A stretch of DNA of 64,000 nt, from assembly GCA_028875655.1 (NCBI GenBank), contig JAPPCX010000066.1:18412-82411 (forward strand). Direction: 5' to 3'. Position 1 is the first letter of the stretch; each line of letters starts with the position of its first letter. Shown piece after piece: positions 1-64,000 of this stretch. A program made the position numbers and the translations under genes. This DNA comes from Chloroflexota bacterium. GTDB lineage: Bacteria; Chloroflexota; Dehalococcoidia; Lucifugimonadales; UBA3495. Below the pieces are notes generated by a model. It was given only the letters and a program-made list of their open reading frames with translations, was not told where the DNA came from and did no database searches.

Positions 1-1235
1 GTGCAGGCGTCCAGCAGGTGGTCGGCGGTTTCGACGCCTTCGGCCTGCATGTTGTCAATGATGTCCCGCATTCCGGGCAGGTCGGGGTTGGATACCCGGT
101 CCGCCACGAAGTTGATGCGGGCCAGCAGCGCGCCGGAGTTGATCCACTCCAGGCCGGTGTGCCAGCCTTCAACCGACGGCGGGTCCAGGATGGACTGTCC
201 CATGTAGGTGGGCTCCTTGCCGATGTTCAGCACGCCGGGGTCCGGGTTCTCGAAGAGGCCGACCATCCGCAGGGTGCCGGCGACCACTTCGGCCGGGCTC
301 TTGATCTTCTGATAGCGGGCGTCCTTGAACCACTGCGAAAGGAACATGTGGCGCAGCACGGCCTTCATCTCGAAGCCGGACTGCTCGAACACGTCCATCA
401 TCTCCTCCAGCGCGTCCTCGTCCCGGGCCGGCTCAATGGTCCAGGCGGGAACCTGCGGCTCGTCGGCGACGAAGAAGTTGTAGAGGTGGCGGCAGATGAA
501 GCGGGAGGTTGCCGGCTCTTCCAGGATGATGTCGATGATGTCCTCACCGTCGAAGTTGCCGGTGCGGCCCAGGAACGTCTTTTCGCCGAAGTCGTGGTCG
601 GCTTCGTTGTAGGTGAACTTCCAGGGGTAGCGGCCGTAGGGCGCGCGGGGCAGCTTGGCCTGGATGGTCCAGCCGGTAAAGGCCCGCGAGCACTCGCGTA
701 CGTCAACCTCGGTGTAGTTCGACACGCCCATGGAGAACAGTTCCAGCAGCTCGCGGCCCCAGTTCTCGTTCACGGCGTCCCGGTGGTTCTCGTTGTTGTC
801 CAGCCAGAAAATCATGGCCGGGTTCTTGGACAGTTCGATGAGAATGTCCCGGTAATTGCCCATCCCCTGCTCGCGGAGCATGTCGATCTGCTCGAGCAAC
901 TGGTCGCAGTTGTCAACCTTGGAGTTGCCGGTGGCGAATACGTGGTGCCAGAACAGGGTCATCTTCTCTTCCAGCGGCCGGTCGCTGGATACCATGTTGT
1001 ACATCCAGTTGGCCTGGCCGGAGAAGGGGACGCCGCCGGGGAGCAAAAAGCTGGGGTGATACCGCAGCAGCAGAGCCATCTTGCCGCCCTCGTTTTCGGT
1101 GGGCGGATTCAGCAGCTCTTCCACGGTGGCCTCGTAACCCTGGGCAACGCAGCGCTCCAACTCAGCGCGGTTGGCGCCAAAGCCGGCGCGCCGCATCAGG
1201 TGGGCCATCAATGCCAGGTCATCTTTGTGTGACAT
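1..1235 (-). CDS. DUF1800 domain-containing protein (partial, runs off left edge)
   Basis: Minus-strand translation from ATG at 1235: MSHKDDLALMAHLMRRAGFGANRAELERC...EEKMTLFWHHVFATGNSKV..., typical DUF1800 motifs; listed + ORF 18..1232 is antisense. Confidence 0.85.
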   Translation of the reverse strand, partial: MSHKDDLALMAHLMRRAGFGANRAELERCVAQGYEATVEELLNPPTENEGGKMALLLRYHPSFLLPGGVPFSGQANWMYNMVSSDRPLEEKMTLFWHHVFATGNSKVDNCDQLLEQIDMLREQGMGNYRDILIELSKNPAMIFWLDNNENHRDAVNENWGRELLELFSMGVSNYTEVDVRECSRAFTGWTIQAKLPRAPYGRYPWKFTYNEADHDFGEKTFLGRTGNFDGEDIIDIILEEPATSRFICRHLYNFFVADEPQVPAWTIEPARDEDALEEMMDVFEQSGFEMKAVLRHMFLSQWFKDARYQKIKSPAEVVAGTLRMVGLFENPDPGVLNIGKEPTYMGQSILDPPSVEGWHTGLEWINSGALLARINFVADRVSNPDLPGMRDIIDNMQAEGVETADHLLDAC

Positions 1236-1457
1236 CCTGTGCCTCCTTCCAGTATTTTGTTTTCCTTGCCAGAGCCGCATACGGACATAACGTACCCGCG
1301 CAGCTCACGTTTTGCCGCTAGTTTAAATTACCGGGCAACAGCGTGTCAACCAAAATCGGCGCATCGCTCAAATTTGATAATGATTATAATGTGGTAGCCA
1401 ACCCAAGACTGGAGCGCCGAGCGGAGCAGTTATGCGACCGCTCCGCTCGGTTCAGTT

Positions 1458-3284
1458 TCACGTGGATGGTGTGGCAGTACAGGTGGCCAGGCCGAGTTCG
1501 TCCAGGTCATTGTCCGCGATGCCCTCCAGGCCTATGGGTATGCAACCGGTCAAAGGATTGCCCGTCAGGTACAGCAGCACCAGCTTGGTCAAATTCGCCA
1601 ACTCAGCGGGTATCGAACCGGTCAACTGGTTGCCGTCCAGGTGCAGTTGTTCCAGTTCGGCCAGGTTGCCCAACTCGGCGGGTATCATGCCGCTGAACTG
1701 GTTGTTATCCAGGCGCAGTTGCTCCAGCTTTTCCAGATTTCCCAGCTCAGCGGGTATTGAGCCGCTCAATTGGTTCCGGTTCACGCTCAGATAGGTCAAC
1801 TCGCTCAGGTTGCCCAACTCCGCCGGCAGCCCTCCACTCAGGTCATTCCCGTCAAGGATCAGGATCTCCAGCTTGGCCAGGTCGCCCAACTCCGTCGGTA
1901 TTCCCCCGGTCAACTCGTTCCGATGGAGGTACAGCGCTTCCAACTCGGCGAGATTGCCCAATTCCTCGGGTATTTCGCCAGACAGTTGGTTGCCAGACAA
2001 CGCCAGAATTTCCAGATCTGAAAGATTGCTCAGCTCCCCGGGAATTGGGCCAGTGAATCGATTATCATGAAGATACAGTTGTTCCAGCCTGTCGAACTGG
2101 CCATACGCCGCCGGTATTTCGCCGGTCAACTGGTTGCCGCTCAGCGACAGCACTTGTAGATTTGACAGGTTATTCAACTCAGCCGGTATGTTGCCGGTAA
2201 AGTCGTTACTCGTCAGCCACAGGGATTTCAGGCTGGTCAAATTGCCTATTTCGGGTGGGATCGTTCCGGTCAGCTTGTTGTCGTCAACGTCCAGGTATCT
2301 GAGATTGACCAGGTTGCCCAACTCCGGAGGTATCTCGCCGGTCAACTCGTTCTCCCACAACCCGAGACTGGTCAGGTTGGCCATGGTGCCCAACTCGGAA
2401 GGTATCTCGCCGCTGAGCATGTTATTGTTGAAAGACAGCACCCGCAGATTCGTAAGTTGAGTCAACCCGGTAGGTATTTCGCCTTCCAGTTCGTTGCGGC
2501 CCAGGTCCAGCGTGCTCAAGTTGGTCATTCCACCCAACTCCGTCGGGATCTCACCGTTCAGTTCGTTGTTCCACAGATTGAGCACACGCAAGTCGCCTAA
2601 ACCGGCCAGTTCCGACGGTATCTCACCAGTCAATTCGTTGCCTGACAAGTGCAGCAAGCGCAATCTGGGCAGATTCGCCAGTTCGGGAGGTATCTCGCCG
2701 GCGAGATCGTTGTTTGGCAGATAAAGAAACAGCACGCACCCGTGGTTGTCGGTGGAAACGCCGAACCACTCGTCAAGAGGAGCGGTATCGTCAAGCCAAT
2801 TGGGGTCATTCCTCCAATTCGCGCCGTCGGTGGAATTGTAAAGCGCAGTCAGCGCGTCCCGGTCGCCGCCGCAACCTTCCAGTTTTATCGCAGCCGCCCG
2901 CGGCGACCACGACGGCTCTCCTTGCCGTCCCTGACTGCTGCCCACAATGAAAATGTATGTATCCCCTTCCTTGAAACCCTGGATCGACAGGGAGGATTGC
3001 CCGTCATTCGCCACGCTCCGGTAGGTCATGGAGTCCTGCCAATCCCGGCCGGCCGCCGTGTATTCCAAATAGTCGCTGACGGAAAGCCATCCAAACCGAT
3101 AGAATTCGGCTTCTTCAACGATGTCCCAGGTGAGCACTATCTCACCCCGATTCTCACCGAGTTCCGCCTGCAGGTTGTCAGGGACGGGTACACTATCTTG
3201 TGCCGCTACCGGTCCAACATCTCCAATCACGGTTGCTATCAGAATCGCCAGAACCAAAATGGTGAGAGCGGGTGAGACTTTCAT
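1458..3284 (-). CDS. Secreted leucine-rich-repeat protein (plant-type LRRs, ~24-aa period)
   Basis: N-terminal signal peptide; 'ALTALYNSTDGANWRNDPNWL' LRR-cap motif; repeated LxxLxLxxNxLxGxIPxELGNLxx. Confidence 0.9.
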   Translation of the reverse strand: MKVSPALTILVLAILIATVIGDVGPVAAQDSVPVPDNLQAELGENRGEIVLTWDIVEEAEFYRFGWLSVSDYLEYTAAGRDWQDSMTYRSVANDGQSSLSIQGFKEGDTYIFIVGSSQGRQGEPSWSPRAAAIKLEGCGGDRDALTALYNSTDGANWRNDPNWLDDTAPLDEWFGVSTDNHGCVLFLYLPNNDLAGEIPPELANLPRLRLLHLSGNELTGEIPSELAGLGDLRVLNLWNNELNGEIPTELGGMTNLSTLDLGRNELEGEIPTGLTQLTNLRVLSFNNNMLSGEIPSELGTMANLTSLGLWENELTGEIPPELGNLVNLRYLDVDDNKLTGTIPPEIGNLTSLKSLWLTSNDFTGNIPAELNNLSNLQVLSLSGNQLTGEIPAAYGQFDRLEQLYLHDNRFTGPIPGELSNLSDLEILALSGNQLSGEIPEELGNLAELEALYLHRNELTGGIPTELGDLAKLEILILDGNDLSGGLPAELGNLSELTYLSVNRNQLSGSIPAELGNLEKLEQLRLDNNQFSGMIPAELGNLAELEQLHLDGNQLTGSIPAELANLTKLVLLYLTGNPLTGCIPIGLEGIADNDLDELGLATCTATPST

Positions 3285-3342
3285 GGGTTTGTGGTTACCT
3301 CGTGGTTCAACTTTATGGGAGTCTTCAGGTGGGTGTCAGCAA

Positions 3343-3777
3343 TCACTTCGGCACTGCCCACGCCGGCGGCGGCGCGTACGTAACCGCTGAGTCGTTGTCG
3401 GCGGGAATCTGCGCCACCAGCCGCCCGTTTTCAACCTTCACGTCGTGATAAAACAATTGCGCCCGCGGCCCGTTCACGCACACGCCCTGGCTTTCCTCAA
3501 ACCGCCACCCGTGATCAGGACACAGAAAGCTCTTGTCCCACTTCACCACCCGGCCGAAAGCGTGGGGGCACACCATCGACAGCAGGCGATACTGTTCGTC
3601 CCGCGCCTTGGCCAGCCAGAATTCTTCGCCGTTTTCCAGCCTCACCCGCGCCGGCAACGACTGAAAATCTCCCACCGCGCCAATGTCCACCTTGCGCGCC
3701 GGCGCCATCTTGTTCTGCCCGATGTCCGCGGGATCAGTCACCATGCGCCGCCGCCGGTGATATATGTTCTCGCTCAT
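3343..3777 (-). CDS. Rieske [2Fe-2S] domain protein
   Basis: CPHAFGRVVKWDKSFLCPDHGWRF (CxH...CxxH). Confidence 0.8.
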   Translation of the reverse strand: MSENIYHRRRRMVTDPADIGQNKMAPARKVDIGAVGDFQSLPARVRLENGEEFWLAKARDEQYRLLSMVCPHAFGRVVKWDKSFLCPDHGWRFEESQGVCVNGPRAQLFYHDVKVENGRLVAQIPADNDSAVTYAPPPAWAVPK

Positions 3778-3831
3778 GGCGCTTCTCCTGATGAATGGGG
3801 CTCAGCCCGGGTCGTGTTGGTCGGATTCGTG

Positions 3832-4137
3832 TCAGTCAACGGGCAGCCCGCCGAAAGCCTCTTCCATCGTGATGATCGGGAAAATTTCAGTGCGGTTCCA
3901 GGTGGCAAGGCCCATGTCGATCACCGCGTCATCTACCGCATGGCCGTCCGGCCCATCCAGAATCAGCCAGGTTTGATGCGACGACTTGCCGACCCACCCG
4001 CCGCGAAACTCGCAGCCCCGGCTTGCCAGCGTTTCGGTCAACTCGGCGGACATGCGCAGCACGCGGTCCCTCACCCCCAGGTCCACGCCGGGACACCGCT
4101 CCGGCGCATGTTCCAGCGACACCATGTACAACCCCAT
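3832..4137 (-). CDS. Small hypothetical protein
   Basis: Intact ORF; likely start MGLYMVSLEHAPE rather than the upstream ATG, which lies in a dispersed repeat. Confidence 0.55.
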   Translation of the reverse strand: MGLYMVSLEHAPERCPGVDLGVRDRVLRMSAELTETLASRGCEFRGGWVGKSSHQTWLILDGPDGHAVDDAVIDMGLATWNRTEIFPIITMEEAFGGLPVD

Positions 4138-4159
4138 CGGTGTATCCCCTTGCTCGTCG

Positions 4160-5122
4160 TCATCGCGAGCGTGGCGTGGCAATCTCGTAACCCGCGCCCG
4201 CTCGCGATACCGAGGTAGCAGCCCGGAATATCCCGGGCCGCGTCAACCCGTCAAAGACCTGCGGACGCATCGCCTCGGCCAGCCCTTCCAGAACGTCGAT
4301 CACCCGAGGCCCGTGCCGGCTCGGAATCTGCCCGTCAAACAGATACACCCGCCCGTCTTTCACGGCGTCCAGCGCGTTCCACTCCGCGAGTTCCGACAGG
4401 CGCGCCGTCTCGATAATCGTTCGGTCCATGTTGAACGCGCAGGGCATCACCATCACGTAGTCGGGCTGGTATTCCAGTACTTCGTCCCAACCCACTTCCC
4501 GCGACTTGCCCCACTTTTCTGCCAGTCCTTCGTCGCCCCCGGCCAACTCTACCAACTCCGGTGTCCACTGCCCCGTGTTGCGCAGCGGCTCCAGCCAGTC
4601 GATGCAGAACACCTTGGGCCGGCTCCCGTCCACCGCCCGGCCGGCCACGTATTCGGTTCGCGCTCGCAGTTCCGACAACAAAGCCCCCGCGCGCTCGGGT
4701 ACCCCCGCCGCCTCGCCAATCCGCCGTATGTTACCGAAAATGTCATCCAGCCCGGCCGGTCGGATACTCAAAATCTCGGGCGAGTAATCCAGTGCCTTCG
4801 CCGCCGTCTCGAACACCGAACCCGCGCCCACCGCGCAGACCTCGCACAACTCCTGCGTCAATATCAGGTCCGGTTGCAGTCGGCGCAGTAGATCGCCGTC
4901 AATGATATACAACGGGTTTCCGGTTGCCCGCGCCTGCTGGATGATGGCGTCGATTTCCGCGCTGGACAGGTGCGACTTGCTGCGTATGCTCCGGCTCACC
5001 ACCGGCAGCCCTCGCGCCTCCGCCGGATAGTCGCACATGTGGGAAACGCCCACCAACGAGTCGCCCAGCCCGAGGGCAAAAACGATCTCCGTCGCGCTGG
5101 GCAGCAATGACACGATACGCAT
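4160..5122 (-). CDS. Cobalamin/iron-type ABC substrate-binding (BtuF-like) protein
   Basis: MRIVSLLPSATEIVFALGLGDSLVGVSHMCDYPAEA..., periplasmic-binding-protein class III pattern. Confidence 0.8.
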   Translation of the reverse strand: MRIVSLLPSATEIVFALGLGDSLVGVSHMCDYPAEARGLPVVSRSIRSKSHLSSAEIDAIIQQARATGNPLYIIDGDLLRRLQPDLILTQELCEVCAVGAGSVFETAAKALDYSPEILSIRPAGLDDIFGNIRRIGEAAGVPERAGALLSELRARTEYVAGRAVDGSRPKVFCIDWLEPLRNTGQWTPELVELAGGDEGLAEKWGKSREVGWDEVLEYQPDYVMVMPCAFNMDRTIIETARLSELAEWNALDAVKDGRVYLFDGQIPSRHGPRVIDVLEGLAEAMRPQVFDGLTRPGIFRAATSVSRAGAGYEIATPRSR

Positions 5123-5225
5123 GCCCGGCATTGTAGGCCGATTCGTTTCCGATGGCAAACGGCGAGGCCTTGCATAGGCATACCGGATGTACGGGAAGAA
5201 TAAGTGAGAGCGACATGCCAATGGT

Positions 5226-6125
5226 ATGATACGAACAACTATGACCGCTCGCATCCTCAACGGCAACGAACTGGCTGCCGACCTACGTTCCGAGGCAGCT
5301 TGGGACACTGCGGAACTGTTTGCAAACACCGGGGTGAGGCCCGGTTTGGCCGCCGTGCTGGTGGGCGATGATCCGGCGTCGTCAGTGTACGTGCGCAACA
5401 AGTGCCGCGCGTGCGATGAAGCCGGCATATTCTCGGAAACCTTTCAGCTGCCGGCCGACGCCACGCAGCGGGAGTTGACCGCCCTCATTAACAGCCTCAA
5501 CGCAAACCGGGCCTTCCACGGCATCCTGGTGCAACTGCCCTTGCCCGGACACCTCAACGAAACCGACGCCATCGAGCGGATCGACCCCCGCAAGGACGTG
5601 GACGGCCTGCACCCCATCAGCCAGGGCCGGATGCTGCAAGGCCAACCCACCTTCCTGCCCTGCACGCCGGCCGGCGTGCAGCAGGTACTCCTCCGCTCCG
5701 GTTACGACCCGGCCGGCCAGCACGTGGTGATCGTCGGCCGCAGCAACATCGTTGGCAAGCCTCTGGCTGCCCTCCTGATGCAGCGTTCCCCCGGCGGCAA
5801 CGCCACCGTCACCGTCTGCCACACCAGGACCCGCGACCTGCCTGACATTACCCGCCAGGCCGACATCCTCATTGCGGCCATGGGCGTCCCGCGCGCCATC
5901 GGAGCCGAAATGGTGCGCCCCGGAGCCGTGGTCATCGACGTGGGCATCAACCGCGTTGACGACCCTTCCCGTCGTCGCGGCTACCGGCTGGTCGGCGACA
6001 TCGACTTCGAACCGGTGGCTGCCAAGGCCGAGGCCATCACCCCCGTCCCCGGCGGCATCGGCCCCATGACCGTCGCCATGCTCATCAACAACACCCTCCA
6101 CGCTGCCCGGCTCTCCGCGGCTTAA
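5226..6125 (+). CDS. folD: Bifunctional methylenetetrahydrofolate dehydrogenase/cyclohydrolase
   Basis: GRSNIVGKPLAALL, GVPRAIGAEMVRPGAVVIDVGINRV, TPVPGGIGPMTVAMLINNT. Confidence 0.97.
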   Translation: MIRTTMTARILNGNELAADLRSEAAWDTAELFANTGVRPGLAAVLVGDDPASSVYVRNKCRACDEAGIFSETFQLPADATQRELTALINSLNANRAFHGILVQLPLPGHLNETDAIERIDPRKDVDGLHPISQGRMLQGQPTFLPCTPAGVQQVLLRSGYDPAGQHVVIVGRSNIVGKPLAALLMQRSPGGNATVTVCHTRTRDLPDITRQADILIAAMGVPRAIGAEMVRPGAVVIDVGINRVDDPSRRRGYRLVGDIDFEPVAAKAEAITPVPGGIGPMTVAMLINNTLHAARLSAA

Positions 6126-6130
6126 TCACT

Positions 6131-6214
6131 GCCATTCCCGCCTTTATCACGTCATTCCTGCCCCTCCCACGTCATTCCCGCCTCCCTCACGTCATTCCCG
6201 CGTAGGCGGGAATC
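6131..6214. repeat. Four-unit 20-bp-period array (GTCATTCCCGCCTNNCTCAC) ending in a full CATTCCCGCGTAGGCGGGAAT palindrome
   Basis: Aligned directly: GCCATTCCCGCCTTTATCAC / GTCATTCCTGCCCCTCCCAC / GTCATTCCCGCCTCCCTCAC / GTCATTCCCGCGTAGGCGGG. Confidence 0.9.
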
Positions 6215-6225
6215 CAGAGCGCGCG

Positions 6226-7269
6226 ATGCAAACCAGCGACTTCGATTACCACCTGCCGACCGAGCTGATCGCCCAGACGCCCGCCGAACCGCGGGACTCG
6301 TCCCGTCTATTGGTGCTACATCGCGGCGAGCAAGGCGGCATCGAGCACCGCGGATTCCGGGACTTGACCGACTACCTGCGCCCCGGCGACCTGATGGTGT
6401 TTAACCGCAGTCGCGTCATACCGGCCCGCCTGCACGGAACCGAAACTCGCTCCGGCGCCCGCGTCGAGGTGCTGCTGGTGCGCCGCCAGGAGCCGGGAAT
6501 CTGGCAGGCCCTGGGGCGTCCGGGGCGTCGCCTGCGCGCCGGCGCCGAGGTAATCATCGCGCCGCACTCGCCCGACGCCGGCATTCAGGATGGCGTCCTC
6601 ATCGAGATACTGGAAACCCACGAGAACGGCCTGCGCACCGTCCGCCTTTCCAGAGAGGACGAACTGGACCACCTCGGCGAGCTACCGCTGCCGCCCTATA
6701 TTAAGGAAACGCCGTACGACCCCGAGCGCTACCAGACGGTGTACGCCGACGCCCCCGGCAGCGTCGCCGCGCCCACCGCCGGCCTCCACTTCACCGACCG
6801 GATGCTCGAATCAATCCGTGACCTGGGAGTGCACACCGCATGGGTCACCCTTCACGTCGGCCTCGATACCTTCCGCCCCGTCCACGGCGAAAACATCGGC
6901 GAACACAAAATCCACACCGAGTGGTTCGATCTTCCTCAGGATACCGCCGACGCCATCAGCCGCGCCCGCCGCGACGGCAACCGCATCATCGCTGTCGGCA
7001 CCACCACAGTCCGCACCCTCGAACACGTCGCCCGCAATTCGGACGGTGACATCGCTGCAACCTTCGGCGATGCCGACCTCTTCATCACCCCCGGCCATCA
7101 ATTCCGCCTGGTGGACGCCATGCTCACCAACTTCCACCTGCCGCGGTCCACCCTGCTCATGCTCGTATCCGCCTTCGCCGGCCGAGAGCGCATCCTTGCC
7201 GCCTACCAGCAAGCCATCCAGCGCGAGTACCGCTTCTACTCCTTCGGCGACGCCATGCTGATTTTATAG
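6226..7269 (+). CDS. queA: S-adenosylmethionine:tRNA ribosyltransferase-isomerase
   Basis: MQTSDFDYHLPTELIAQTPAEPRDSSRLLVL; SVAAPTAGLHFT; FITPGHQFR; NFHLPRSTLLMLVSAF. Confidence 0.97.
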   Translation: MQTSDFDYHLPTELIAQTPAEPRDSSRLLVLHRGEQGGIEHRGFRDLTDYLRPGDLMVFNRSRVIPARLHGTETRSGARVEVLLVRRQEPGIWQALGRPGRRLRAGAEVIIAPHSPDAGIQDGVLIEILETHENGLRTVRLSREDELDHLGELPLPPYIKETPYDPERYQTVYADAPGSVAAPTAGLHFTDRMLESIRDLGVHTAWVTLHVGLDTFRPVHGENIGEHKIHTEWFDLPQDTADAISRARRDGNRIIAVGTTTVRTLEHVARNSDGDIAATFGDADLFITPGHQFRLVDAMLTNFHLPRSTLLMLVSAFAGRERILAAYQQAIQREYRFYSFGDAMLIL

Positions 7270-7293
7270 ATCACGCTTTCTCGGAAGCGATGA

Positions 7294-7749
7294 TCAGCCA
7301 GCGGCCATCGTGAAATCGGCATCGCGAACCGTGAATGCCAGCCGGCTGTTGGTTGGGTCGTAGTCCATCTGCCAGCGGCGGATAACGTCCCGCCCCAGCA
7401 GCGACGGGATACGGTCGCTGACATCGCCGGGTCTGGCGACGTTCACGTTTATCCGATAGCCGTAGCGCAGTCGGGCTGCGTGGTCGGCGAACAGCAGGAT
7501 AGCCGGCTCCGGAAAATAAGTTGCGCTACCTCCAATCCCGCTTGATGTGACGCGGCCTTGCAGCAAGTCGAAAGGGATACCTATATCCCAACCGTCCGCC
7601 GGATGCAGATAGGTTGCATCCGCCCCGGTGTCAACCAGAAAGATTATTTCGGCATAGACTCCCAATCGCGGTAGTGACAAGCTGCAATCGACAAACGGAC
7701 GCGCCAGATCCCGCAAAATGCCGGTAATCATACGACCATTGGTCCCCAT
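7294..7749 (-). CDS. Retropepsin-like aspartic protease
   Basis: FLVDTGADATYLHPAD and SLLGRDVIRRW motifs. Confidence 0.75.
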   Translation of the reverse strand: MGTNGRMITGILRDLARPFVDCSLSLPRLGVYAEIIFLVDTGADATYLHPADGWDIGIPFDLLQGRVTSSGIGGSATYFPEPAILLFADHAARLRYGYRINVNVARPGDVSDRIPSLLGRDVIRRWQMDYDPTNSRLAFTVRDADFTMAAG

Positions 7750-8054
7750 TCCACGTCCAGAAACTCAATGACGTATTTGCTCCTGGGGATGCCTTTTTCT
7801 CTCAGGCTACTGAGTAGTTCGTCCAGGGTATCGGAGACAATCAGCTCGTCGGTCACCGTCATAGCCACGAACTGATCAGGATAAAGTTCCCGCAACGATG
7901 CCGACTTCCGGGCCATACGAGAGGACAATTCTCTGCGCTCGGACGCCTGCTTCCAGAAAGCTTCCAGGCCGCCGGCGTCGGCCACCATTTTCTCCAACAT
8001 GGCGCGCAACTCTGGGTCGTCGGGAGTGATGGTTATCTTTGGGGGCATATTCAT
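7728..8054 (-). CDS. DUF5678-like small protein, overlapping the retropepsin-like gene
   Basis: C-terminal LRELYPDQFVAMTVTDELIVSDTLDELLSSLREKGIPRSKYVIEFL; 22-bp overlap with 7294..7749. Confidence 0.6.
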   Translation of the reverse strand: MNMPPKITITPDDPELRAMLEKMVADAGGLEAFWKQASERRELSSRMARKSASLRELYPDQFVAMTVTDELIVSDTLDELLSSLREKGIPRSKYVIEFLDVEWGPMVV

Positions 8055-8217
8055 TACTCCCTGCGTCTTGGCTTTCGCGATATGGGCAGGCTTCCGTACT
8101 TGGTATAAGGCCATTCTAGCACGGGCGAGGTTCTAATTAGTCCGGTGGACGCCTGCTATACTCAACCCGTGCCGCTACAAGCGGCGCACATACAGTACCG
8201 GAGAGGAACAGACGAGA

Positions 8218-9674
8218 ATGGTAACGTCATCCAGCAGCAACAATCGTCCCGCATGGTTCGTCGGTGCTGCCTATGGCGGTAACGTCGCAGAAGGAGACCA
8301 AACTGATCGATTCTTACAACTCGGTGTTTGGGAAAACGGCTACGCGGATGACACGTTTTCAGCCCTGATCGACTCGATGCAACCCGGCGACCGCATCGCA
8401 ATCAAGTCCTTCTTCAATTCACCGAACCGTCCAAACCTGCCCTTTGATGACCGAGGGCATAACGTTACTGGGATGGAGATAAAGGCCACAGGCGTGATTG
8501 TTCAGCATCTGCCACGCGTGAATGGCCGCCGCCGAGTTAAGGTCGATTGGACGCGGGTCTCGCCACCGCGAACATTCTACTTCTCATCATACCAGCAAAC
8601 GGTTCACCGAATAGTACCTGACGATTGGAAAAAGCAAGCTCTGATAGCATTCACATTTGGCAATCAAGCCCAGGACATAGACCGATTTCGCAATGCCCCC
8701 CAATACAGGGAGCGATTCGGCGACCGTGCTCATCCCGGTCCGCAAAACCAGTCGGAATCGCAGCCGTTGCCCGCTCCGCAATCTATCTATTCCTACTCTA
8801 TAGACAACATCCTCGCCGACGGCTGCTTCCTGCCCCGTTCCACTCTCGACACTATGCTCCAGCGCCTAACCACCAAGCAGAACATCATCCTCCAAGGCCC
8901 GCAGGCGCCGGCAAAACCTGGCTCTCCAAGCGACTCGCTTACGCTCTAATTGGACACAAGGACGACGATAAAGTCAGGCAGGTCCAGTTCCATACTAACC
9001 TGTCCTACGAGGATTTCGTGCGCGGCTGGCGACCCGACGGTGAAGGCGGACTTGTTCTAGCTGATGGCCCGTTTCTGAAACTGGCGGAAGATGCGCGTGA
9101 GGACCAAGATAGCAAGTACGTCATGGTCATCGAGGAAATCAACCGCGGCAATCCCGCCTCGATTTTTGGCGAGCTGCTGACCCTGCTGGAGGCCGACAAG
9201 CGCACTCCGAATGATGCTTTGGCCCTTGCCCACCCGCGCGATGAATACGAGCGTTTCCACATCCCGCCTAACGTGTACGTCATCGGTACCATGAACCTGG
9301 CCGACCGCTCGCTGGCGTTGGTGGACTTCGCGCTGCGCCGCCGCTTTGCCTTTTTCGACCTGGAACCCCAATTCAACGACGCCTGGCGCGAATGGGTGCA
9401 TCAAGAGTCGGACATTCCCACCGACTTTCTCGCTGATATCGCGGCGCGGATTACCGCACTGAACGACCGAATCGCTGCCGACCGCAGCCTCGGCCCACAG
9501 TTCCGCATCGGCCACAGCCACGTAACGCCGCCACCCGATAAGCCCATCGAAGCTCCCACGGAGTGGTTCACGGAGATTGTAAAAACCGAAATCGCCCCGC
9601 CGCTGCGCGAATACTGGTTTGACGATCCGAACCGCGCGGACGAAGAATCTCAAAAACTCCTGAGCGGCTTGTGA
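8218..9674 (+). pseudogene. mcrB: McrB-like AAA+ GTPase (type IV restriction), frameshifted inside Walker A
   Basis: Frame 1 (8218..8949) ends NIILQGP|QAPAKP...; the other frame resumes GAGKTWLSKRLAYAL...VMVIEEINRGNPASIFGELLTLLE...VIGTMNLADRSLALVDFALRRRFAF. Inserting one C (CCGCCAGGC) restores NIILQGPPGAGKTW. Confidence 0.85.
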
Positions 9675-10791
9675 CCCTGCAATCCGATACCCCAGCGGCC
9701 GGCTTCATCGGCAGAATCCCGGTACGCAACATCTGGCTGCTTCTTCTCTATGCCTCCCAGCTATACCGCGAACTGCCGGCCTCCCGCCGCGTCGCGCTGG
9801 AAGACGCGCCGGACGACATACCGGACTTGGTGGCCGAAATACTCGCCAACGCGGTTGAACGCCGGCTGCGGCGCAACCTGACCGCCGGCTACCAGCGACG
9901 GCAAGCTGACCTCAACCGGGTGCGCGGACGCATCAACCTGTTGCGCACCGAACGCCGTCAGCTGCTCCAGCGCGCCCGCGTCGCCTGCGTTTTCGACGAG
10001 CTGACCGTTGACACGCCCCGCAATCGCTACGTCAGGGCCGCGTTGACCCACGTCGCCGGCGTGGTCAAGGAACCGAATTTGCGGCATCGCTGCCGCGACC
10101 TGGCGCTCCGTCTGGAAATGGCGGCGTAACCGGCTGCCTGGACTCCAACAGGGCGCGAAAAATTGCGCCGTTCGCTAACGCCGGCTGGGTTGACTCCCAC
10201 GAGCGGCAGATGCTCGCGGCGGCCCAATTGGCCTTGAATCTTCACATCCCCACCGAGCAGGCCGGCCGCGCCCTGCTGCCCGTCGCCAACCGGCGAGAAA
10301 CCCAGGGGTGGAGACTTTATGAAGCTGCCGTAGCGGGTTTCTATGACGCTACGCTATCGCATCAGGGCTGGCGGGTCAGAGGGCAGAGCGGAATCGCATG
10401 GCCGATGGAAAACCCGACTCCCGGTCTGCCGGCGATAATGCCGGGGATGACGCGCGACATCGTTCTGGAACGCGGCGACCAGCGCATCATAATCGACACC
10501 AAGTTCACCGAGATAGTCAGCCCCGGACAATACGGTAACACGACCCTCAAAAGCGCTAACATCTACCAGCTATACGCCTACCTGCGCTCCCAGGAACAAC
10601 CCGCCGATCTACTCTCGCTCCACTCAAGCGGAGTCCTCCTCTACCCGGCCATCGACGCCCGCGTTGACGAATCGGCAACCGTACAGGGCCACCGGATCCG
10701 TTTCGCCACCGTTGACCTCTCCGCCGGAACTCAAACGATCCGCAAGCAACTGCTGCGGATCGTAGAAGACCGGCCGATTGACTCCTGCTAA
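9671..10791 (+). pseudogene. mcrC: McrC-like nuclease subunit, frameshifted near 10123-10131
   Basis: N-terminal half IPVRNIWLLLLYASQLYRE...; C-terminal half MTRDIVLERGDQRIIIDTKFT (PD-(D/E)xK). Stop GCGTAA; the shifted frame stays open to 10791; one extra G gives LEMAGVTGCLDSN... Confidence 0.85.
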
Positions 10792-11531
10792 CTAAATCTC
10801 GGCGGCGTTTCACCATCGCTGCTGTCGCCGGTGTCGTCCCGCAGGCTCCGCCGTCGTGAGCGCGGACTGCGTTCGGGAGCGTCCTCCGCCTCGTCCGCAG
10901 TCGTCTCGGCCCGGGGTTCCTCGGCGGGTTCACTGCCATCTGCAACCGAGGATTCAACCACGTCGGACACGCTGCCGCCCTCGCCCTCCTCATCCGGTTG
11001 CGGCGCGTACTGCGGGTTGGCCCGCCAGAAGTCCTTGACCGCCCCGTCCAGGTAGCGGTGCATCTCCTCCGGCTCCCTCACCTGTAGCGGAATCCGCCGG
11101 CGGTTCACCGTATAGACGCGCAGCGGGTCGCCCATGAACCCCCGGTCCAGCACCACCTCGCGGATGTCGCTGAAATGTATCGTGCGCTGCCGTGGCATGC
11201 CGAACATGATGATCAGCGCGTCCGAATATACCCGGTACTGGCGCGGCGACGTCAGCCAGGAATACGCGCCCACGCCCAGGCCGACAATCACTAGCAGCCA
11301 CGCGCTGCCCCGGTTGGTCGATGCCGCGTTGTCGCCGCCTTCCGGAGAGGCGCCTTCGGTTTGCGCGGCGGGTTCACTGCTCGCCCGGGGGCTGCACGCT
11401 GCCGCCAGCGGGTCAAACCCGGCCGCTTGCAAAAGCCCCAGTACCACCACCACCGCCGCGAGGATCAGGGTGAGGTTGAAACGTACTCTGCTTGGCGCCC
11501 AATATATCAATGTCGTTTCGGGCTGCTGCAT
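10788..11531 (-). CDS. Membrane protein with bacterial PH-like domain
   Basis: Two TM segments then YRVYSDALIIMFGMPRQRTIHFSDIREVVLDRG; acidic/arginine-rich tail; likely start MQQPETTLIYW. Confidence 0.6.
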   Translation of the reverse strand: MQQPETTLIYWAPSRVRFNLTLILAAVVVVLGLLQAAGFDPLAAACSPRASSEPAAQTEGASPEGGDNAASTNRGSAWLLVIVGLGVGAYSWLTSPRQYRVYSDALIIMFGMPRQRTIHFSDIREVVLDRGFMGDPLRVYTVNRRRIPLQVREPEEMHRYLDGAVKDFWRANPQYAPQPDEEGEGGSVSDVVESSVADGSEPAEEPRAETTADEAEDAPERSPRSRRRSLRDDTGDSSDGETPPRFS

Positions 11532-11662
11532 TTCGATATTGCACCTGTAATGTTTGTGATGACTGACGCGCGTGGATCCAGTATCCGGCGCGGCGGATAT
11601 GTTACCACAGGCGCCGTGATAACATGGCTTTGTACGCAACCGCTTGGGCGGAGGGTAGGAAA

Positions 11663-11998
11663 ATGCTGAACTTGAGCGCTGATGAACAGGCGTGGCTGGA
11701 CGAATACCGCCGGCAGCTGGCGGAACAGTTCCCCGGGCTGGTGGAGGACATCATCATCTTCGGGCCATACGCCCGCGGCATTTCCGACCCGGACGTGGAT
11801 TTCAACACGCTGGTGCTGATCAAGGAAGGCGACCGCAACAAAGCTGGTCAGGTCTCTTATTTGGGCCATATGTTGGATATGACCGGTTTTTTTGTGGCCC
11901 CGACGATTTTCGTCCGCAACGCGGCGGAATGGGCGAAGTCCAAGCGCGACGGCGGTTGGATGTACGATATGGTGTGCGATGGTATTAGTGCGCTATGA
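11663..11998 (+). CDS. MNT-type nucleotidyltransferase (HEPN/MNT toxin-antitoxin partner)
   Basis: IIIFGPYARGISDPDVDFNTLVLI; overlaps downstream HEPN gene by 4 bp. Confidence 0.7.
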   Translation: MLNLSADEQAWLDEYRRQLAEQFPGLVEDIIIFGPYARGISDPDVDFNTLVLIKEGDRNKAGQVSYLGHMLDMTGFFVAPTIFVRNAAEWAKSKRDGGWMYDMVCDGISAL

Positions 11999-12408
11999 GC
12001 GAAGTGCGCGCGATTGCCGAGTCGCAACGGGCGGAGGACTGCCGGCAAGCTGCCGAGCTCTGCCTCCGGCATGGCTTCTACGCCGATTCGATTTCACGGT
12101 CATATTATGCGGTCCTACACGCTGCCAGAGCCGCCTTGGCTCTGTACGATGTAACGATTAAGAATCACCGTGGCCTCACCAGTATGTTCGGCCTGCACAT
12201 TGTGCAAGCCGGATTGGTTGAAGGGCATTGGGGTTCTACCGTTGGGCAACTTTCTGCCTTACGCATGGCCGCCGACTACGATGTTGAGGTGGTTTTCGCA
12301 GCAGCCGACGCTGACGGCACCTATGAGCAAGCCGTCGGGTTTGTCAGTCGCATCCATACCCTGCTCTCCGACTCCATAGATCCCGGGCGGCTGCAACAGC
12401 AATCATAA
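11995..12408 (+). CDS. HEPN-domain protein (UPF0332-like)
   Basis: HGFYADSISRSYYAVLHAARAALALYDVTIKNHRGLTSMFGLHIV. Confidence 0.75.
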   Translation: MSEVRAIAESQRAEDCRQAAELCLRHGFYADSISRSYYAVLHAARAALALYDVTIKNHRGLTSMFGLHIVQAGLVEGHWGSTVGQLSALRMAADYDVEVVFAAADADGTYEQAVGFVSRIHTLLSDSIDPGRLQQQS

Positions 12409-12494
12409 CCGGCTCGCTTGACCCCCCGGCGTGTTGATGCCAGAATTGACTGCATCATTTACCAGCGACACACAACGTGCAGGAGGCGACGGCC

Positions 12495-13277
12495 ATGCGC
12501 ATTTGCAGGTTTCGCACGGGCGACCGGGTAGCTTACGGAATAGTTGACGGAGATACGGTCCTGGAAGTTCAGGGCGGTTTGTTTGACGGCCTCAAAGAAT
12601 CGGGCAGCAGGTACGCGTTGAGTTCGGTCAAGCTGCTGCCGCCGGTCGTGCCGCCCACCTTTTACGCCGCCGGCATCAACTTCCCGGAACACGTCACCTG
12701 GGCCGCCCACATGCGGGGCGAAGAACCCAACCTACCCAAGAAAGCCGATGTCGGATACCGCGCCGTCAACGCCCTCACCGGCCACGGCGACCCCATCATG
12801 GTCCCGGCCGACGCCACCGAGGAGCTCCAGTACGAGGGCGAGGTAGTGGTGGTCATCGGCAAGGAATGTCGCAACGTGAGCCAGGATGAAGCTCTGGACT
12901 ACGTGTTCGGCTACACCATCGGCAACGACGTGAGCGAAAGGTACTGGCAACGCAACGACCGCACCATGTGGCGCGCCAAGAACACCGACACCTTCAAACC
13001 CATGGGCCCGTGGATCGAAACTGACGTTGACCCGGACGAGATCCACGTCACCATCCAGGTCAACGAGCGGGTCGTCGGCGAATACGACCTCAAGACCGCC
13101 ATCTTCGGCGTGCGCGAGTACATAAGCGATATGAGCAAGTACCTCACGCTGGTTCCCGGCGATGTCCTCTGGATGGGCACCGACGGCGCCACTGAAAACA
13201 TGAAGGACGGCGACGTGTGCGACATCACGGTCACCGGCATCGGCACTCTGAGCAACCCGGTGGTGTGGGGTAAATAA
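12495..13277 (+). CDS. Fumarylacetoacetate hydrolase family protein
   Basis: FYAAGINFPEHV...EGEVVVVIGKECRNVSQDEALDYVFGYTIGNDVSER. Confidence 0.9.
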   Translation: MRICRFRTGDRVAYGIVDGDTVLEVQGGLFDGLKESGSRYALSSVKLLPPVVPPTFYAAGINFPEHVTWAAHMRGEEPNLPKKADVGYRAVNALTGHGDPIMVPADATEELQYEGEVVVVIGKECRNVSQDEALDYVFGYTIGNDVSERYWQRNDRTMWRAKNTDTFKPMGPWIETDVDPDEIHVTIQVNERVVGEYDLKTAIFGVREYISDMSKYLTLVPGDVLWMGTDGATENMKDGDVCDITVTGIGTLSNPVVWGK

Positions 13278-13313
13278 CCGCGATTCTTCGCGGTGTCGCG
13301 AGTACACGCTCTT

Positions 13314-13341
13314 GTAGGGGCGACGCATGCGTCGCCCCTAC
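13314..13341. repeat. GTAGGGGCG...CGCCCCTAC hairpin repeat
   Basis: gtaggggcgacgcatgcgtcgcccctac. Confidence 0.85.
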
Positions 13342-13363
13342 CCGGCTTACCCCCTTTCATGCC

Positions 13364-14197
13364 ATGACTACCCCCGGCGAAATCTTGACGTGCCATCGTT
13401 GCGGCGCATCCTACGCGCCGGAACATCGCTTCTGCGGCTCGTGCGGCGCGGAAGTCCGCCCTGCCGTTTCCCCTCCAGTAGCTGAGGAGCCGCCCGCTCC
13501 CGTCGCTCCCCCTGCCGCGCGTCCCAGGTCGTCTGACGAACTGGACCGCTTGGCCGGCGCGCCCTACGACCCGTCGCCGCGCACGGAGGCTGTTCCGGTT
13601 GGGCAGCTGGACGATACGCTCCGTTACTACATACCTCCCAACCGGATTGTTCTCCTTACGGTCCTCAGCGCCGGGCTGTACATCTTCTACTGGATGTACA
13701 TAACATGGCGACACTACCGGGACCACACCGGGGAAACCGCCTATCCAATTTTCCACGCCCTTTCGTTGATGGTGCCCGTCTATCAGTTCTTCCGGCTCCA
13801 CGCCCACATGCGCGTGTTCCAGGAGCTGATGGAAGCCCGCGACGTTCCCAGCACTCTCAGTCCACTCCGCGCCGTGGGCATCTACTTCGGCGTCGTTATG
13901 CTCGAGATGGTCGCGTTCCGTCTGGTCGCCGAGCCAACTCTCACTGGCACCCAGCAGGTGGCCTACTTTGTCATCAACGCGGTGCAGGTGATTGTCCTGA
14001 CCTGGCTGAGCGCCCACGCCCAGGGCAACCTCAACCGTTTCTGGCAGCGCAGGCTCGGCCCCAGGTTGGGCCCGGCGCCGCTGAGCCCGGTGGAGATTGC
14101 CCTGGTAATCCTGGGCCTTCTGGAGTGGGGAATGCTGCTGGTCATCCTCATCGACCCCACCTTGCTTCCTTCCGACCCGGCGTCCTCCGCTCCATAA
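13364..14197 (+). CDS. Zinc-ribbon + DUF4234-like membrane protein
   Basis: CHRCGASYAPEHRFCGSCGAEV then multiple TM; VLSAGLYIFYWMYITWRHYRDH. Confidence 0.7.
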   Translation: MTTPGEILTCHRCGASYAPEHRFCGSCGAEVRPAVSPPVAEEPPAPVAPPAARPRSSDELDRLAGAPYDPSPRTEAVPVGQLDDTLRYYIPPNRIVLLTVLSAGLYIFYWMYITWRHYRDHTGETAYPIFHALSLMVPVYQFFRLHAHMRVFQELMEARDVPSTLSPLRAVGIYFGVVMLEMVAFRLVAEPTLTGTQQVAYFVINAVQVIVLTWLSAHAQGNLNRFWQRRLGPRLGPAPLSPVEIALVILGLLEWGMLLVILIDPTLLPSDPASSAP

Positions 14198-14297
14198 ATT
14201 CCTGCATCCGGTCTTCCGCCATCCCGCCTTTCCCGCAAAAGTCGCAGATGCGCCTTTGGCGTACGGGAATCCACAAGGGCAAGGCGCAACGGGTTCC

Positions 14298-15812
14298 ATG
14301 ATCTGGGTCATCGCAGTCTTCGCCGTCTATTTCGCCATGCTCATCGCTATCGCGGTGGCCGGCATGCGTCGGATGCGCGATATGTCCGAGTACGTTCTGG
14401 GAGGCCGCCGGCTCAGCAGCATCACGGCCGCGTTGAGCGCCGGCTCCTCAACCACCAGCGCATGGACCATGCTGGCCCTGCCGGCACTGGCCTTCACCAA
14501 CGGCATCGTGGAGATCTGGGTCCCCGTCGCCATCGTAGTGGGCGTGTGGCTGAGCTGGACGCTTATCGCCAGCCGGTTGCGCCGTTATACCATCACCGCC
14601 GGCGATGTCCTCACCATCCCTGAGTTCCTTGAAGTCCGTTTCGGCGACCGCACCGGCATCCTCAGAACCGCGGCGGCGTTAATCACCATCCTGTTCGTAA
14701 TCTTCTACGTCAGCTCGGGATTGGTCGGCGGCGCAAAGCTCCTGGAGACGATTTTCGGCCTCGACTACGTCACCGGAGTAATCCTTACGCTCGTCGCCAT
14801 AGCGTCGTACACGCTTATCGGCGGGTTCATGGCCGTCTCACGCACCGACGTAACGCAGGCGTTGATGATGCTGGTTAGCCTGCTGATCATGGTTGTCTTC
14901 CTGGCCGGCTGGACCGAAAGTCCCTTCCTGGAGATCGGGAACTACTCTTCCAGTTGGCTCAATCCGTTTAACTCCGCCGCCGGCTCGCCCGTCGCCCTCT
15001 CCGCTATCTTGTCCATGGCCGGCTGGGCTGTCGGCGGCCTGGGAGCCCAGCGGATCCTCCAGAGATTCATGGCATTGGAGCGCGACGATCAAGTGGCGAA
15101 AAGCCGCCGTCTGTCCGTCGCATGGCTGGTGGCCGTGTTCGTCCTCGCCGTACTGCTGGGCGTTATCGCCCGTCCCGCCCTGGCTGGCGTCGGAATGCTC
15201 GACCAGGCCGCCGACCCCGAACGGGTCTATCTGGTGATGTCCGAAGTGTTCTTCCATCCGGTGGTCGCCGGACTCTTGCTGACGGCGGTCATCGCGGCGG
15301 TGATGAGCACCGCGGACTCCCAGTTGCTGCTGGCGTCGGCGGTCGCCACCGACGACCTGCCCTTCATCAAGGGCGTTACCTACCGCATATCGGGCAACTC
15401 CCGCGTCTGGTTGGGCCGCCTGCTGCTGGTCATCATCGGCATCGCGGCGGCGTTGGTGTCCATCTACTACCCCGGCTCTATCGCTAACCTGGTCAGTTAC
15501 GCCTGGGGTGGCATGGGCGCAGCCTTCGGCCCGGTCACTCTGCTCGCGCTTTACTGGCGCAGGTTCAACACTTGGGGAGCAGCGGCGTCTATCGTCGCCG
15601 GCACGCTGGCGGCGTCCGCGTGGGCCCTCTTCGATGGTGGCCCTTCGGGTGTCTGGGACATTGCGCCGGCCGTGCCGGCTTTCGTGATCGCATCGACCAC
15701 CGCCGTGGTAGTGGCCGGATTCACGCCGCCGCCCCTGGCGGACGTGGTTCGGTTGTTCGACCGGGTTAACGGTAATGTCGCCGTTCCGCCTCCGCCTGCT
15801 GCTGCCAAATAA
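14298..15812 (+). CDS. Sodium:solute symporter (SSS family)
   Basis: About 13 hydrophobic segments; MRDMSEYVLGGRRLSSITAALSAGSSTTSAWTM. Confidence 0.88.
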   Translation: MIWVIAVFAVYFAMLIAIAVAGMRRMRDMSEYVLGGRRLSSITAALSAGSSTTSAWTMLALPALAFTNGIVEIWVPVAIVVGVWLSWTLIASRLRRYTITAGDVLTIPEFLEVRFGDRTGILRTAAALITILFVIFYVSSGLVGGAKLLETIFGLDYVTGVILTLVAIASYTLIGGFMAVSRTDVTQALMMLVSLLIMVVFLAGWTESPFLEIGNYSSSWLNPFNSAAGSPVALSAILSMAGWAVGGLGAQRILQRFMALERDDQVAKSRRLSVAWLVAVFVLAVLLGVIARPALAGVGMLDQAADPERVYLVMSEVFFHPVVAGLLLTAVIAAVMSTADSQLLLASAVATDDLPFIKGVTYRISGNSRVWLGRLLLVIIGIAAALVSIYYPGSIANLVSYAWGGMGAAFGPVTLLALYWRRFNTWGAAASIVAGTLAASAWALFDGGPSGVWDIAPAVPAFVIASTTAVVVAGFTPPPLADVVRLFDRVNGNVAVPPPPAAAK

Positions 15813-16436
15813 CTACCGCGCACCCAGCGCCACCTGCACCATCCGCTTCTCCAGCGCCAGGGCCATCTCGGTGGTCAACTCGGTGCGCTCGTGCTCGCCA
15901 ATCACTCCCACGAACGCGACGCCCAGCAACCTCCCCACGCGGAAGTCAATAACCGTGGACGACAACAACCCGGCCGGGCCGCCCTGCAGAACGCGCAGGC
16001 CCACCGCTTCATCATAAAAGCCGTCTGCCTCCAACCGGTCAACCGATATTATCTGTTGTCCCGAACCCACGCTCTCACCAAGGTTGTCCTCAAAGTCCTT
16101 GACGAAAATGTCGGACATCCAGCCCGATACTTGCTCCGGGTTTTCAAACAAGTGGACGACCGTGGCCCCAACGAAATTCACTCCACTGGACGGCGTCACG
16201 TCGGAGGTTGGCACGAACTCGCGCATGAAACCGCCGATGCGACCCGCGTTGCGAAAGCGCTCGGCAGTGCTGCCCTTGAAGCCGTTTTCGGCCATTTCCG
16301 CGTTGTCCAGCGGGCCCGACCGCGCCAGTTGATAACCCCGCAGGTCGTCGGGCAGGTCCGTGGTCTCCAGCGTCATATATTCCAGGTCGGCCTCGCCGAC
16401 CCGGTACGTAGCGGTCCACAGCGGGTTCGATGTCAC
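15813..16436 (-). CDS. Hypothetical protein
   Basis: Intact 207-aa ORF filling the gap. Confidence 0.6.
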   Translation of the reverse strand: MTSNPLWTATYRVGEADLEYMTLETTDLPDDLRGYQLARSGPLDNAEMAENGFKGSTAERFRNAGRIGGFMREFVPTSDVTPSSGVNFVGATVVHLFENPEQVSGWMSDIFVKDFEDNLGESVGSGQQIISVDRLEADGFYDEAVGLRVLQGGPAGLLSSTVIDFRVGRLLGVAFVGVIGEHERTELTTEMALALEKRMVQVALGAR

Positions 16437-16452
16437 TGGGGTTCCTCCGGGT

Positions 16453-16480
16453 GTAGGGGCGAATAATCATTCGCCCCTAC
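16453..16480. repeat. GTAGGGGCG...CGCCCCTAC hairpin repeat
   Basis: gtaggggcgaataatcattcgcccctac. Confidence 0.9.
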
Positions 16481-16495
16481 TCGTCTATTTTCCCG

Positions 16496-16583
16496 TCATT
16501 CCCGTCTATTACGCGGTCATTCCGGGCTGTTCCCCTATCATTCCGGCTATCTCCCTGTCATTCCCGGGAAAGCGGGAATCCGG
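16496..16583. repeat. 20-21-bp-period degenerate half-palindrome array ending in full palindrome
   Basis: TCATTCC units at 16496, 16517, 16538, 16558; last continues tcattcccgggaaagcgggaat. Confidence 0.8.
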
Positions 16584-16609
16584 AAATCGTTGCCGGCGGT
16601 TGTTTGGGA

Positions 16610-17686
16610 TTAAGCGGCCACCATCGGATAAACGTGGCGTCCCCGGGACATTTCCACCGGCACGTCCGTGCGCGTCCACTCGTTGCCGCCATCGTTGCTG
16701 CAATAGACGTGGCCGTCCCGGTCGCAGCAATACACGTTGCTCGGCGCGTTGCGGTCAATCGCGATCTGGAACATGCGCGCCGGGGCAACCTCGCCCAGGT
16801 CAACCCGCTCCCAGGTTTCGCCCGCGTCCGTCGAACGCACCAGCACGCCGGCGTCGATGGTGCCGGCCGGCGCGCTCCCGCCGCCGGCGCCTGCCGCCAG
16901 GTACATGTTGTTGGGATTCGTGGGGTCCACCACCAGATCCCGGCAGTAGCTCCCGCCCTCGAACATTTCCTCAATCGGCACGAACTCCCAGTCGCTGCCT
17001 CGCTCCCGACTGCGGAACATCGCCAGCTGCGTGATGATGTACACCAGCCCGGGAGACGCGGGATTCACCTGAACGCCGTGCAGGTCAACCGGCCCCAGGC
17101 GTGTGTAGTGCCCGTCGGTGATGCAGGACCACGTCTCGCCGCCGTCGGTCGACTTGATCAGACCGCCCACTTCAATCGCCCCGTACACGTCGTCCGGGTA
17201 TGCCGGGTCAATGCTGAGGCCGATGACTCGCTTGCAGATTTCATAAGGGTTCATGGTGATGTGCGGATGCACCAACCCCTCGGTGTTCATCTGACGCCAG
17301 GTATCGCCCCCGTCGTCGGAGCGGCAGACGCGCCCCGCGTCATAGCCCGCGAACATGATGCTGGAGTCGTTGGGGTGGGCGGCCAGCGACCACACGTCAC
17401 CGCTGAGGGTGTCGGTGCGGCGCCAGTTTTCGCCCCGGTCGTCGGTGCGATACACGCCGTCCTGGGTGCCGGCGAAAATCGTGGCCGGCCGGTCCGGATG
17501 GGCCAGCAGGGCGCGAACCTGCGGACTCTCCGGCAGTCCGTTCTCAATGGCGACCCACTGGGATTCGCCCTCGGTCAGGCGGTACATTCCGCCCTCGCCC
17601 AGTGGGGTGCCCTCTGCCCCAATGATCAGGGCGCTCTCGCCGGCCAGACCGACATATACGTTGGTGTTGTGTGCTGTGATAGTCAT
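16610..17686 (-). CDS. BNR/sialidase-like beta-propeller protein
   Basis: Repeated SxDxGxTW motifs (STDGGETWSC, STDAGETWERV, SNDGGNEWTR). Confidence 0.8.
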   Translation of the reverse strand: MTITAHNTNVYVGLAGESALIIGAEGTPLGEGGMYRLTEGESQWVAIENGLPESPQVRALLAHPDRPATIFAGTQDGVYRTDDRGENWRRTDTLSGDVWSLAAHPNDSSIMFAGYDAGRVCRSDDGGDTWRQMNTEGLVHPHITMNPYEICKRVIGLSIDPAYPDDVYGAIEVGGLIKSTDGGETWSCITDGHYTRLGPVDLHGVQVNPASPGLVYIITQLAMFRSRERGSDWEFVPIEEMFEGGSYCRDLVVDPTNPNNMYLAAGAGGGSAPAGTIDAGVLVRSTDAGETWERVDLGEVAPARMFQIAIDRNAPSNVYCCDRDGHVYCSNDGGNEWTRTDVPVEMSRGRHVYPMVAA

Positions 17687-17820
17687 TGCTTATTCTCCTG
17701 GTGGCGGCTCGGTCTCGGTTTTACAGATTGTTGGCGGAACGGCGCGCCTTGTCAAGGGTTGTCAACCCTGCTTGTCATTGCGAGTCCGCCTCTGGCGGGC
17801 GCGGCAATCCCGTTGGCGTA

Positions 17821-18753
17821 TCACGGCCACATGATCCAGCCGGTGCGATTCGTCCGGGCGCGGAACAAGTGGCCGCCTCCCGTCGTAACGTACAGCGTCC
17901 GCATGTCGGCGTCGCCAAAGCAGCAGTTGGTCGGCCGGTCAACTCGCATCGGGTGTGTTTCCAGCACGCGCCCGGCCGGCGATAAAACGTAGATCATCGG
18001 CCCGGGACCGGCGGCCTCCCAACCCGCGCAGACGATGATGTTGCCGTCCTCGTCCAGCGCCATCCCGTCCACTCCGCGCTGCACGCCCTCGCTGCCTTGG
18101 CCGCGCGCGTCCCCGTCCGCTGCGCCCCCGTCGATGCCAAAGGTATGCAGCGTCTTGTACTCTCCCAGCGACCCGTCGTCGTTGATCGGATACGCCCGCA
18201 ACTCCCGCCGGCGATCTACGCCGTAATCGCTCTGCGCGATGTACAGCGTCTTCTGGTCCCGGCTGATCAGGATGCCGTTGGGACGCGATATGTCGGTAGT
18301 GGCCCGCACCAGCTCCCACTGGTCGTTGCCCTTGGGATCCAGCCGCAGCACCGACATGTGGTCCAGTTCCATGGGCCCGCTGTCGCCAATGCCGGAGTAC
18401 GGGTCGGTCAACCAGATGCGACCCGACTTGTCCACTACCAGGTCGTTGGGGTTGTTGTGCCGCTTGCCGTCCAGCAGGTGCGGCAAAGACGTAGCCGTGT
18501 TGGTGGCGGCGTCAAACCTCGCTATGCGCCTCCGCCCCTGCTGGCATCCGTACAGATTGCCCTGGGCGTCAAAGCATAGGCCGTTTGTGTTGAACGCCTC
18601 GGTGAAGTACTCGGTAACCTCGCCGGTTTTCGGGTCGTACCGCAGGATTTGAGACGCCGGAATATGCGTGAAAAGTACCGCTTCCCCATCCCACACCGGC
18701 CCTTCCGTCGTTCCGCCGTAGGGTCCGGCCACCAGTTCAAAGTTCCAGGACAT
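17821..18753 (-). CDS. SMP-30/gluconolactonase/LRE family protein
   Basis: EGPVWDGEAVLFTHIPASQILRYDPKTGEV..., NPNDLVVDKSGRIWLTDPYSG, GVDGMALDEDGNI. Confidence 0.88.
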   Translation of the reverse strand: MSWNFELVAGPYGGTTEGPVWDGEAVLFTHIPASQILRYDPKTGEVTEYFTEAFNTNGLCFDAQGNLYGCQQGRRRIARFDAATNTATSLPHLLDGKRHNNPNDLVVDKSGRIWLTDPYSGIGDSGPMELDHMSVLRLDPKGNDQWELVRATTDISRPNGILISRDQKTLYIAQSDYGVDRRRELRAYPINDDGSLGEYKTLHTFGIDGGAADGDARGQGSEGVQRGVDGMALDEDGNIIVCAGWEAAGPGPMIYVLSPAGRVLETHPMRVDRPTNCCFGDADMRTLYVTTGGGHLFRARTNRTGWIMWP

Positions 18754-18880
18754 ATCGGTTGCACCTCCATAGCTGGTGGCCGCAGTTTAGCACGGGTCAG
18801 GTACAAGGACGCGAAATTGACGGTATCTATCCAGGCCATTATCATCGCTTTGCAGATTACGGTCGGTACGAGGAGATCAG

Positions 18881-19222
18881 ATGGGTACTTTCTACGCTGA
18901 CATCGGCGTCGGCCATCCGCTGGGCGGCGACTTCCTGCCGGTTTCCGCGCTGGTGGATACCGGTTCCACTCATTCGGTGATGCCGGAATCTTTGCTGGCG
19001 TCCTTGAGTCTCGCGCCGATGGAACGCCGAACCTACCGAATTGCGGATGGCAGCTTCATTCAACGCGATGTCGGAGAAGCGCGATTCCGCATTGACAACC
19101 GGGAGCGCACCTGCACCGTCATTTTCGGCTCCGAAGGACAATATCTGCTGGGAGCCACCACCCTGGAAGATTTTGATCTGATGGTTGACCCTACCCGCCC
19201 AATCCCGGCCTCGTCTCCATAG
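18881..19222 (+). CDS. Retropepsin-like aspartic protease (clan AA)
   Basis: ALVDTGSTHSVMPESLL...YLLGATTLEDFDLMVDP. Confidence 0.8.
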   Translation: MGTFYADIGVGHPLGGDFLPVSALVDTGSTHSVMPESLLASLSLAPMERRTYRIADGSFIQRDVGEARFRIDNRERTCTVIFGSEGQYLLGATTLEDFDLMVDPTRPIPASSP

Positions 19223-19256
19223 ACGAACTTCATATCTAACCCACTGACGGCAAGAA

Positions 19257-19284
19257 TAGGGGCGGGTTCGCAAACCCGCCCCAC
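19257..19284. repeat. TAGGGGCGGGTT...AACCCGCCCC hairpin repeat
   Basis: taggggcgggttcgcaaacccgccccac. Confidence 0.75.
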
Positions 19285-19310
19285 TTTTCTCCGGCCCAGA
19301 CTTTCGGGTC

Positions 19311-20240
19311 CTAGCGTCCCCGCAGCCTCGGATCCAGCGTATCTCGCAACGCGTCGCCCAGGAAGTTGATGGCGAACACCACCACCGAGATCGCGATACC
19401 GGGGAACACCGCCAGCCACCAGGCAATGCGGATTTCCTCAGTGCCACGGGTCAGCATACCGCCCCAGGTGGGAATGTCCGGCGGCACGCCCACGCCCAGG
19501 AACGACAGCGACGCCTCGATGATGATTGCAAACCCCAGCGTAATGGTGCCCAGCACAATGTAGCTGGCTATCACGTTGGGCAGAATGTGCCGCAGCATGA
19601 TGCGTATGGAACCGGCGCCGATGGCTGTCGCCGCCAGCGTGTAGTCCAGTTCCTTAATGCTCAACACCTGCGACCGGATTACTCTGATGGTGCCCGGCAA
19701 TAAGATTACCAGCAGCGCCATGATGACGTTGTTGGCGGAACCGCCCAGCACGGCCACCAACCCCAGGGCCAGGATAATGGGCGGGAAAGCCATCATCGCA
19801 TCGACAATCCGCTGGATGGCCAAGTCAACCACCCCGCCAATATAGGCGCTGAGTATGCCGATCAGTGCTCCCAGCGTTACGCCGATGCCCACGCTGAGCA
19901 GACCGACGTAGATGGAAATCTGCGACCCTGCGATGAGTCGGCTCAATTCGTCCCGTCCGAGGTGGTCGCTGCCCAGCCATGCGCCGGGCTGCGGCGGCAG
20001 GTACTTCTCCTCATGCGCTCTCACGTCAAGCGGATCGTGGGGTAATACGCCCGGCACGGCGTAGGAAACCACCGCGGCCAGAATGGTCAGCAGGATGATC
20101 ACGGCGCTGATCGCTCCCAAAGGCTTGGTACGGGAAAAGGCGACTATCTTCTGCACCTGCGTCTGCCGCGGGCGCATCTCCAGCAATTGGGCGTCGGCAT
20201 CGACAGCGGCCAGCCCCTGGCCGGTGTTGGTAGTAGTCAT
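19311..20240 (-). CDS. Peptide/nickel ABC transporter permease (DppC/OppC type)
   Basis: GSDHLGRDELSRLIAGSQISIYVGLLSV...EASLSFLGVGVPPDIPTWGGML. Confidence 0.93.
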   Translation of the reverse strand: MTTTNTGQGLAAVDADAQLLEMRPRQTQVQKIVAFSRTKPLGAISAVIILLTILAAVVSYAVPGVLPHDPLDVRAHEEKYLPPQPGAWLGSDHLGRDELSRLIAGSQISIYVGLLSVGIGVTLGALIGILSAYIGGVVDLAIQRIVDAMMAFPPIILALGLVAVLGGSANNVIMALLVILLPGTIRVIRSQVLSIKELDYTLAATAIGAGSIRIMLRHILPNVIASYIVLGTITLGFAIIIEASLSFLGVGVPPDIPTWGGMLTRGTEEIRIAWWLAVFPGIAISVVVFAINFLGDALRDTLDPRLRGR

Positions 20241-20323
20241 TCGGATAACTCTCCGTAGTCGCTTCCGTCAATCTCCCCCTCCCCTTGGCGGGAGAGGGTT
20301 GGATGCGGGGCGTTTCTCTACCG

Positions 20324-21280
20324 TCAGGCGTACCGGATGCGTGGGTCCAGCAGTCCGTACAGCAGATCAACCAGCAGGTTGATGATTACGATGGACACCG
20401 CGATTACGATGATGATGGCCTGAATCGTCGGGAAGTCTCTCTGGAAAACCGTTTCAATCAGCAGAGTGCCAATGCCCGGCACCTTGAAGATGCTCTCGAT
20501 GATGACCGTGCCGCCGAACAGGCGCCCGAACTGCCAGCCCGAAATCGTCAGGATGGGCAGCACGGCGTTCTTCAACCCGTGCCTCACCAGCACGATGCGC
20601 TCCGCCAGCCCTTTCGCACGCGCCGTCCGCATGTAATCCTCGCGGATAATCTCCATCATCGACGAGCGGGTCACCCGGGCTATGAAGGCCATGTCGTAAA
20701 AGCCCAGCGCGAGCGCCGGTAGGAACATCTGCTGAAGGTTCTTCCAGGGATCATCCCACAAGTCCGCATAACCCAGCGGCGGCAGCCAGCCGAAGCCGCG
20801 GGACAATATCAGCACCACCAACAGCCCGGCGAAAAACGTGGGTATCGATATGCCCACCAGGGTTATCACCCTGGAAACGTAGTCGATGATGCTGTCTGGC
20901 TTGATGGCTGAAATCACCCCCAGGGGCACGGCGAAAGCTACGGCAATTATGATCGCCAGCACCGCCAGTTCCAGCGTGCGCCAGATCCGTTCGCCTACCA
21001 GCTTGGTCACCGGTTGCCCTGACCGCCAGATGGAAGTTCCCAGGTCGCCTTGAACCAGTCCGTAAATCCAGTCCCCGTATTGGACCACGATGGGGCGGTT
21101 GGTTCCCAACTGCTCCCGCAGGTCTGCCAGTTCTTCCTGGGTGAAGGTGGCATCGCCTTCGCTCAGAATCACCAGGGCCGGGTCGCCGGGCAGCAGCCGC
21201 ATCACCGTGAATACGATGATCGACACCAGCAACACGGTGGGGATAATCAGCGCAATGCGTTTTAGGGCGTACTGTCTCAT
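20324..21280 (-). CDS. Peptide/nickel ABC transporter permease (DppB/OppB type)
   Basis: MRQYALKRIALIIPTVLLVSIIVFTVMRLLPGDPA...FARVTRSSMMEI..DYMRTARAKG. Confidence 0.93.
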   Translation of the reverse strand: MRQYALKRIALIIPTVLLVSIIVFTVMRLLPGDPALVILSEGDATFTQEELADLREQLGTNRPIVVQYGDWIYGLVQGDLGTSIWRSGQPVTKLVGERIWRTLELAVLAIIIAVAFAVPLGVISAIKPDSIIDYVSRVITLVGISIPTFFAGLLVVLILSRGFGWLPPLGYADLWDDPWKNLQQMFLPALALGFYDMAFIARVTRSSMMEIIREDYMRTARAKGLAERIVLVRHGLKNAVLPILTISGWQFGRLFGGTVIIESIFKVPGIGTLLIETVFQRDFPTIQAIIIVIAVSIVIINLLVDLLYGLLDPRIRYA

Positions 21281-21310
21281 AAAAAACTCTACCCTGTATT
21301 ACTACACGTT

Positions 21311-21338
21311 GTAGGGGCGAATAATCATTCGCCCCTAC
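21311..21338. repeat. GTAGGGGCG...CGCCCCTAC hairpin repeat
   Basis: gtaggggcgaataatcattcgcccctac. Confidence 0.9.
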
Positions 21339-21361
21339 GGTTCGCGGTCAAAACCGGACGC

Positions 21362-23323
21362 TTAGCGGTCCAGCCACACGTCCTCGTACTTGAACTGGTA
21401 CTGAACGGTTTGAGGAGCGTTGAAGCCCTTGACGTCCCGGTGGACCATCCAGAGCAGGCCGCCCAACTGCATGGTGACCCAGTGGTTGTCCTCAAAACTC
21501 TGCAGCCAGAGTTCGGCTTCCTTGTTGATTTCCCGCCGAGCATCCGGGTCCAACTCGACCTTTTGCTGCTCGAACCAGTCCTCCAACTTCGGATTCGACC
21601 AGTTGGTGTAGTTCCGGGTGCCGCCCTCGCGGTACACGCCGCCGTAAATGGCGTCCAGGTCATACACCACCATGCCTTCTCCCTGGCAGCTGATTTCCCA
21701 GTCGCCGGCGGAGTCGGCCGCGCGGGAGGTGCCGTACTTGGCGTAGCCGGCCGCGCTGGGCAGCGTCTCGATGTCGCCGACAATGCCCAGGTTATCCTGC
21801 AACTGCTGCTTCACCACTTGGCACTGGTCGGGGTAGTTGCCAACCTGTCGCACCGTGTACTGGACTTCAAAGCCGTCGCCTACGCCGGCCTCTGCCATCA
21901 GCGCCTTGGCATCCGCCAGGTCCTGCTGCCCTTCCGCGGTGTTCTTGGGCCGAATGCCGGGCCAGGAATTACACTCTTCGTTAGAGTGGGCCAAGCCCAT
22001 CAATGGGCAGTAACTGCCGGACGTATTGTCGAAGACGCGCTCGTCAATCTCCTGCCGGTCAACGGTCAGGTTGATAGCCTGGCGCACTCTGTGGTCCTGG
22101 AACTGAGGCTTCTTGATGTTGAGCATCAAACCCCAGTTCGTCCCAGCGGGGATTGGGTGCGGCACATACTCGCCGTTGGTGCTCTCTGACACCTGAAGCT
22201 TTTGAGTCGGCGAGAGGTTGTCGAAACCGCCGTTGGTCATGTCAATCTGGCGGGCCTCAAACTGGGCAATCAGCCGGTCCTTGGCCGTTCCGGGGAAGAT
22301 GTAGTGCTCGATGCGGTCAACGTAAGGCAGGCCGTCCTTGAAGTAGTCTTCGTTCTTGTTGACCTTGTAGAAGTCGCCAACCTGGTAATCCTCCAGAATG
22401 AACGGCCCGGAAGTCGTGCCCCGGTCAATGATGTTCTCGCCCAGGTTCAGGAAGCAGGGGTTGGCGGCGTCGCGAATCTCACAATTGGGATCGGAGTCCA
22501 GCTGATGCCCCGGCAACACCTTGGCATAGTCAATGGCCAGGAACTTGATGAACGTGCCAGAGGCGAACTGAAGGTTGAATTCAACGGTCTTGTCGTCAAT
22601 GGCCCGCAGCACTGAATCCTGGTTGGTGGGCGTGCAGTCGCCGCCGGCCTTGTCCACCACTTCCATCCTGACAGCATAGTTGCGCCAGAGGCCGGAGCGT
22701 CCCGTGCCGTTGCAGGGGTTGGCGTAACGGCGCATGGTGGTGATCACGTCAGCCGACGTAATCTCGGTGCCGTCGGTCCACTGCATGTCGTCGCGGAGGT
22801 GGAAGGTGTAAGTCAGGCCGTCAGCGCTGACGTCCCATGACTCGGCCAGGTCGCCGGTGATGGCGGCAGTGTCCACCGGGTCAAACTGCACAATCTGGTT
22901 GTACAGCTGAGAGTAAGAGATCACGCTGGACAACGAGCCCGAGCCCAGAGGATCCCAGTCCTTGGTGTCGGCGTAGGCCGACATTATCATGGTGCCGCCG
23001 TACTTGGGGCCGGCGCTGGGTGTCGGCGTGGCGGCCACTTGCGGAACCGCAGTGGGCGCCGGGGTGTTGGTGGGGCGTACGGTCGCGGCCACGGCCTGGG
23101 GAATCGGCGTGTTGGTGGGCGCGGCGGCGGCCGGGGGCGACGTAGCGGCAGGCGCCGCCGCCTGCTGCTGTTGTTGCTGCTGCGCGGCGGGAGCCTGCTG
23201 CTGTTGGACGACCGGGGCCGGCTCTTCTGCCCCGCCACAGGCGACGCCTACCATCAGCGCGACGACGCCGGCCGCAAGCAGCAGCGTCCGCAAAGACAGT
23301 CGGCCTAGGATAAATGGCTTCAT
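21362..23323 (-). CDS. Peptide ABC transporter substrate-binding lipoprotein (family 5)
   Basis: Lipobox MVGVACGG, low-complexity Q/A/P linker, GGTMIMSAYADTKDWDPLGSGSLSSV...AESWDVSADGLTYTFHLRDD. Confidence 0.92.
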   Translation of the reverse strand: MKPFILGRLSLRTLLLAAGVVALMVGVACGGAEEPAPVVQQQQAPAAQQQQQQQAAAPAATSPPAAAAPTNTPIPQAVAATVRPTNTPAPTAVPQVAATPTPSAGPKYGGTMIMSAYADTKDWDPLGSGSLSSVISYSQLYNQIVQFDPVDTAAITGDLAESWDVSADGLTYTFHLRDDMQWTDGTEITSADVITTMRRYANPCNGTGRSGLWRNYAVRMEVVDKAGGDCTPTNQDSVLRAIDDKTVEFNLQFASGTFIKFLAIDYAKVLPGHQLDSDPNCEIRDAANPCFLNLGENIIDRGTTSGPFILEDYQVGDFYKVNKNEDYFKDGLPYVDRIEHYIFPGTAKDRLIAQFEARQIDMTNGGFDNLSPTQKLQVSESTNGEYVPHPIPAGTNWGLMLNIKKPQFQDHRVRQAINLTVDRQEIDERVFDNTSGSYCPLMGLAHSNEECNSWPGIRPKNTAEGQQDLADAKALMAEAGVGDGFEVQYTVRQVGNYPDQCQVVKQQLQDNLGIVGDIETLPSAAGYAKYGTSRAADSAGDWEISCQGEGMVVYDLDAIYGGVYREGGTRNYTNWSNPKLEDWFEQQKVELDPDARREINKEAELWLQSFEDNHWVTMQLGGLLWMVHRDVKGFNAPQTVQYQFKYEDVWLDR

Positions 23324-23595
23324 ATCGGTGTGACCCTCCATACGTCGTTACGACGCGTAATGTAGATTTGCGGCCGGCGCATTTGTCGCTTGCGTCCGCT
23401 ATGGTAATAGAAGCCTCCCGGCTGTGGCCTATTGTGAAATCTGCCACAATCCGCGAGACACGGGCCGGAATGTTAGCCCAGCCGCCCCTGCCTGTCAATA
23501 GTCCACAATCGTAATCGTGAAATCCATTACGAAAACCGCGCCAAAAATAGCCCCTTGCACTTGGAAGAGGCTATTTTCAAAAATGTGTTCCGACT

Positions 23596-24519
23596 CTACC
23601 GCCCTCGCAGCCTCGGGTCCAGCGTGTCCCGCAAGGCGTCGCCCAGGAAGTTGATCGCGAAAACCACGATGGAAATCGCCAGCCCCGGCGCCACCGCCAG
23701 CCACCACGCCGTTCGGATGTACTTCTGCGCCCCCTCGGTTAGCATCCCGCCCCACGTGGGTATGTCCGCGGATATGCCCACGCCCAGGAACGTCAGCGAC
23801 GCCTCGATAATGATCGCCAGCCCCAGAGTGATTGTGCTCAATACGATATAGCTCGCCACCACGTTGGGCAGTATGTGGCGCAGCATGATGCGCCAGGGCC
23901 GCGCCCCGATGGCCTCGGCCGCCAGCGTGTAATCGAGTTCCTTGATGCTCAACACTTGCGCCCTGATCACCCGTATCGCCCCGGGCAGCAGTATCACCAC
24001 CAGCGCCGCCACGATGTTGTTCACCGACGAACCCAGCACCGCCGTCAACCCCAGCGCCATGATGATCGCCGGAAACGCCATCAGCGCATCCACGATCCGT
24101 TGGATGGCCAGGTCGATGATTCCGCCCACGTAGGCGCTGATGATTCCGATGATCGTCCCCAGCGAAATCCCGATTATCACGCTGGCCAGACCCACGTACA
24201 TCGACACCCGCGCTCCAAAAATTATCCGGCTGAAAACGTCCCTCCCCAGCTCGTCGGCCCCCAGCAGCTTGTCGCCCGCCGGCGCGGCGAACGGCTCGTG
24301 GTTCAGGTCCAGCGGATCATACGGCGCAATAAACGGAGCTAAAATCGCGGTCAGAATCGTCAGTATGATGATGGCCGCGCTGACGGCTCCCAGGGGTTTG
24401 GTCCTGCAAAAGGCCCCCACCCTCTTTACCACGCCCTGCTTCGGGCGAACGTCCAACTGTGGTTCTGCCGCAACCCCAGGAGCAGCCCGTCCGGTGTTGG
24501 TGGTTGTCATTCCTCTCAC
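23596..24519 (-). CDS. Peptide ABC transporter permease (DppC type)
   Basis: Closely similar to 19311..20240. Confidence 0.93.
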   Translation of the reverse strand: MRGMTTTNTGRAAPGVAAEPQLDVRPKQGVVKRVGAFCRTKPLGAVSAAIIILTILTAILAPFIAPYDPLDLNHEPFAAPAGDKLLGADELGRDVFSRIIFGARVSMYVGLASVIIGISLGTIIGIISAYVGGIIDLAIQRIVDALMAFPAIIMALGLTAVLGSSVNNIVAALVVILLPGAIRVIRAQVLSIKELDYTLAAEAIGARPWRIMLRHILPNVVASYIVLSTITLGLAIIIEASLTFLGVGISADIPTWGGMLTEGAQKYIRTAWWLAVAPGLAISIVVFAINFLGDALRDTLDPRLRGR

Positions 24520-24556
24520 TCCCGCTTTTGAGGACCGTTACTCATTACCCGGGTCC

Positions 24557-25510
24557 CTACGCATAACGAATGCGCGGGTCCAGCCAACCGTACAGCAGGT
24601 CCACCAGCAGGTTGATCGCAACTATGGACAGCGCCACGATCACAATCACCGCCTGGATGGTGGGAAAGTCCCGCTGATACACCGCGTCGATGAGCAGTTG
24701 TCCCACCCCCGGTATCAGGAAGATCTTCTCAATTACGACGGTCCCGCCGAAGAGACGCCCGAACTGCCACCCTGATATCGTCAGGATCGGCAGCACCGCG
24801 TTCTTAAGCCCGTGCCGGGAGAGCACCAGTCGCTCGGCCAGGCCCTTGGCCCGCGCCGTCCGCATGTAGTCCTCTCGCAGAATCTCCATCATGGACGAAC
24901 GGGTCACCCGGGCAATGAAGGCCATGTCGTAAAACCCCAGCGCCAGTGCCGGCAGCATCAGTTGCTTTACGTTGGCCCAGGGATCTTCCCAAATGTCGGC
25001 GTACCCCAGGGGCGGCAGCCAACCGAACGCCCGAATCAGGATCAGCGTCAGCAGAATACCGCTGAAGAACGTCGGAATCGAAATGCCGACCAGGGTGAAT
25101 ATCCTGGACAAATAGTCGATGGGACTGTCCGGTTTGATCGCCGACAGCACCCCCAGCGGAACGGCGCACACCACCGCTAACCCGATTCCCAGGATCGCCA
25201 GTTCTATGGTGACCGGAATCCGCTCTCCGAGCCGTTCCATCACCGGCCCGCCCCACCAGTACGAGGTCCCAAAGTCTCCCCGTAGCAGTCCACCCATCCA
25301 CTCCACGTACTGCACTACGATGGGACGGTCGGTGCCCAACTCCTCCCGCAGCAGTTGCAGTTCTTCCTGCGTGTAGCCGGCGTCATCCGCGCTGAGTATG
25401 GCCAGCGCCGGGTCTCCGGGTATCAACCGCATCACCACGAAGACGATTACGGTTACCAGCAATACCGTTGGGATGAACAACCCAATCCGTTTGATGGCGT
25501 ACTGTCGCAT
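24557..25510 (-). CDS. Peptide ABC transporter permease (DppB type)
   Basis: Closely similar to 20324..21280. Confidence 0.93.
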   Translation of the reverse strand: MRQYAIKRIGLFIPTVLLVTVIVFVVMRLIPGDPALAILSADDAGYTQEELQLLREELGTDRPIVVQYVEWMGGLLRGDFGTSYWWGGPVMERLGERIPVTIELAILGIGLAVVCAVPLGVLSAIKPDSPIDYLSRIFTLVGISIPTFFSGILLTLILIRAFGWLPPLGYADIWEDPWANVKQLMLPALALGFYDMAFIARVTRSSMMEILREDYMRTARAKGLAERLVLSRHGLKNAVLPILTISGWQFGRLFGGTVVIEKIFLIPGVGQLLIDAVYQRDFPTIQAVIVIVALSIVAINLLVDLLYGWLDPRIRYA

Positions 25511-25536
25511 AATATCTACTCTACATTATGCACATC

Positions 25537-25573
25537 GTAGGGGCGATGTTCGCCTGCGGCGGTTCGCCCCTAC
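25537..25573. repeat. GTAGGGGCG...CGCCCCTAC hairpin repeat variant
   Basis: gtaggggcgatgttcgcctgcggcggttcgcccctac. Confidence 0.8.
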
Positions 25574-25596
25574 CCTTATCGTCAGAATTGCCCGAT

Positions 25597-27495
25597 TTAC
25601 CGGTCGAACCACAGGTGTTCCTGCTTGAAACCGTACTGCACGGTTTCCGGTGCGTTGAACCCCTTGATGTCCCGGTGCATCACCCAGAAGTTGCGGCCCA
25701 GGGTCAGGCTGACCCAGTGGTTGTCCGAGAAGTCGTGCAGCCACCGTTCCGCTTCCCTGTTGATCTCCCGGCGCCGCTCAGGGTCAAGCTCCACCTTCTG
25801 TTCTTCAAACCACGCGTTGACTTCCGGCGTTTCCCAGTCCGTGTAGTTCCGGGTCGCGCCCTTCAGGAAGATGCCGGCGTAGATGGCGTCAACGTCGAAC
25901 ACGGTCATTCCGTCGGCCTGGCACGCGATGAACCAGTCGCCCTTGGCATCCGGCGGACGCGAAGTGCCATACTTGGCGTAGCCGGCCGCGCTGGGCAGCG
26001 TCTCGATCGGCCCCGTGATGCCCAGGTATTCTTCCAGGTCCTGCTTGATGACCGAGCACTCGGCGGCGTAGGTTCCAACCTGCCGCACCGTGTACTGGAC
26101 CTCAAACCCGTCGGGGTATCCGGCCTCGATCATCAACTCCTTAGCCCTGGCGATGTCCTCCTGGCCGCCCGGGGTGTCCTTGGGACGCATTCCGGGCCAG
26201 GTCTCGCACTCTTCCAGCGAATTGGCCAGTCCCACCAGCGGGCAATGGCCGCGTCCCGCTCCGTGCAGGGCGCGTGCGTTGTGCTTCTGCCGGTCAACCG
26301 CCAGGTTGATGGCCTGCCGCACCTTGTGATTGGTGAACGGCTCCTGCTTGATGTTGAGCATCAGCCCGCGGGTAGCCCCGCCGAACACGTCGTGGGCCAC
26401 GTACTCGCTGTTGGTGCTCTTCTCCAGGTCGTAGTTCTCCGTGGCCGTCAGGTTGTTGGCCGCCGCATTGGACGCGTCGATCTGGCCCGCTTCCACCTGC
26501 GCGATGAACGTCGCCGGCGTGGTGATGATGAAGTGCTCAATCCGGTCGAAGTACGGCAGCCCTTCCTTGAAGTAATCCGGGTTCCTGTTGACCTTGTAGT
26601 GGTTCCCAGACTGGTATTCCTCCAGGATGAACGGCCCCGACGTCGCCTGGTGCTCCAGGATGCTCTCCGCCAGGTTCAGGTCCACCCCCTGCGACAGCAA
26701 ATGCTCGGGCAGGATCTTGGCGTAGTCGATGGCCAGGAACTTGATGAACGCCCCCGACGCGAAGGCCAAGTTGAACTCCACCGTCAGGTCGTCGATCTTG
26801 CGCACCACCTGGTCGGCGTTGGTCGCTGTGCAGTCCGCCTTGTCCGCAAGCTCCACCACTTCCACCGGAACCGCGTACTGGCGCCACAGTCCGGACCGCC
26901 CGCGCCCGTTGCACGGGTTGCCGTAGCGCAGCATGCTGTACACCACGTCGTCGGCGTCCAGCGTTTCGCCGTCGGTCCACTTCACCCCGTCGTGCAGCCG
27001 GAACGTGTACTGCGTCCCCTCGGGGTTGATTTCCCAGCTCTCGGCCAGGTCTCCCACCACTGCGGAGACGTCCACGTTGTCAAACTGCACCAACTGGTTG
27101 TACAGCTGCGAGTAGGAAATCACGCTGGATAGCGACGACGACCCCAGGGGATCCCAGTCCTTGGTATCGGCGTATGCCGACATCCGCGCGGTTCCACCGT
27201 GCTTCGGCCCGCTGCTGGGCAGTGGTGTCGGCGCCGTGCGCGCTGCGATGGTTGGGGCCGGTGTGGCCGTGGGGCGCACCGTAGCTTCCGGCGGCGGCGT
27301 AGCGGTCGGCGGGACCGCCGTCGGCTGAGCTGCCGGTTGGGCCGGCGCCGCAGTCGCCGCTGCGCTGCTGTCGCTTGAGCCTGCCGGCGCCGCTGCGGGC
27401 TCCGGCGCTTCCGCGCCCCCGCACGCTACTCCAACCAGCATGAGCGCCACTACGGCCAGGCCAACGATCAAGGCGGGTTTCAGATTCGACGACAT
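25597..27495 (-). CDS. Peptide ABC transporter substrate-binding lipoprotein
   Basis: Lipobox LVGVACGG; MSAYADTKDWDPLGSSSLSSVISYSQLYNQLVQFD. Confidence 0.92.
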   Translation of the reverse strand: MSSNLKPALIVGLAVVALMLVGVACGGAEAPEPAAAPAGSSDSSAAATAAPAQPAAQPTAVPPTATPPPEATVRPTATPAPTIAARTAPTPLPSSGPKHGGTARMSAYADTKDWDPLGSSSLSSVISYSQLYNQLVQFDNVDVSAVVGDLAESWEINPEGTQYTFRLHDGVKWTDGETLDADDVVYSMLRYGNPCNGRGRSGLWRQYAVPVEVVELADKADCTATNADQVVRKIDDLTVEFNLAFASGAFIKFLAIDYAKILPEHLLSQGVDLNLAESILEHQATSGPFILEEYQSGNHYKVNRNPDYFKEGLPYFDRIEHFIITTPATFIAQVEAGQIDASNAAANNLTATENYDLEKSTNSEYVAHDVFGGATRGLMLNIKQEPFTNHKVRQAINLAVDRQKHNARALHGAGRGHCPLVGLANSLEECETWPGMRPKDTPGGQEDIARAKELMIEAGYPDGFEVQYTVRQVGTYAAECSVIKQDLEEYLGITGPIETLPSAAGYAKYGTSRPPDAKGDWFIACQADGMTVFDVDAIYAGIFLKGATRNYTDWETPEVNAWFEEQKVELDPERRREINREAERWLHDFSDNHWVSLTLGRNFWVMHRDIKGFNAPETVQYGFKQEHLWFDR

Positions 27496-27874
27496 GAGAG
27501 AGCTACCTCCTCATTTGCGAATGTTTCCGGCTAATCCGGTGCCTGACAGCGCGCGAAACGCGCTCCTGCCTCAGGCCGCCACATCCTAATCTCAGTCCGC
27601 CGGCCATGTCAAGCAATTTTTCCGAAAAGCATTACATCACAATATACAATGATTGATACACGCAGTCATTGTAAACCATAATCTACGCTTTTCGTCACTA
27701 TTCCGCAACATTATCATCATTGCCAACAGACCTTATATGTCATTCGTAATTGATGACCAATAGCGGCGGTAAATCGTCCAATGGCGCAGCGCACACAGTG
27801 TATTACTGCGTAATAGTCTGGAGGCCCGGCAAGCCTGTCCCTGGACCGCAACAGCCTCAGCCTCCTGGAAGCGC

Positions 27875-27911
27875 AACGGAGGCCGCCGGGTTACGCCCGA
27901 CGGCCTCCGTT
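27875..27911. terminator. Strong hairpin, possible terminator of the 27966..29936 operon
   Basis: AACGGAGGCCG-ccgggttacgcccga-CGGCCTCCGTT; no clear U-tract. Confidence 0.4.
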
Positions 27912-27965
27912 CATTAAAAGGGCTCCGGCGCCGCCGGACGCCCGCGCCGCTATCCGGATTCCGCG

Positions 27966-28856
27966 TCAGTGGTGCCCCACCCGGTCTTGGAACTCTCGCT
28001 CCGTCGTCGCCGCCTCCACCGCTTGGTACTCCGGCAGGCTGATCAGCGCCTCCACCTCCGCCCGCCGCGCCGCCACGTCCGCCGCCCCGATGCCAATGTG
28101 CCCCGTGTCGCGCAGGCTCGTATAAACCCGCTGCAACCCTTCCAGCGCCGCGATGGCCGGCGTCGTCGCGTAGATGATTACCTTGTAGCCCAGCTCCTCA
28201 TATTCTTCAACCGTGATGTCGTCCGTGCCCGCAATCACCAGCAGCGGTACGTCGGGCACCCCCGCGCGGAACGTGGCCAGGTCTTCCCGCTGCCGCACAC
28301 CACGGGGCATCACCACGTCCACCCCCAGGTCCCGCAGCGCGTTGCCCCGCCGTATCGCGTCGTCCATATCCCCCTCAACCGCGGTGAACGAGTCCGTCCG
28401 CCCAATGATCAGGAAGTTGGGATCGCTCCGCGCCTCCAGCGCGTAACGCATCTTTTCTAGGAACTCGTCAATCGGAATCACGTGCTCCAGCCCGGCATGA
28501 TAAGACGCCCGCTTCGGAAACACCTGGTCCTCAATGTGGATGCCGCAGATGCCGGATCGCTCGAAAGTCCGCACCGTGTGCATCGTATGCACCGGGTCGC
28601 CATAGCCGGCGCCCGCGTCGCAAAGCACCGGCAGCGGCACCGACTTGACCACTCGTTCGGCAACTTCGACTTGCTCGGTCAACGTCATCAACGGTTCGGT
28701 CACCGCCAGGTGCGCGCCGCTCATGTACCCGCCAACGTACACCGTGTCGAACCCCAGGGACTGCACCACCCGCGCCGACATCGGGTCATAGGCCCCCGGC
28801 GCCACGATGGTTTCCCCGGCCGCCAACCGGCTCTTCAAGTTAGCTCGCAAAGTCAT
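27966..28856 (-). CDS. Isocitrate lyase/PEP mutase family protein
   Basis: VAPGAYDPMSARVVQSLGFDTVYVGGYMSGA...DAGAGYGDPVHTMHTVRTFERSGICGIHIEDQVFPKR. Confidence 0.9.
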   Translation of the reverse strand: MTLRANLKSRLAAGETIVAPGAYDPMSARVVQSLGFDTVYVGGYMSGAHLAVTEPLMTLTEQVEVAERVVKSVPLPVLCDAGAGYGDPVHTMHTVRTFERSGICGIHIEDQVFPKRASYHAGLEHVIPIDEFLEKMRYALEARSDPNFLIIGRTDSFTAVEGDMDDAIRRGNALRDLGVDVVMPRGVRQREDLATFRAGVPDVPLLVIAGTDDITVEEYEELGYKVIIYATTPAIAALEGLQRVYTSLRDTGHIGIGAADVAARRAEVEALISLPEYQAVEAATTEREFQDRVGHH

Positions 28857-28982
28857 GTCATTCCTCTCCTGATCCCGTGTCTTGTAATTCGACCAGGCTC
28901 CGTTGCCATATCCGTCGTTCCCGCAGTTCACAACGTCCCCGTCATTCCCGCGAAAGCGGGAATCCAGAAAACTCAACCCGCC

Positions 28983-29936
28983 CTAGTCCGCCGGTATCAG
29001 CGGCATCACCTCCCGCGAAAACCGTTCCATCGCCTCCTGTTGCTGCGCCGCGCTTTCGGCCGGGAAACTGAAAATGAAGTGCTGCACCCCCAGGTCCTGG
29101 TACTGCCGAAGGTCCGCCGCGATCTGCTCCGGCCTCCCCGACACCATCCGCCGGTCGTCCCCAGGCTCGTCTTGGAACACGCAGTCCGTGCTGAACACCA
29201 GGTCCACCGCGTCCTCGGCGCGTCCCGCCCGCGCGCTGACCCGCCGCAGCCGTGCCACCTTCTCCGCCAGTTCCTCCGGCTCCAACCCTGCCGGTGGGCG
29301 CAGCCCGATGGGCATCCACCCGTCGCCCAGCGTCGCCGCCCGCCGAATGGCCGGGTTGGTATGCCCGCCGATCCAGATGGGTGGGTGCGGCTTCTGCACT
29401 GGCTTGGGCAGGAATCCGGCCCCGCCGATGTCGTAATGCTTGCCATGAAACTCGGGGTTGTCCGACGTCCACAGTTCCTTGAATATCTGGATATATTCGT
29501 CGGTCACCTCGCCCCGTTGGGCGTAGGTGTCAAGACCCATGGCCTGGAATTCCTCCTCCATCCAGCCCACGCCGGCGCCCAGGATCAGCCGTCCGCCGCT
29601 GAGCACGTCCAGCGTCGCCAGGATTTTCGCCGTAAGCACGGGGTTGCGGTAGGGCAGGATGAGCACGTGGGTGCCCAGTTTGACCCGCGTGGTGCAGCCG
29701 GCCAGGAAGTTCAGCGCGGCCAGCGGCTCAAAGTACGTGTTGTCCCGTTGGAACGGCGCTACCCCGTCGGCGGCATAGGGATAAAAGGAAGAGACCTCGT
29801 GGGGAATGATGATGTGGTCGCTCACCCAAACGTGGTCAAAAGACAGGTCCTCCGCCCGCTGCGCCAGGCTGCGCAGGTTGTCGGGAGACGCCATCGCGCC
29901 GCGGCTGGGCAAAGAGCATCCAAACGTTACCGGCAT
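28983..29936 (-). CDS. LLM-class F420-dependent oxidoreductase
   Basis: RAEDLSFDHVWVSDHIIIP..., LGTHVLILPYRNPVLTAKILATLDVLSGGRLILGAGVGW. Confidence 0.92.
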   Translation of the reverse strand: MPVTFGCSLPSRGAMASPDNLRSLAQRAEDLSFDHVWVSDHIIIPHEVSSFYPYAADGVAPFQRDNTYFEPLAALNFLAGCTTRVKLGTHVLILPYRNPVLTAKILATLDVLSGGRLILGAGVGWMEEEFQAMGLDTYAQRGEVTDEYIQIFKELWTSDNPEFHGKHYDIGGAGFLPKPVQKPHPPIWIGGHTNPAIRRAATLGDGWMPIGLRPPAGLEPEELAEKVARLRRVSARAGRAEDAVDLVFSTDCVFQDEPGDDRRMVSGRPEQIAADLRQYQDLGVQHFIFSFPAESAAQQQEAMERFSREVMPLIPAD

Positions 29937-30037
29937 CGGTTTGCCTCCATCTCATGGTCAAGGTTAGTGTGCCTAACCGGCCCGATGCTATACTACCTTC
30001 ACCCCACTCGCAACCAAGTTTCTTATTCGAGGAAACC

Positions 30038-30493
30038 GTGCCGCCCAGAATCCGCCGCGAACCCCCGGCCCGCCGGGACGCCCGCATCCGCAAGCATCTG
30101 GCCCAGGCCAAAGATTATTGGCTCAAGGCCCCGGTGGAATTAGCGCAGGGCGATGTTTGTCAGGCCGGCGAAAAAGGCTGGGGCACGGTTGCCCAACTGA
30201 CCAAAGCGGTAGCTACGCTGCGTGGTTGGGAACACTACGACCACGAGGCCATCAGAGAAGCAATCGCCGCTTTAGCAGGAGAACTCCCCGAACAGGCAGA
30301 ACCGATTTACCGCGGCATGAGGGCGGCCGAGGCTTTGCACGGCAATTTTTATGAAGTCTATATGACCCCGGACCTGGCCCGTTTCGATTTGTCCGAGGTG
30401 CGTCCACTGCTTGAAATTCTCTGGGGGTTGCTGCCCGAGGAACATACTGGCAGAGCATCCTTTGGCGAATGGATTGAAACCAGCGAAGATTGA
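30038..30493 (+). CDS. PaREP1-like domain protein
   Basis: LAQAKDYWLKAPVELAQGDVCQAGEKGWGTVAQLTKAVATLRGW; GTG start inferred. Confidence 0.6.
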   Translation: MPPRIRREPPARRDARIRKHLAQAKDYWLKAPVELAQGDVCQAGEKGWGTVAQLTKAVATLRGWEHYDHEAIREAIAALAGELPEQAEPIYRGMRAAEALHGNFYEVYMTPDLARFDLSEVRPLLEILWGLLPEEHTGRASFGEWIETSED

Positions 30494-30496
30494 TCT

Positions 30497-31639
30497 ATGA
30501 GCACCATCGCCAACGCTCCCTCCTCCAACCGCGTCGTCGTCGCCATGAGCGGCGGCGTCGATTCCTCGGTCGCCGCCCTCCTGCTCCACCGCCAGGGCTA
30601 CGACGTCGTCGGCGTAACCATGAAACTGTACGACATCGACGAGGCTGACCTGCCCGAATACTACCGCGGCTGCTGCACCATCGACGACGTCGAGGACGCC
30701 CGCGCCGTCTGCCGCATCCTCGGAGTGCCCCACTACGTTCTCAACGTCCAGCGCGAGTTCCGATCCTTCGTCATCGACTACTTCCAGCGCGAGTACGAAA
30801 GCGGACGTACTCCCCATCCGTGCATCGCGTGCAACGACAAGATCAAGTTCAGTTTCCTCGCCCAGCGCGCCCGGATGCTCAACGCCAGCCACGTCGCCAC
30901 CGGCCACTACGCCCGCATCGAACCGGACGGCTCCGGCCGGTTCGCCCTCCGGCGCGGCGTTGACGCCGACAAGGACCAGTCCTACGTGCTCTTCGGTATG
31001 CGCCAGGATCAGCTGGCCGCCACCCTCATGCCCGTGGGCCACTACCCCAAGCCGCAGATCCGCCGGCTCGCCCAGGACGCCGGCTTCCCCAACGCCGACA
31101 AGCCCGACAGCCAGGACATCTGCTTCATCCCCACCGGAGACTACCGCGAGTTCCTCCGCCAGCGCAGTGATGAAAAGCCCGGCGAAATCGTGGACGCTGC
31201 CGGCAACTTCCTGGGGCAGCACGACGGCATCCAGTATTTCACCGTCGGCCAGCGCCGCGGCCTCGGCCTGTCCGGCGGCCCGCCCCGGTTCGTAATCCGC
31301 CTGGAACCCGACACCCGCCGCGTCGTCGTCGGATCCGAGGAAAACCTCTACCACGACACCCTTTACGCCGCCCCCGTTTCCTGGGTCTCCGGACAGCCGC
31401 CCGCCCCGGAAACTGAGGTATCGGTGAAAATCCGTTACAAGTTCGCCGAAGCGCCCGCAACCGTGACCGCCGTTGCCAACGGCGCGCTGGTCCGATTCAA
31501 CGAGCCGCAGCGAGCCATCACACCCGGCCAGGCCGCCGTCCTCTACCACGGCGACACGGTACTCGGCGGCGGCCCCATCGCCGGCCACGAACCTCAACCG
31601 GCAACCCCGACAACCATGCCACAGACGGTCAATGCCTGA
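30497..31639 (+). CDS. mnmA: tRNA-specific 2-thiouridylase
   Basis: VVVAMSGGVDSSVAALLL, TPHPCIACNDKIKF, KPDSQDICFIP, GQRRGLG. Confidence 0.95.
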   Translation: MSTIANAPSSNRVVVAMSGGVDSSVAALLLHRQGYDVVGVTMKLYDIDEADLPEYYRGCCTIDDVEDARAVCRILGVPHYVLNVQREFRSFVIDYFQREYESGRTPHPCIACNDKIKFSFLAQRARMLNASHVATGHYARIEPDGSGRFALRRGVDADKDQSYVLFGMRQDQLAATLMPVGHYPKPQIRRLAQDAGFPNADKPDSQDICFIPTGDYREFLRQRSDEKPGEIVDAAGNFLGQHDGIQYFTVGQRRGLGLSGGPPRFVIRLEPDTRRVVVGSEENLYHDTLYAAPVSWVSGQPPAPETEVSVKIRYKFAEAPATVTAVANGALVRFNEPQRAITPGQAAVLYHGDTVLGGGPIAGHEPQPATPTTMPQTVNA

Positions 31640-31692
31640 CCTGATCTTGGCTATTGTCATTGCGAGCGAAGCGTGGCAATCTCGTCGCCCTG

Positions 31693-32334
31693 ATGCCTGA
31701 CCTGTCCCTCGAATCCGAATTCCATGCCCGGGGCCATCGCCTGGTCGCCGGCGCCGACGAAGCGGGACGCGGCCCCCTGGCCGGCCCGGTCACCGCCGCC
31801 GCCGTCATCCTGCCGCCCGATCTCGAACCAACGGCGGACTGGCTGGACGCCATCGACGACAGCAAGCGTCTCTCCCCCCAACGTCGGGAATCCGCGGCGC
31901 ATATTATCCGCGACAACGCCCTCACCTGGGCCGTCGAGCAAGTCGATTCTGCGGAAATCGACCGTATCGGTATCGGCCCGGCCGTGCTACAAGCCATGTT
32001 TGCCGCAGTATCGGCGTTGCGGCCTGGGCCGGACGCCCTGCTATTCGATTGGATTCCACTCAAACAATGTCCGCTGCCTCACCGAATTGTCGTCAAAGGC
32101 GACGCCAAATCGTTGTCCATCGCCGCCGCCAGCATCCTCGCCAAAACCGCCCGCGACGAAATAATGATCCAGGCCGACCAACGACATCCCGGGTACGGAT
32201 TCGCCCGGCACAAAGGCTACGCCACGCCCCAACACCTCCGCTCTCTGGCCGAAATGGGGCCAACGCCCATTCACCGCCGCTCCTTCAGCCCTTTGCGTCA
32301 GGCCAGGCTCCTGCAAGATGCCAGCCGGGGATGA
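31693..32334 (+). CDS. rnhB: Ribonuclease HII
   Basis: VAGADEAGRGPLAGPVTAAAVIL...DSKRLSPQRRE; start MPDLSLESEF. Confidence 0.94.
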   Translation: MPDLSLESEFHARGHRLVAGADEAGRGPLAGPVTAAAVILPPDLEPTADWLDAIDDSKRLSPQRRESAAHIIRDNALTWAVEQVDSAEIDRIGIGPAVLQAMFAAVSALRPGPDALLFDWIPLKQCPLPHRIVVKGDAKSLSIAAASILAKTARDEIMIQADQRHPGYGFARHKGYATPQHLRSLAEMGPTPIHRRSFSPLRQARLLQDASRG

Positions 32335-32752
32335 TGTTCCTCCGGCCCGGGATCCGGCGTCCCAGGATCCGGTGCCCCAGGATATTGGACGTATCGATGT
32401 CGGGCGTATTGGTGAACGGATTGCCCGCCACCATCTGCAAGGCAAGGGCTACCGCATCGTGGACGCCAATTATCAATGCCAGTGGGGTGAGGTTGACCTC
32501 ATCGCCCGGGATGGCCCGGTCTGGGTCTTCGTGGAAGTTCGCGCCCGCCGTAGCGCCGCCTACGGCTCGCCGGAGGAATCGGTCACGCCGGCCAAAGCGC
32601 GCCGCTTGACGCTGACCGCGCAGGACTTCCTGCGTCGGCGTGTCGCGGATTCCTCCAACCTGCAGTGGCGCATTGACTTGGTTGCCATCCGCTTGGGCCC
32701 GAACCGGCGCGTCTTGAGCGTCAATCACTTGGAAAACATCGTCGAAGAATAG
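32318..32752 (+). CDS. YraN/UPF0102 family protein
   Basis: GERIARHHLQGKGYRIVDANYQCQWGEVDLIARDGPVWVFVEVRAR. Confidence 0.9.
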   Translation: MPAGDDVPPARDPASQDPVPQDIGRIDVGRIGERIARHHLQGKGYRIVDANYQCQWGEVDLIARDGPVWVFVEVRARRSAAYGSPEESVTPAKARRLTLTAQDFLRRRVADSSNLQWRIDLVAIRLGPNRRVLSVNHLENIVEE

Positions 32753-32851
32753 CCTCCCAACGGCAACGGTTGACTGCGCCACTACCTGATACTAGACTAA
32801 TTCGCGCTTGGAACAAGCCACCCATACCTCACTGTCCCACATCACATCCCT

Positions 32852-32899
32852 CATGCCCATCGACCTCCATGCCCATCGACCTCCATGCCCATCGACCTC
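32852..32899 (+). repeat. Three perfect tandem 16-bp repeats (CATGCCCATCGACCTC) overlapping the apt start codon
   Basis: 32852-32867, 32868-32883, 32884-32899. Confidence 0.95.
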
Positions 32900-33415
32900 G
32901 CCGCACATATCCGTAACGTGCCCGACTTCCCCATTCACGGGGTTCAGTTCAAGGACATCACCTCCTTGCTGCTCCATCCCGACGCCTTCGCCGAGGCCAT
33001 CGAGCAAATGGTGGAGCAGGCCGGCAAGCGCAGCGTGGATTGCCTGGCCGCTATCGACTCACGCGGCTTCCTGTTCGCCGCCCCCATGGCCGACCGCATG
33101 GGCTTGCCCTTGGCTCTGGTCAGGAAAGCCGGCAAACTGCCGGGCGAAACCCTTAGCTACGAATACACCCTGGAATACGGTGCCAATACGCTGGAAATCC
33201 ACTCCGGCGACATCAAATCCGGCCAGCGCGTTCTCATCATCGACGACCTGCTGGCCACCGGCGGCAGCATTCAGGCTGCGGCCAACCTCATCGAGAAAGC
33301 TGGCGGGGTAACCGCCGGCATTGGCGTAGTCATCGAACTTATCGGTCTGAACGGCCGCGAGAACCTGGCCGGCTATGATCTCTTTTCACTCGTAACATTT
33401 GAAGTGGACGAATGA
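32885..33415 (+). CDS. apt: Adenine phosphoribosyltransferase
   Basis: VPDFPIHGVQFKDITSLL..., DSRGFLFAAPMADRMGLPLALVRKAGKLPGETLSYEYTLEYG, VLIIDDLLATGGSIQAA. Confidence 0.95.
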   Translation: MPIDLAAHIRNVPDFPIHGVQFKDITSLLLHPDAFAEAIEQMVEQAGKRSVDCLAAIDSRGFLFAAPMADRMGLPLALVRKAGKLPGETLSYEYTLEYGANTLEIHSGDIKSGQRVLIIDDLLATGGSIQAAANLIEKAGGVTAGIGVVIELIGLNGRENLAGYDLFSLVTFEVDE

Positions 33416-33475
33416 CCCGCGCCGGCATCCCGGCGTCCACAACTATCAGAAAGCGCAATCAGGAGGAAATCCGTA

Positions 33476-34348
33476 ATGGCAGACAAAGCAACCATCGGCA
33501 ACGTTGAAGTGACCGCCGTCATCGACATGGTTCCGCCCCCGCGTGAACCGTCCGCAATGTTCCCCGACGTCCCCGCCGACGCCTGGGCCAACTATCAGGA
33601 CACTCTCGAAGACGGCCAACTCCAACTCTACTACGGCGTGTTCCTGCTCAAGTCCTCGGAACACGTCATCCTGGTGGACACCGGCATGGGCCCCGGCCCC
33701 CACCCCGACCGCGGCAACCGCATCGGCAACCTCTACGAGGAACTCCGCCCCCACCTGGAGTCCAACGTCGGCGTCAACAATACCAACGTCGGCCCCAGCG
33801 ACTCGGTCAACTACATCATCCATACCCACCTGCACGGCGACCATGTCGGTTGGAACCTCCGCTACTCCGGCGGCATGCCCGCCCCCAATTTCCGCCGCGC
33901 CCGCTACGTTATGTCCCGCCCAGACTACGACTACTTCACGTCGGACGAAGGACGGCAGATGTATCCGTACATCGACCGCCAGGTCATGCCCCTCCGCCGC
34001 CTGCGTCTCCAGCAGATCCTGGAGGAGCCCGAGCACGCCATCAGCGATGAAATCTCCATCGCGCCGGCCCCGGGACACACGCCCGGTCACCAGGTCGTCC
34101 TCATCAACTCCAACGGACAGCGCGGCATCGTGATGGGCGACGTTCTGCACACCATCGCCCAGGTCTCCGAACCCGACTGGTGCGCCGGCGTTGACACCGA
34201 CAAGGCCCAGTCCGCCGCCTCCCGCTCCAAGTGGCTCGATGCCGCCGAGGAAGGCGACTGGACCATCTGCGCCGGACATTTCCCGCCCGGCCAGCAGATC
34301 GGCAAAATCGCCCGAGTGGACGGCAAACGAGTCTGGCAACCACTGTAA
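33476..34348 (+). CDS. MBL-fold metallo-hydrolase
   Basis: VDTGMGPGPHPD, IIHTHLHGDHVGWN, APGHTPGHQVVLI. Confidence 0.92.
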   Translation: MADKATIGNVEVTAVIDMVPPPREPSAMFPDVPADAWANYQDTLEDGQLQLYYGVFLLKSSEHVILVDTGMGPGPHPDRGNRIGNLYEELRPHLESNVGVNNTNVGPSDSVNYIIHTHLHGDHVGWNLRYSGGMPAPNFRRARYVMSRPDYDYFTSDEGRQMYPYIDRQVMPLRRLRLQQILEEPEHAISDEISIAPAPGHTPGHQVVLINSNGQRGIVMGDVLHTIAQVSEPDWCAGVDTDKAQSAASRSKWLDAAEEGDWTICAGHFPPGQQIGKIARVDGKRVWQPL

Positions 34349-34365
34349 CCCACAGGTAACGCAAC

Positions 34366-34394
34366 GTAGGGGCGGGTTTCAAACCCGCCCTTAC
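34366..34394. repeat. GTAGGGGCGGGTTT...AAACCCGCCC hairpin repeat
   Basis: gtaggggcgggtttcaaacccgcccttac. Confidence 0.8.
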
Positions 34395-34415
34395 ACGCAA
34401 ACGTAGTTACTTACC

Positions 34416-35138
34416 ATGACCCAACTCCGCAACCTGCTCGAACGCATTGATCAGGGCGGCGCTCCCTCGTTGGGTTTCGGCGCGCCTCAGTCCGGCCGGC
34501 CTCCCGCCATGGCCCTCATCGCTCGCTGCTCCGGCGACCTTGATGCCGCGGTTGCGGTCGCATCCGGCTCTGCCGACGCCATGGTCATCGCGGCTCCCGG
34601 CGGCTCACCCGACGGTCTTCCCCACCTGGGCGATCGCATCTGGGGAGCCGGCGGCGTGCCTCTTACCCCGGCCGCCGTAGCTATATGGCAAGAGGCCGGC
34701 GCCGATTTCACGGTATCCCCGCCGGCTGGTGCCCTCGTCGATGCCGTCAACCTCGCCCAACCCGGCATGACTCACGGTATGCGCATCCCCGACGACGTGG
34801 ACGACGCGGCCTGGCGCACCCTCGCCGCCGCCCCCCTGGACTTTCTGGTGCTCGACAAGTCCGCCTTGACCGGCCCCTGGTCCCTGACCGACTTGGGCCA
34901 CGCGGCGGACGCCGCCCACCGCACCGAAAAGTACCTGTTCGTGCGCGTCGGCTCCCGGCCCACCGTCAACGAACTGGTGGCGTTGTATCAGGCTGGCGCC
35001 ATCGCCATCGTCGCCGAGGCCAACCAACTGGGCGCCGACGGCTTGGCCGGCCTCAAAGCCGACCTCATGGCTTTGCCACGCGTCCGGCCCGCCGGCCGTC
35101 GCCGCGTCCAACCTGCTCTGGAAAACCCCGCGACGTGA
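34416..35138 (+). CDS. Hypothetical protein (possible TIM-barrel-like)
   Basis: Intact 240-aa ORF, overlaps the downstream GTG start. Confidence 0.6.
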   Translation: MTQLRNLLERIDQGGAPSLGFGAPQSGRPPAMALIARCSGDLDAAVAVASGSADAMVIAAPGGSPDGLPHLGDRIWGAGGVPLTPAAVAIWQEAGADFTVSPPAGALVDAVNLAQPGMTHGMRIPDDVDDAAWRTLAAAPLDFLVLDKSALTGPWSLTDLGHAADAAHRTEKYLFVRVGSRPTVNELVALYQAGAIAIVAEANQLGADGLAGLKADLMALPRVRPAGRRRVQPALENPAT

Positions 35139-35842
35139 TACTGCTTAATCTTGACCAACTCTTGGCGAACCCGTCAGGATTCCTGCTGTTTATCATCCTA
35201 TCGGTAATCGCGCTTGTTGCTGGTTTCACCGTGCACGAGTTCAGCCACGCCCTTACTGCCCACGGTGAGGGCGATGCAACAGCACGGCGCATGGGTCGGC
35301 TCACTCTCAACCCAATAAAGCATGTGGACTGGCTGGGGTTTGCTCTTATCCTGTTCGTAGGGTTCGGCTGGGCCAAGCCGGTTCAGGTTGACCCGTACAA
35401 CTTGCGTCATGGTCGCTTGGGAATGGCTTGGGTCGCCCTCGCCGGACCGTTATCCAACTTCGTGCTGGCCTTTCTATTTGGCCTGCTACTCCGCTTCGAC
35501 GCACTGACCGTTGGTCGGCATCTCCCCGTTTATGGCGATGTTACCGGGCTGTTCGGCTTGATTGTGTTTCTGCTGGTATTCTTCAATCTGATGCTGGGAA
35601 TTTTCAACCTGATTCCCATCCCTCCGTTGGACGGTAGCAAAGTGTTGGGTGGCCTGCTGCCGGATGCTCTGTATTACCCCTATCTGCAATTTGAGAGGTA
35701 CGGTTGGCTGGTACTGCTGGGGCTGATTGGCGTCAGTCTGGCCCTAAGCTACACTACTGACATTAACCTCTTGGCTATGGTACTGCTGCCCCCGGTGGAG
35801 TTTATGCTGGAATTGGCCACCGGCGGCAAGGTGCCTTTCTAG
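35135..35842 (+). CDS. Site-2 protease family (M50) zinc metalloprotease
   Basis: GFTVHEFSHALTAHGEGDATARRMGRLTLNPIKHVDW..., NLIPIPPLDGSKVL; GTG at 35135. Confidence 0.9.
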   Translation: MILLNLDQLLANPSGFLLFIILSVIALVAGFTVHEFSHALTAHGEGDATARRMGRLTLNPIKHVDWLGFALILFVGFGWAKPVQVDPYNLRHGRLGMAWVALAGPLSNFVLAFLFGLLLRFDALTVGRHLPVYGDVTGLFGLIVFLLVFFNLMLGIFNLIPIPPLDGSKVLGGLLPDALYYPYLQFERYGWLVLLGLIGVSLALSYTTDINLLAMVLLPPVEFMLELATGGKVPF

Positions 35843-35973
35843 GGTCGGTAGTGCTTCTCTTTGGTGGTTGATCTGGCAAATGCTGTTGCTGATGCAGTAG
35901 GGGCAACCCTTGCGGCTGCCCCCAATCCTGAAAATCCTCAAATCCGGCAAATCCAGATTCTGACAAAATTGCC

Positions 35974-36564
35974 CTACGGCCGCAACGGAATCGGCCGGTT
36001 CGTCTGATTCTCCGCAATCTGGTCCGTGTCCCACAGCTTGGCGAAGTTATACGCCCGCGGGCAGTGCCCGTAGGATTCCTCCACGTTGATGATGATGCCC
36101 TGCAGGTGCTTGGCATTGTCATCCGTCCAGTACAGCGACAACTCCACCTTCTGCCGCTCCAGCTCCTCTTTGTCCACTATCGTCACCGTCCCGTTTACCC
36201 GCACCGTGTCGTTCACGCCGGGGATCATGAATAGCAGCCCGACGTGCGGGTTGTCGTCCATGTTCTGGTAGGATTGGAACAGTCGGTTCCCGGCCACGTC
36301 CGGTAGCAGCAGCCTGGTGCCGTCAATCACCTTCACGAAACCCGGCTTCCCGCCCTTGGGCGATGCGTCGCAGTTGCCGTCCGGGTCCGACGACGCCATC
36401 ACCACGAACGGCGATGCCTGGATGAATTTCTGCACGAACTCCGACATCTCGCCCTTCACCTTCACCCGAGCCCGTTCGCTCATCTCGCCGAATTGGTCAT
36501 TGAACCGGCTCCGCTCCTGCTCAATGGTGCAGAGGTCGCCAATTGCTGGGGCTGTGGTAGTCAT
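35974..36564 (-). CDS. Pyridoxamine 5'-phosphate oxidase family protein
   Basis: FVVMASSDPDGNCDASPKGGKPGFVKVIDGTRLLLPDVAGNRLFQSYQNMDDNPHVGLLFMIPG. Confidence 0.85.
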   Translation of the reverse strand: MTTTAPAIGDLCTIEQERSRFNDQFGEMSERARVKVKGEMSEFVQKFIQASPFVVMASSDPDGNCDASPKGGKPGFVKVIDGTRLLLPDVAGNRLFQSYQNMDDNPHVGLLFMIPGVNDTVRVNGTVTIVDKEELERQKVELSLYWTDDNAKHLQGIIINVEESYGHCPRAYNFAKLWDTDQIAENQTNRPIPLRP

Positions 36565-36935
36565 CTCGCATACCCTCCACGCTTTACAGGTTCCACTACG
36601 CTGCCGCACAGAATACCCGATTTCCGCCACCCGCGCCACCATCCCAAATCTCACGCGCTCCGGGTTTCACCCAATAAATTCCCAAAATTGGTGACACCTC
36701 CTGCCATTATGACCCCCGTTAGCGACCATCCTATCCGCTATACTGTACTAACGTTCGGCAAACGGCCGGCGGGAGAACCAGCGCTGTCCCCCGCCGTCCA
36801 CGCCCCAAACCCCGCGCGCAGGGCCGGGGCAAATGCTGAAACCTATCCGCCATCGGCGGACACATCTGAATAGGGTTCCAAAGGGTTCGGGTGAAACACG
36901 GCCTAATCGTCGCGGGTTGGCCCCCGCGGCAACCA

Positions 36936-37208
36936 GTCGGATTTCTTGCACCGCTGGCTCGCGCCTGAGGCTGTTTTATTCCGCAGCATGGCCTTGACCA
37001 GTACGGCGGGTGTCACCACCGCTCCACGAGGGTCGCATGTCCCCTCTTCCGCTCATCCTGAGCTGCCGTAGGTCCGCCTATGGTGAATCGAAGGATGGTC
37101 GGGGGCGGGCAAGTGAGGGCGTAATGCTCTCATCGACCAATACGGTCAGCACGTGGAATTCTAGGACGTAATATCGCAAAAATGCTCTCGGGCCGTAGCG
37201 CCGACCAC
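36936..37208. repeat. Copy 1 of an unassigned dispersed element (conserved flanking blocks, variable hairpin core)
   Basis: Matches 53432..53684 in inverted orientation (see finding). Confidence 0.85.
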
Positions 37209-37301
37209 CTGGACCCCCGGAACCCTGAAAAATCAATCCTCGGAAAAACCAAACCCTGCGCCGACCGACGGAGAGGAGCAAGCCAGGCAAATAGCACAAG
37301 G

Positions 37302-37326
37302 GTAGGGGCGAATAACTATTCGCCCC
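37302..37326. repeat. GTAGGGGCG...CGCCCCC hairpin repeat
   Basis: gtaggggcgaataactattcgcccc. Confidence 0.8.
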
Positions 37327-37340
37327 CTCTGGAAATTCTC

Positions 37341-38354
37341 TCAGTCGTACAGGTGGCACGCCGTGGCGTGGCCGGGCTGGTGCTCCCGCATCACCGGCAG
37401 GTCCGTCGAGCACCGCTCCATGACGAACGGGCAGCGCGGGTGAAATGCGCAGCCTCCTGGCGGGTTCAACGGAGACGGGACCTCGCCAGTAAGCACGATT
37501 TCTTCGCGCTGTTGCCGGGGATGGGCCGGCAGCGACGCCGAAATCAGCGCTTTCGTGTAAGGATGCTGCGGGTCCGTGAACAGCTCGATGGGCGGCGCTT
37601 CCTCCACTATCTTGCCCAGGTACATCACGCCTACCGTGTGGCTCATGTACCGTACCGTCGCCAGGTTGTGCGCGATCAGCAGATAACTGAGTTCGTAGCT
37701 GGACTGCAACTCCTTCAGCAGGTTCAGAATCTGCGCGCGAATCGACACGTCCAGCGCGGATACCGGCTCGTCCAGCACGATCAGTTTCGGCCGCGTGGAC
37801 AGGGCTCTGGCGATGGCAATCCGTTGCCGCTGTCCCCCGCTGAACTCGTGGGGATACCGTTCGGCGTGGAACGGGTGCAACCCCACCACCTGCAGGAGCT
37901 CTTGCACCTGAGAGCGGACGGCGGAGCGGCTCAGCCGCTGGTGCGTGATCAGCGGCTCCGAAATTATCTGGTCAACCCGCATCCGCGGATTCAGCGAACT
38001 CCAGGGGTCCTGGAACACCGCCTGCACCGATGCCCGGAAGTTACGCCGTTCGGCTCCCGAAAACTGCGCCATCGGCCGGCTGTCGAAGTAGATGCTGCCG
38101 TCCGTCGGCTCGTCCGCCATCAGCAGCATCCGGCTGGTGGTGGTCTTGCCGCACCCCGACTCCCCCACTAGGCTGTAGGTCTGCCCCGGCATGATGTTGA
38201 TGGAAATCCCATCCACCGCCTTTACCGTACCGGTGCGCCGCCTCAGCAGGTTTCCACGGTAAACCGGGAAATGGCGTCGGATTCCCTCCAGGCGTACCAG
38301 CGCCCCGTCGCCGTTGACGCCCTCGGCTGCGGTTGGTGAAGCGACTGCGGCCAT
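37341..38354 (-). CDS. Oligopeptide ABC transporter ATP-binding protein (OppF/DppF type)
   Basis: GESGCGKTTTSRMLL, FSGGQRQRIAIARAL, LDEPVSALD. Confidence 0.94.
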   Translation of the reverse strand: MAAVASPTAAEGVNGDGALVRLEGIRRHFPVYRGNLLRRRTGTVKAVDGISINIMPGQTYSLVGESGCGKTTTSRMLLMADEPTDGSIYFDSRPMAQFSGAERRNFRASVQAVFQDPWSSLNPRMRVDQIISEPLITHQRLSRSAVRSQVQELLQVVGLHPFHAERYPHEFSGGQRQRIAIARALSTRPKLIVLDEPVSALDVSIRAQILNLLKELQSSYELSYLLIAHNLATVRYMSHTVGVMYLGKIVEEAPPIELFTDPQHPYTKALISASLPAHPRQQREEIVLTGEVPSPLNPPGGCAFHPRCPFVMERCSTDLPVMREHQPGHATACHLYD

Positions 38355-38355
38355 G

Positions 38356-39321
38356 TTACTCCGACCTCCAGCAGCGGGAAGTGTGTCTTGGCGCTACGGT
38401 GAACTCGTCGGGATATTCCTGGCACCGTTCCCAGGCGTGCGGACACCTCGGCGCGAACGAGCACCCGGCCGGCAGCGCGTCCAGTGACGGCGGCTGCCCC
38501 TCAATCGACGGCAGCGTATCCACGTCGGTGTCCAGGTCCGGTACCGACTGCAACAGCGCCTCCGTGTACGGGTGCGCCGGGTGGTCGAACATGTCTTCCA
38601 CGTCGGACTGCTCCACGATCCGCCCGGCATACATCACCGCCACCCGGTCGCACATCCGCGCCACAATCCCGAAGTCGTGGGTGATGAAGATGATCGCGGC
38701 CCCGGTCTGTTCCTGGATGTCTTTCAGCAGCCTGAGATACTGCAACTGGATCGTCGCGTCCAGCGAGGTCGTCGGCTCGTCCGCGATCAGCAGGTTGGGC
38801 GCTCGGGCAATCGAAATCGCGCCCACCACCCGTTGCCTCATGCCGCCGCTCATCTGGTGCGGAAAGTTCGTCAGCCGGTCTTCGGGCGCGGGAATCCTCA
38901 CGTTAGCTAGCAACTCGGCGGCCCGACGCCTCAGTGATCGCTTCGGTTCCTCGTATTCCAGCTTCAGCGTTTCCACCAACTGGTCGCCCACCGTAAAGAC
39001 CGGGTTCAGCGAGGTCAGCGGGTCCTGCATCACCATGCAGATGCCCGACCCGCGAATCTCCCGCATCTCGCCCCGGCTTTTTTCCAGCAGGTTTTCGCCC
39101 AGGTAGTCGATCGTCCCGCCGACTATCCTGCCGGGATGGGGCACCATTCCCAGGATCGACCAGGCCGTCATGCTCTTGCCGGAACCCGACTCTCCGACGA
39201 TGCCCAGCGTCTCGCCCCGCCCCAGCTCAAAACTGATCCCGTCCACGGCCTTGACTACGCCGGTACGGGTGAAAAAGTGGGTTTGCAGGTCTTCAACCCG
39301 CAGAATTACGTCGTTAGTCAT
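38356..39321 (-). CDS. Oligopeptide ABC transporter ATP-binding protein (OppD/DppD type)
   Basis: GESGSGKSMTAWSIL, MSGGMRQRVVGAISIA, ADEPTTSLD. Confidence 0.94.
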   Translation of the reverse strand: MTNDVILRVEDLQTHFFTRTGVVKAVDGISFELGRGETLGIVGESGSGKSMTAWSILGMVPHPGRIVGGTIDYLGENLLEKSRGEMREIRGSGICMVMQDPLTSLNPVFTVGDQLVETLKLEYEEPKRSLRRRAAELLANVRIPAPEDRLTNFPHQMSGGMRQRVVGAISIARAPNLLIADEPTTSLDATIQLQYLRLLKDIQEQTGAAIIFITHDFGIVARMCDRVAVMYAGRIVEQSDVEDMFDHPAHPYTEALLQSVPDLDTDVDTLPSIEGQPPSLDALPAGCSFAPRCPHAWERCQEYPDEFTVAPRHTSRCWRSE

Positions 39322-39401
39322 TTAGCCCCTGATGCGCGGCGTCATCGTGGGTGCCAACGCGACGCCCTCCCGGAGGCCGTGCAGCCTTGCGGGAATCCCG
39401 G

Positions 39402-40283
39402 CTACCGCGCCCTTCGCAACTTGGGGTCCAGGTAATCGCGAAGCCAGTCCCCGAAGAAGTTGAACGCCAGCACAACCACCGTGATCGCTACTCCGGGGAA
39501 CAAGGACAGCCACCAGACATCCAGGATAACTTCTTGTCCTTCGGCCACCATTATACCCCAAGCCGGCGCGCCCGGAGATAACCCCAGCCCCAGAAAGCTC
39601 AACGCTGCCTCCAGCAGAATTATCTGGCCCACCATCAGACTGGTAATCACCATCAGCGTGTTCGCCACGTTCGGGAAAATATGCCGCCACAGGATTATCG
39701 GCGCCTTTACCCCGGTGATTCTCGCCAGCGTAACAAAGTCGTAGCCTTTCACCGTCAGCACGTCGCCCCGAATCATCCGGGCAAACCTCGCCCACACCGT
39801 CAGCAGCACCGCCAGGATGATGGCCGGCGGCCCCGGGTTCATGATTACCACCACCACCAGCGCCAGCAGGATGGTCGGAAATCCCAGCGCGGCGTCCGTT
39901 ATCCGCATCAACACCGCATCTGCCCAGCTGCCCCAGTACCCCGACACCAGCCCGATAACCGTCCCGATTACGGCTCCCAGCGCTAGGGCCGTCACACTGA
40001 TCTGCACCGTCGTGCGGGCTCCGTAGATCAGCCTGCTCAGCATGTCCCGCCCCAGCACGTCGGTCCCCAGCAGGTGCTCCCTCGATTCAAACGGGGCCAG
40101 CTTGCTGTTGATGACGTTCAGGCTGGTCGGGTCGTGCGGCGCCAGCCAGTGCGCGAAAGCCGCGCACGCCAGCAGAACCAGCAGCACCGCGATCGGTATC
40201 CACGGTAGCCTTTTCTCCGCCAGCCGACCACGCCAGCTCAGCTGTGGTTGGGCGTTCTCCAGCACCAGATCGGAGGTTGCCAT
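39402..40283 (-). CDS. Peptide ABC transporter permease (DppC type)
   Basis: LGTDVLGRDMLSRLIYGARTTVQISV...EAALSFLGLGLSPGAPAWGIMVAEG. Confidence 0.93.
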   Translation of the reverse strand: MATSDLVLENAQPQLSWRGRLAEKRLPWIPIAVLLVLLACAAFAHWLAPHDPTSLNVINSKLAPFESREHLLGTDVLGRDMLSRLIYGARTTVQISVTALALGAVIGTVIGLVSGYWGSWADAVLMRITDAALGFPTILLALVVVVIMNPGPPAIILAVLLTVWARFARMIRGDVLTVKGYDFVTLARITGVKAPIILWRHIFPNVANTLMVITSLMVGQIILLEAALSFLGLGLSPGAPAWGIMVAEGQEVILDVWWLSLFPGVAITVVVLAFNFFGDWLRDYLDPKLRRAR

Positions 40284-40303
40284 GCCGTGCGCTCCCGTTT
40301 CCC

Positions 40304-41221
40304 TCAGTGCCGTATCCGGGGATCGGCGTACACGTAGAGGATGTCAACTATCAGCGCAGTCAGGATGTAGAAGAACGCCGATGCCATTACCGCCGCCTGC
40401 ACCACCGGGAAATTGCGCTGCAACACTCCGTCCAGCATCAGGCGGCCCAATCCGGGCCAGGCGAATACCTGCTCCACCACGATCGCCCCGTTCAGCAGGC
40501 CGGCCAGGCTGATCCCGCTGAACGTGAGGATGGGAATTAGTGCGTTGCGCAACGCGTGTTTCCATACCACCATCCCATCTTTCAAGCCCTTGATTCGCGC
40601 GAACCGCACGTAGTCGCTGTCCAATACCTCCAGCATGCTGGAGCGGCCCAGCCGCATGATTCCCGCCATGATCGACCACGCCAGCACAAAGGACGGCAGG
40701 ATGAAGTTCTCCGGCCCCTCGCGCCCGTAGGTTGGCAACAGCTTGAGGATGGCCCCGAACAGCAGGATCAGCATGATGGCCACCCAGAATTGGGGCGCCG
40801 CCATGCCCAGCACGGCGAATAACTTGCCTCCCTTGTCGAAAATCGAGTCGCGTTTCACCGCCGACAGGATTCCCAACGGTACGCCGATTACCACCGCCAG
40901 CGCCATACCTGCCAGCGCCAACTGAAGCGTCGCGGGCAGCCGCTCAAGTAGCAGGTCTCTGGTCGGCCTCCGGTCGCGAATCGACAAGCCGAAGTCGCCC
41001 TTGACCGCCCCTCTCAGGAATATGATGTACTGCTCGGGTAGGGATTTATCCAGGCCCAACTGCTTGCGAACTCGCTCATAGTCGGCCTTGCTCGACGCCT
41101 CCGGCGGCAGCAAGACCAGCGCGGGGTCTCCCGTCAGGCGGGTCGCCAGGAACACCAGCAGGCTGATGACCAACAGGGTGAAGATGCCCTGCAGGACGCG
41201 TATTCCGATGAATTGCCACAT
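40304..41221 (-). CDS. Peptide ABC transporter permease (DppB type)
   Basis: MWQFIGIRVLQGIFTLLVISLLVFLATRLTGDPALVLLP. Confidence 0.93.
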   Translation of the reverse strand: MWQFIGIRVLQGIFTLLVISLLVFLATRLTGDPALVLLPPEASSKADYERVRKQLGLDKSLPEQYIIFLRGAVKGDFGLSIRDRRPTRDLLLERLPATLQLALAGMALAVVIGVPLGILSAVKRDSIFDKGGKLFAVLGMAAPQFWVAIMLILLFGAILKLLPTYGREGPENFILPSFVLAWSIMAGIMRLGRSSMLEVLDSDYVRFARIKGLKDGMVVWKHALRNALIPILTFSGISLAGLLNGAIVVEQVFAWPGLGRLMLDGVLQRNFPVVQAAVMASAFFYILTALIVDILYVYADPRIRH

Positions 41222-41310
41222 TCCCTATGTTCCCAGCCGTCAATCCCGCATTTCCTCGCCGGCGCTCCCGCGAAAGGTAAGTCTGCGCCTTTCGCGGGAG
41301 TCCGGCGCGC

Positions 41311-43023
41311 CTAGTTAAGCTTCATCGTCCAGATGGCGGTTTGATACGCCACCACGGGCCACGGCTCCCACTCGGCGATGCGGGGGCCCACACCCCACGG
41401 CAGGTTCACGTAACCAGTGCCGAATTCGTAGCGTTCTTCACGGAGAAGTTTGTAGGCTTGGTTGAATGCTTCCTGTCGGAGTGCGGGATCGACCACCGTC
41501 AACGCGTCCTTGGCGATGGCGATCAAGTCGTCTCGTCGGCCGCCCAGGTGCGCACCACCTTCCGGGTTTCCGTATATGGCGTTGGTAATGCTTCCGCCAT
41601 CCCATCGGGTCTCGTTGGCCCGTACGATCACTTTGCCGTCCAATTGACGGTCGAACCAGCGTTCACGCACCGTCGCCGCTTCACCGACGATCACTTCAAC
41701 GTCAATGCCCAGGTTCTTTTCCCACATATCAGCGATCAATTGCGCTTGTTCAGGAAGGAACGGCACATCACCAGCCTTCCAGGTGTGGATTTCCAGGGTG
41801 CCAAATCCCTCGCCATCAGGGTAACCCGCGTCAGCCAATAGCTGTTGCGCCTTTTCAACATCCAGCGGTACCGGATCCAGGTCTTCGCTGTACCCCAACG
41901 CGTTGGGGGTTGCCCAGTTCCAGCCCTTTGCCACGGCGGCTTCGGGTCCGTAGAGGGAGTTGATGATCAAGTCTTTGTCGATGGCATAGTCGAGAGCCTG
42001 CCGGACTCCCTTCTTGTGGCAGGGGAACTGCTCTTCCCAGCAGCCGGGCAGCAGGATCCAAATGTAGGATGATTCCTGCGACCAGATCATGCGGCCGCCG
42101 CCGTCCTCGACCTGGTCTTTGACCGCGAGGTTGGCTTCGATCACGTCTGCATCACCGGCCCGAAGCGCCGCCACGCGGGTTGCGACTTCCGGAACCAGGC
42201 GCATATCCAGCGTCTGGAAGGACGGTCCGCGCTCGGGGTCGAAGTAGTCCTCGTAGCGTTCCAGCAGGATCTGCTCGCTGATGACATGTTTGTCCAGCCG
42301 GAACGGACCGGCGCCGATGGGCGCTTCGTTGTAACCGGTCTGTCCCAGGCTTTCAAAGTAGGTCTTGGGCAGCAGAACGCCCGCGATCCCGAAGCTGAGA
42401 TCGGAGATGAAGAACGGGAAAAACGCCTTTGGAGAGGTGTGCGTCACCCGCAAAGTGTTGGGCCCGGTGGCTTCGATGCTTGCCGTTTCCGCGGCTTCAG
42501 CCTGGACGCTGGGACTGATTGATTCGGTCACCGCCTCCGGACCGAACGTGAATTCCATCGTGAACATCGCGTCGTCAATGGTCAACGCGTCGCCGTTGTG
42601 GAAAGTGATGCCGTCCCTCAAAGTCAGGTCCCATGACAGCCCATCATCCGAAACGCTCCAGTCGGTCAGCACCCCTGGCACCATCTCCAGGTTTTCATTG
42701 CCGTTGATCCAGAATGCGTGCATCTGGCGACCGTAGGTTGCGGTTTCTCCGACACCATCGCGGGGAGTGAACAGCTCGGTGGCCCACACCGCGTTCATCA
42801 ACGTGACCTTGCCGCCCGTTTCCTCGGTCATGGCCGCGGCCGGCGCTTCGGTAGGCTGCGCGGGAGCGGCGGGGACGGCAGTGGCCGCGGGAGCCGCAGT
42901 CGGTTGTTCGGCGGCGGCTGGAGCGGACTCCTCCGCGGGGCTGCCGCACGCCCCGGCTGCCAACAGCAGGAGGATGGCCATCGGTACCAGTAGTAACTTC
43001 ACGCCCAATTTGCGGTGCAACAT
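41311..43023 (-). CDS. Peptide ABC transporter substrate-binding lipoprotein
   Basis: Lipobox LLAAGACGS; family-5 SBP motifs; start MLHRKLGVK. Confidence 0.9.
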   Translation of the reverse strand: MLHRKLGVKLLLVPMAILLLLAAGACGSPAEESAPAAAEQPTAAPAATAVPAAPAQPTEAPAAAMTEETGGKVTLMNAVWATELFTPRDGVGETATYGRQMHAFWINGNENLEMVPGVLTDWSVSDDGLSWDLTLRDGITFHNGDALTIDDAMFTMEFTFGPEAVTESISPSVQAEAAETASIEATGPNTLRVTHTSPKAFFPFFISDLSFGIAGVLLPKTYFESLGQTGYNEAPIGAGPFRLDKHVISEQILLERYEDYFDPERGPSFQTLDMRLVPEVATRVAALRAGDADVIEANLAVKDQVEDGGGRMIWSQESSYIWILLPGCWEEQFPCHKKGVRQALDYAIDKDLIINSLYGPEAAVAKGWNWATPNALGYSEDLDPVPLDVEKAQQLLADAGYPDGEGFGTLEIHTWKAGDVPFLPEQAQLIADMWEKNLGIDVEVIVGEAATVRERWFDRQLDGKVIVRANETRWDGGSITNAIYGNPEGGAHLGGRRDDLIAIAKDALTVVDPALRQEAFNQAYKLLREERYEFGTGYVNLPWGVGPRIAEWEPWPVVAYQTAIWTMKLN

Positions 43024-43220
43024 TCGGGGTTCCTCCTTGCCAGCGGCTATTGCAGGAGTTTTCGTAATCGGATCCCTACTGTGTGGCGGGACATTAGCAC
43101 ATCGTACTATCGTCGTCAACAATCGTACTCATACGACGGTGTCACGCGTTTCCGTGTCCACAAAATAGCGCGGGGGCGACGATTCACGTCACCCCCACCG
43201 AAAATTGGAAATAGCCCGAG

Positions 43221-44105
43221 TCACCCTGCGCGTCGGAGGCGCGGGTCCAGATAGTCGCGCAGCCAGTCGCCAAAGAAGTTGAACGCCATCACGACTACTG
43301 TAATCAGGATGCCGGGGAAGAGGGCGATCCACCAGGCCTGGGTGAGGAACTCGCGTCCCTCGGCCACCAGGATGCCCCACGCCGGGTCTCCCGGTCGGAG
43401 GCCCAGACCGAGGAAGCTCAGCGACGCCTCCAGCAGAATTACCTGGCCGACGCTGACGCTGGTGAGCACCATCAGAGTATTGATGACGTTGGGGAACAGG
43501 TGCCGCCAGACAATCATCCCGGACGAAACTCCGTAGATTTGGGCCAGCACTACGAAATCGCGGTCGCGGATGGCCAGCACTTCACCGCGAATCATGCGGG
43601 CGAACCGGGCCCATTGCGTGGCGGCAATGGCAATCATTACGTTCCACACGCCAGTGCCCAGGTAAGTAACGATGAGCAGGGCAACCAGGATGGATGGAAA
43701 GCCCAGCACGGCGTCGGTGATACGCATGAGCACCGAATCGACCCACCTACCCGAATAACCGGATACGAGCCCCACGACAGTTCCGGCCAGGATAGCCACC
43801 ACCATGGAGGGCGCGGTTACCTGGAGCATGGTGCGAGCGCCGTAGATGAGCCGGCTCAGCATATCCTTGCCCAACCGGTCGGTGCCGAGGATGTGTTCGG
43901 CACTCTGGAAGGGAGGCTGCAGCTTGTTAAAGACATCCTTTTCCCCAGGATCATGGGGCGAAACCAGGTTGGCGAAGATAGCGCAAAAGAGGATAATGGC
44001 CAGGATCGCCAGGGGAATCCAGGGAAGCCTCGCCTCCTGGATTTTTCGGCGCAGACTGGCCGGAGTCCGGTCGTCAGCGACCAGAATGGCGTTGTCGGAT
44101 GCCAT
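43221..44105 (-). CDS. Peptide ABC transporter permease (DppC type)
   Basis: LGTDRLGKDMLSRLIYGARTMLQVT...EASLSFLGLGLRPGDPAWGILVAEG. Confidence 0.93.
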   Translation of the reverse strand: MASDNAILVADDRTPASLRRKIQEARLPWIPLAILAIILFCAIFANLVSPHDPGEKDVFNKLQPPFQSAEHILGTDRLGKDMLSRLIYGARTMLQVTAPSMVVAILAGTVVGLVSGYSGRWVDSVLMRITDAVLGFPSILVALLIVTYLGTGVWNVMIAIAATQWARFARMIRGEVLAIRDRDFVVLAQIYGVSSGMIVWRHLFPNVINTLMVLTSVSVGQVILLEASLSFLGLGLRPGDPAWGILVAEGREFLTQAWWIALFPGILITVVVMAFNFFGDWLRDYLDPRLRRAG

Positions 44106-44118
44106 TCCGTCCTCCTCT

Positions 44119-45084
44119 TTAGTTGGGCCTTACGCGAGGGTCCGCGTAGCCGTACATGATGTCAACGATGAGCGCGGTGAGGATATAGGCCGCGCCGGAT
44201 ACCATGATCGCCCCTTCCACCTGGGGGAAGTTGTTGGACAGCACACCTTCCAGGAGCATCAGGCCGACCCCGGGCCAGGCGAACACCACTTCAACCACCA
44301 CCGAGCCGTTGAGCAGGCCGGCGAGGCTGATGCCGCCGAAAGTGATGACCGGGATCAGGGCGTTCCGAGCTGCGTGCTTCCAGATGACCACCCGGTCGCT
44401 CATGCCTTTTACCTGGGCGAACTTCACGTAATCGCTGTCCAGGACTTCCAGCATGGCGGAGCGGGCCAGGCGCATTATGGCGGCGATGATCGCCAGGGCC
44501 AGAACGAAGGCAGGGAGAATCAGATGTCGGATCATATCGGGAATCTGCGACCACTCCGGCAGCCAACCCTGGGTGTCCCCCCGGCCATAGGCCGGCAGCA
44601 AATCGAGGTAGCCGGCGAGAACGATAATGAGCATGATGGCGACCCAGAACTGAGGGGCGGCCATGCCGAAAATGGCGAAGGTCTTGCAGACCCTATCCAG
44701 AATGGTGTCTCGCTTGACGGCCGATATGATGCCCAATGGAACGCCGATGACGATGGCGAGCACCATGCCGGACAGGGCCAGGTGGACCGTTGCTGGGATG
44801 CGTTCCAGGAGAATCTCCCGCACCGGTCGGCGGGCGGTGAAAGAGTTGCCGAAATCGAGCTGCACAGCCTTGTAGAGAAAGTTGGCGTACTGGATGATAA
44901 AGGGCTTGTCCAGGCCGTAAGCCTTCTTCTGGGCTTCGTACACCGCCTCGTCGTGGTCGTTGGAGATGGGGAGCAGGAAGCGCGCCGGGTCGCCAGTCAG
45001 GTGGACGCTGCCAAAAACTACGAAGCTCAGCGCCACCAGGGTGACGAAGCCTTCCAGCAAGCGACGGGCGATGTAAACGGTCAT
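44119..45084 (-). CDS. Peptide ABC transporter permease (DppB type)
   Basis: MTVYIARRLLEGFVTLVALSFVVFGSVHLTGDPARFLLP. Confidence 0.93.
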   Translation of the reverse strand: MTVYIARRLLEGFVTLVALSFVVFGSVHLTGDPARFLLPISNDHDEAVYEAQKKAYGLDKPFIIQYANFLYKAVQLDFGNSFTARRPVREILLERIPATVHLALSGMVLAIVIGVPLGIISAVKRDTILDRVCKTFAIFGMAAPQFWVAIMLIIVLAGYLDLLPAYGRGDTQGWLPEWSQIPDMIRHLILPAFVLALAIIAAIMRLARSAMLEVLDSDYVKFAQVKGMSDRVVIWKHAARNALIPVITFGGISLAGLLNGSVVVEVVFAWPGVGLMLLEGVLSNNFPQVEGAIMVSGAAYILTALIVDIMYGYADPRVRPN

Positions 45085-45156
45085 ATGAGGAAACCCGCTA
45101 GAGGGAAACTAACTGACAGTCAGTATAGCGTTAAATCAACGGAAAGCGGTGTAACG

Positions 45157-45183
45157 GTAGGGGCGGGTGCTAAACCCGCCCCT
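45157..45183. repeat. GTAGGGGCGGGT...ACCCGCCCC hairpin repeat
   Basis: gtaggggcgggtgctaaacccgcccct. Confidence 0.8.
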
Positions 45184-45215
45184 GAATTTGCGGTCGCTAC
45201 CTGGGGAAGCCGGGC

Positions 45216-47012
45216 TTACTTGAGCCGCAGCGTCCAGATGGCGGTAACGTAGGGCACCAGGCTCCACGGCTCGTAGGAGGCCACGTCGGAGCCGAGGCCC
45301 CAGGGGACGTTGGTGTTGAAGCCGTCACCCCAGTAGGTCTGGTCCTGCAGATAGTCGTACATTTCGTTGTACGAGGCGGCCCTGGTGGCGGGATTGAGGT
45401 CGGAGAGGCCCTGCTCCACTATCGGGGTGGTGGTGCTGGACCAGGGTTCGTTCTCGTAGTTGTCCACGGCGCGCCAAGCGATGGCCGGGTTCAGGTAACC
45501 GCCCTGGGTGATGGAGGTGCCGTCGAAGCGGGCTTCGTTGGTGCGCACCAGGACGTCGCCCGGGAACTCGCGGTTGTTCCACTGCTGGCGGGTCGCAGCG
45601 GCGTCGCCGACTACTACTTCCACTTCCCAGCCCAGTTCACCCCAGAAGTCCTGGTACAGTTGGGCCAGGTCGGGCAGCAGAGGCAAGTCGCCGGCTTCCC
45701 AAGTGTACACCTTGAAGGAAATCTGCTCGCCGTTGGCATCGGTACCGTCGCTGCCGTCCGCGCCGCCGTAGCCGATGGACATCAGCAGCTCTTTCGCCTT
45801 TGCCACGTCATAAGGACGCGGGCGGAGGTTCTCGCCCCAGCCCAGGGAGTTGGGGGTGACGTGAGACCAACTGTCCATGTTCACCGATTCCGGAGTGTAG
45901 AGACCGTTGGCGATGGCATCCTTGTTGATGGCGTACTCAGCGGCCTGGCGGGCTTCAACCGGGAAGCACCAGAGGGACTCGTCCCAGCAGTCAACGTACA
46001 CGACCCAGTTGTAGGAGGATTCCTTCTGCCAGGCAATGCCGGCGCCGTCGATACCCTCGATGTCGCCGATCATGTTGATGTTTGCTTCAATGAGCTGGGC
46101 GTCGCCGCTGCGGAGGGCAGCCAAGCGAGCCGCCGGCTCGGGGACGAGTTCCATGGTCAGCGTGTCGAAAGTTACGCTGCGGTCTTCGGAGTAGCCGTTG
46201 GCCGGGGTCCAGAAGAAGTCATCGAACTTCTCGAAAGAATAGCGCTGCTCGTGGATGGTTTCGTCCATATTGACCATCATGGAGCCGATACCGATGGGGT
46301 CGTCCTCATAGCCCTCGAAGCCGTTTGCGCCGGTGCGTGCGCGCATGGCCGCTTCGGGGACGATCATGGCGTCTGCGCCCTGGGCGTTCTCGGACCAGTT
46401 GAAGGCGAAGTCCAGGCGGACGGTGTTGAACACGACCTGAACCTGGTCGTCGGCAGGTCCTTTGAGAACCTGGTCAACCCGCTCGGCAAAGGCAACGTCG
46501 CGCGGCTCGTAGTAGGTGGCTGCCAGGAGACTGGCGGCCTCTTCACCCATCCGGCTGTCCAAGTTGAAGAAGACGTCATCGCGGGTGATGACGCTGCCGT
46601 CGTGGGCCGTGATCGTGCCGTCGTTGACGGTGAAGGTCCAGGTGAGCCCATCATCGCTGACGGACCAGTCTTTGGCGACTGCCGGGGTCAGCTCACTGCC
46701 GCCGCCGCCGCCTACCATGGCTACTTGGAAGATGCGCTGGAACTTAAGGTCTTCACCTTCGGTGAGGAAGGGGTCGAACTTGCCGTTGCCGATGTTGGTG
46801 ACGAGCAGGTTCACATGGCCGCCGCTGGATTCGGCCATCATGGCCTCGGTGGCCGCGGGCATGGCGGTAGGCGCAGCGGCCGAACCGCTGTCGCCGGAAC
46901 TGGCCGGGGCAGGCTCGTCGGATGCGCCACCGCAGGCAACTGCGGCGATCAGACCGGTGGCGAGGCCCAGGGCCAACAGCAACCGAGCGTTCAGGAACCG
47001 ATGCAATCTCAT
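45216..47012 (-). CDS. Peptide ABC transporter substrate-binding lipoprotein
   Basis: Lipobox LIAAVACGG; C-terminus EPWSLVPYVTAIWTLRLK resembles 41311..43023. Confidence 0.9.
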   Translation of the reverse strand: MRLHRFLNARLLLALGLATGLIAAVACGGASDEPAPASSGDSGSAAAPTAMPAATEAMMAESSGGHVNLLVTNIGNGKFDPFLTEGEDLKFQRIFQVAMVGGGGGSELTPAVAKDWSVSDDGLTWTFTVNDGTITAHDGSVITRDDVFFNLDSRMGEEAASLLAATYYEPRDVAFAERVDQVLKGPADDQVQVVFNTVRLDFAFNWSENAQGADAMIVPEAAMRARTGANGFEGYEDDPIGIGSMMVNMDETIHEQRYSFEKFDDFFWTPANGYSEDRSVTFDTLTMELVPEPAARLAALRSGDAQLIEANINMIGDIEGIDGAGIAWQKESSYNWVVYVDCWDESLWCFPVEARQAAEYAINKDAIANGLYTPESVNMDSWSHVTPNSLGWGENLRPRPYDVAKAKELLMSIGYGGADGSDGTDANGEQISFKVYTWEAGDLPLLPDLAQLYQDFWGELGWEVEVVVGDAAATRQQWNNREFPGDVLVRTNEARFDGTSITQGGYLNPAIAWRAVDNYENEPWSSTTTPIVEQGLSDLNPATRAASYNEMYDYLQDQTYWGDGFNTNVPWGLGSDVASYEPWSLVPYVTAIWTLRLK

Positions 47013-47259
47013 ATAGGGGCACTCCTCTCTTGTTTTGAGCCGGCACAATTTACACCGTGAAACACTCCGGACTCGTTAACGGATGGCGAATGATTAAACC
47101 GTTGTTATCGGCAATTTGTCAAGCGCGTATTACGAAAACGGGTTCTCATGCGACGGTTTACAATAATGCTTGTATCGTAGCGCGCCTGGTCAAATTTTGG
47201 CGCCGTTAATCGCGCGCCGCAGGGTTCGGCGCAAGGGAAAGTGTAATATAATGCCTGCC

Positions 47260-47589
47260 ATGTTCACTCCAACCCGGATTTTTTACCTGCTGGGAGCGGC
47301 GGTCTGCGGATGCGCCGCCGGAGGGTACGTGGCCTGGGCAATCGCGTCGAGATTTGCCCGAATCGCGGAATTGAACGATCGGGCGATCGTCGAGCCACAC
47401 GTTCTCATCGTGCTGTGTATCGCCGGCGGATTGCTGGCGTTCCCGCTGGGAGCAGCGGCGGGCTTGCTGGCAGTTACGTTGCTCATCAGGTTGGTCGAAT
47501 ACGTGCGGCGAGCCGGCAGCGGGGTGAAGTCGGAACGCAGTTCGTGGGTGACGCGGCGGCCGACTACAGACGACCGTCCCGGCGACTAG
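47260..47589 (+). CDS. Small membrane protein, hypothetical
   Basis: Two hydrophobic helices; MFTPTRIFYLLGAAVCGCAAGGYVAW. Confidence 0.5.
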   Translation: MFTPTRIFYLLGAAVCGCAAGGYVAWAIASRFARIAELNDRAIVEPHVLIVLCIAGGLLAFPLGAAAGLLAVTLLIRLVEYVRRAGSGVKSERSSWVTRRPTTDDRPGD

Positions 47590-47710
47590 GCGCGATCCGA
47601 CGGTATAATCGCCGGCGAACAAGATCGGATTCCGGCGTCCGTCTCCGGTGGACCCGCCAGGGGCGGGCGACTTCGCCGGAATTACGCTCATAGCTGTGAG
47701 GAGTTAACTC

Positions 47711-48079
47711 ATGCCACAATTCGTTCGCGTTTACACGGGAGAGGACGGGCAGTCGCGCCTGGAGCACTACGACCCGCCGTTTGAGGACTTTCTGGACACG
47801 GAGGGAGCCTACGGGCGGGGGACACCGCTGGAATCTACCACGGGGATGACGATTCGGATTTCGCCGCCGGATTATTTTCTGGATTTCCACTGCGCGCCGC
47901 GGCGTCAATATACGGTGACGCTGGCCGGGCAGGCCGAGATCGGTTTGGGGGACGGGACTACACACCGGGTGGGACCCGGGGACGTGCTGCTGGCGGAGGA
48001 TTTGACGGGACATGGCCACACCACCCGGGTGGTGGGCGGTGAGGAAAGGGTGTACCTGGTGATTCCGTTGGCGGACTAG
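47711..48079 (+). CDS. Cupin-like protein
   Basis: DFHCAPRRQYTVTLAGQAEIGLGDGTTHRVGPGDVLLAEDLTGHGHTTRVV. Confidence 0.8.
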   Translation: MPQFVRVYTGEDGQSRLEHYDPPFEDFLDTEGAYGRGTPLESTTGMTIRISPPDYFLDFHCAPRRQYTVTLAGQAEIGLGDGTTHRVGPGDVLLAEDLTGHGHTTRVVGGEERVYLVIPLAD

Positions 48080-48173
48080 GATTGTTGGCATTTTTGGACT
48101 TTCTGGATTCCCGCGAAAGCGGGAATGACGAGAAAAGTCAACATGCCGCCGGCGAGATTGCGACAATAACCCT

Positions 48174-49490
48174 GTGAGTCAGATTCGGTCTGACGACGAG
48201 ATTGTTCCCGCCCCGGCGTCTCACGGCCGGGGCGGATTGTTCTATGGCTGGTGGGTGCTGGCCGCGGCGGCGGCGCTGGGGTTCTGTGCGTTCGGCGTAG
48301 TAATACCGGGGTACCTGGCGTTTTCGGTGCCGGTGCGCGCGGAGCTGGGGTTGAGTTCCGGTCAATCGGCGTTCATAGTGGGGGCGGCCTGGGGCGTGGG
48401 GGATATCACCTCACTGGCGGCCGGATGGCTGGCCGACCGGTACGGAGCCCGCCGACTGGTGCTGGTCGGGGGCATCCTGTGCGCCGTCGGATTTGCATCG
48501 CTGGGACTGGCCAACTCCTTCTGGGCCATCGTGCTGGCATACTCAGTAACGGCGTCGGTTGGCCGGGGACTGGGCATTTTCCCGACGCTGATGACGGTGG
48601 TGAACCAGTGGTTCGACGAACGCAAGGCGTTGGCGCTGGCGACCATCAACACCGCGGTGACCGCCGGCGCAGCGGCGATCCTGCCGGCTCTGAGCCTTAC
48701 CGGCGAGCTCATCGGGTGGCGCCTGGCGGCGTTTGCAGCCGGCGGGCTGGTGTTTGCCATCACGCTGCCGGCAGCGGCGGTGATACGGAGCCGGCCGGAG
48801 GACTTGGGACTCCTGCCTTACGGTTCGGAGAGCGGCGGCTCACGACCGCGGGCCGGCGCAACCGGGCGACCTCAGGCTGGGACAACGCAGGGGAGAAACT
48901 ACTCGGTGAAAGAGGCGCTGGGTACGTTGTCATTTTGCGCGTTGGCGATCGGGGCAATCCTGCGGACGGTACCCTCGGACGTGCTGGTGATAAACCAGAT
49001 ACCACTGTTGATATGGAAGGGCGTCGCGGAGGAACGTACCGCCACGTACCTTTCGATCACCTATTTCGCCACCATCCCGGCGCGGTTCGGGATGGGTTTG
49101 GCCGCGACGTGGGTCTCGCCGCGCTGGATGTTGAGCGGCGCGATGGCGGTGGTGGCCGCATGTACCGTCGCGGCCTTGCTGCTGCGTGGCGACGCGGTGG
49201 CGTGGTTCCTGATTTTGTCGTCGGCGACGGGCCAGGGGGTGAGCTCGCTGGCGTGGATCACGGTGGGGGAGTATTTCGGGCGGCGCAGTTTCGGAACGCT
49301 GGTGGGGGTGATGACGGTATTCTACGGCGTGAGCGGGCTGATTGTTCCGGCGCTGGCGGGATCGGTGTTTGACCGGACAGGGAGTTTCGTGCCGGTGCTG
49401 GTGGGCGTCGGAATACTGCAAGCGGTTTCCGCGGTCGCATTTCTCCTGGCGCGCCGGACGGTGGAGCACGGCGACGATAATGGCGGGTAA
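48174..49490 (+). CDS. MFS transporter
   Basis: 12-TM pattern; GWLADRYGARRLVLVGG; GTG start. Confidence 0.9.
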   Translation: MSQIRSDDEIVPAPASHGRGGLFYGWWVLAAAAALGFCAFGVVIPGYLAFSVPVRAELGLSSGQSAFIVGAAWGVGDITSLAAGWLADRYGARRLVLVGGILCAVGFASLGLANSFWAIVLAYSVTASVGRGLGIFPTLMTVVNQWFDERKALALATINTAVTAGAAAILPALSLTGELIGWRLAAFAAGGLVFAITLPAAAVIRSRPEDLGLLPYGSESGGSRPRAGATGRPQAGTTQGRNYSVKEALGTLSFCALAIGAILRTVPSDVLVINQIPLLIWKGVAEERTATYLSITYFATIPARFGMGLAATWVSPRWMLSGAMAVVAACTVAALLLRGDAVAWFLILSSATGQGVSSLAWITVGEYFGRRSFGTLVGVMTVFYGVSGLIVPALAGSVFDRTGSFVPVLVGVGILQAVSAVAFLLARRTVEHGDDNGG

Positions 49491-49505
49491 CATGATGGTC
49501 CCCAC

Positions 49506-50789
49506 ATGACCGAGGAACCGACGCGCGAACGACCGGAGGGTCGGCGCGGCATTTACTATGGCTGGTGGGTGCTGGCGGCGGCCGGCGGCCTGGGGTTCCT
49601 GGGGTTTGGCGCGCTGATACCGGGGTTCCTGGTATTCGCCACTCCAATCAAGGGTGAGCTGGGGATCAGCTCGGCGCAGTTCGCGTTTGTGGTGGGGGCG
49701 GCCTGGGCCGTGGGCAACGTGGCGTCGCTGGGGGCCGGTTGGCTGGCGGACCGGTACGGCGGGCGGATGCTGGTATTGGCCGGCGGGTTGCTGTGCTGCC
49801 TGGGATTCGCGGCAGTAGCCGGGGTCGGCTCCTACTGGCAACTGGCGCTGCTGTATTCGGGAGTGGCCGCGCTGGGACGGGGGATCGGCGTAGCGCCCAA
49901 CCTGATGACGGTGGTGAACCAGTGGTTCGTGCGGCGGAAGGCGTTGACGATGACGCTGCTGAACACGGCGTTCGCCGGCGGCGCGGCGGTCATGGTGCCG
50001 CTGCTGGCGTATTGCGAGGGCCAGTTCGGGTGGCGCACGGTGATCCTGTGGACGGGCGGGTTCGTGGCAGTGCTGACGGTGCTGGCGACGGTGGTGATAC
50101 GGAGCCGCCCAGAGGATGTCGGGCTGCTGCCGGACGGCGAACGGCCGGCGACAGGGAGCGTGGGGCGAGGCCGGGGCCAGCGGATTGAACCCGTCTATTC
50201 CGAATCGGATTTCACCCTGCGGCAGGCGGTGGCGACGCCGGCGTTCTGGCTGATGACGGGGGCGGTGACGCTGCGAATCGCGGCGGCGGACGCGCTGGTA
50301 ATCAACCAAATTCCGATGCTGGTGTGGAAGGGGATCCCGGAAGAACAGGCGGCGTACTTTCTGTCGGCGACGTTCCTGGCGATTATTCCGCTGAGGTTCG
50401 GGATGGGGTTGGCCGCCATGGTGGCGCCGTCGCGGTGGCTGCTGTTCGGAGGGATGACGGTAGGCGCGGGGGCAGCGGTACTGTTTCTGGCGCTGTCGGG
50501 GTACCCGGCGGCGGCGATGTTCGTGCTGTCGATAGCGGCGACGGAGGGGATCGCCACGCTGGGCTGGCTGGCGGTGGGCGAGTATTTCGGGAGGCGCAGT
50601 TTCGGGTCGCTGGTGGGGATTATGACCGTGAGCTTCGGGGCCGGGTCGCTGGTTGCGCCGGTGGCAGCCGGTTGGGTTTTTGACCGGACGGGGGAGTATG
50701 GGATTGCGCTGATGGCGGCGGCGGTGATGCAGTTGGGGTCGGGAGTTTGCTATTTGATGGCGCGGCGGCCAGCGGTCAGTCGAGGGTGA
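49506..50789 (+). CDS. MFS transporter (tandem paralog)
   Basis: Same architecture and motifs as 48174..49490. Confidence 0.9.
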   Translation: MTEEPTRERPEGRRGIYYGWWVLAAAGGLGFLGFGALIPGFLVFATPIKGELGISSAQFAFVVGAAWAVGNVASLGAGWLADRYGGRMLVLAGGLLCCLGFAAVAGVGSYWQLALLYSGVAALGRGIGVAPNLMTVVNQWFVRRKALTMTLLNTAFAGGAAVMVPLLAYCEGQFGWRTVILWTGGFVAVLTVLATVVIRSRPEDVGLLPDGERPATGSVGRGRGQRIEPVYSESDFTLRQAVATPAFWLMTGAVTLRIAAADALVINQIPMLVWKGIPEEQAAYFLSATFLAIIPLRFGMGLAAMVAPSRWLLFGGMTVGAGAAVLFLALSGYPAAAMFVLSIAATEGIATLGWLAVGEYFGRRSFGSLVGIMTVSFGAGSLVAPVAAGWVFDRTGEYGIALMAAAVMQLGSGVCYLMARRPAVSRG

Positions 50790-52413
50790 AGCCTTCGTAG
50801 TTGTTGGCGGCTACTGCGGCGCGCTTGGCGCGCATGACGGGGGCGGTGTCGGGGGCGGTGAGGAGGACGCGGGCCTTGCCGGGGATGTTGGCGCCGACGA
50901 ACCAGGAATCGGCCTGGGTACGGAGGATGTTTTCGCCGTCTTCCCGCATGTGCCGCACCCAGGCTTCCTCGGCTTCCGGGGTTGCCATGATGCGCCGGTT
51001 GCCGCTGTCGCGGACGTGGGCGATGGCGTCGGTGACCCACTCGACCAGCGGCTCGGCGGAGCGGGGGAAGTTGCCCACGGAGGCGGCGTTGATGGTGAAA
51101 AGGTTGGGGAAGTTGTGGCTGGACATGCCCATGTAGGTGCGGGGGCCGTTGGCGAACTTTTCCTTGAGGACCTGGCCGCCGATACCCTGGATGTGAATGA
51201 GGTTGAGGGGGCCGGTGACGGCGTCGTAGCCGGTGGCGAAGATGAGGACGTCGAAGTCGAATTCCTCACCGCCGGTGAGCTGGAGGCCGCGAGGGGTGAT
51301 GCGAGCAATAGGGTCCTGGCGCACATCGACGAGGCGGACGTTGTCCTGGTTATAGACTTCGTAATAACCGCTCTCGCAGGGGAGGCGCTTGGAGCCGAAC
51401 ATGTGGTTCTTGGGGACGAGCATTTCGGCGACTTCGGGGTCGTGGACGCGCTCGCGGATCTTGTTGCGGACGAACTCGGCGTAGTCCTCGTTGGCCTGGC
51501 CGGGCATCATGATGTCGTAGAAGTTGGAGAGCCACTTCTTGAAGCCGGGCTCGGCCCAGAGGCGCTCGTACTGTTCGAGTTTTTCCTGCTCCGAAACGGA
51601 GAGGGCAGAACGGGTATCGAACATGTGCATGAAGGAGCCGGCAGTCGCCATGCACTGGTCGAAGATCTCGGGGTAATGGGACTTGATGTACGCCTGGGTC
51701 TCGTCGTCGATGACCGAGTTGCGGAGGGGCACGCAGAAGTTGGGGGTGCGCTGGAACACGGTGAGGTGGCCGACGTCCCTGGCGATCTCTGGGATGAGCT
51801 GGACGGCGGTGGCACCGGTGCCGATGATGCCGACCTTCTTGCCGACCATGTCGATGCCTTCCTTGGGCCAGCGGTTGGTGTGGGTCCAGACGCCTTCGTA
51901 GCTTTCCAGGCCCTCGAAGTCTGGGACGTAGCGGGCGGAGAGGATGCCGATGGCGGTGATTACGAACTGGGCGCGGGCCTGGTAGCCGTCGTCAGTGGTG
52001 GCGGTCCAGCGGTTGGCGGCCTCGTCGTACACGAGAGAGGCGACGCGGGAGTTGAAGCGGATGAACGGGCGGAGGTCGAACTTGTCGGCGACGTAGTTGA
52101 GGTAGCGCTCGTTTTCGGGCTGTGCGGAGTAGTGTTCCTTCCATTCCCATTCCTGGAGGAGTTCCTCGGAGAATGAGTAGCCGTAGGTGTAGCTTTCGGA
52201 GTCGAAACGGGCGCCGGGGTAGCGATTCCAGTACCAGGTGCCGCCGACGCCGTCGCCCTCCTCAAAGGAGCAGACGGAGAAGCCGAGGTTGCGGAGGCGG
52301 TAAAGGGAATAGAGTCCGGTGACGCCGGCGCCGAGGACGATGACCTCGAACTCGTCAATCCCGGCTCCGGATTGAATGGCTGCGTCTGTAGATTCATGCG
52401 CGGAAATAACCAT
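50776..52413 (-). CDS. Flavin-containing (Baeyer-Villiger type) monooxygenase
   Basis: VIVLGAGVTGLYSLYRLRNLGFSVCSFEEGDGVGGTWYWNRYPGARFDSESYTYGYSFS; GTGATAVQLIPEIA. Confidence 0.92.
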   Translation of the reverse strand: MVISAHESTDAAIQSGAGIDEFEVIVLGAGVTGLYSLYRLRNLGFSVCSFEEGDGVGGTWYWNRYPGARFDSESYTYGYSFSEELLQEWEWKEHYSAQPENERYLNYVADKFDLRPFIRFNSRVASLVYDEAANRWTATTDDGYQARAQFVITAIGILSARYVPDFEGLESYEGVWTHTNRWPKEGIDMVGKKVGIIGTGATAVQLIPEIARDVGHLTVFQRTPNFCVPLRNSVIDDETQAYIKSHYPEIFDQCMATAGSFMHMFDTRSALSVSEQEKLEQYERLWAEPGFKKWLSNFYDIMMPGQANEDYAEFVRNKIRERVHDPEVAEMLVPKNHMFGSKRLPCESGYYEVYNQDNVRLVDVRQDPIARITPRGLQLTGGEEFDFDVLIFATGYDAVTGPLNLIHIQGIGGQVLKEKFANGPRTYMGMSSHNFPNLFTINAASVGNFPRSAEPLVEWVTDAIAHVRDSGNRRIMATPEAEEAWVRHMREDGENILRTQADSWFVGANIPGKARVLLTAPDTAPVMRAKRAAVAANNYEGFTLD

Positions 52414-52532
52414 GCAATGCTCCTTTGGCCCCCTGGCGTGTTCGGGCGGCGACGAAAACGATGGCCGGATTATACACGACCAAAGTGTTTCGTCGCCGGC
52501 GTTGGTGGATATACGATGATCCGCCGATGTGG

Positions 52533-53315
52533 CTAGTACCGGTCGCGGAGGATGAGAGGGTTGGGCAGGCGGGTGCGGAAGGTTTTTTCGAGGGCGTATC
52601 GCCAGGGTGGAGACAGGGTGATGCGGTTGGGGTCTCGCGTCTTGTCCCAGAGGTCGGCGTGGCACGGGCAGCGCCGGGGCTGGTCGCCGCGCGGGTAGAA
52701 GCCGTGAGGGTCCGGGTCGGTGTCCATGCCGACGCCGGCCAGGCGGAACTTCTGCCGGATCTCGGAGAAGTTAGGCAGGGCGAGAATCTGCTGGACGGAG
52801 GTTAATTGGGGCAGGTCCGGTAAATCGGGTTTGCGTTGCCAAAGCTTGTGGTAATGCACGGGTGGGGGATTGCCGGCAATTACCGCGTTGACGTCTTTGA
52901 CGAGGGAGGCCACCCGGCGACGCATACGGCGGAGTTGGGTTTGGCATGGATTTACAGGATGCGCAGGATGATGGGATTTTGATTTGGGATTGGATGGCGA
53001 TTCCAGAATACCCCTCTCCCCATCCCTCTCCCGCAAGGGGAGAGGGGGATCTGTCGATAGGGTGTGAACCTGCCGCAGCGTTGTGAGGTGCGAATAGCTG
53101 AGGTTGGCAGAGGCGATGTTGGCGCGCAGCGCGATCCCCAATTGGCGCCGGGATTTGTGCGGCCAGCCCTGGTGGACCGCAAGAGCCGTGATTACGTGGG
53201 TTGCGGCGCGGCGCAGCGACCCGAAGGCCGAGGCATGGTCGCGGTGGGCGATGGCCTGGTCGGCACGGTAGAGGAACCGGTGGGCCTGGGCCTGATGGTG
53301 AGAAATGGTCCCCAT
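52533..53315 (-). CDS. Hypothetical protein (possible HEPN-like N-terminus) with in-frame repeat insert
   Basis: Intact 260-aa ORF; central section encoded by palindromic repeats at 52943..53048. Confidence 0.5.
   Translation of the reverse strand: MGTISHHQAQAHRFLYRADQAIAHRDHASAFGSLRRAATHVITALAVHQGWPHKSRRQLGIALRANIASANLSYSHLTTLRQVHTLSTDPPLPLRERDGERGILESPSNPKSKSHHPAHPVNPCQTQLRRMRRRVASLVKDVNAVIAGNPPPVHYHKLWQRKPDLPDLPQLTSVQQILALPNFSEIRQKFRLAGVGMDTDPDPHGFYPRGDQPRRCPCHADLWDKTRDPNRITLSPPWRYALEKTFRTRLPNPLILRDRY
52943..53048. repeat. Two dispersed repeats within an ORF: ACAGGAT-type repeat plus CCCCTCTCCC...GGGAGAGGGG palindrome
   Basis: ggcatggatttacaggatgcgcaggatgatgggat; cccctctccccatccctctcccgcaaggggagaggggg. 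Confidence 0.8.
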
Positions 53316-53431
53316 GCTGGAATGTTGCTCCTGGATTGGGGCTTGGCGCCTGGCGATTCATTCCTGGTTTTCCTTGGATATCCGGTTGTTGTTGCCTGGG
53401 TTTGGTTTAGGGTTGGGGTCTTGGGAGGTTC

Positions 53432-53684
53432 AGGTTGTCGGCGCTACGGCCAGAGAGCGTTTGGCTTGCGATATTACGTCCTAGAATTCCGCGTGCTGAC
53501 CGCCTTGCCCGTCCCCGCCTGGATTCCCGCCCCGTATCAAGTACGGGGTGACGTTCTTTCGCGGGAATGACGGTGTTGGGGTTACGACCCTCGCGGAGCG
53601 GTGGTGACACCCGCCGTACTGGTCAAGGCCATGCTGCTGAATAAGGCAACCTAGGGCTCGAGCCAGCGATGCAATGAATCCGAC
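53432..53684. repeat. Copy 2 of the unassigned dispersed element
   Basis: Reverse complement aligns with 36936..37208 outside the core. Confidence 0.85.
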
Positions 53685-53893
53685 GATGTTGACCGTTGTT
53701 TTACCTGAACCTCTTGATGACACCCCACCGCGCTGGATTCCGGATCAAGTCCGGAATGACGGGGCGAGGTGGATGACCCCATGAATGGAAATTTCCGGTC
53801 GGGCGTTGGGCCGTGGCCTTTGGCTTGTGGTCCGACGTGGAGTACAGTATAGGGAACTGGTGTGCTGATTAGCAAGGAGCGGGTGTCATTGGT

Positions 53894-53901
53894 TTTCGTT
53901 T
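53894..53901. repeat. Target-site duplication (left), TTTCGTTT
   Basis: Identical to 57020..57027. Confidence 0.93.
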
Positions 53902-53935
53902 GGGAATTATATACCTAATTACCCCGGCCGCCGAT

Positions 53936-54100
53936 TCAGGACTCGGCGGCTTCCTCTCCCCGCTTCTGCAACGTCTCCCGCTCAGCCTTGGGCCGCGTCT
54001 TGAACAGCGATTTGGCCACGCTCTCCGGAGTGTCGGGTATCGGCTCCGGCGGCTCATATTTCACCGGCCTACCCCGCTTGCGCCTGTCATCTGTTGACAT
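53936..54100 (-). CDS. 54-aa basic small protein, last gene of the element
   Basis: MSTDDRRKRGRPVKYEPPEPIPDTPESVAKSLFKTRPKAERETLQKRGEEAAES*; below the ORF-track length cutoff. Confidence 0.65.
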   Translation of the reverse strand: MSTDDRRKRGRPVKYEPPEPIPDTPESVAKSLFKTRPKAERETLQKRGEEAAES

Positions 54101-54122
54101 ATCAATCCCTCAAATCGTTGAG

Positions 54123-55648
54123 TTAGCCACGCCTGCGCCGTGCCGTCCGATGTGCCCTGCCACGGCGGATGTTCCCTTCGTTGGATGGCAACAGGTGTCC
54201 GGCGCGCCTGTTTGCATCCTGTAGTCCCGATAGGGTCAACCTGTCCCGCTTTTCCTTGTTGCAGGGAGGACATAAGAGGGTAAGGTTGTCGTAAGCATCG
54301 GTCCCTCCGTCCGACTTCGGCAACACATGGTCAACCTCCAGCACACGAGGGTCACACCCGTAGTCTCGCCCGCAGCCCTGGCAGAAAGGCCCGATGTCGG
54401 CCAGCAGGTTCACGTGCTGGGTCCGGGGTGCTGGGTATCTCTGAGGCCGGCCCGTGGGCGTCCGCAGCGTCAGCGTGGCCGGTTCCCCGCCGTCCGTCCG
54501 CTGGGGCGGTTCCTTCGCATAGACAACGCGCCGGTTGGATTGAATGCGCCCGAAGGCGTCGGGGTGGTCCGTGTCGAAACCGTCCGCCATGAGCCGCTTC
54601 AACACCACTTCGTGCGCCCCGTCCCAGATGTCCATCCCGACCCACTGCCGGCCCAGCCGCTCCGCCGCTACCGGCGTCGTGGCGCAACCACAGAACGGGT
54701 CCAGCACCACATCCCCGGGGTTGCTGCTCGCTTGGATGATGCGCTCGTAGAGGGCCAACGGCTTCTGTGTGGGATAGCCCGTCCGTTCCTGGTGGTTGCC
54801 AGTAAGCCCGCCAATGTCGTCCCACAGGTTGGCTACAGGCTTACCTCGGTTCTCCGATAGATAGACCTTGCGCCTGGGCATACCGCCGGCCCTTGCGGGA
54901 AAGTGTATACGTCCCTGACTCTCCAATTCCTCTAACCGCTCTCTGGAGTATCGCCAAGTCCGGTCGTGGCCGTAATACTCAAACTGATACCCCCCCCGCT
55001 TAAACCGCCCGTATGAAGGGGAGCGGTGGAATAACGCCCCCTCTCATCGCTGTATTGGTACGCCTTTTCGACATATTCAGCATCCAAATCGGAGTAAGCG
55101 CCATTCCAAATCCCTTTCCCGTCTTTAGCGTAGAACAAAAGGCAGTCATACACCCGACCGTAGTTGTGGGCGTCATTGTGGGAGCCATACCTGCGCCATA
55201 CGATTTGGGAACGAAAAGCCTTGACTCCGAAAATAGCGTCCAGCAGGGCTTTCCCGTAGGCTTGAGCCGTGTCGTCCAAGTGAAGGTACAGGCTGCCATC
55301 CTCGGCAAGTATCCGGTGCATTTCCAGCAGCCGGACACCCAGCCAGCACAGGTAGGCGGCCATGTCGTCGCCGTAGACCTGTTTGGCAGTGTTGACCACT
55401 GCCCATACCTCCGGTTCGTCGCGTTGAATGGCAATCAGCCAGTCGTCGTGAATGTCGTCGCGCCAGCTCCACCGGTCTTGGAACGACGCGCCCTTTGCCA
55501 GGCTGTCCGGGGTGGCGTGGAAGTCCCTGGACTTGTTGAATGGTGGATCGGTGGCGATCAGGTTCACCGTTCCGCTGTTCATACCCCGGAGGAAGTCGAG
55601 GTTGTCGCCGTGGAAGAGGGTGCGGTTGGCGAAGTTCGGAGTGGCCAT
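54123..55648 (-). pseudogene. Beta-class DNA methyltransferase (N6A/N4C) fused to C-terminal HNH; frame broken at a G8 tract (54990..54997)
   Basis: ATDPPFNKSRDF (motif IV) in the first frame; [28 protein letters not shown] (motif I) and [10 protein letters not shown]...[31 protein letters not shown] (HNH) in the second. G6 or G9 gives one ORF ...[35 protein letters not shown]... Confidence 0.88.
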
Positions 55649-56593
55649 TTAAGCCGCTCTCGCGGTCAGGTCCACGTACCGGAGCCGCTTACCGTCCGCG
55701 CCTCGAACCATCGCGCCCATCTGGTCCCTGGTGTCCATGGGCCGGTTGTTGTGCCGGCCCTCGAATTCAGTGTTGTACCGATGCAGATGCTTGACTGAAA
55801 TGTGGTGAAACGTCCCGTCGATCCCGCGCTTGAACATCGCCCAATGGCTTTCCATCCCATTTGTGTGAGCCATCCCCCGCACGTACTCCCCTGCGCTATG
55901 AGCAACCGCCGCGTGCGGCCTGGGGATACCCCGGTAGGCGGCGGCTTCGTCGGTGTAGACCTGGGCGGTTGGCTCGGTATTGCGAGTTACGAAGCCCTGG
56001 AGCGTTGCCTTATCGGTAGATGCAACTACCGCGGTGCGGACCTGGTTCGTCTCCCTGTCTTTGAGGCCAACCACCGGGGTTTTGCCAACAGCCCCGCGCC
56101 CAGCCTTTAGCTTCGTCGACTCATGCTTGTTCTTTTCCAGCCCGCCGATATAGGTTTCGTCGACCTCTACCGGGCCGGCGAACAGGCCGTTGTCGTGAAT
56201 CCATGCCTGGCGGATACGATGGCCCAGGTGCCAAGCCGTCTTTTGGGTAACTCCCAAGTCCCGGTGCAACTTCATGCTGGACACGCCCTTGAGGTTGGTT
56301 ACCAGCAGATAGAGGGCCAGGCCCCAAGCCTTGAGCGGGAGCTTGGAAGCGTGCATGACGGTTCCGGTCTTGACGCTGAAATCCTTGCGGCAGTCGTTGC
56401 AGCGGAAGGGCTGGGGTTTGCGGGTAGTGCGGTGCTGGATATTGGCGGAATCACAAACCGGGCATTCCACGCCGTCGGGCCAACGCTGCTCCACGAACCA
56501 AGACTCCGTGAAGTCCGGGTCAGAGAACATCTCCACAGCCTGGAACAGGCTGATACCCTTGCGGTAGTGCTTGCCGGGAGCGTTGTTGGCCAT
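55649..56593 (-). CDS. IS1595 family (ISXO2-like) transposase
   Basis: CPVCDSANIQHRTTRKPQPFRCNDCRKDFSVKTGTVMHASKLPLKAWGLALYLL...VEVDETYIGGLEKNKH...YTDEAAAYRG; N-terminal zinc ribbon; stop abuts methyltransferase ATG (TAAATG). Confidence 0.95.
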   Translation of the reverse strand: MANNAPGKHYRKGISLFQAVEMFSDPDFTESWFVEQRWPDGVECPVCDSANIQHRTTRKPQPFRCNDCRKDFSVKTGTVMHASKLPLKAWGLALYLLVTNLKGVSSMKLHRDLGVTQKTAWHLGHRIRQAWIHDNGLFAGPVEVDETYIGGLEKNKHESTKLKAGRGAVGKTPVVGLKDRETNQVRTAVVASTDKATLQGFVTRNTEPTAQVYTDEAAAYRGIPRPHAAVAHSAGEYVRGMAHTNGMESHWAMFKRGIDGTFHHISVKHLHRYNTEFEGRHNNRPMDTRDQMGAMVRGADGKRLRYVDLTARAA

Positions 56594-56649
56594 CGGGTCT
56601 AAACTTCTCTTGATTTATGAGAGAAGTTTACCCCAAGATGGCTAGGATG

Positions 56650-56979
56650 TCAAGGGGTTTGGGGCGGGTCCGGGGTCTGCTCGTCGTTGATTTCGAGTTG
56701 AATCCCAAACCCGACGGTCTTGAGTGCTTCGCAGTTGCGGGGATTCAGGAAATAGTGGATTGCCCGCGCCAAATTGATGGCATGCGCTTCAGCCTCAGTT
56801 AGCTTCATCCCAGGGCGGTCGTCCCACCAGTCGGCAAGGCAATGCGGACACCGGGCCGGGACCTTAAAGGTCTGACTGAATGGATAAGACGCATCGCCGC
56901 CACAATGACCACAGCACAGTCTCATTTGCTCTATATCGCCGGGGTCAAAGAGGATGCGCGTCTGCTTCACCATGCCCAT
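56650..56979 (-). CDS. Zinc-ribbon small protein, first gene in the element
   Basis: CCGHCGG...CPHCLADWWDD paired Cys motifs; intact 109-aa ORF inside the TIRs. Confidence 0.6.
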   Translation of the reverse strand: MGMVKQTRILFDPGDIEQMRLCCGHCGGDASYPFSQTFKVPARCPHCLADWWDDRPGMKLTEAEAHAINLARAIHYFLNPRNCEALKTVGFGIQLEINDEQTPDPPQTP

Positions 56980-57019
56980 ATCATATCAGCTTGCCGGGGT
57001 AATTAGGTATATAATTCCC

Positions 57020-57027
57020 TTTCGTTT
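57020..57027. repeat. Target-site duplication (right), TTTCGTTT
   Basis: Identical to 53894..53901. Confidence 0.93.
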
Positions 57028-57231
57028 TGCATGGATGGACAGGATTTGCGGGATGTTGTCATTGGGAGTTACTGGATTCCCGCTTTCGCGGGAATGACGG
57101 AAAAGAGGGTAGGTTATACTGCCGGCGTTGGATTACCGGACTCAAATGCCGGCGCAGGGACCGGAACGAGATTCCCACGCTGCGCCCGGAATGACAATGA
57201 CATTGGTCGGAATGAAATTAAGGGGAAATTG

Positions 57232-58017
57232 ATGATGGCTTACGCGGGACTGGATTTGACGGGGCGGAAGGCTTTGGTTACGGGGGCGGCGCGGGGGATT
57301 GGGGCGACGCTGGCGGTGGGGTTGGCGCAGGCCGGGGCGGACGTGGCGGTGTGCGATTTGGCGTCGGATGAGTCGTGGGAGGGTTTGGCGGATACGGTGT
57401 GGAAGATTCGGAACGAGGGGCAAGTCGGGCTGGCGGTGGATTTGGACGTGCAGGAGGTGGAGGAGATCAGGCCGGCCATCAGGCAGGTGGAGCGGGATTT
57501 GGGCGGGCTGGACATTTTGGTGAACAACGCGGGCATCCGGCGGCGGGCGCCGGCGCTGGAGGTCACGGAAGAGGACTGGGACGCGGTGATGGACACCAAC
57601 CTGAAGGGGGCATTTTTCTGCGCGCAGGCAGCGGCGCGGCTGATGATTCCGCAGGGGTATGGTCGCATCATCAACATCGCGTCGCAGATGGCACTGGTGG
57701 GAGCTACGAACCGGGCGGCGTACTGCGCCAGCAAGGGCGGGCTGCTGAACCTGACGCGGGTGCTGGCGTTGGAGTGGGCGCAGCATGGGATTACGGTGAA
57801 CGCCATCGGGCCGGGGCCGACACTGACGCCGGGGGTGGTGGAGGCGGAGACGCGGGACGCTGACGAGGTTGAGGCGGAGTTGCTGGTGAAAATGCCGTTG
57901 GGTCGGCGGATGGATCCGGAGGAACTGGTGGGGGCGACGATTTACCTGGCGAGCGAGTCGGCGGGGGCGACAACGGGGCAGATGCTGGTGGTGGATGGCG
58001 GATGGACGGCGATGTAG
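57232..58017 (+). CDS. SDR family oxidoreductase
   Basis: ALVTGAARGIGATLAVGLAQAGADVAVCDL, DILVNNAGIRR, AAYCASKGGLLNLTRVLALEWAQHGITVNAIGPG. Confidence 0.93.
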   Translation: MMAYAGLDLTGRKALVTGAARGIGATLAVGLAQAGADVAVCDLASDESWEGLADTVWKIRNEGQVGLAVDLDVQEVEEIRPAIRQVERDLGGLDILVNNAGIRRRAPALEVTEEDWDAVMDTNLKGAFFCAQAAARLMIPQGYGRIINIASQMALVGATNRAAYCASKGGLLNLTRVLALEWAQHGITVNAIGPGPTLTPGVVEAETRDADEVEAELLVKMPLGRRMDPEELVGATIYLASESAGATTGQMLVVDGGWTAM

Positions 58018-58060
58018 AATTTTGTTTTACATCGATGCACAGGATTTACAGGATTTTGTT

Positions 58061-59188
58061 ATGAAGTTTGGGATGTTTTATGAGTTGCAGATGCCTCGGC
58101 CGTGGACGGATACGGCGGAGTACGACACGCTTTGGGACGCGGTGCGGCAGGTGCAGTACGCGGAGGAAATGGGGTTTGAGCGGGTATGGCTGGTGGAGCA
58201 CCATTTTCTGACGGAGTTCGCGCATTCGTCGGCACCGGAGGTAATGCTGGCGGTGATGGCACAGCACACGAAGAAGATGCGGCTGGGGTTCGGCGTGGTG
58301 CTGGCGCCGGTGCATCATCCGCTACACGTGGCGGCGCGGGCGTCGACGCTGGACATCCTGAGCGACGGGCGGGTGGACGTCGGCGTCGGGCGGACCAAGG
58401 GGCCGTACCAGCTGACGCCGTTCGGGACTGACGTGGCGACGACGCAGAGCATGATGGTGGAGACACTGGAGTGCCTGCCTCGAATGTGGTGCGACGAAGT
58501 GTTCAGCCACGACGGAGAGAACTGGACGATTCCGCCGCGCGAGGTGATACCGCGTCCGTTGCAGAAGCCGCACCCGCCGCTGTGGATGGCCTGCACGCAG
58601 GAGGGTACTTTCAGGCTGGCGGGTCAATTGGGCGTCGGGTGCCTGGTGAACACGTTGGGCGGGACGGACAAGACGCGGGGGCTGGTGAACGCTTACTACG
58701 AGGCCATCGAGAACGCCAATCCGGTGGGTCGGTTCACGAACCGGCAGGTGGTGGCATCGACGATTGGGTTCTGCGACGAGGACGACGCCAAGGCGCGACA
58801 GAAGGGCGCGGAGGTTGCGGCGTGGTACCTGGTGCAGAGCCGGCAGCGGTTCGTGCTGGAATGGGCCGGCGTGGATCAGGACGCGGTGCCTGAGGAGTAC
58901 CAGTTTTACGTGCAGGGCGGAGCGCGCGGCGGCGGGCCGGTGAAGCCGTCGGAGGACCCGCAGCAGCAGGCGCCGCCGACGCCGGAGGAATTGCTGGCCG
59001 GGGGCGGGTACTGCGTGGGGGATCCGGACGCTTGCATCCGGGTGATCGAGGAGTTCGAGTCGATGGGGGTTGACGAGATCATGCCGATTTTCCAGGCGGG
59101 GTACGCGACGAACGAAGAGGTGATGAACTCGATACGGCTGTTTGGGGAATACGTGATACCGCACTTTCGGGCGAAAGAGGGGCGTTAG
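58061..59188 (+). CDS. LLM-class flavin-dependent oxidoreductase
   Basis: MKFGMFYELQMPRPWTDTAEYDTLWDAVRQVQYAEEMGFERVWLVEHHFLTEF; DILSDGRVDVGVGR. Confidence 0.92.
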   Translation: MKFGMFYELQMPRPWTDTAEYDTLWDAVRQVQYAEEMGFERVWLVEHHFLTEFAHSSAPEVMLAVMAQHTKKMRLGFGVVLAPVHHPLHVAARASTLDILSDGRVDVGVGRTKGPYQLTPFGTDVATTQSMMVETLECLPRMWCDEVFSHDGENWTIPPREVIPRPLQKPHPPLWMACTQEGTFRLAGQLGVGCLVNTLGGTDKTRGLVNAYYEAIENANPVGRFTNRQVVASTIGFCDEDDAKARQKGAEVAAWYLVQSRQRFVLEWAGVDQDAVPEEYQFYVQGGARGGGPVKPSEDPQQQAPPTPEELLAGGGYCVGDPDACIRVIEEFESMGVDEIMPIFQAGYATNEEVMNSIRLFGEYVIPHFRAKEGR

Positions 59189-59230
59189 TTTTACATCGAT
59201 GAACAGGATGGACAGGATTGAGGGAATTTG

Positions 59231-60391
59231 ATGACTACTGTTGAGCGGTTGGAGACGGCGCCGGAATCGGCGGGAGCGCGGCGGGTTGGGTCGCCGGTGG
59301 TGGCGGTGGTGGCGACTACGCCGGAGACGGTGCTGGATGACGTGGAGCGGGCGATGCGGCTGGCGGGGGCGGACGGCGATCCGGCGAGGGGGGGACTGTC
59401 CACCGACGTTGAGACGCTTTTGAAGATCAACATCTCGTGGCAGCACTGGTATCCGGGGTGCTCGACGACGCCGTGGCAGCTGGAGGGGGTGATCCGCGGG
59501 TTGCAGAACATGGGGCATCGCAACGACGGGTTGATCGCGGCGCACAACGGGACGGTGGTAGTGGATTCGTTCGAGGGCGAGGTGAACAACAAGCACAAGC
59601 CGGTGCAGGACAGGTACGGGCTGCGGACGGTTCACCTGGATACACCGCCGGAGCCGTGGGTGCGGTACGAACCGAAGGCGCAGATGATGGTCTTGCACGA
59701 CATCTATCCGGAGGGGATCGACATACCGGCGCTGTTTGAGGGCAAGAACATTGTGCATCTGCCAACGATGAAGACGCACGTGTTCACGACGATGACGGGG
59801 GCGATGAAGAACGCCTTTGGCGGCTTGCTGCACCGCAAGCGGCACTGGACGCACTCGGTGATTCACGAGACTTTGGTGGATCTATTGGCCATTCAGCAGG
59901 AGATACACCCGGGCATCTTTGCGGTTACGGACGGGACGTTTGCCGGCGACGGGCCGGGTCCGCGAGCGATGCGGTGGCACGTCAAGAACCGGATCGTGGC
60001 CGGGGCCGACCAGGTGGCGGTGGACGCCGTGGTGGCGTCGATGATGGGGTTTGATCCGCTGTCGCTGAAGTTCATCCGGCTGGCGCACGAGCGCGGTTTG
60101 GGCGTGGGCGATATGCGGGACATCGAGGTGGTGGGCGACGAGCCGGACATCAGCCGGGTCAACTGGAACTTCGCCGACAACGAGAATACGTTTGCGAGCC
60201 GGGGGCAGAAGATGATCTACTGGGGTCCGCTGAAGCCTCTGGAGAACGCGCTGCTGCGGTCGCCGCTGGCGGGTTGGGCGTATGCGGCGAGCAATCTGTA
60301 CCACAACGGGTACTGGCTGAATACGATTGGGAAGGGTCGGGTGCGGAAGGCGCTGCGGACGGAGTGGGGGCGGTTGTGGGAGTCGTACTAG
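59231..60391 (+). CDS. DUF362 domain-containing protein
   Basis: LKINISWQHWYPGCSTTPWQLEGVIRGL..., NIVHLPTMKTHVFTTMTGAMKNAFGGLL. Confidence 0.85.
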   Translation: MTTVERLETAPESAGARRVGSPVVAVVATTPETVLDDVERAMRLAGADGDPARGGLSTDVETLLKINISWQHWYPGCSTTPWQLEGVIRGLQNMGHRNDGLIAAHNGTVVVDSFEGEVNNKHKPVQDRYGLRTVHLDTPPEPWVRYEPKAQMMVLHDIYPEGIDIPALFEGKNIVHLPTMKTHVFTTMTGAMKNAFGGLLHRKRHWTHSVIHETLVDLLAIQQEIHPGIFAVTDGTFAGDGPGPRAMRWHVKNRIVAGADQVAVDAVVASMMGFDPLSLKFIRLAHERGLGVGDMRDIEVVGDEPDISRVNWNFADNENTFASRGQKMIYWGPLKPLENALLRSPLAGWAYAASNLYHNGYWLNTIGKGRVRKALRTEWGRLWESY

Positions 60392-60458
60392 GGTTTGGCA
60401 TGGATGGACAGGATGGACGGGATTTTTGGTTAGAATGGATGGATAGGGGGTGACGACG

Positions 60459-61778
60459 ATGCATATTACGGGGATGACAATTCAGTTAGGGGGGCGGTTG
60501 CCTTTTGCGGATGGGTTGGATTTTAGGTTTGACAAGCACGTGAATGTGTTCGCAGGGCCGAATGCATCAGGGAAAAGCAGTTTGCTGCGGATGCTGGGCA
60601 TGCCTGTCCACGATGGCGGTCGCCATGGCTATTATGGCGTGTTTCAGTACATATGCCAATTTGCAATCACGGTTAGCGAAGATTGGCCAGTGGATCGTTT
60701 AGACGAGCATGAATGCGCGTATCGCTGGGCTGAAATTCCTTGGGTACAAATTCCCGCGACGCGGCTGAGCCTGCCTTGGTCGGAAAGCGGGAATTTTAGC
60801 AAGCCGTCATACTTGAGGGGTACTGATGCAACTCTCGCCGATATTTTCCGTCACGGGTACGATCGGGATATCTTCGATGGAAACTTGGCGGAAGAAGCTC
60901 TGGAATTGCTCGCAAGCGAGGCGGTTGAGAAGACCGACAAAGGGGGGATAGCGGACCGCATTCGACGTAAGGGGAGGATGGTCAGCGAGTTCAATTTGAA
61001 AAAGGCAGTGGACATCAGCTATCGCTGTGCGAAACAAATAACTTCAGAGGTTGTCACTGGCGCAGAACCAAGTAATTTGGTGGCAGGCGAAAGTGACTTC
61101 GCTCGCGATTTGGTCATTAGGTATCCTGATGTTCGTCTTGGCATGGCCGTAGATATTGCAGATGGCGATTCAGTGGCAGCAAATTATCTCAGCTCTGGCA
61201 CACAAAGCTCGCTGCTATGGCTCCGATTCTTGGCCCTCCAAATGCTACATCACTACAACTTTGAGGATGAGTGGGAAAAGCGGCCGGCCATTCTACTGAT
61301 TGATGAGATTGAGAACCACTTGCATCCTACTTGGCAGCGGCGGGTGATTCCGGCTTTGTTGGAGTATTTTCCGGGGTTGCAGATTTTTGCTACTACGCAC
61401 TCGCCGTTTGTGGTGGCCGGGTTGAGGGCGGGGCAGGTGCATATGCTGAAGCGGGATGCTGACGGGGTGGTTACGGCGAGCACGAATGAGCAGGACATCA
61501 TTGGTTGGACGACCGATGAGATTTTGCGGACGTTTATGGGGGTTGACGAGCCGACGGATCAATTGACCATCAATCGCCGGGAGCGGTTGCTGGAGTTGCG
61601 CCGTAAGGATTCGCTCAGCGATGAGGAAGCGGCGGAGATGGAGGAATTGCGGCGGCAGGTGAACGAGGATTTTCTGTCCAGCAGCACGCCGTTAGAGGCG
61701 CAGCGGGAACGCTATGGGGACATGATGCTGGAGTTCCTGCGCTCGCGGCAGTCCGAACTATCACAGGACGGTGATTAG
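60459..61778 (+). CDS. AAA family ATPase (AAA_21 type; Septu PtuA-like)
   Basis: VNVFAGPNASGKSSLLRML; LSSGTQSSLLWLRFLAL; ILLIDEIENHLHPTWQRRVIPALLEYFPGLQIFATTHSPFVV; followed by HNH gene. Confidence 0.75.
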   Translation: MHITGMTIQLGGRLPFADGLDFRFDKHVNVFAGPNASGKSSLLRMLGMPVHDGGRHGYYGVFQYICQFAITVSEDWPVDRLDEHECAYRWAEIPWVQIPATRLSLPWSESGNFSKPSYLRGTDATLADIFRHGYDRDIFDGNLAEEALELLASEAVEKTDKGGIADRIRRKGRMVSEFNLKKAVDISYRCAKQITSEVVTGAEPSNLVAGESDFARDLVIRYPDVRLGMAVDIADGDSVAANYLSSGTQSSLLWLRFLALQMLHHYNFEDEWEKRPAILLIDEIENHLHPTWQRRVIPALLEYFPGLQIFATTHSPFVVAGLRAGQVHMLKRDADGVVTASTNEQDIIGWTTDEILRTFMGVDEPTDQLTINRRERLLELRRKDSLSDEEAAEMEELRRQVNEDFLSSSTPLEAQRERYGDMMLEFLRSRQSELSQDGD

Positions 61779-61784
61779 GCGTCG

Positions 61785-62455
61785 ATGCGGTGGGTGGACC
61801 GGGGGCCGGAGCCTGACGGCGTGGCCGGGTATGCGCGTCAGTTTACGCAGGGGTGGGTTGACTATTTCCGGCATCAACGGGGCGGGCGACCGACGGATTC
61901 TTTCTGGAGGGAGTTCCGGGCGGCGTTAGGGCTGCGGTCGGATGGCTTGTGCTGGTACTGCGAGCGGCTGTGTCAAGCAGCGTCTGAGGTTGGCGGGCGC
62001 TCGGCGACGGTTGACCATTTCAGGCCACGGTCCCAATTCCCGGAGCTGGCCTACGAATGGACCAATTGGATATTCAGTTGCTATCGATGCAATAGCGAAA
62101 ACAAGATGGATAAATGGCCGGCTTTGGGATACGTGGACCCAGGCGCTGGCGACGAAAGGGAGCGGCCGGAACTGTACTTTGACTATGACCCACTGACGGG
62201 CGAGATTGTTCCACATCCCGGCCTGGCTGATAATGACAGGCGCAAGGCTGAGGGCACGATAGCCGATTTAGGGCTGAACAAGATAGACGTGCTATTTTAC
62301 CGGCTGGACTGGACGCGGAGGTTTGTAGAGGATTTGCGAGCGCTGCCGGCCGATGCACGGACAGATTTCGTGGATTACGCTTGGGGCAGGCGATTGAGTT
62401 CGTTGGGTCAGCGCGGATGCTGGTGGCGCAGATGCGGGCGTCCGGGGAGATTTAG
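61785..62455 (+). pseudogene. HNH endonuclease (TIGR02646/PtuB-like), apparent single-base frameshift near its C-terminus (~62380)
   Basis: LCWYCERLCQ...ATVDHFRPRSQFPELAYEWTNWIFSCYRCNSENKMDKWP; the alternative frame continues LGQAIEFVGSARMLVAQMRASGEI* to TAG at 62453. Confidence 0.65.
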
Positions 62456-63819
62456 TCGGTAGGTGGGTTGTTGTCCACGGCGTTGGCGATGGTTTGCCAG
62501 GGTTGGTCGTGGGTTTGGGCGGCTTTGGCGATGTCGTCGTGTTCGGGGGATTGGCTGACGATTTGGCCGGCGAGGTATTTGCGCTTGAGGCGGATGGGGC
62601 CGTATTCGGTTTGAACGGTTATGGTGTCGCGGTGGGCTACGTAGCGAGTGATGGGGCGGACGCGGACTCCGAGGGTTGGGGTGTGACGGAGAATGGCTTC
62701 GGCCAGTTGGGTTTCGAGTTCTGCCGGGCCTAGAGCTGAGAGCAGGATGGCGGGGCGGTTCTTTTTCATCTGGATGGGGGTGTGCCAGACGTCGAGGGCC
62801 CCGGCGTTGAAGAGCTGATCCATGGCGTAGCCGAGCTGCTCGCCGGTGGCGTTGTCGATGTTGGTTTCGAGGAGGATGATGTTGTCCTGCCAGTGGGCGA
62901 AGGGCCGTCCTTCGACAGGCTCAGGATAAGCGGCGGGTTGTGGGTGGCCGTCCGTTCGTGGTTCGACAGGCTCACCATGAGCGGATTGGGGAGGTTCTGG
63001 ATTCCCGCGAAAGCGGGAATGACGGGATAAGGTGGTTTGGCCGAGCCAGAGGCGGATTACGTTGGGGAAGGCTGGTGGGTTTTTTCCGCCGATGCCTATG
63101 CCGATGCGGTTGAGGGTTATGGCGGGTTGGCGGTATTCGTGGGCGAGGGCGGTGATGAGGGCCGCGCCGGTGGGGGTGGTCAGCTCGCCGACGTTGGCGT
63201 GGAAGGGTCGCTCGGGGGCGACGGGGGCGTTGGCGGCGGCGATGATTTCCAAGGTGGCCGGGGCCGGGTTGCTGTAGCCGTTGGGCCGGCGCGGGCCGGT
63301 GGCTTCGCCGAGGACCAGGGGGGATGCGTAGATGCGGTCGATGCCGAGTTGTTCGAGGCCGTGGACTACGCCGACGACATCGACCAGGGTGTCGGCGGTG
63401 CCGAGTTCGTGGAGGTGGATCTGGTCAAGGTAGTCGCCAACCGGGGTATCGGCGTCGGATGGTTCGTGGGAGTGGATGTCGTCGGGGTTGCTGCCGTGAA
63501 CGCGGGACTCGGCGGCGAACAGGGCGCTTAGGACAGCGGTGGAGCGGGCGCGGGTTTGGTCGGACAAGGTGGTGGCGTTGGCTACGGCGTCTAGCATCTG
63601 TTGGGGCGAATAGCGGGGCGCTTCGGATACGTCCACCAGGGCGCGGGAACCTCGGACTTCGCAGCGGGTTTCGTTGGCGGTTGAGATTTGGACGTTGGGG
63701 ATTTGGAGGGCGGCGATGGCGTCGTGGATGGCGTCGAGGGGTAGGCCGGCGTCGAGGAGGGCGCCGAGGAGCATGTCGCCGCTGGCGCCGCCGACGGACT
63801 GGATGTAGGCGGTTTTCAT
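62452..63819 (-). CDS. larC: Nickel pincer cofactor biosynthesis protein LarC
   Basis: MKTAYIQSVGGASGDMLLGALLDAGLPLDAI...HLHELGTADTLVDVVGVVHGLEQLGI...ETNIDNATGEQLGYAMDQLFNAGALDVWHTPIQMKKNRP. Confidence 0.93.
   Translation of the reverse strand: MKTAYIQSVGGASGDMLLGALLDAGLPLDAIHDAIAALQIPNVQISTANETRCEVRGSRALVDVSEAPRYSPQQMLDAVANATTLSDQTRARSTAVLSALFAAESRVHGSNPDDIHSHEPSDADTPVGDYLDQIHLHELGTADTLVDVVGVVHGLEQLGIDRIYASPLVLGEATGPRRPNGYSNPAPATLEIIAAANAPVAPERPFHANVGELTTPTGAALITALAHEYRQPAITLNRIGIGIGGKNPPAFPNVIRLWLGQTTLSRHSRFRGNPEPPQSAHGEPVEPRTDGHPQPAAYPEPVEGRPFAHWQDNIILLETNIDNATGEQLGYAMDQLFNAGALDVWHTPIQMKKNRPAILLSALGPAELETQLAEAILRHTPTLGVRVRPITRYVAHRDTITVQTEYGPIRLKRKYLAGQIVSQSPEHDDIAKAAQTHDQPWQTIANAVDNNPPTD
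62891..63030. repeat. Three palindromic repeats in tandem inside larC (two TTCGACAGGCTCA-type and one ATTCCCGCGAAAGCGGGAAT)
   Basis: ccttcgacaggctcaggataagcgg...gttcgacaggctcaccatgagcgga...ggattcccgcgaaagcgggaatgacgg. Confidence 0.88.
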
Positions 63820-63937
63820 GGGGAGACGTGGGAGACGTTTTACCGGGATAAACAGGATGAAGGGGATGGGCAGGATATTTTGTATAGGGTTACTGGATTC
63901 CCGCTTTCGCGGGAATGACGGTGGAGAGAGCGGGAAT

Positions 63938-64000
63938 GATGATGGGGTGGGATGTGAGGATGATGGGGTGGGATGTGAGGATGATGGGGTGGGGTGTGGG
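63938..64000. repeat. 21-bp tandem repeat GATGATGGGGTGGGATGTGAG, three copies, reaches window edge
   Basis: Copies at 63938, 63959 and 63980 (third slightly diverged). Confidence 0.93.

Follow-up and report, generated by a model that had tools for sequence, protein, structure and literature searches.

What is the short repeat that occurs twice, in inverted orientation, within the 64,000 nucleotides of Chloroflexota DNA analysed here (the window)? The original prediction described an element of ~250 bp whose two copies share conserved blocks around unrelated middles, and offered a structured RNA, a nonautonomous mobile element or a hotspot for palindromic repeats as its possible identity. Both copies are present as described, and each of the three identities is supported in part by the results below. 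The repeat is real but longer than ~250 bp, each unit extending from a promoter through an AAGGAG-like tail; the earlier reading did not include the promoter, a HEPN gene as partner or the number of copies.

Extent and parts of the window copies

The covariance model R1, whose training set includes both window copies, matches copy 1 at 36882-37217 (+) with E ~1e-56 (184.6 bits) and copy 2 at 53425-53713 (-) with E ~1e-60 (196.4 bits); a scan of the window with R1 gave no further significant match. The parts of the two units are as follows.

36673..37318 (+), copy 1, RNA-only: stretch absent from the syntenic G008 site (L256 flank junction)
36739..36749 (+), copy 1 -10 region TATACTGTACT, by direct reading
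36883..37216 (+), copy 1 RNA core, P1 to P1 (R1 match)
36883-36891/37208-37216 (+), copy 1 P1
36898-36903/37191-37196 (+), copy 1 P2
36936-36940/37201-37205 (+), copy 1 P3 (pseudoknot)
around 36946-36950/37175-37179 (+), copy 1 P4
37023-37028/37152-37157 (+), copy 1 P7
37031-37036/37142-37147 (+), copy 1 P8
37037..37141 (+), copy 1 variable apical hairpin inside P8, with CTCATCCTGAGC palindrome
37270..37278 (+), copy 1 AAGGAG-like tail motif GGAGAGGAG
53846..53875 (-), copy 2 sigma70-like promoter, TTGCTA-N18-TATACT
53425..53713 (-), copy 2 RNA core (R1 match; fold more stable than its shuffles, z = -3.0)
53504..53584 (-), copy 2 variable P8 apical hairpin with CATTCCCGCGAAAG... palindrome
53369..53377 (-), copy 2 AAGGA tail motif
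53328..53333 (-), probable ribosome-binding site of the HEPN ORF (CAGGAG)
52533..53315 (-), partner gene behind copy 2, 260-aa predicted HEPN-fold protein (AF2, Foldseek, homologues preceded by RNA)

The -10 box TATACT lies at 36739-36744 in copy 1, where the -35 is weak, and at 53846-53851 in copy 2. The promoter has the same position in the copies read across RNA types, and a motif similar to that of copy 1 is present in the tails of those A-type copies read that are RNA-only.

Architecture and covariation of the RNA

Across the ~30 copies aligned, the unit consists, in order, of a sigma70-like promoter, a leader, a core of ~200-300 nt and an A/C-rich tail running to AAGGAG. The core comprises stems P1, P2, P4 and P5-P8 plus a P2/P3 pseudoknot: P1 (GAGGTTCAGG/CCTGAACCTC in copy 2) is the closing stem, and P2 (ACGGYC/GRCCGT) and P3 (GTCGG/CCGAC) interleave and thus form the pseudoknot. 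The covariance check proposed for the structured-RNA option bears that option out, since compensatory covariation was found: in 18 trimmed cores 90.1% of cells are paired, versus 27-43% when the partners are slid by 1-3 columns, and 41 cells in 13 pairs are changed on both sides versus 15.4 +/- 3.9 after shuffling. P7 occurs as CCACG/CGTGG, CCGCG/CGCGG and GCGCG/CGCGC. Within this A-type set P2 has a single varying pair, and no pair of P3 or P4 is changed on both sides. Between types P1 is rewritten with its complementarity kept (-25.8 kcal/mol for a type's own arms versus -9.8 across types), and P3 passes from GTCGG/CCGAC to GTCAGC/GCTGAC and ATCAGC/GCTGAT; because G-U pairs allow type-swapped P3 strands to pair in 55/110 cases, support for P3 is moderate.

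The apical stretch of P8 ranges from 26 to 158 nt between copies and often holds palindromic repeats. The middles earlier called unrelated hairpin cores are such palindromic repeats lodged in the P8 loop, and to this extent the hotspot idea survives, the core itself being left intact. An Rfam scan, suggested as a way to detect a known RNA, gave no match in the window at the gathering threshold, a lax scan around copy 1 returned chance-level matches only, and literature searches found no description of the family. We consider it almost certain that this previously undescribed RNA family and its HEPN partnership are real. The tails of loci L185, L186 and L192 contain 1-3 copies of the repeat TCGCCTGAC, complementary to the RNA 5' end GTCAGGCGA; as read from the letters, this complementarity is possibly an outer stem or a switch.

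The partner HEPN protein

The earlier statement that no ORF is conserved across both copies is correct for the element itself, inside which no conserved ORF of the kind expected from a decayed IS was found, but it passed over an intact 260-aa ORF that stands behind copy 2 and not behind copy 1. Its product is modelled (AF2, pLDDT 87) as a HEPN fold at residues 1-88 followed by a C-terminal domain (PDPHGFY..C.CH). The top Foldseek match is 2hsb (AF0298; E 3.6e-3), and the best nine matches are all HEPN-fold with probabilities of 0.91-1.00, none at E <= 0.001; by modelled fold the partner belongs to the HEPN superfamily. Pfam gave no Abi_2 (PF07751) and no PF05942 match, and a homologue reached only a sub-threshold match to PF05168 (HEPN; E 0.035). 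H7, H40 and R134 are invariant in 34/34 sequences and R36 is kept in 32/34. In place of the usual Rx4-6H motif, the HEPN domain has R36-x3-H40 plus H7 and R134, so its RNase activity is uncertain. The AF0298 group is likewise without the usual His, and a different conserved His may form an alternative active site there (PMC3710099). Searches of phage, plasmid and viral-contig sequences with the HEPN protein found no relative.

Several observations stand beside these results. The linker at residues ~90-120 (PLPLRERDGERG...) reads like an in-frame translated palindromic repeat insertion. D-type HEPN ORFs (L217, L219, L220 and L118) have ATC rather than ATG at the start position behind a good SD (ATC GGA ACC in L118 and L219), and possibly use non-standard initiation. 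The window also encodes, at 29954-30493, a generic small HEPN protein of the PaREP1 family (PF05942), with no RNA match upstream in the R1 scan of the window.

Pairing and co-diversification of RNA and HEPN gene

Relatives of the copy 2 ORF in G002, G006, G009 and G011 lie in the same position after the RNA. More distant homologues in G003, G004, G007, G010 and G012 are preceded by RNAs too diverged for BLAST that keep the P1-P2-P3 order, P3 not being recognisable upstream of L112. The RNA lies directly upstream in nearly all clade HEPN genes read, the exceptions being genes truncated where a contig stops; in the complete genome G007, 13/13 listed HEPN loci, whole or partial, are at most ~350 nt downstream of an RNA on the same strand. 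Placing the six RNA types, named mainly by P1 and assigned by eye, on the HEPN tree takes 5 changes, which is the minimum, against a mean of 19.3 after shuffling, a clustering that near-copies inflate. RNA type tracks HEPN clade, and the RNA-HEPN neighbourhood is near-constant. HEPN-only matches in other genera showed no such RNA upstream, which weighs little as the descriptor also missed several true copies.

Copy number, distribution and mobility

The nucleotide search suggested earlier found more partial copies on other contigs of the same genome and further copies among 60 relatives, mainly in genomes of the same genus. A motif for types B to E, CCGGCCGTN{1,4}GCTGA, has 104 matches in G007 and 74 in G003 (reversed control, 3 and 7), both of which are single-contig complete genomes. 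Such genomes carry ~70-100 RNA copies each, mostly RNA-only; RNA-only copies are found in types A to E and in G007 are several-fold more numerous than ORF-bearing ones. R1 detected the family in 9/14 genomes of the genus, counting that of the window, and in 0/46 genomes of other genera, nor was the family found in a 300-genome sample of the phylum. A lone motif match among 392 other genomes of the class was rejected, as it reads as unrelated coding sequence. So far, the family is limited to one genus of uncultured Dehalococcoidia. The named records are Chloroflexi/Dehalococcoidia MAGs, several of them sponge-derived as read from the record names.

Copy 1 is a lineage-specific insertion with presence/absence polymorphism. 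At locus L256 of G008 the left flank (to 36672) is joined directly to the right flank (from 37319), the insert is flanked by TTCACCC and TTCGCCCC, and R1 found no RNA at this locus in the 13 congeners examined. Many E-type units of G007 end in IS256-like TIRs, GGYAGCGTTCCGTT.../...AACGGAACGCTRCC, and about a dozen have perfect 9/9 target duplications versus 1% at random boundaries (for example AGTCATTTC at L273, GCGGCGCGA at L279, CCTTTGCGG at L301 and TCGCGCGCC at L303). RNA plus HEPN gene is found between such ends at L328 (duplication 8/9) and L330 (9/9, poor right end). A resident IS of ~1.07 kb in G007 shares these ends, shows a 9-bp duplication and encodes a Mutator/IS256-type transposase in an apparently broken frame. 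We think that the G007 RNA units were mobilised in trans, because the resident IS shares their ends. For the window copies and their G000 relatives, the search for TIRs or target duplications found none and stayed at chance level. The mobile-element option thus holds in part, through the copy 1 insertion and the G007 relatives.

A Mutator/IS256-type IS of G007 at L341:240-1380, its frame apparently split, stands in a CRISPR-like repeat context (GGTTCCCCCGCACACGCGGGGAT). In the window, copy 2 had been placed about 210 bp from an IS1595-like insertion; the transposase (55649-56593, PF12762) is really ~1.8 kb away, and a link was rejected on this distance and on the different IS family. Beside this transposase, an HNH-domain DNA methylase (54123-55648) is split into ORFs 54126-54926 and 54935-55648.

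Constraint on the core

Among G007 RNA-only copies of the same type, differences amount to 1.3-1.8% in the core, 9-12% in the adjoining promoter/leader and 18-27% in the tail, that is, the core varies about five-fold or more below adjoining sequence, and in G003 the values are 9%, 25% and 23%, all for copies picked by a 16-nt core motif plus P1 ends, which forces some identity, and with tail figures distorted by indels. The gap between core and flank is too wide for the selection of copies alone. The conserved core has two readings, purifying selection or localised gene conversion.

Comparison with known systems

The closest parallels each share some features and differ in others. As in AbiF (an Abi_2 HEPN), a non-coding RNA with its own promoter lies directly upstream of a HEPN-fold gene; the core here is ~200-300 nt and pseudoknotted whereas abiF RNA consists of ~34-nt motifs, the HEPN protein is unrelated by Pfam and without Rx4-6H, and many copies are RNA-only. 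Membership in AbiF/Abi_2 fails on both the Pfam domain (PF07751) and the catalytic motif. The abiF RNA (RF03085 / RCd22) can act in trans as an antitoxin (PMC12373285), and the present module works like AbiF at most by analogy. Type III toxin-antitoxin systems (ToxIN, CptIN, TenpIN) share the RNA-then-protein order in one unit, but the protein here has a predicted HEPN fold and not the ToxN fold; membership was rejected on the single folded core, rather than a tandem-repeat array, in the copies read or aligned. HEARO, the OMEGA RNA of IscB elements, is a large structured RNA upstream of an ORF with many ORF-less copies. The present RNA resembles it in these respects, but its partner is a HEPN protein instead of an HNH/RuvC nuclease; with no Rfam match and a HEPN protein downstream, it was not assigned to this group. 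PaREP1/AF0298-type HEPN-T proteins (PMC3710099) have the same fold and a non-canonical motif with a conserved His elsewhere, whereas the protein here has an extra C-terminal domain and an RNA partner. IS256/Mutator MITEs match the G007 E-type units, though not the window copies, in TIRs and 9-bp duplications; the units here differ by containing a structured RNA under its own promoter and, in some cases, a HEPN gene.

Proposed function and alternatives

For a structured RNA that is paired with a HEPN gene and dispersed to RNA-only copies, we propose, with a probability of about 0.5, that RNA and gene form a mobile two-part module in which the RNA acts on its partner protein in trans. The large pseudoknotted RNA would be transcribed from its own promoter with the HEPN gene behind it, fold, and bind the cognate HEPN protein in trans; the bound RNA would restrain this protein, or the two would make up an RNP, in the manner of abiF RNA and AbiF, and the RNA-only copies would be extra RNA doses spread by a transposase acting in trans. 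The RNA-HEPN order, the RNA-specific promoter, the cognate types and the RNA-only copies are the expected traces of a trans-acting RNA. An antitoxin-like action of the RNA, argued from the AbiF parallel, has slightly less than an even chance. More tentatively, the system may represent a new class in which ~100 mobile, individually conserved RNA copies supply RNA in trans to a HEPN-T partner. Against the trans module, the retention of each of 70-100 redundant RNA copies per genome is hard to explain, and gene conversion could account for the conserved core. The atypical HEPN motif, the lack of TIRs and target duplications at the window copies and the missing covariation of P3 and P4 within the A-type set also weigh against it.

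The position of the RNA between promoter and ORF would also suit a leader that regulates the HEPN gene in cis, as a riboregulator or attenuator, with the RNA-only copies as internal deletions, and several of these copies do retain the SD and first HEPN codons; we regard this as unlikely given the several-fold excess of RNA-only copies in G007, their occurrence in types A to E and their cores, which are far less variable than the flanks. The G007 TIRs and 9-bp duplications, the resident IS with matching ends, the high copy number and the copy 1 polymorphism are what a selfish non-autonomous transposon would show, in which the RNA, with or without HEPN, would promote nothing but its own propagation, for instance by assisting transposition or masking the element. 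This seems improbable: conservation is highest in the core although an IS256-type transposase should need the ends only, RNA types diversify together with HEPN clades, and the G000 copies are without such ends. A functionless decayed IS or palindrome hotspot, suggested by the palindromic repeats in the loops, has a very slight chance, being contradicted by the compensatory changes, the retained promoter, a core conserved above its flanks, and intact, co-diversifying ORFs.

Cas13 is thought to descend from AbiF and its RNA (PMC12373285). A second RNA-HEPN pairing, apparently of independent origin and with a far larger RNA and co-diversified types, would point to repeated recruitment of RNA partners by HEPN proteins. 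For a non-coding RNA of bacteria, about 100 structured copies with promoters in a genome of 4 Mb is a striking number, and one easily missed because short-read assemblies break at the RNA copies. If the system does represent the new class considered above, the RNA being supplied in trans, the RNA rather than the protein would be the main product of the family.
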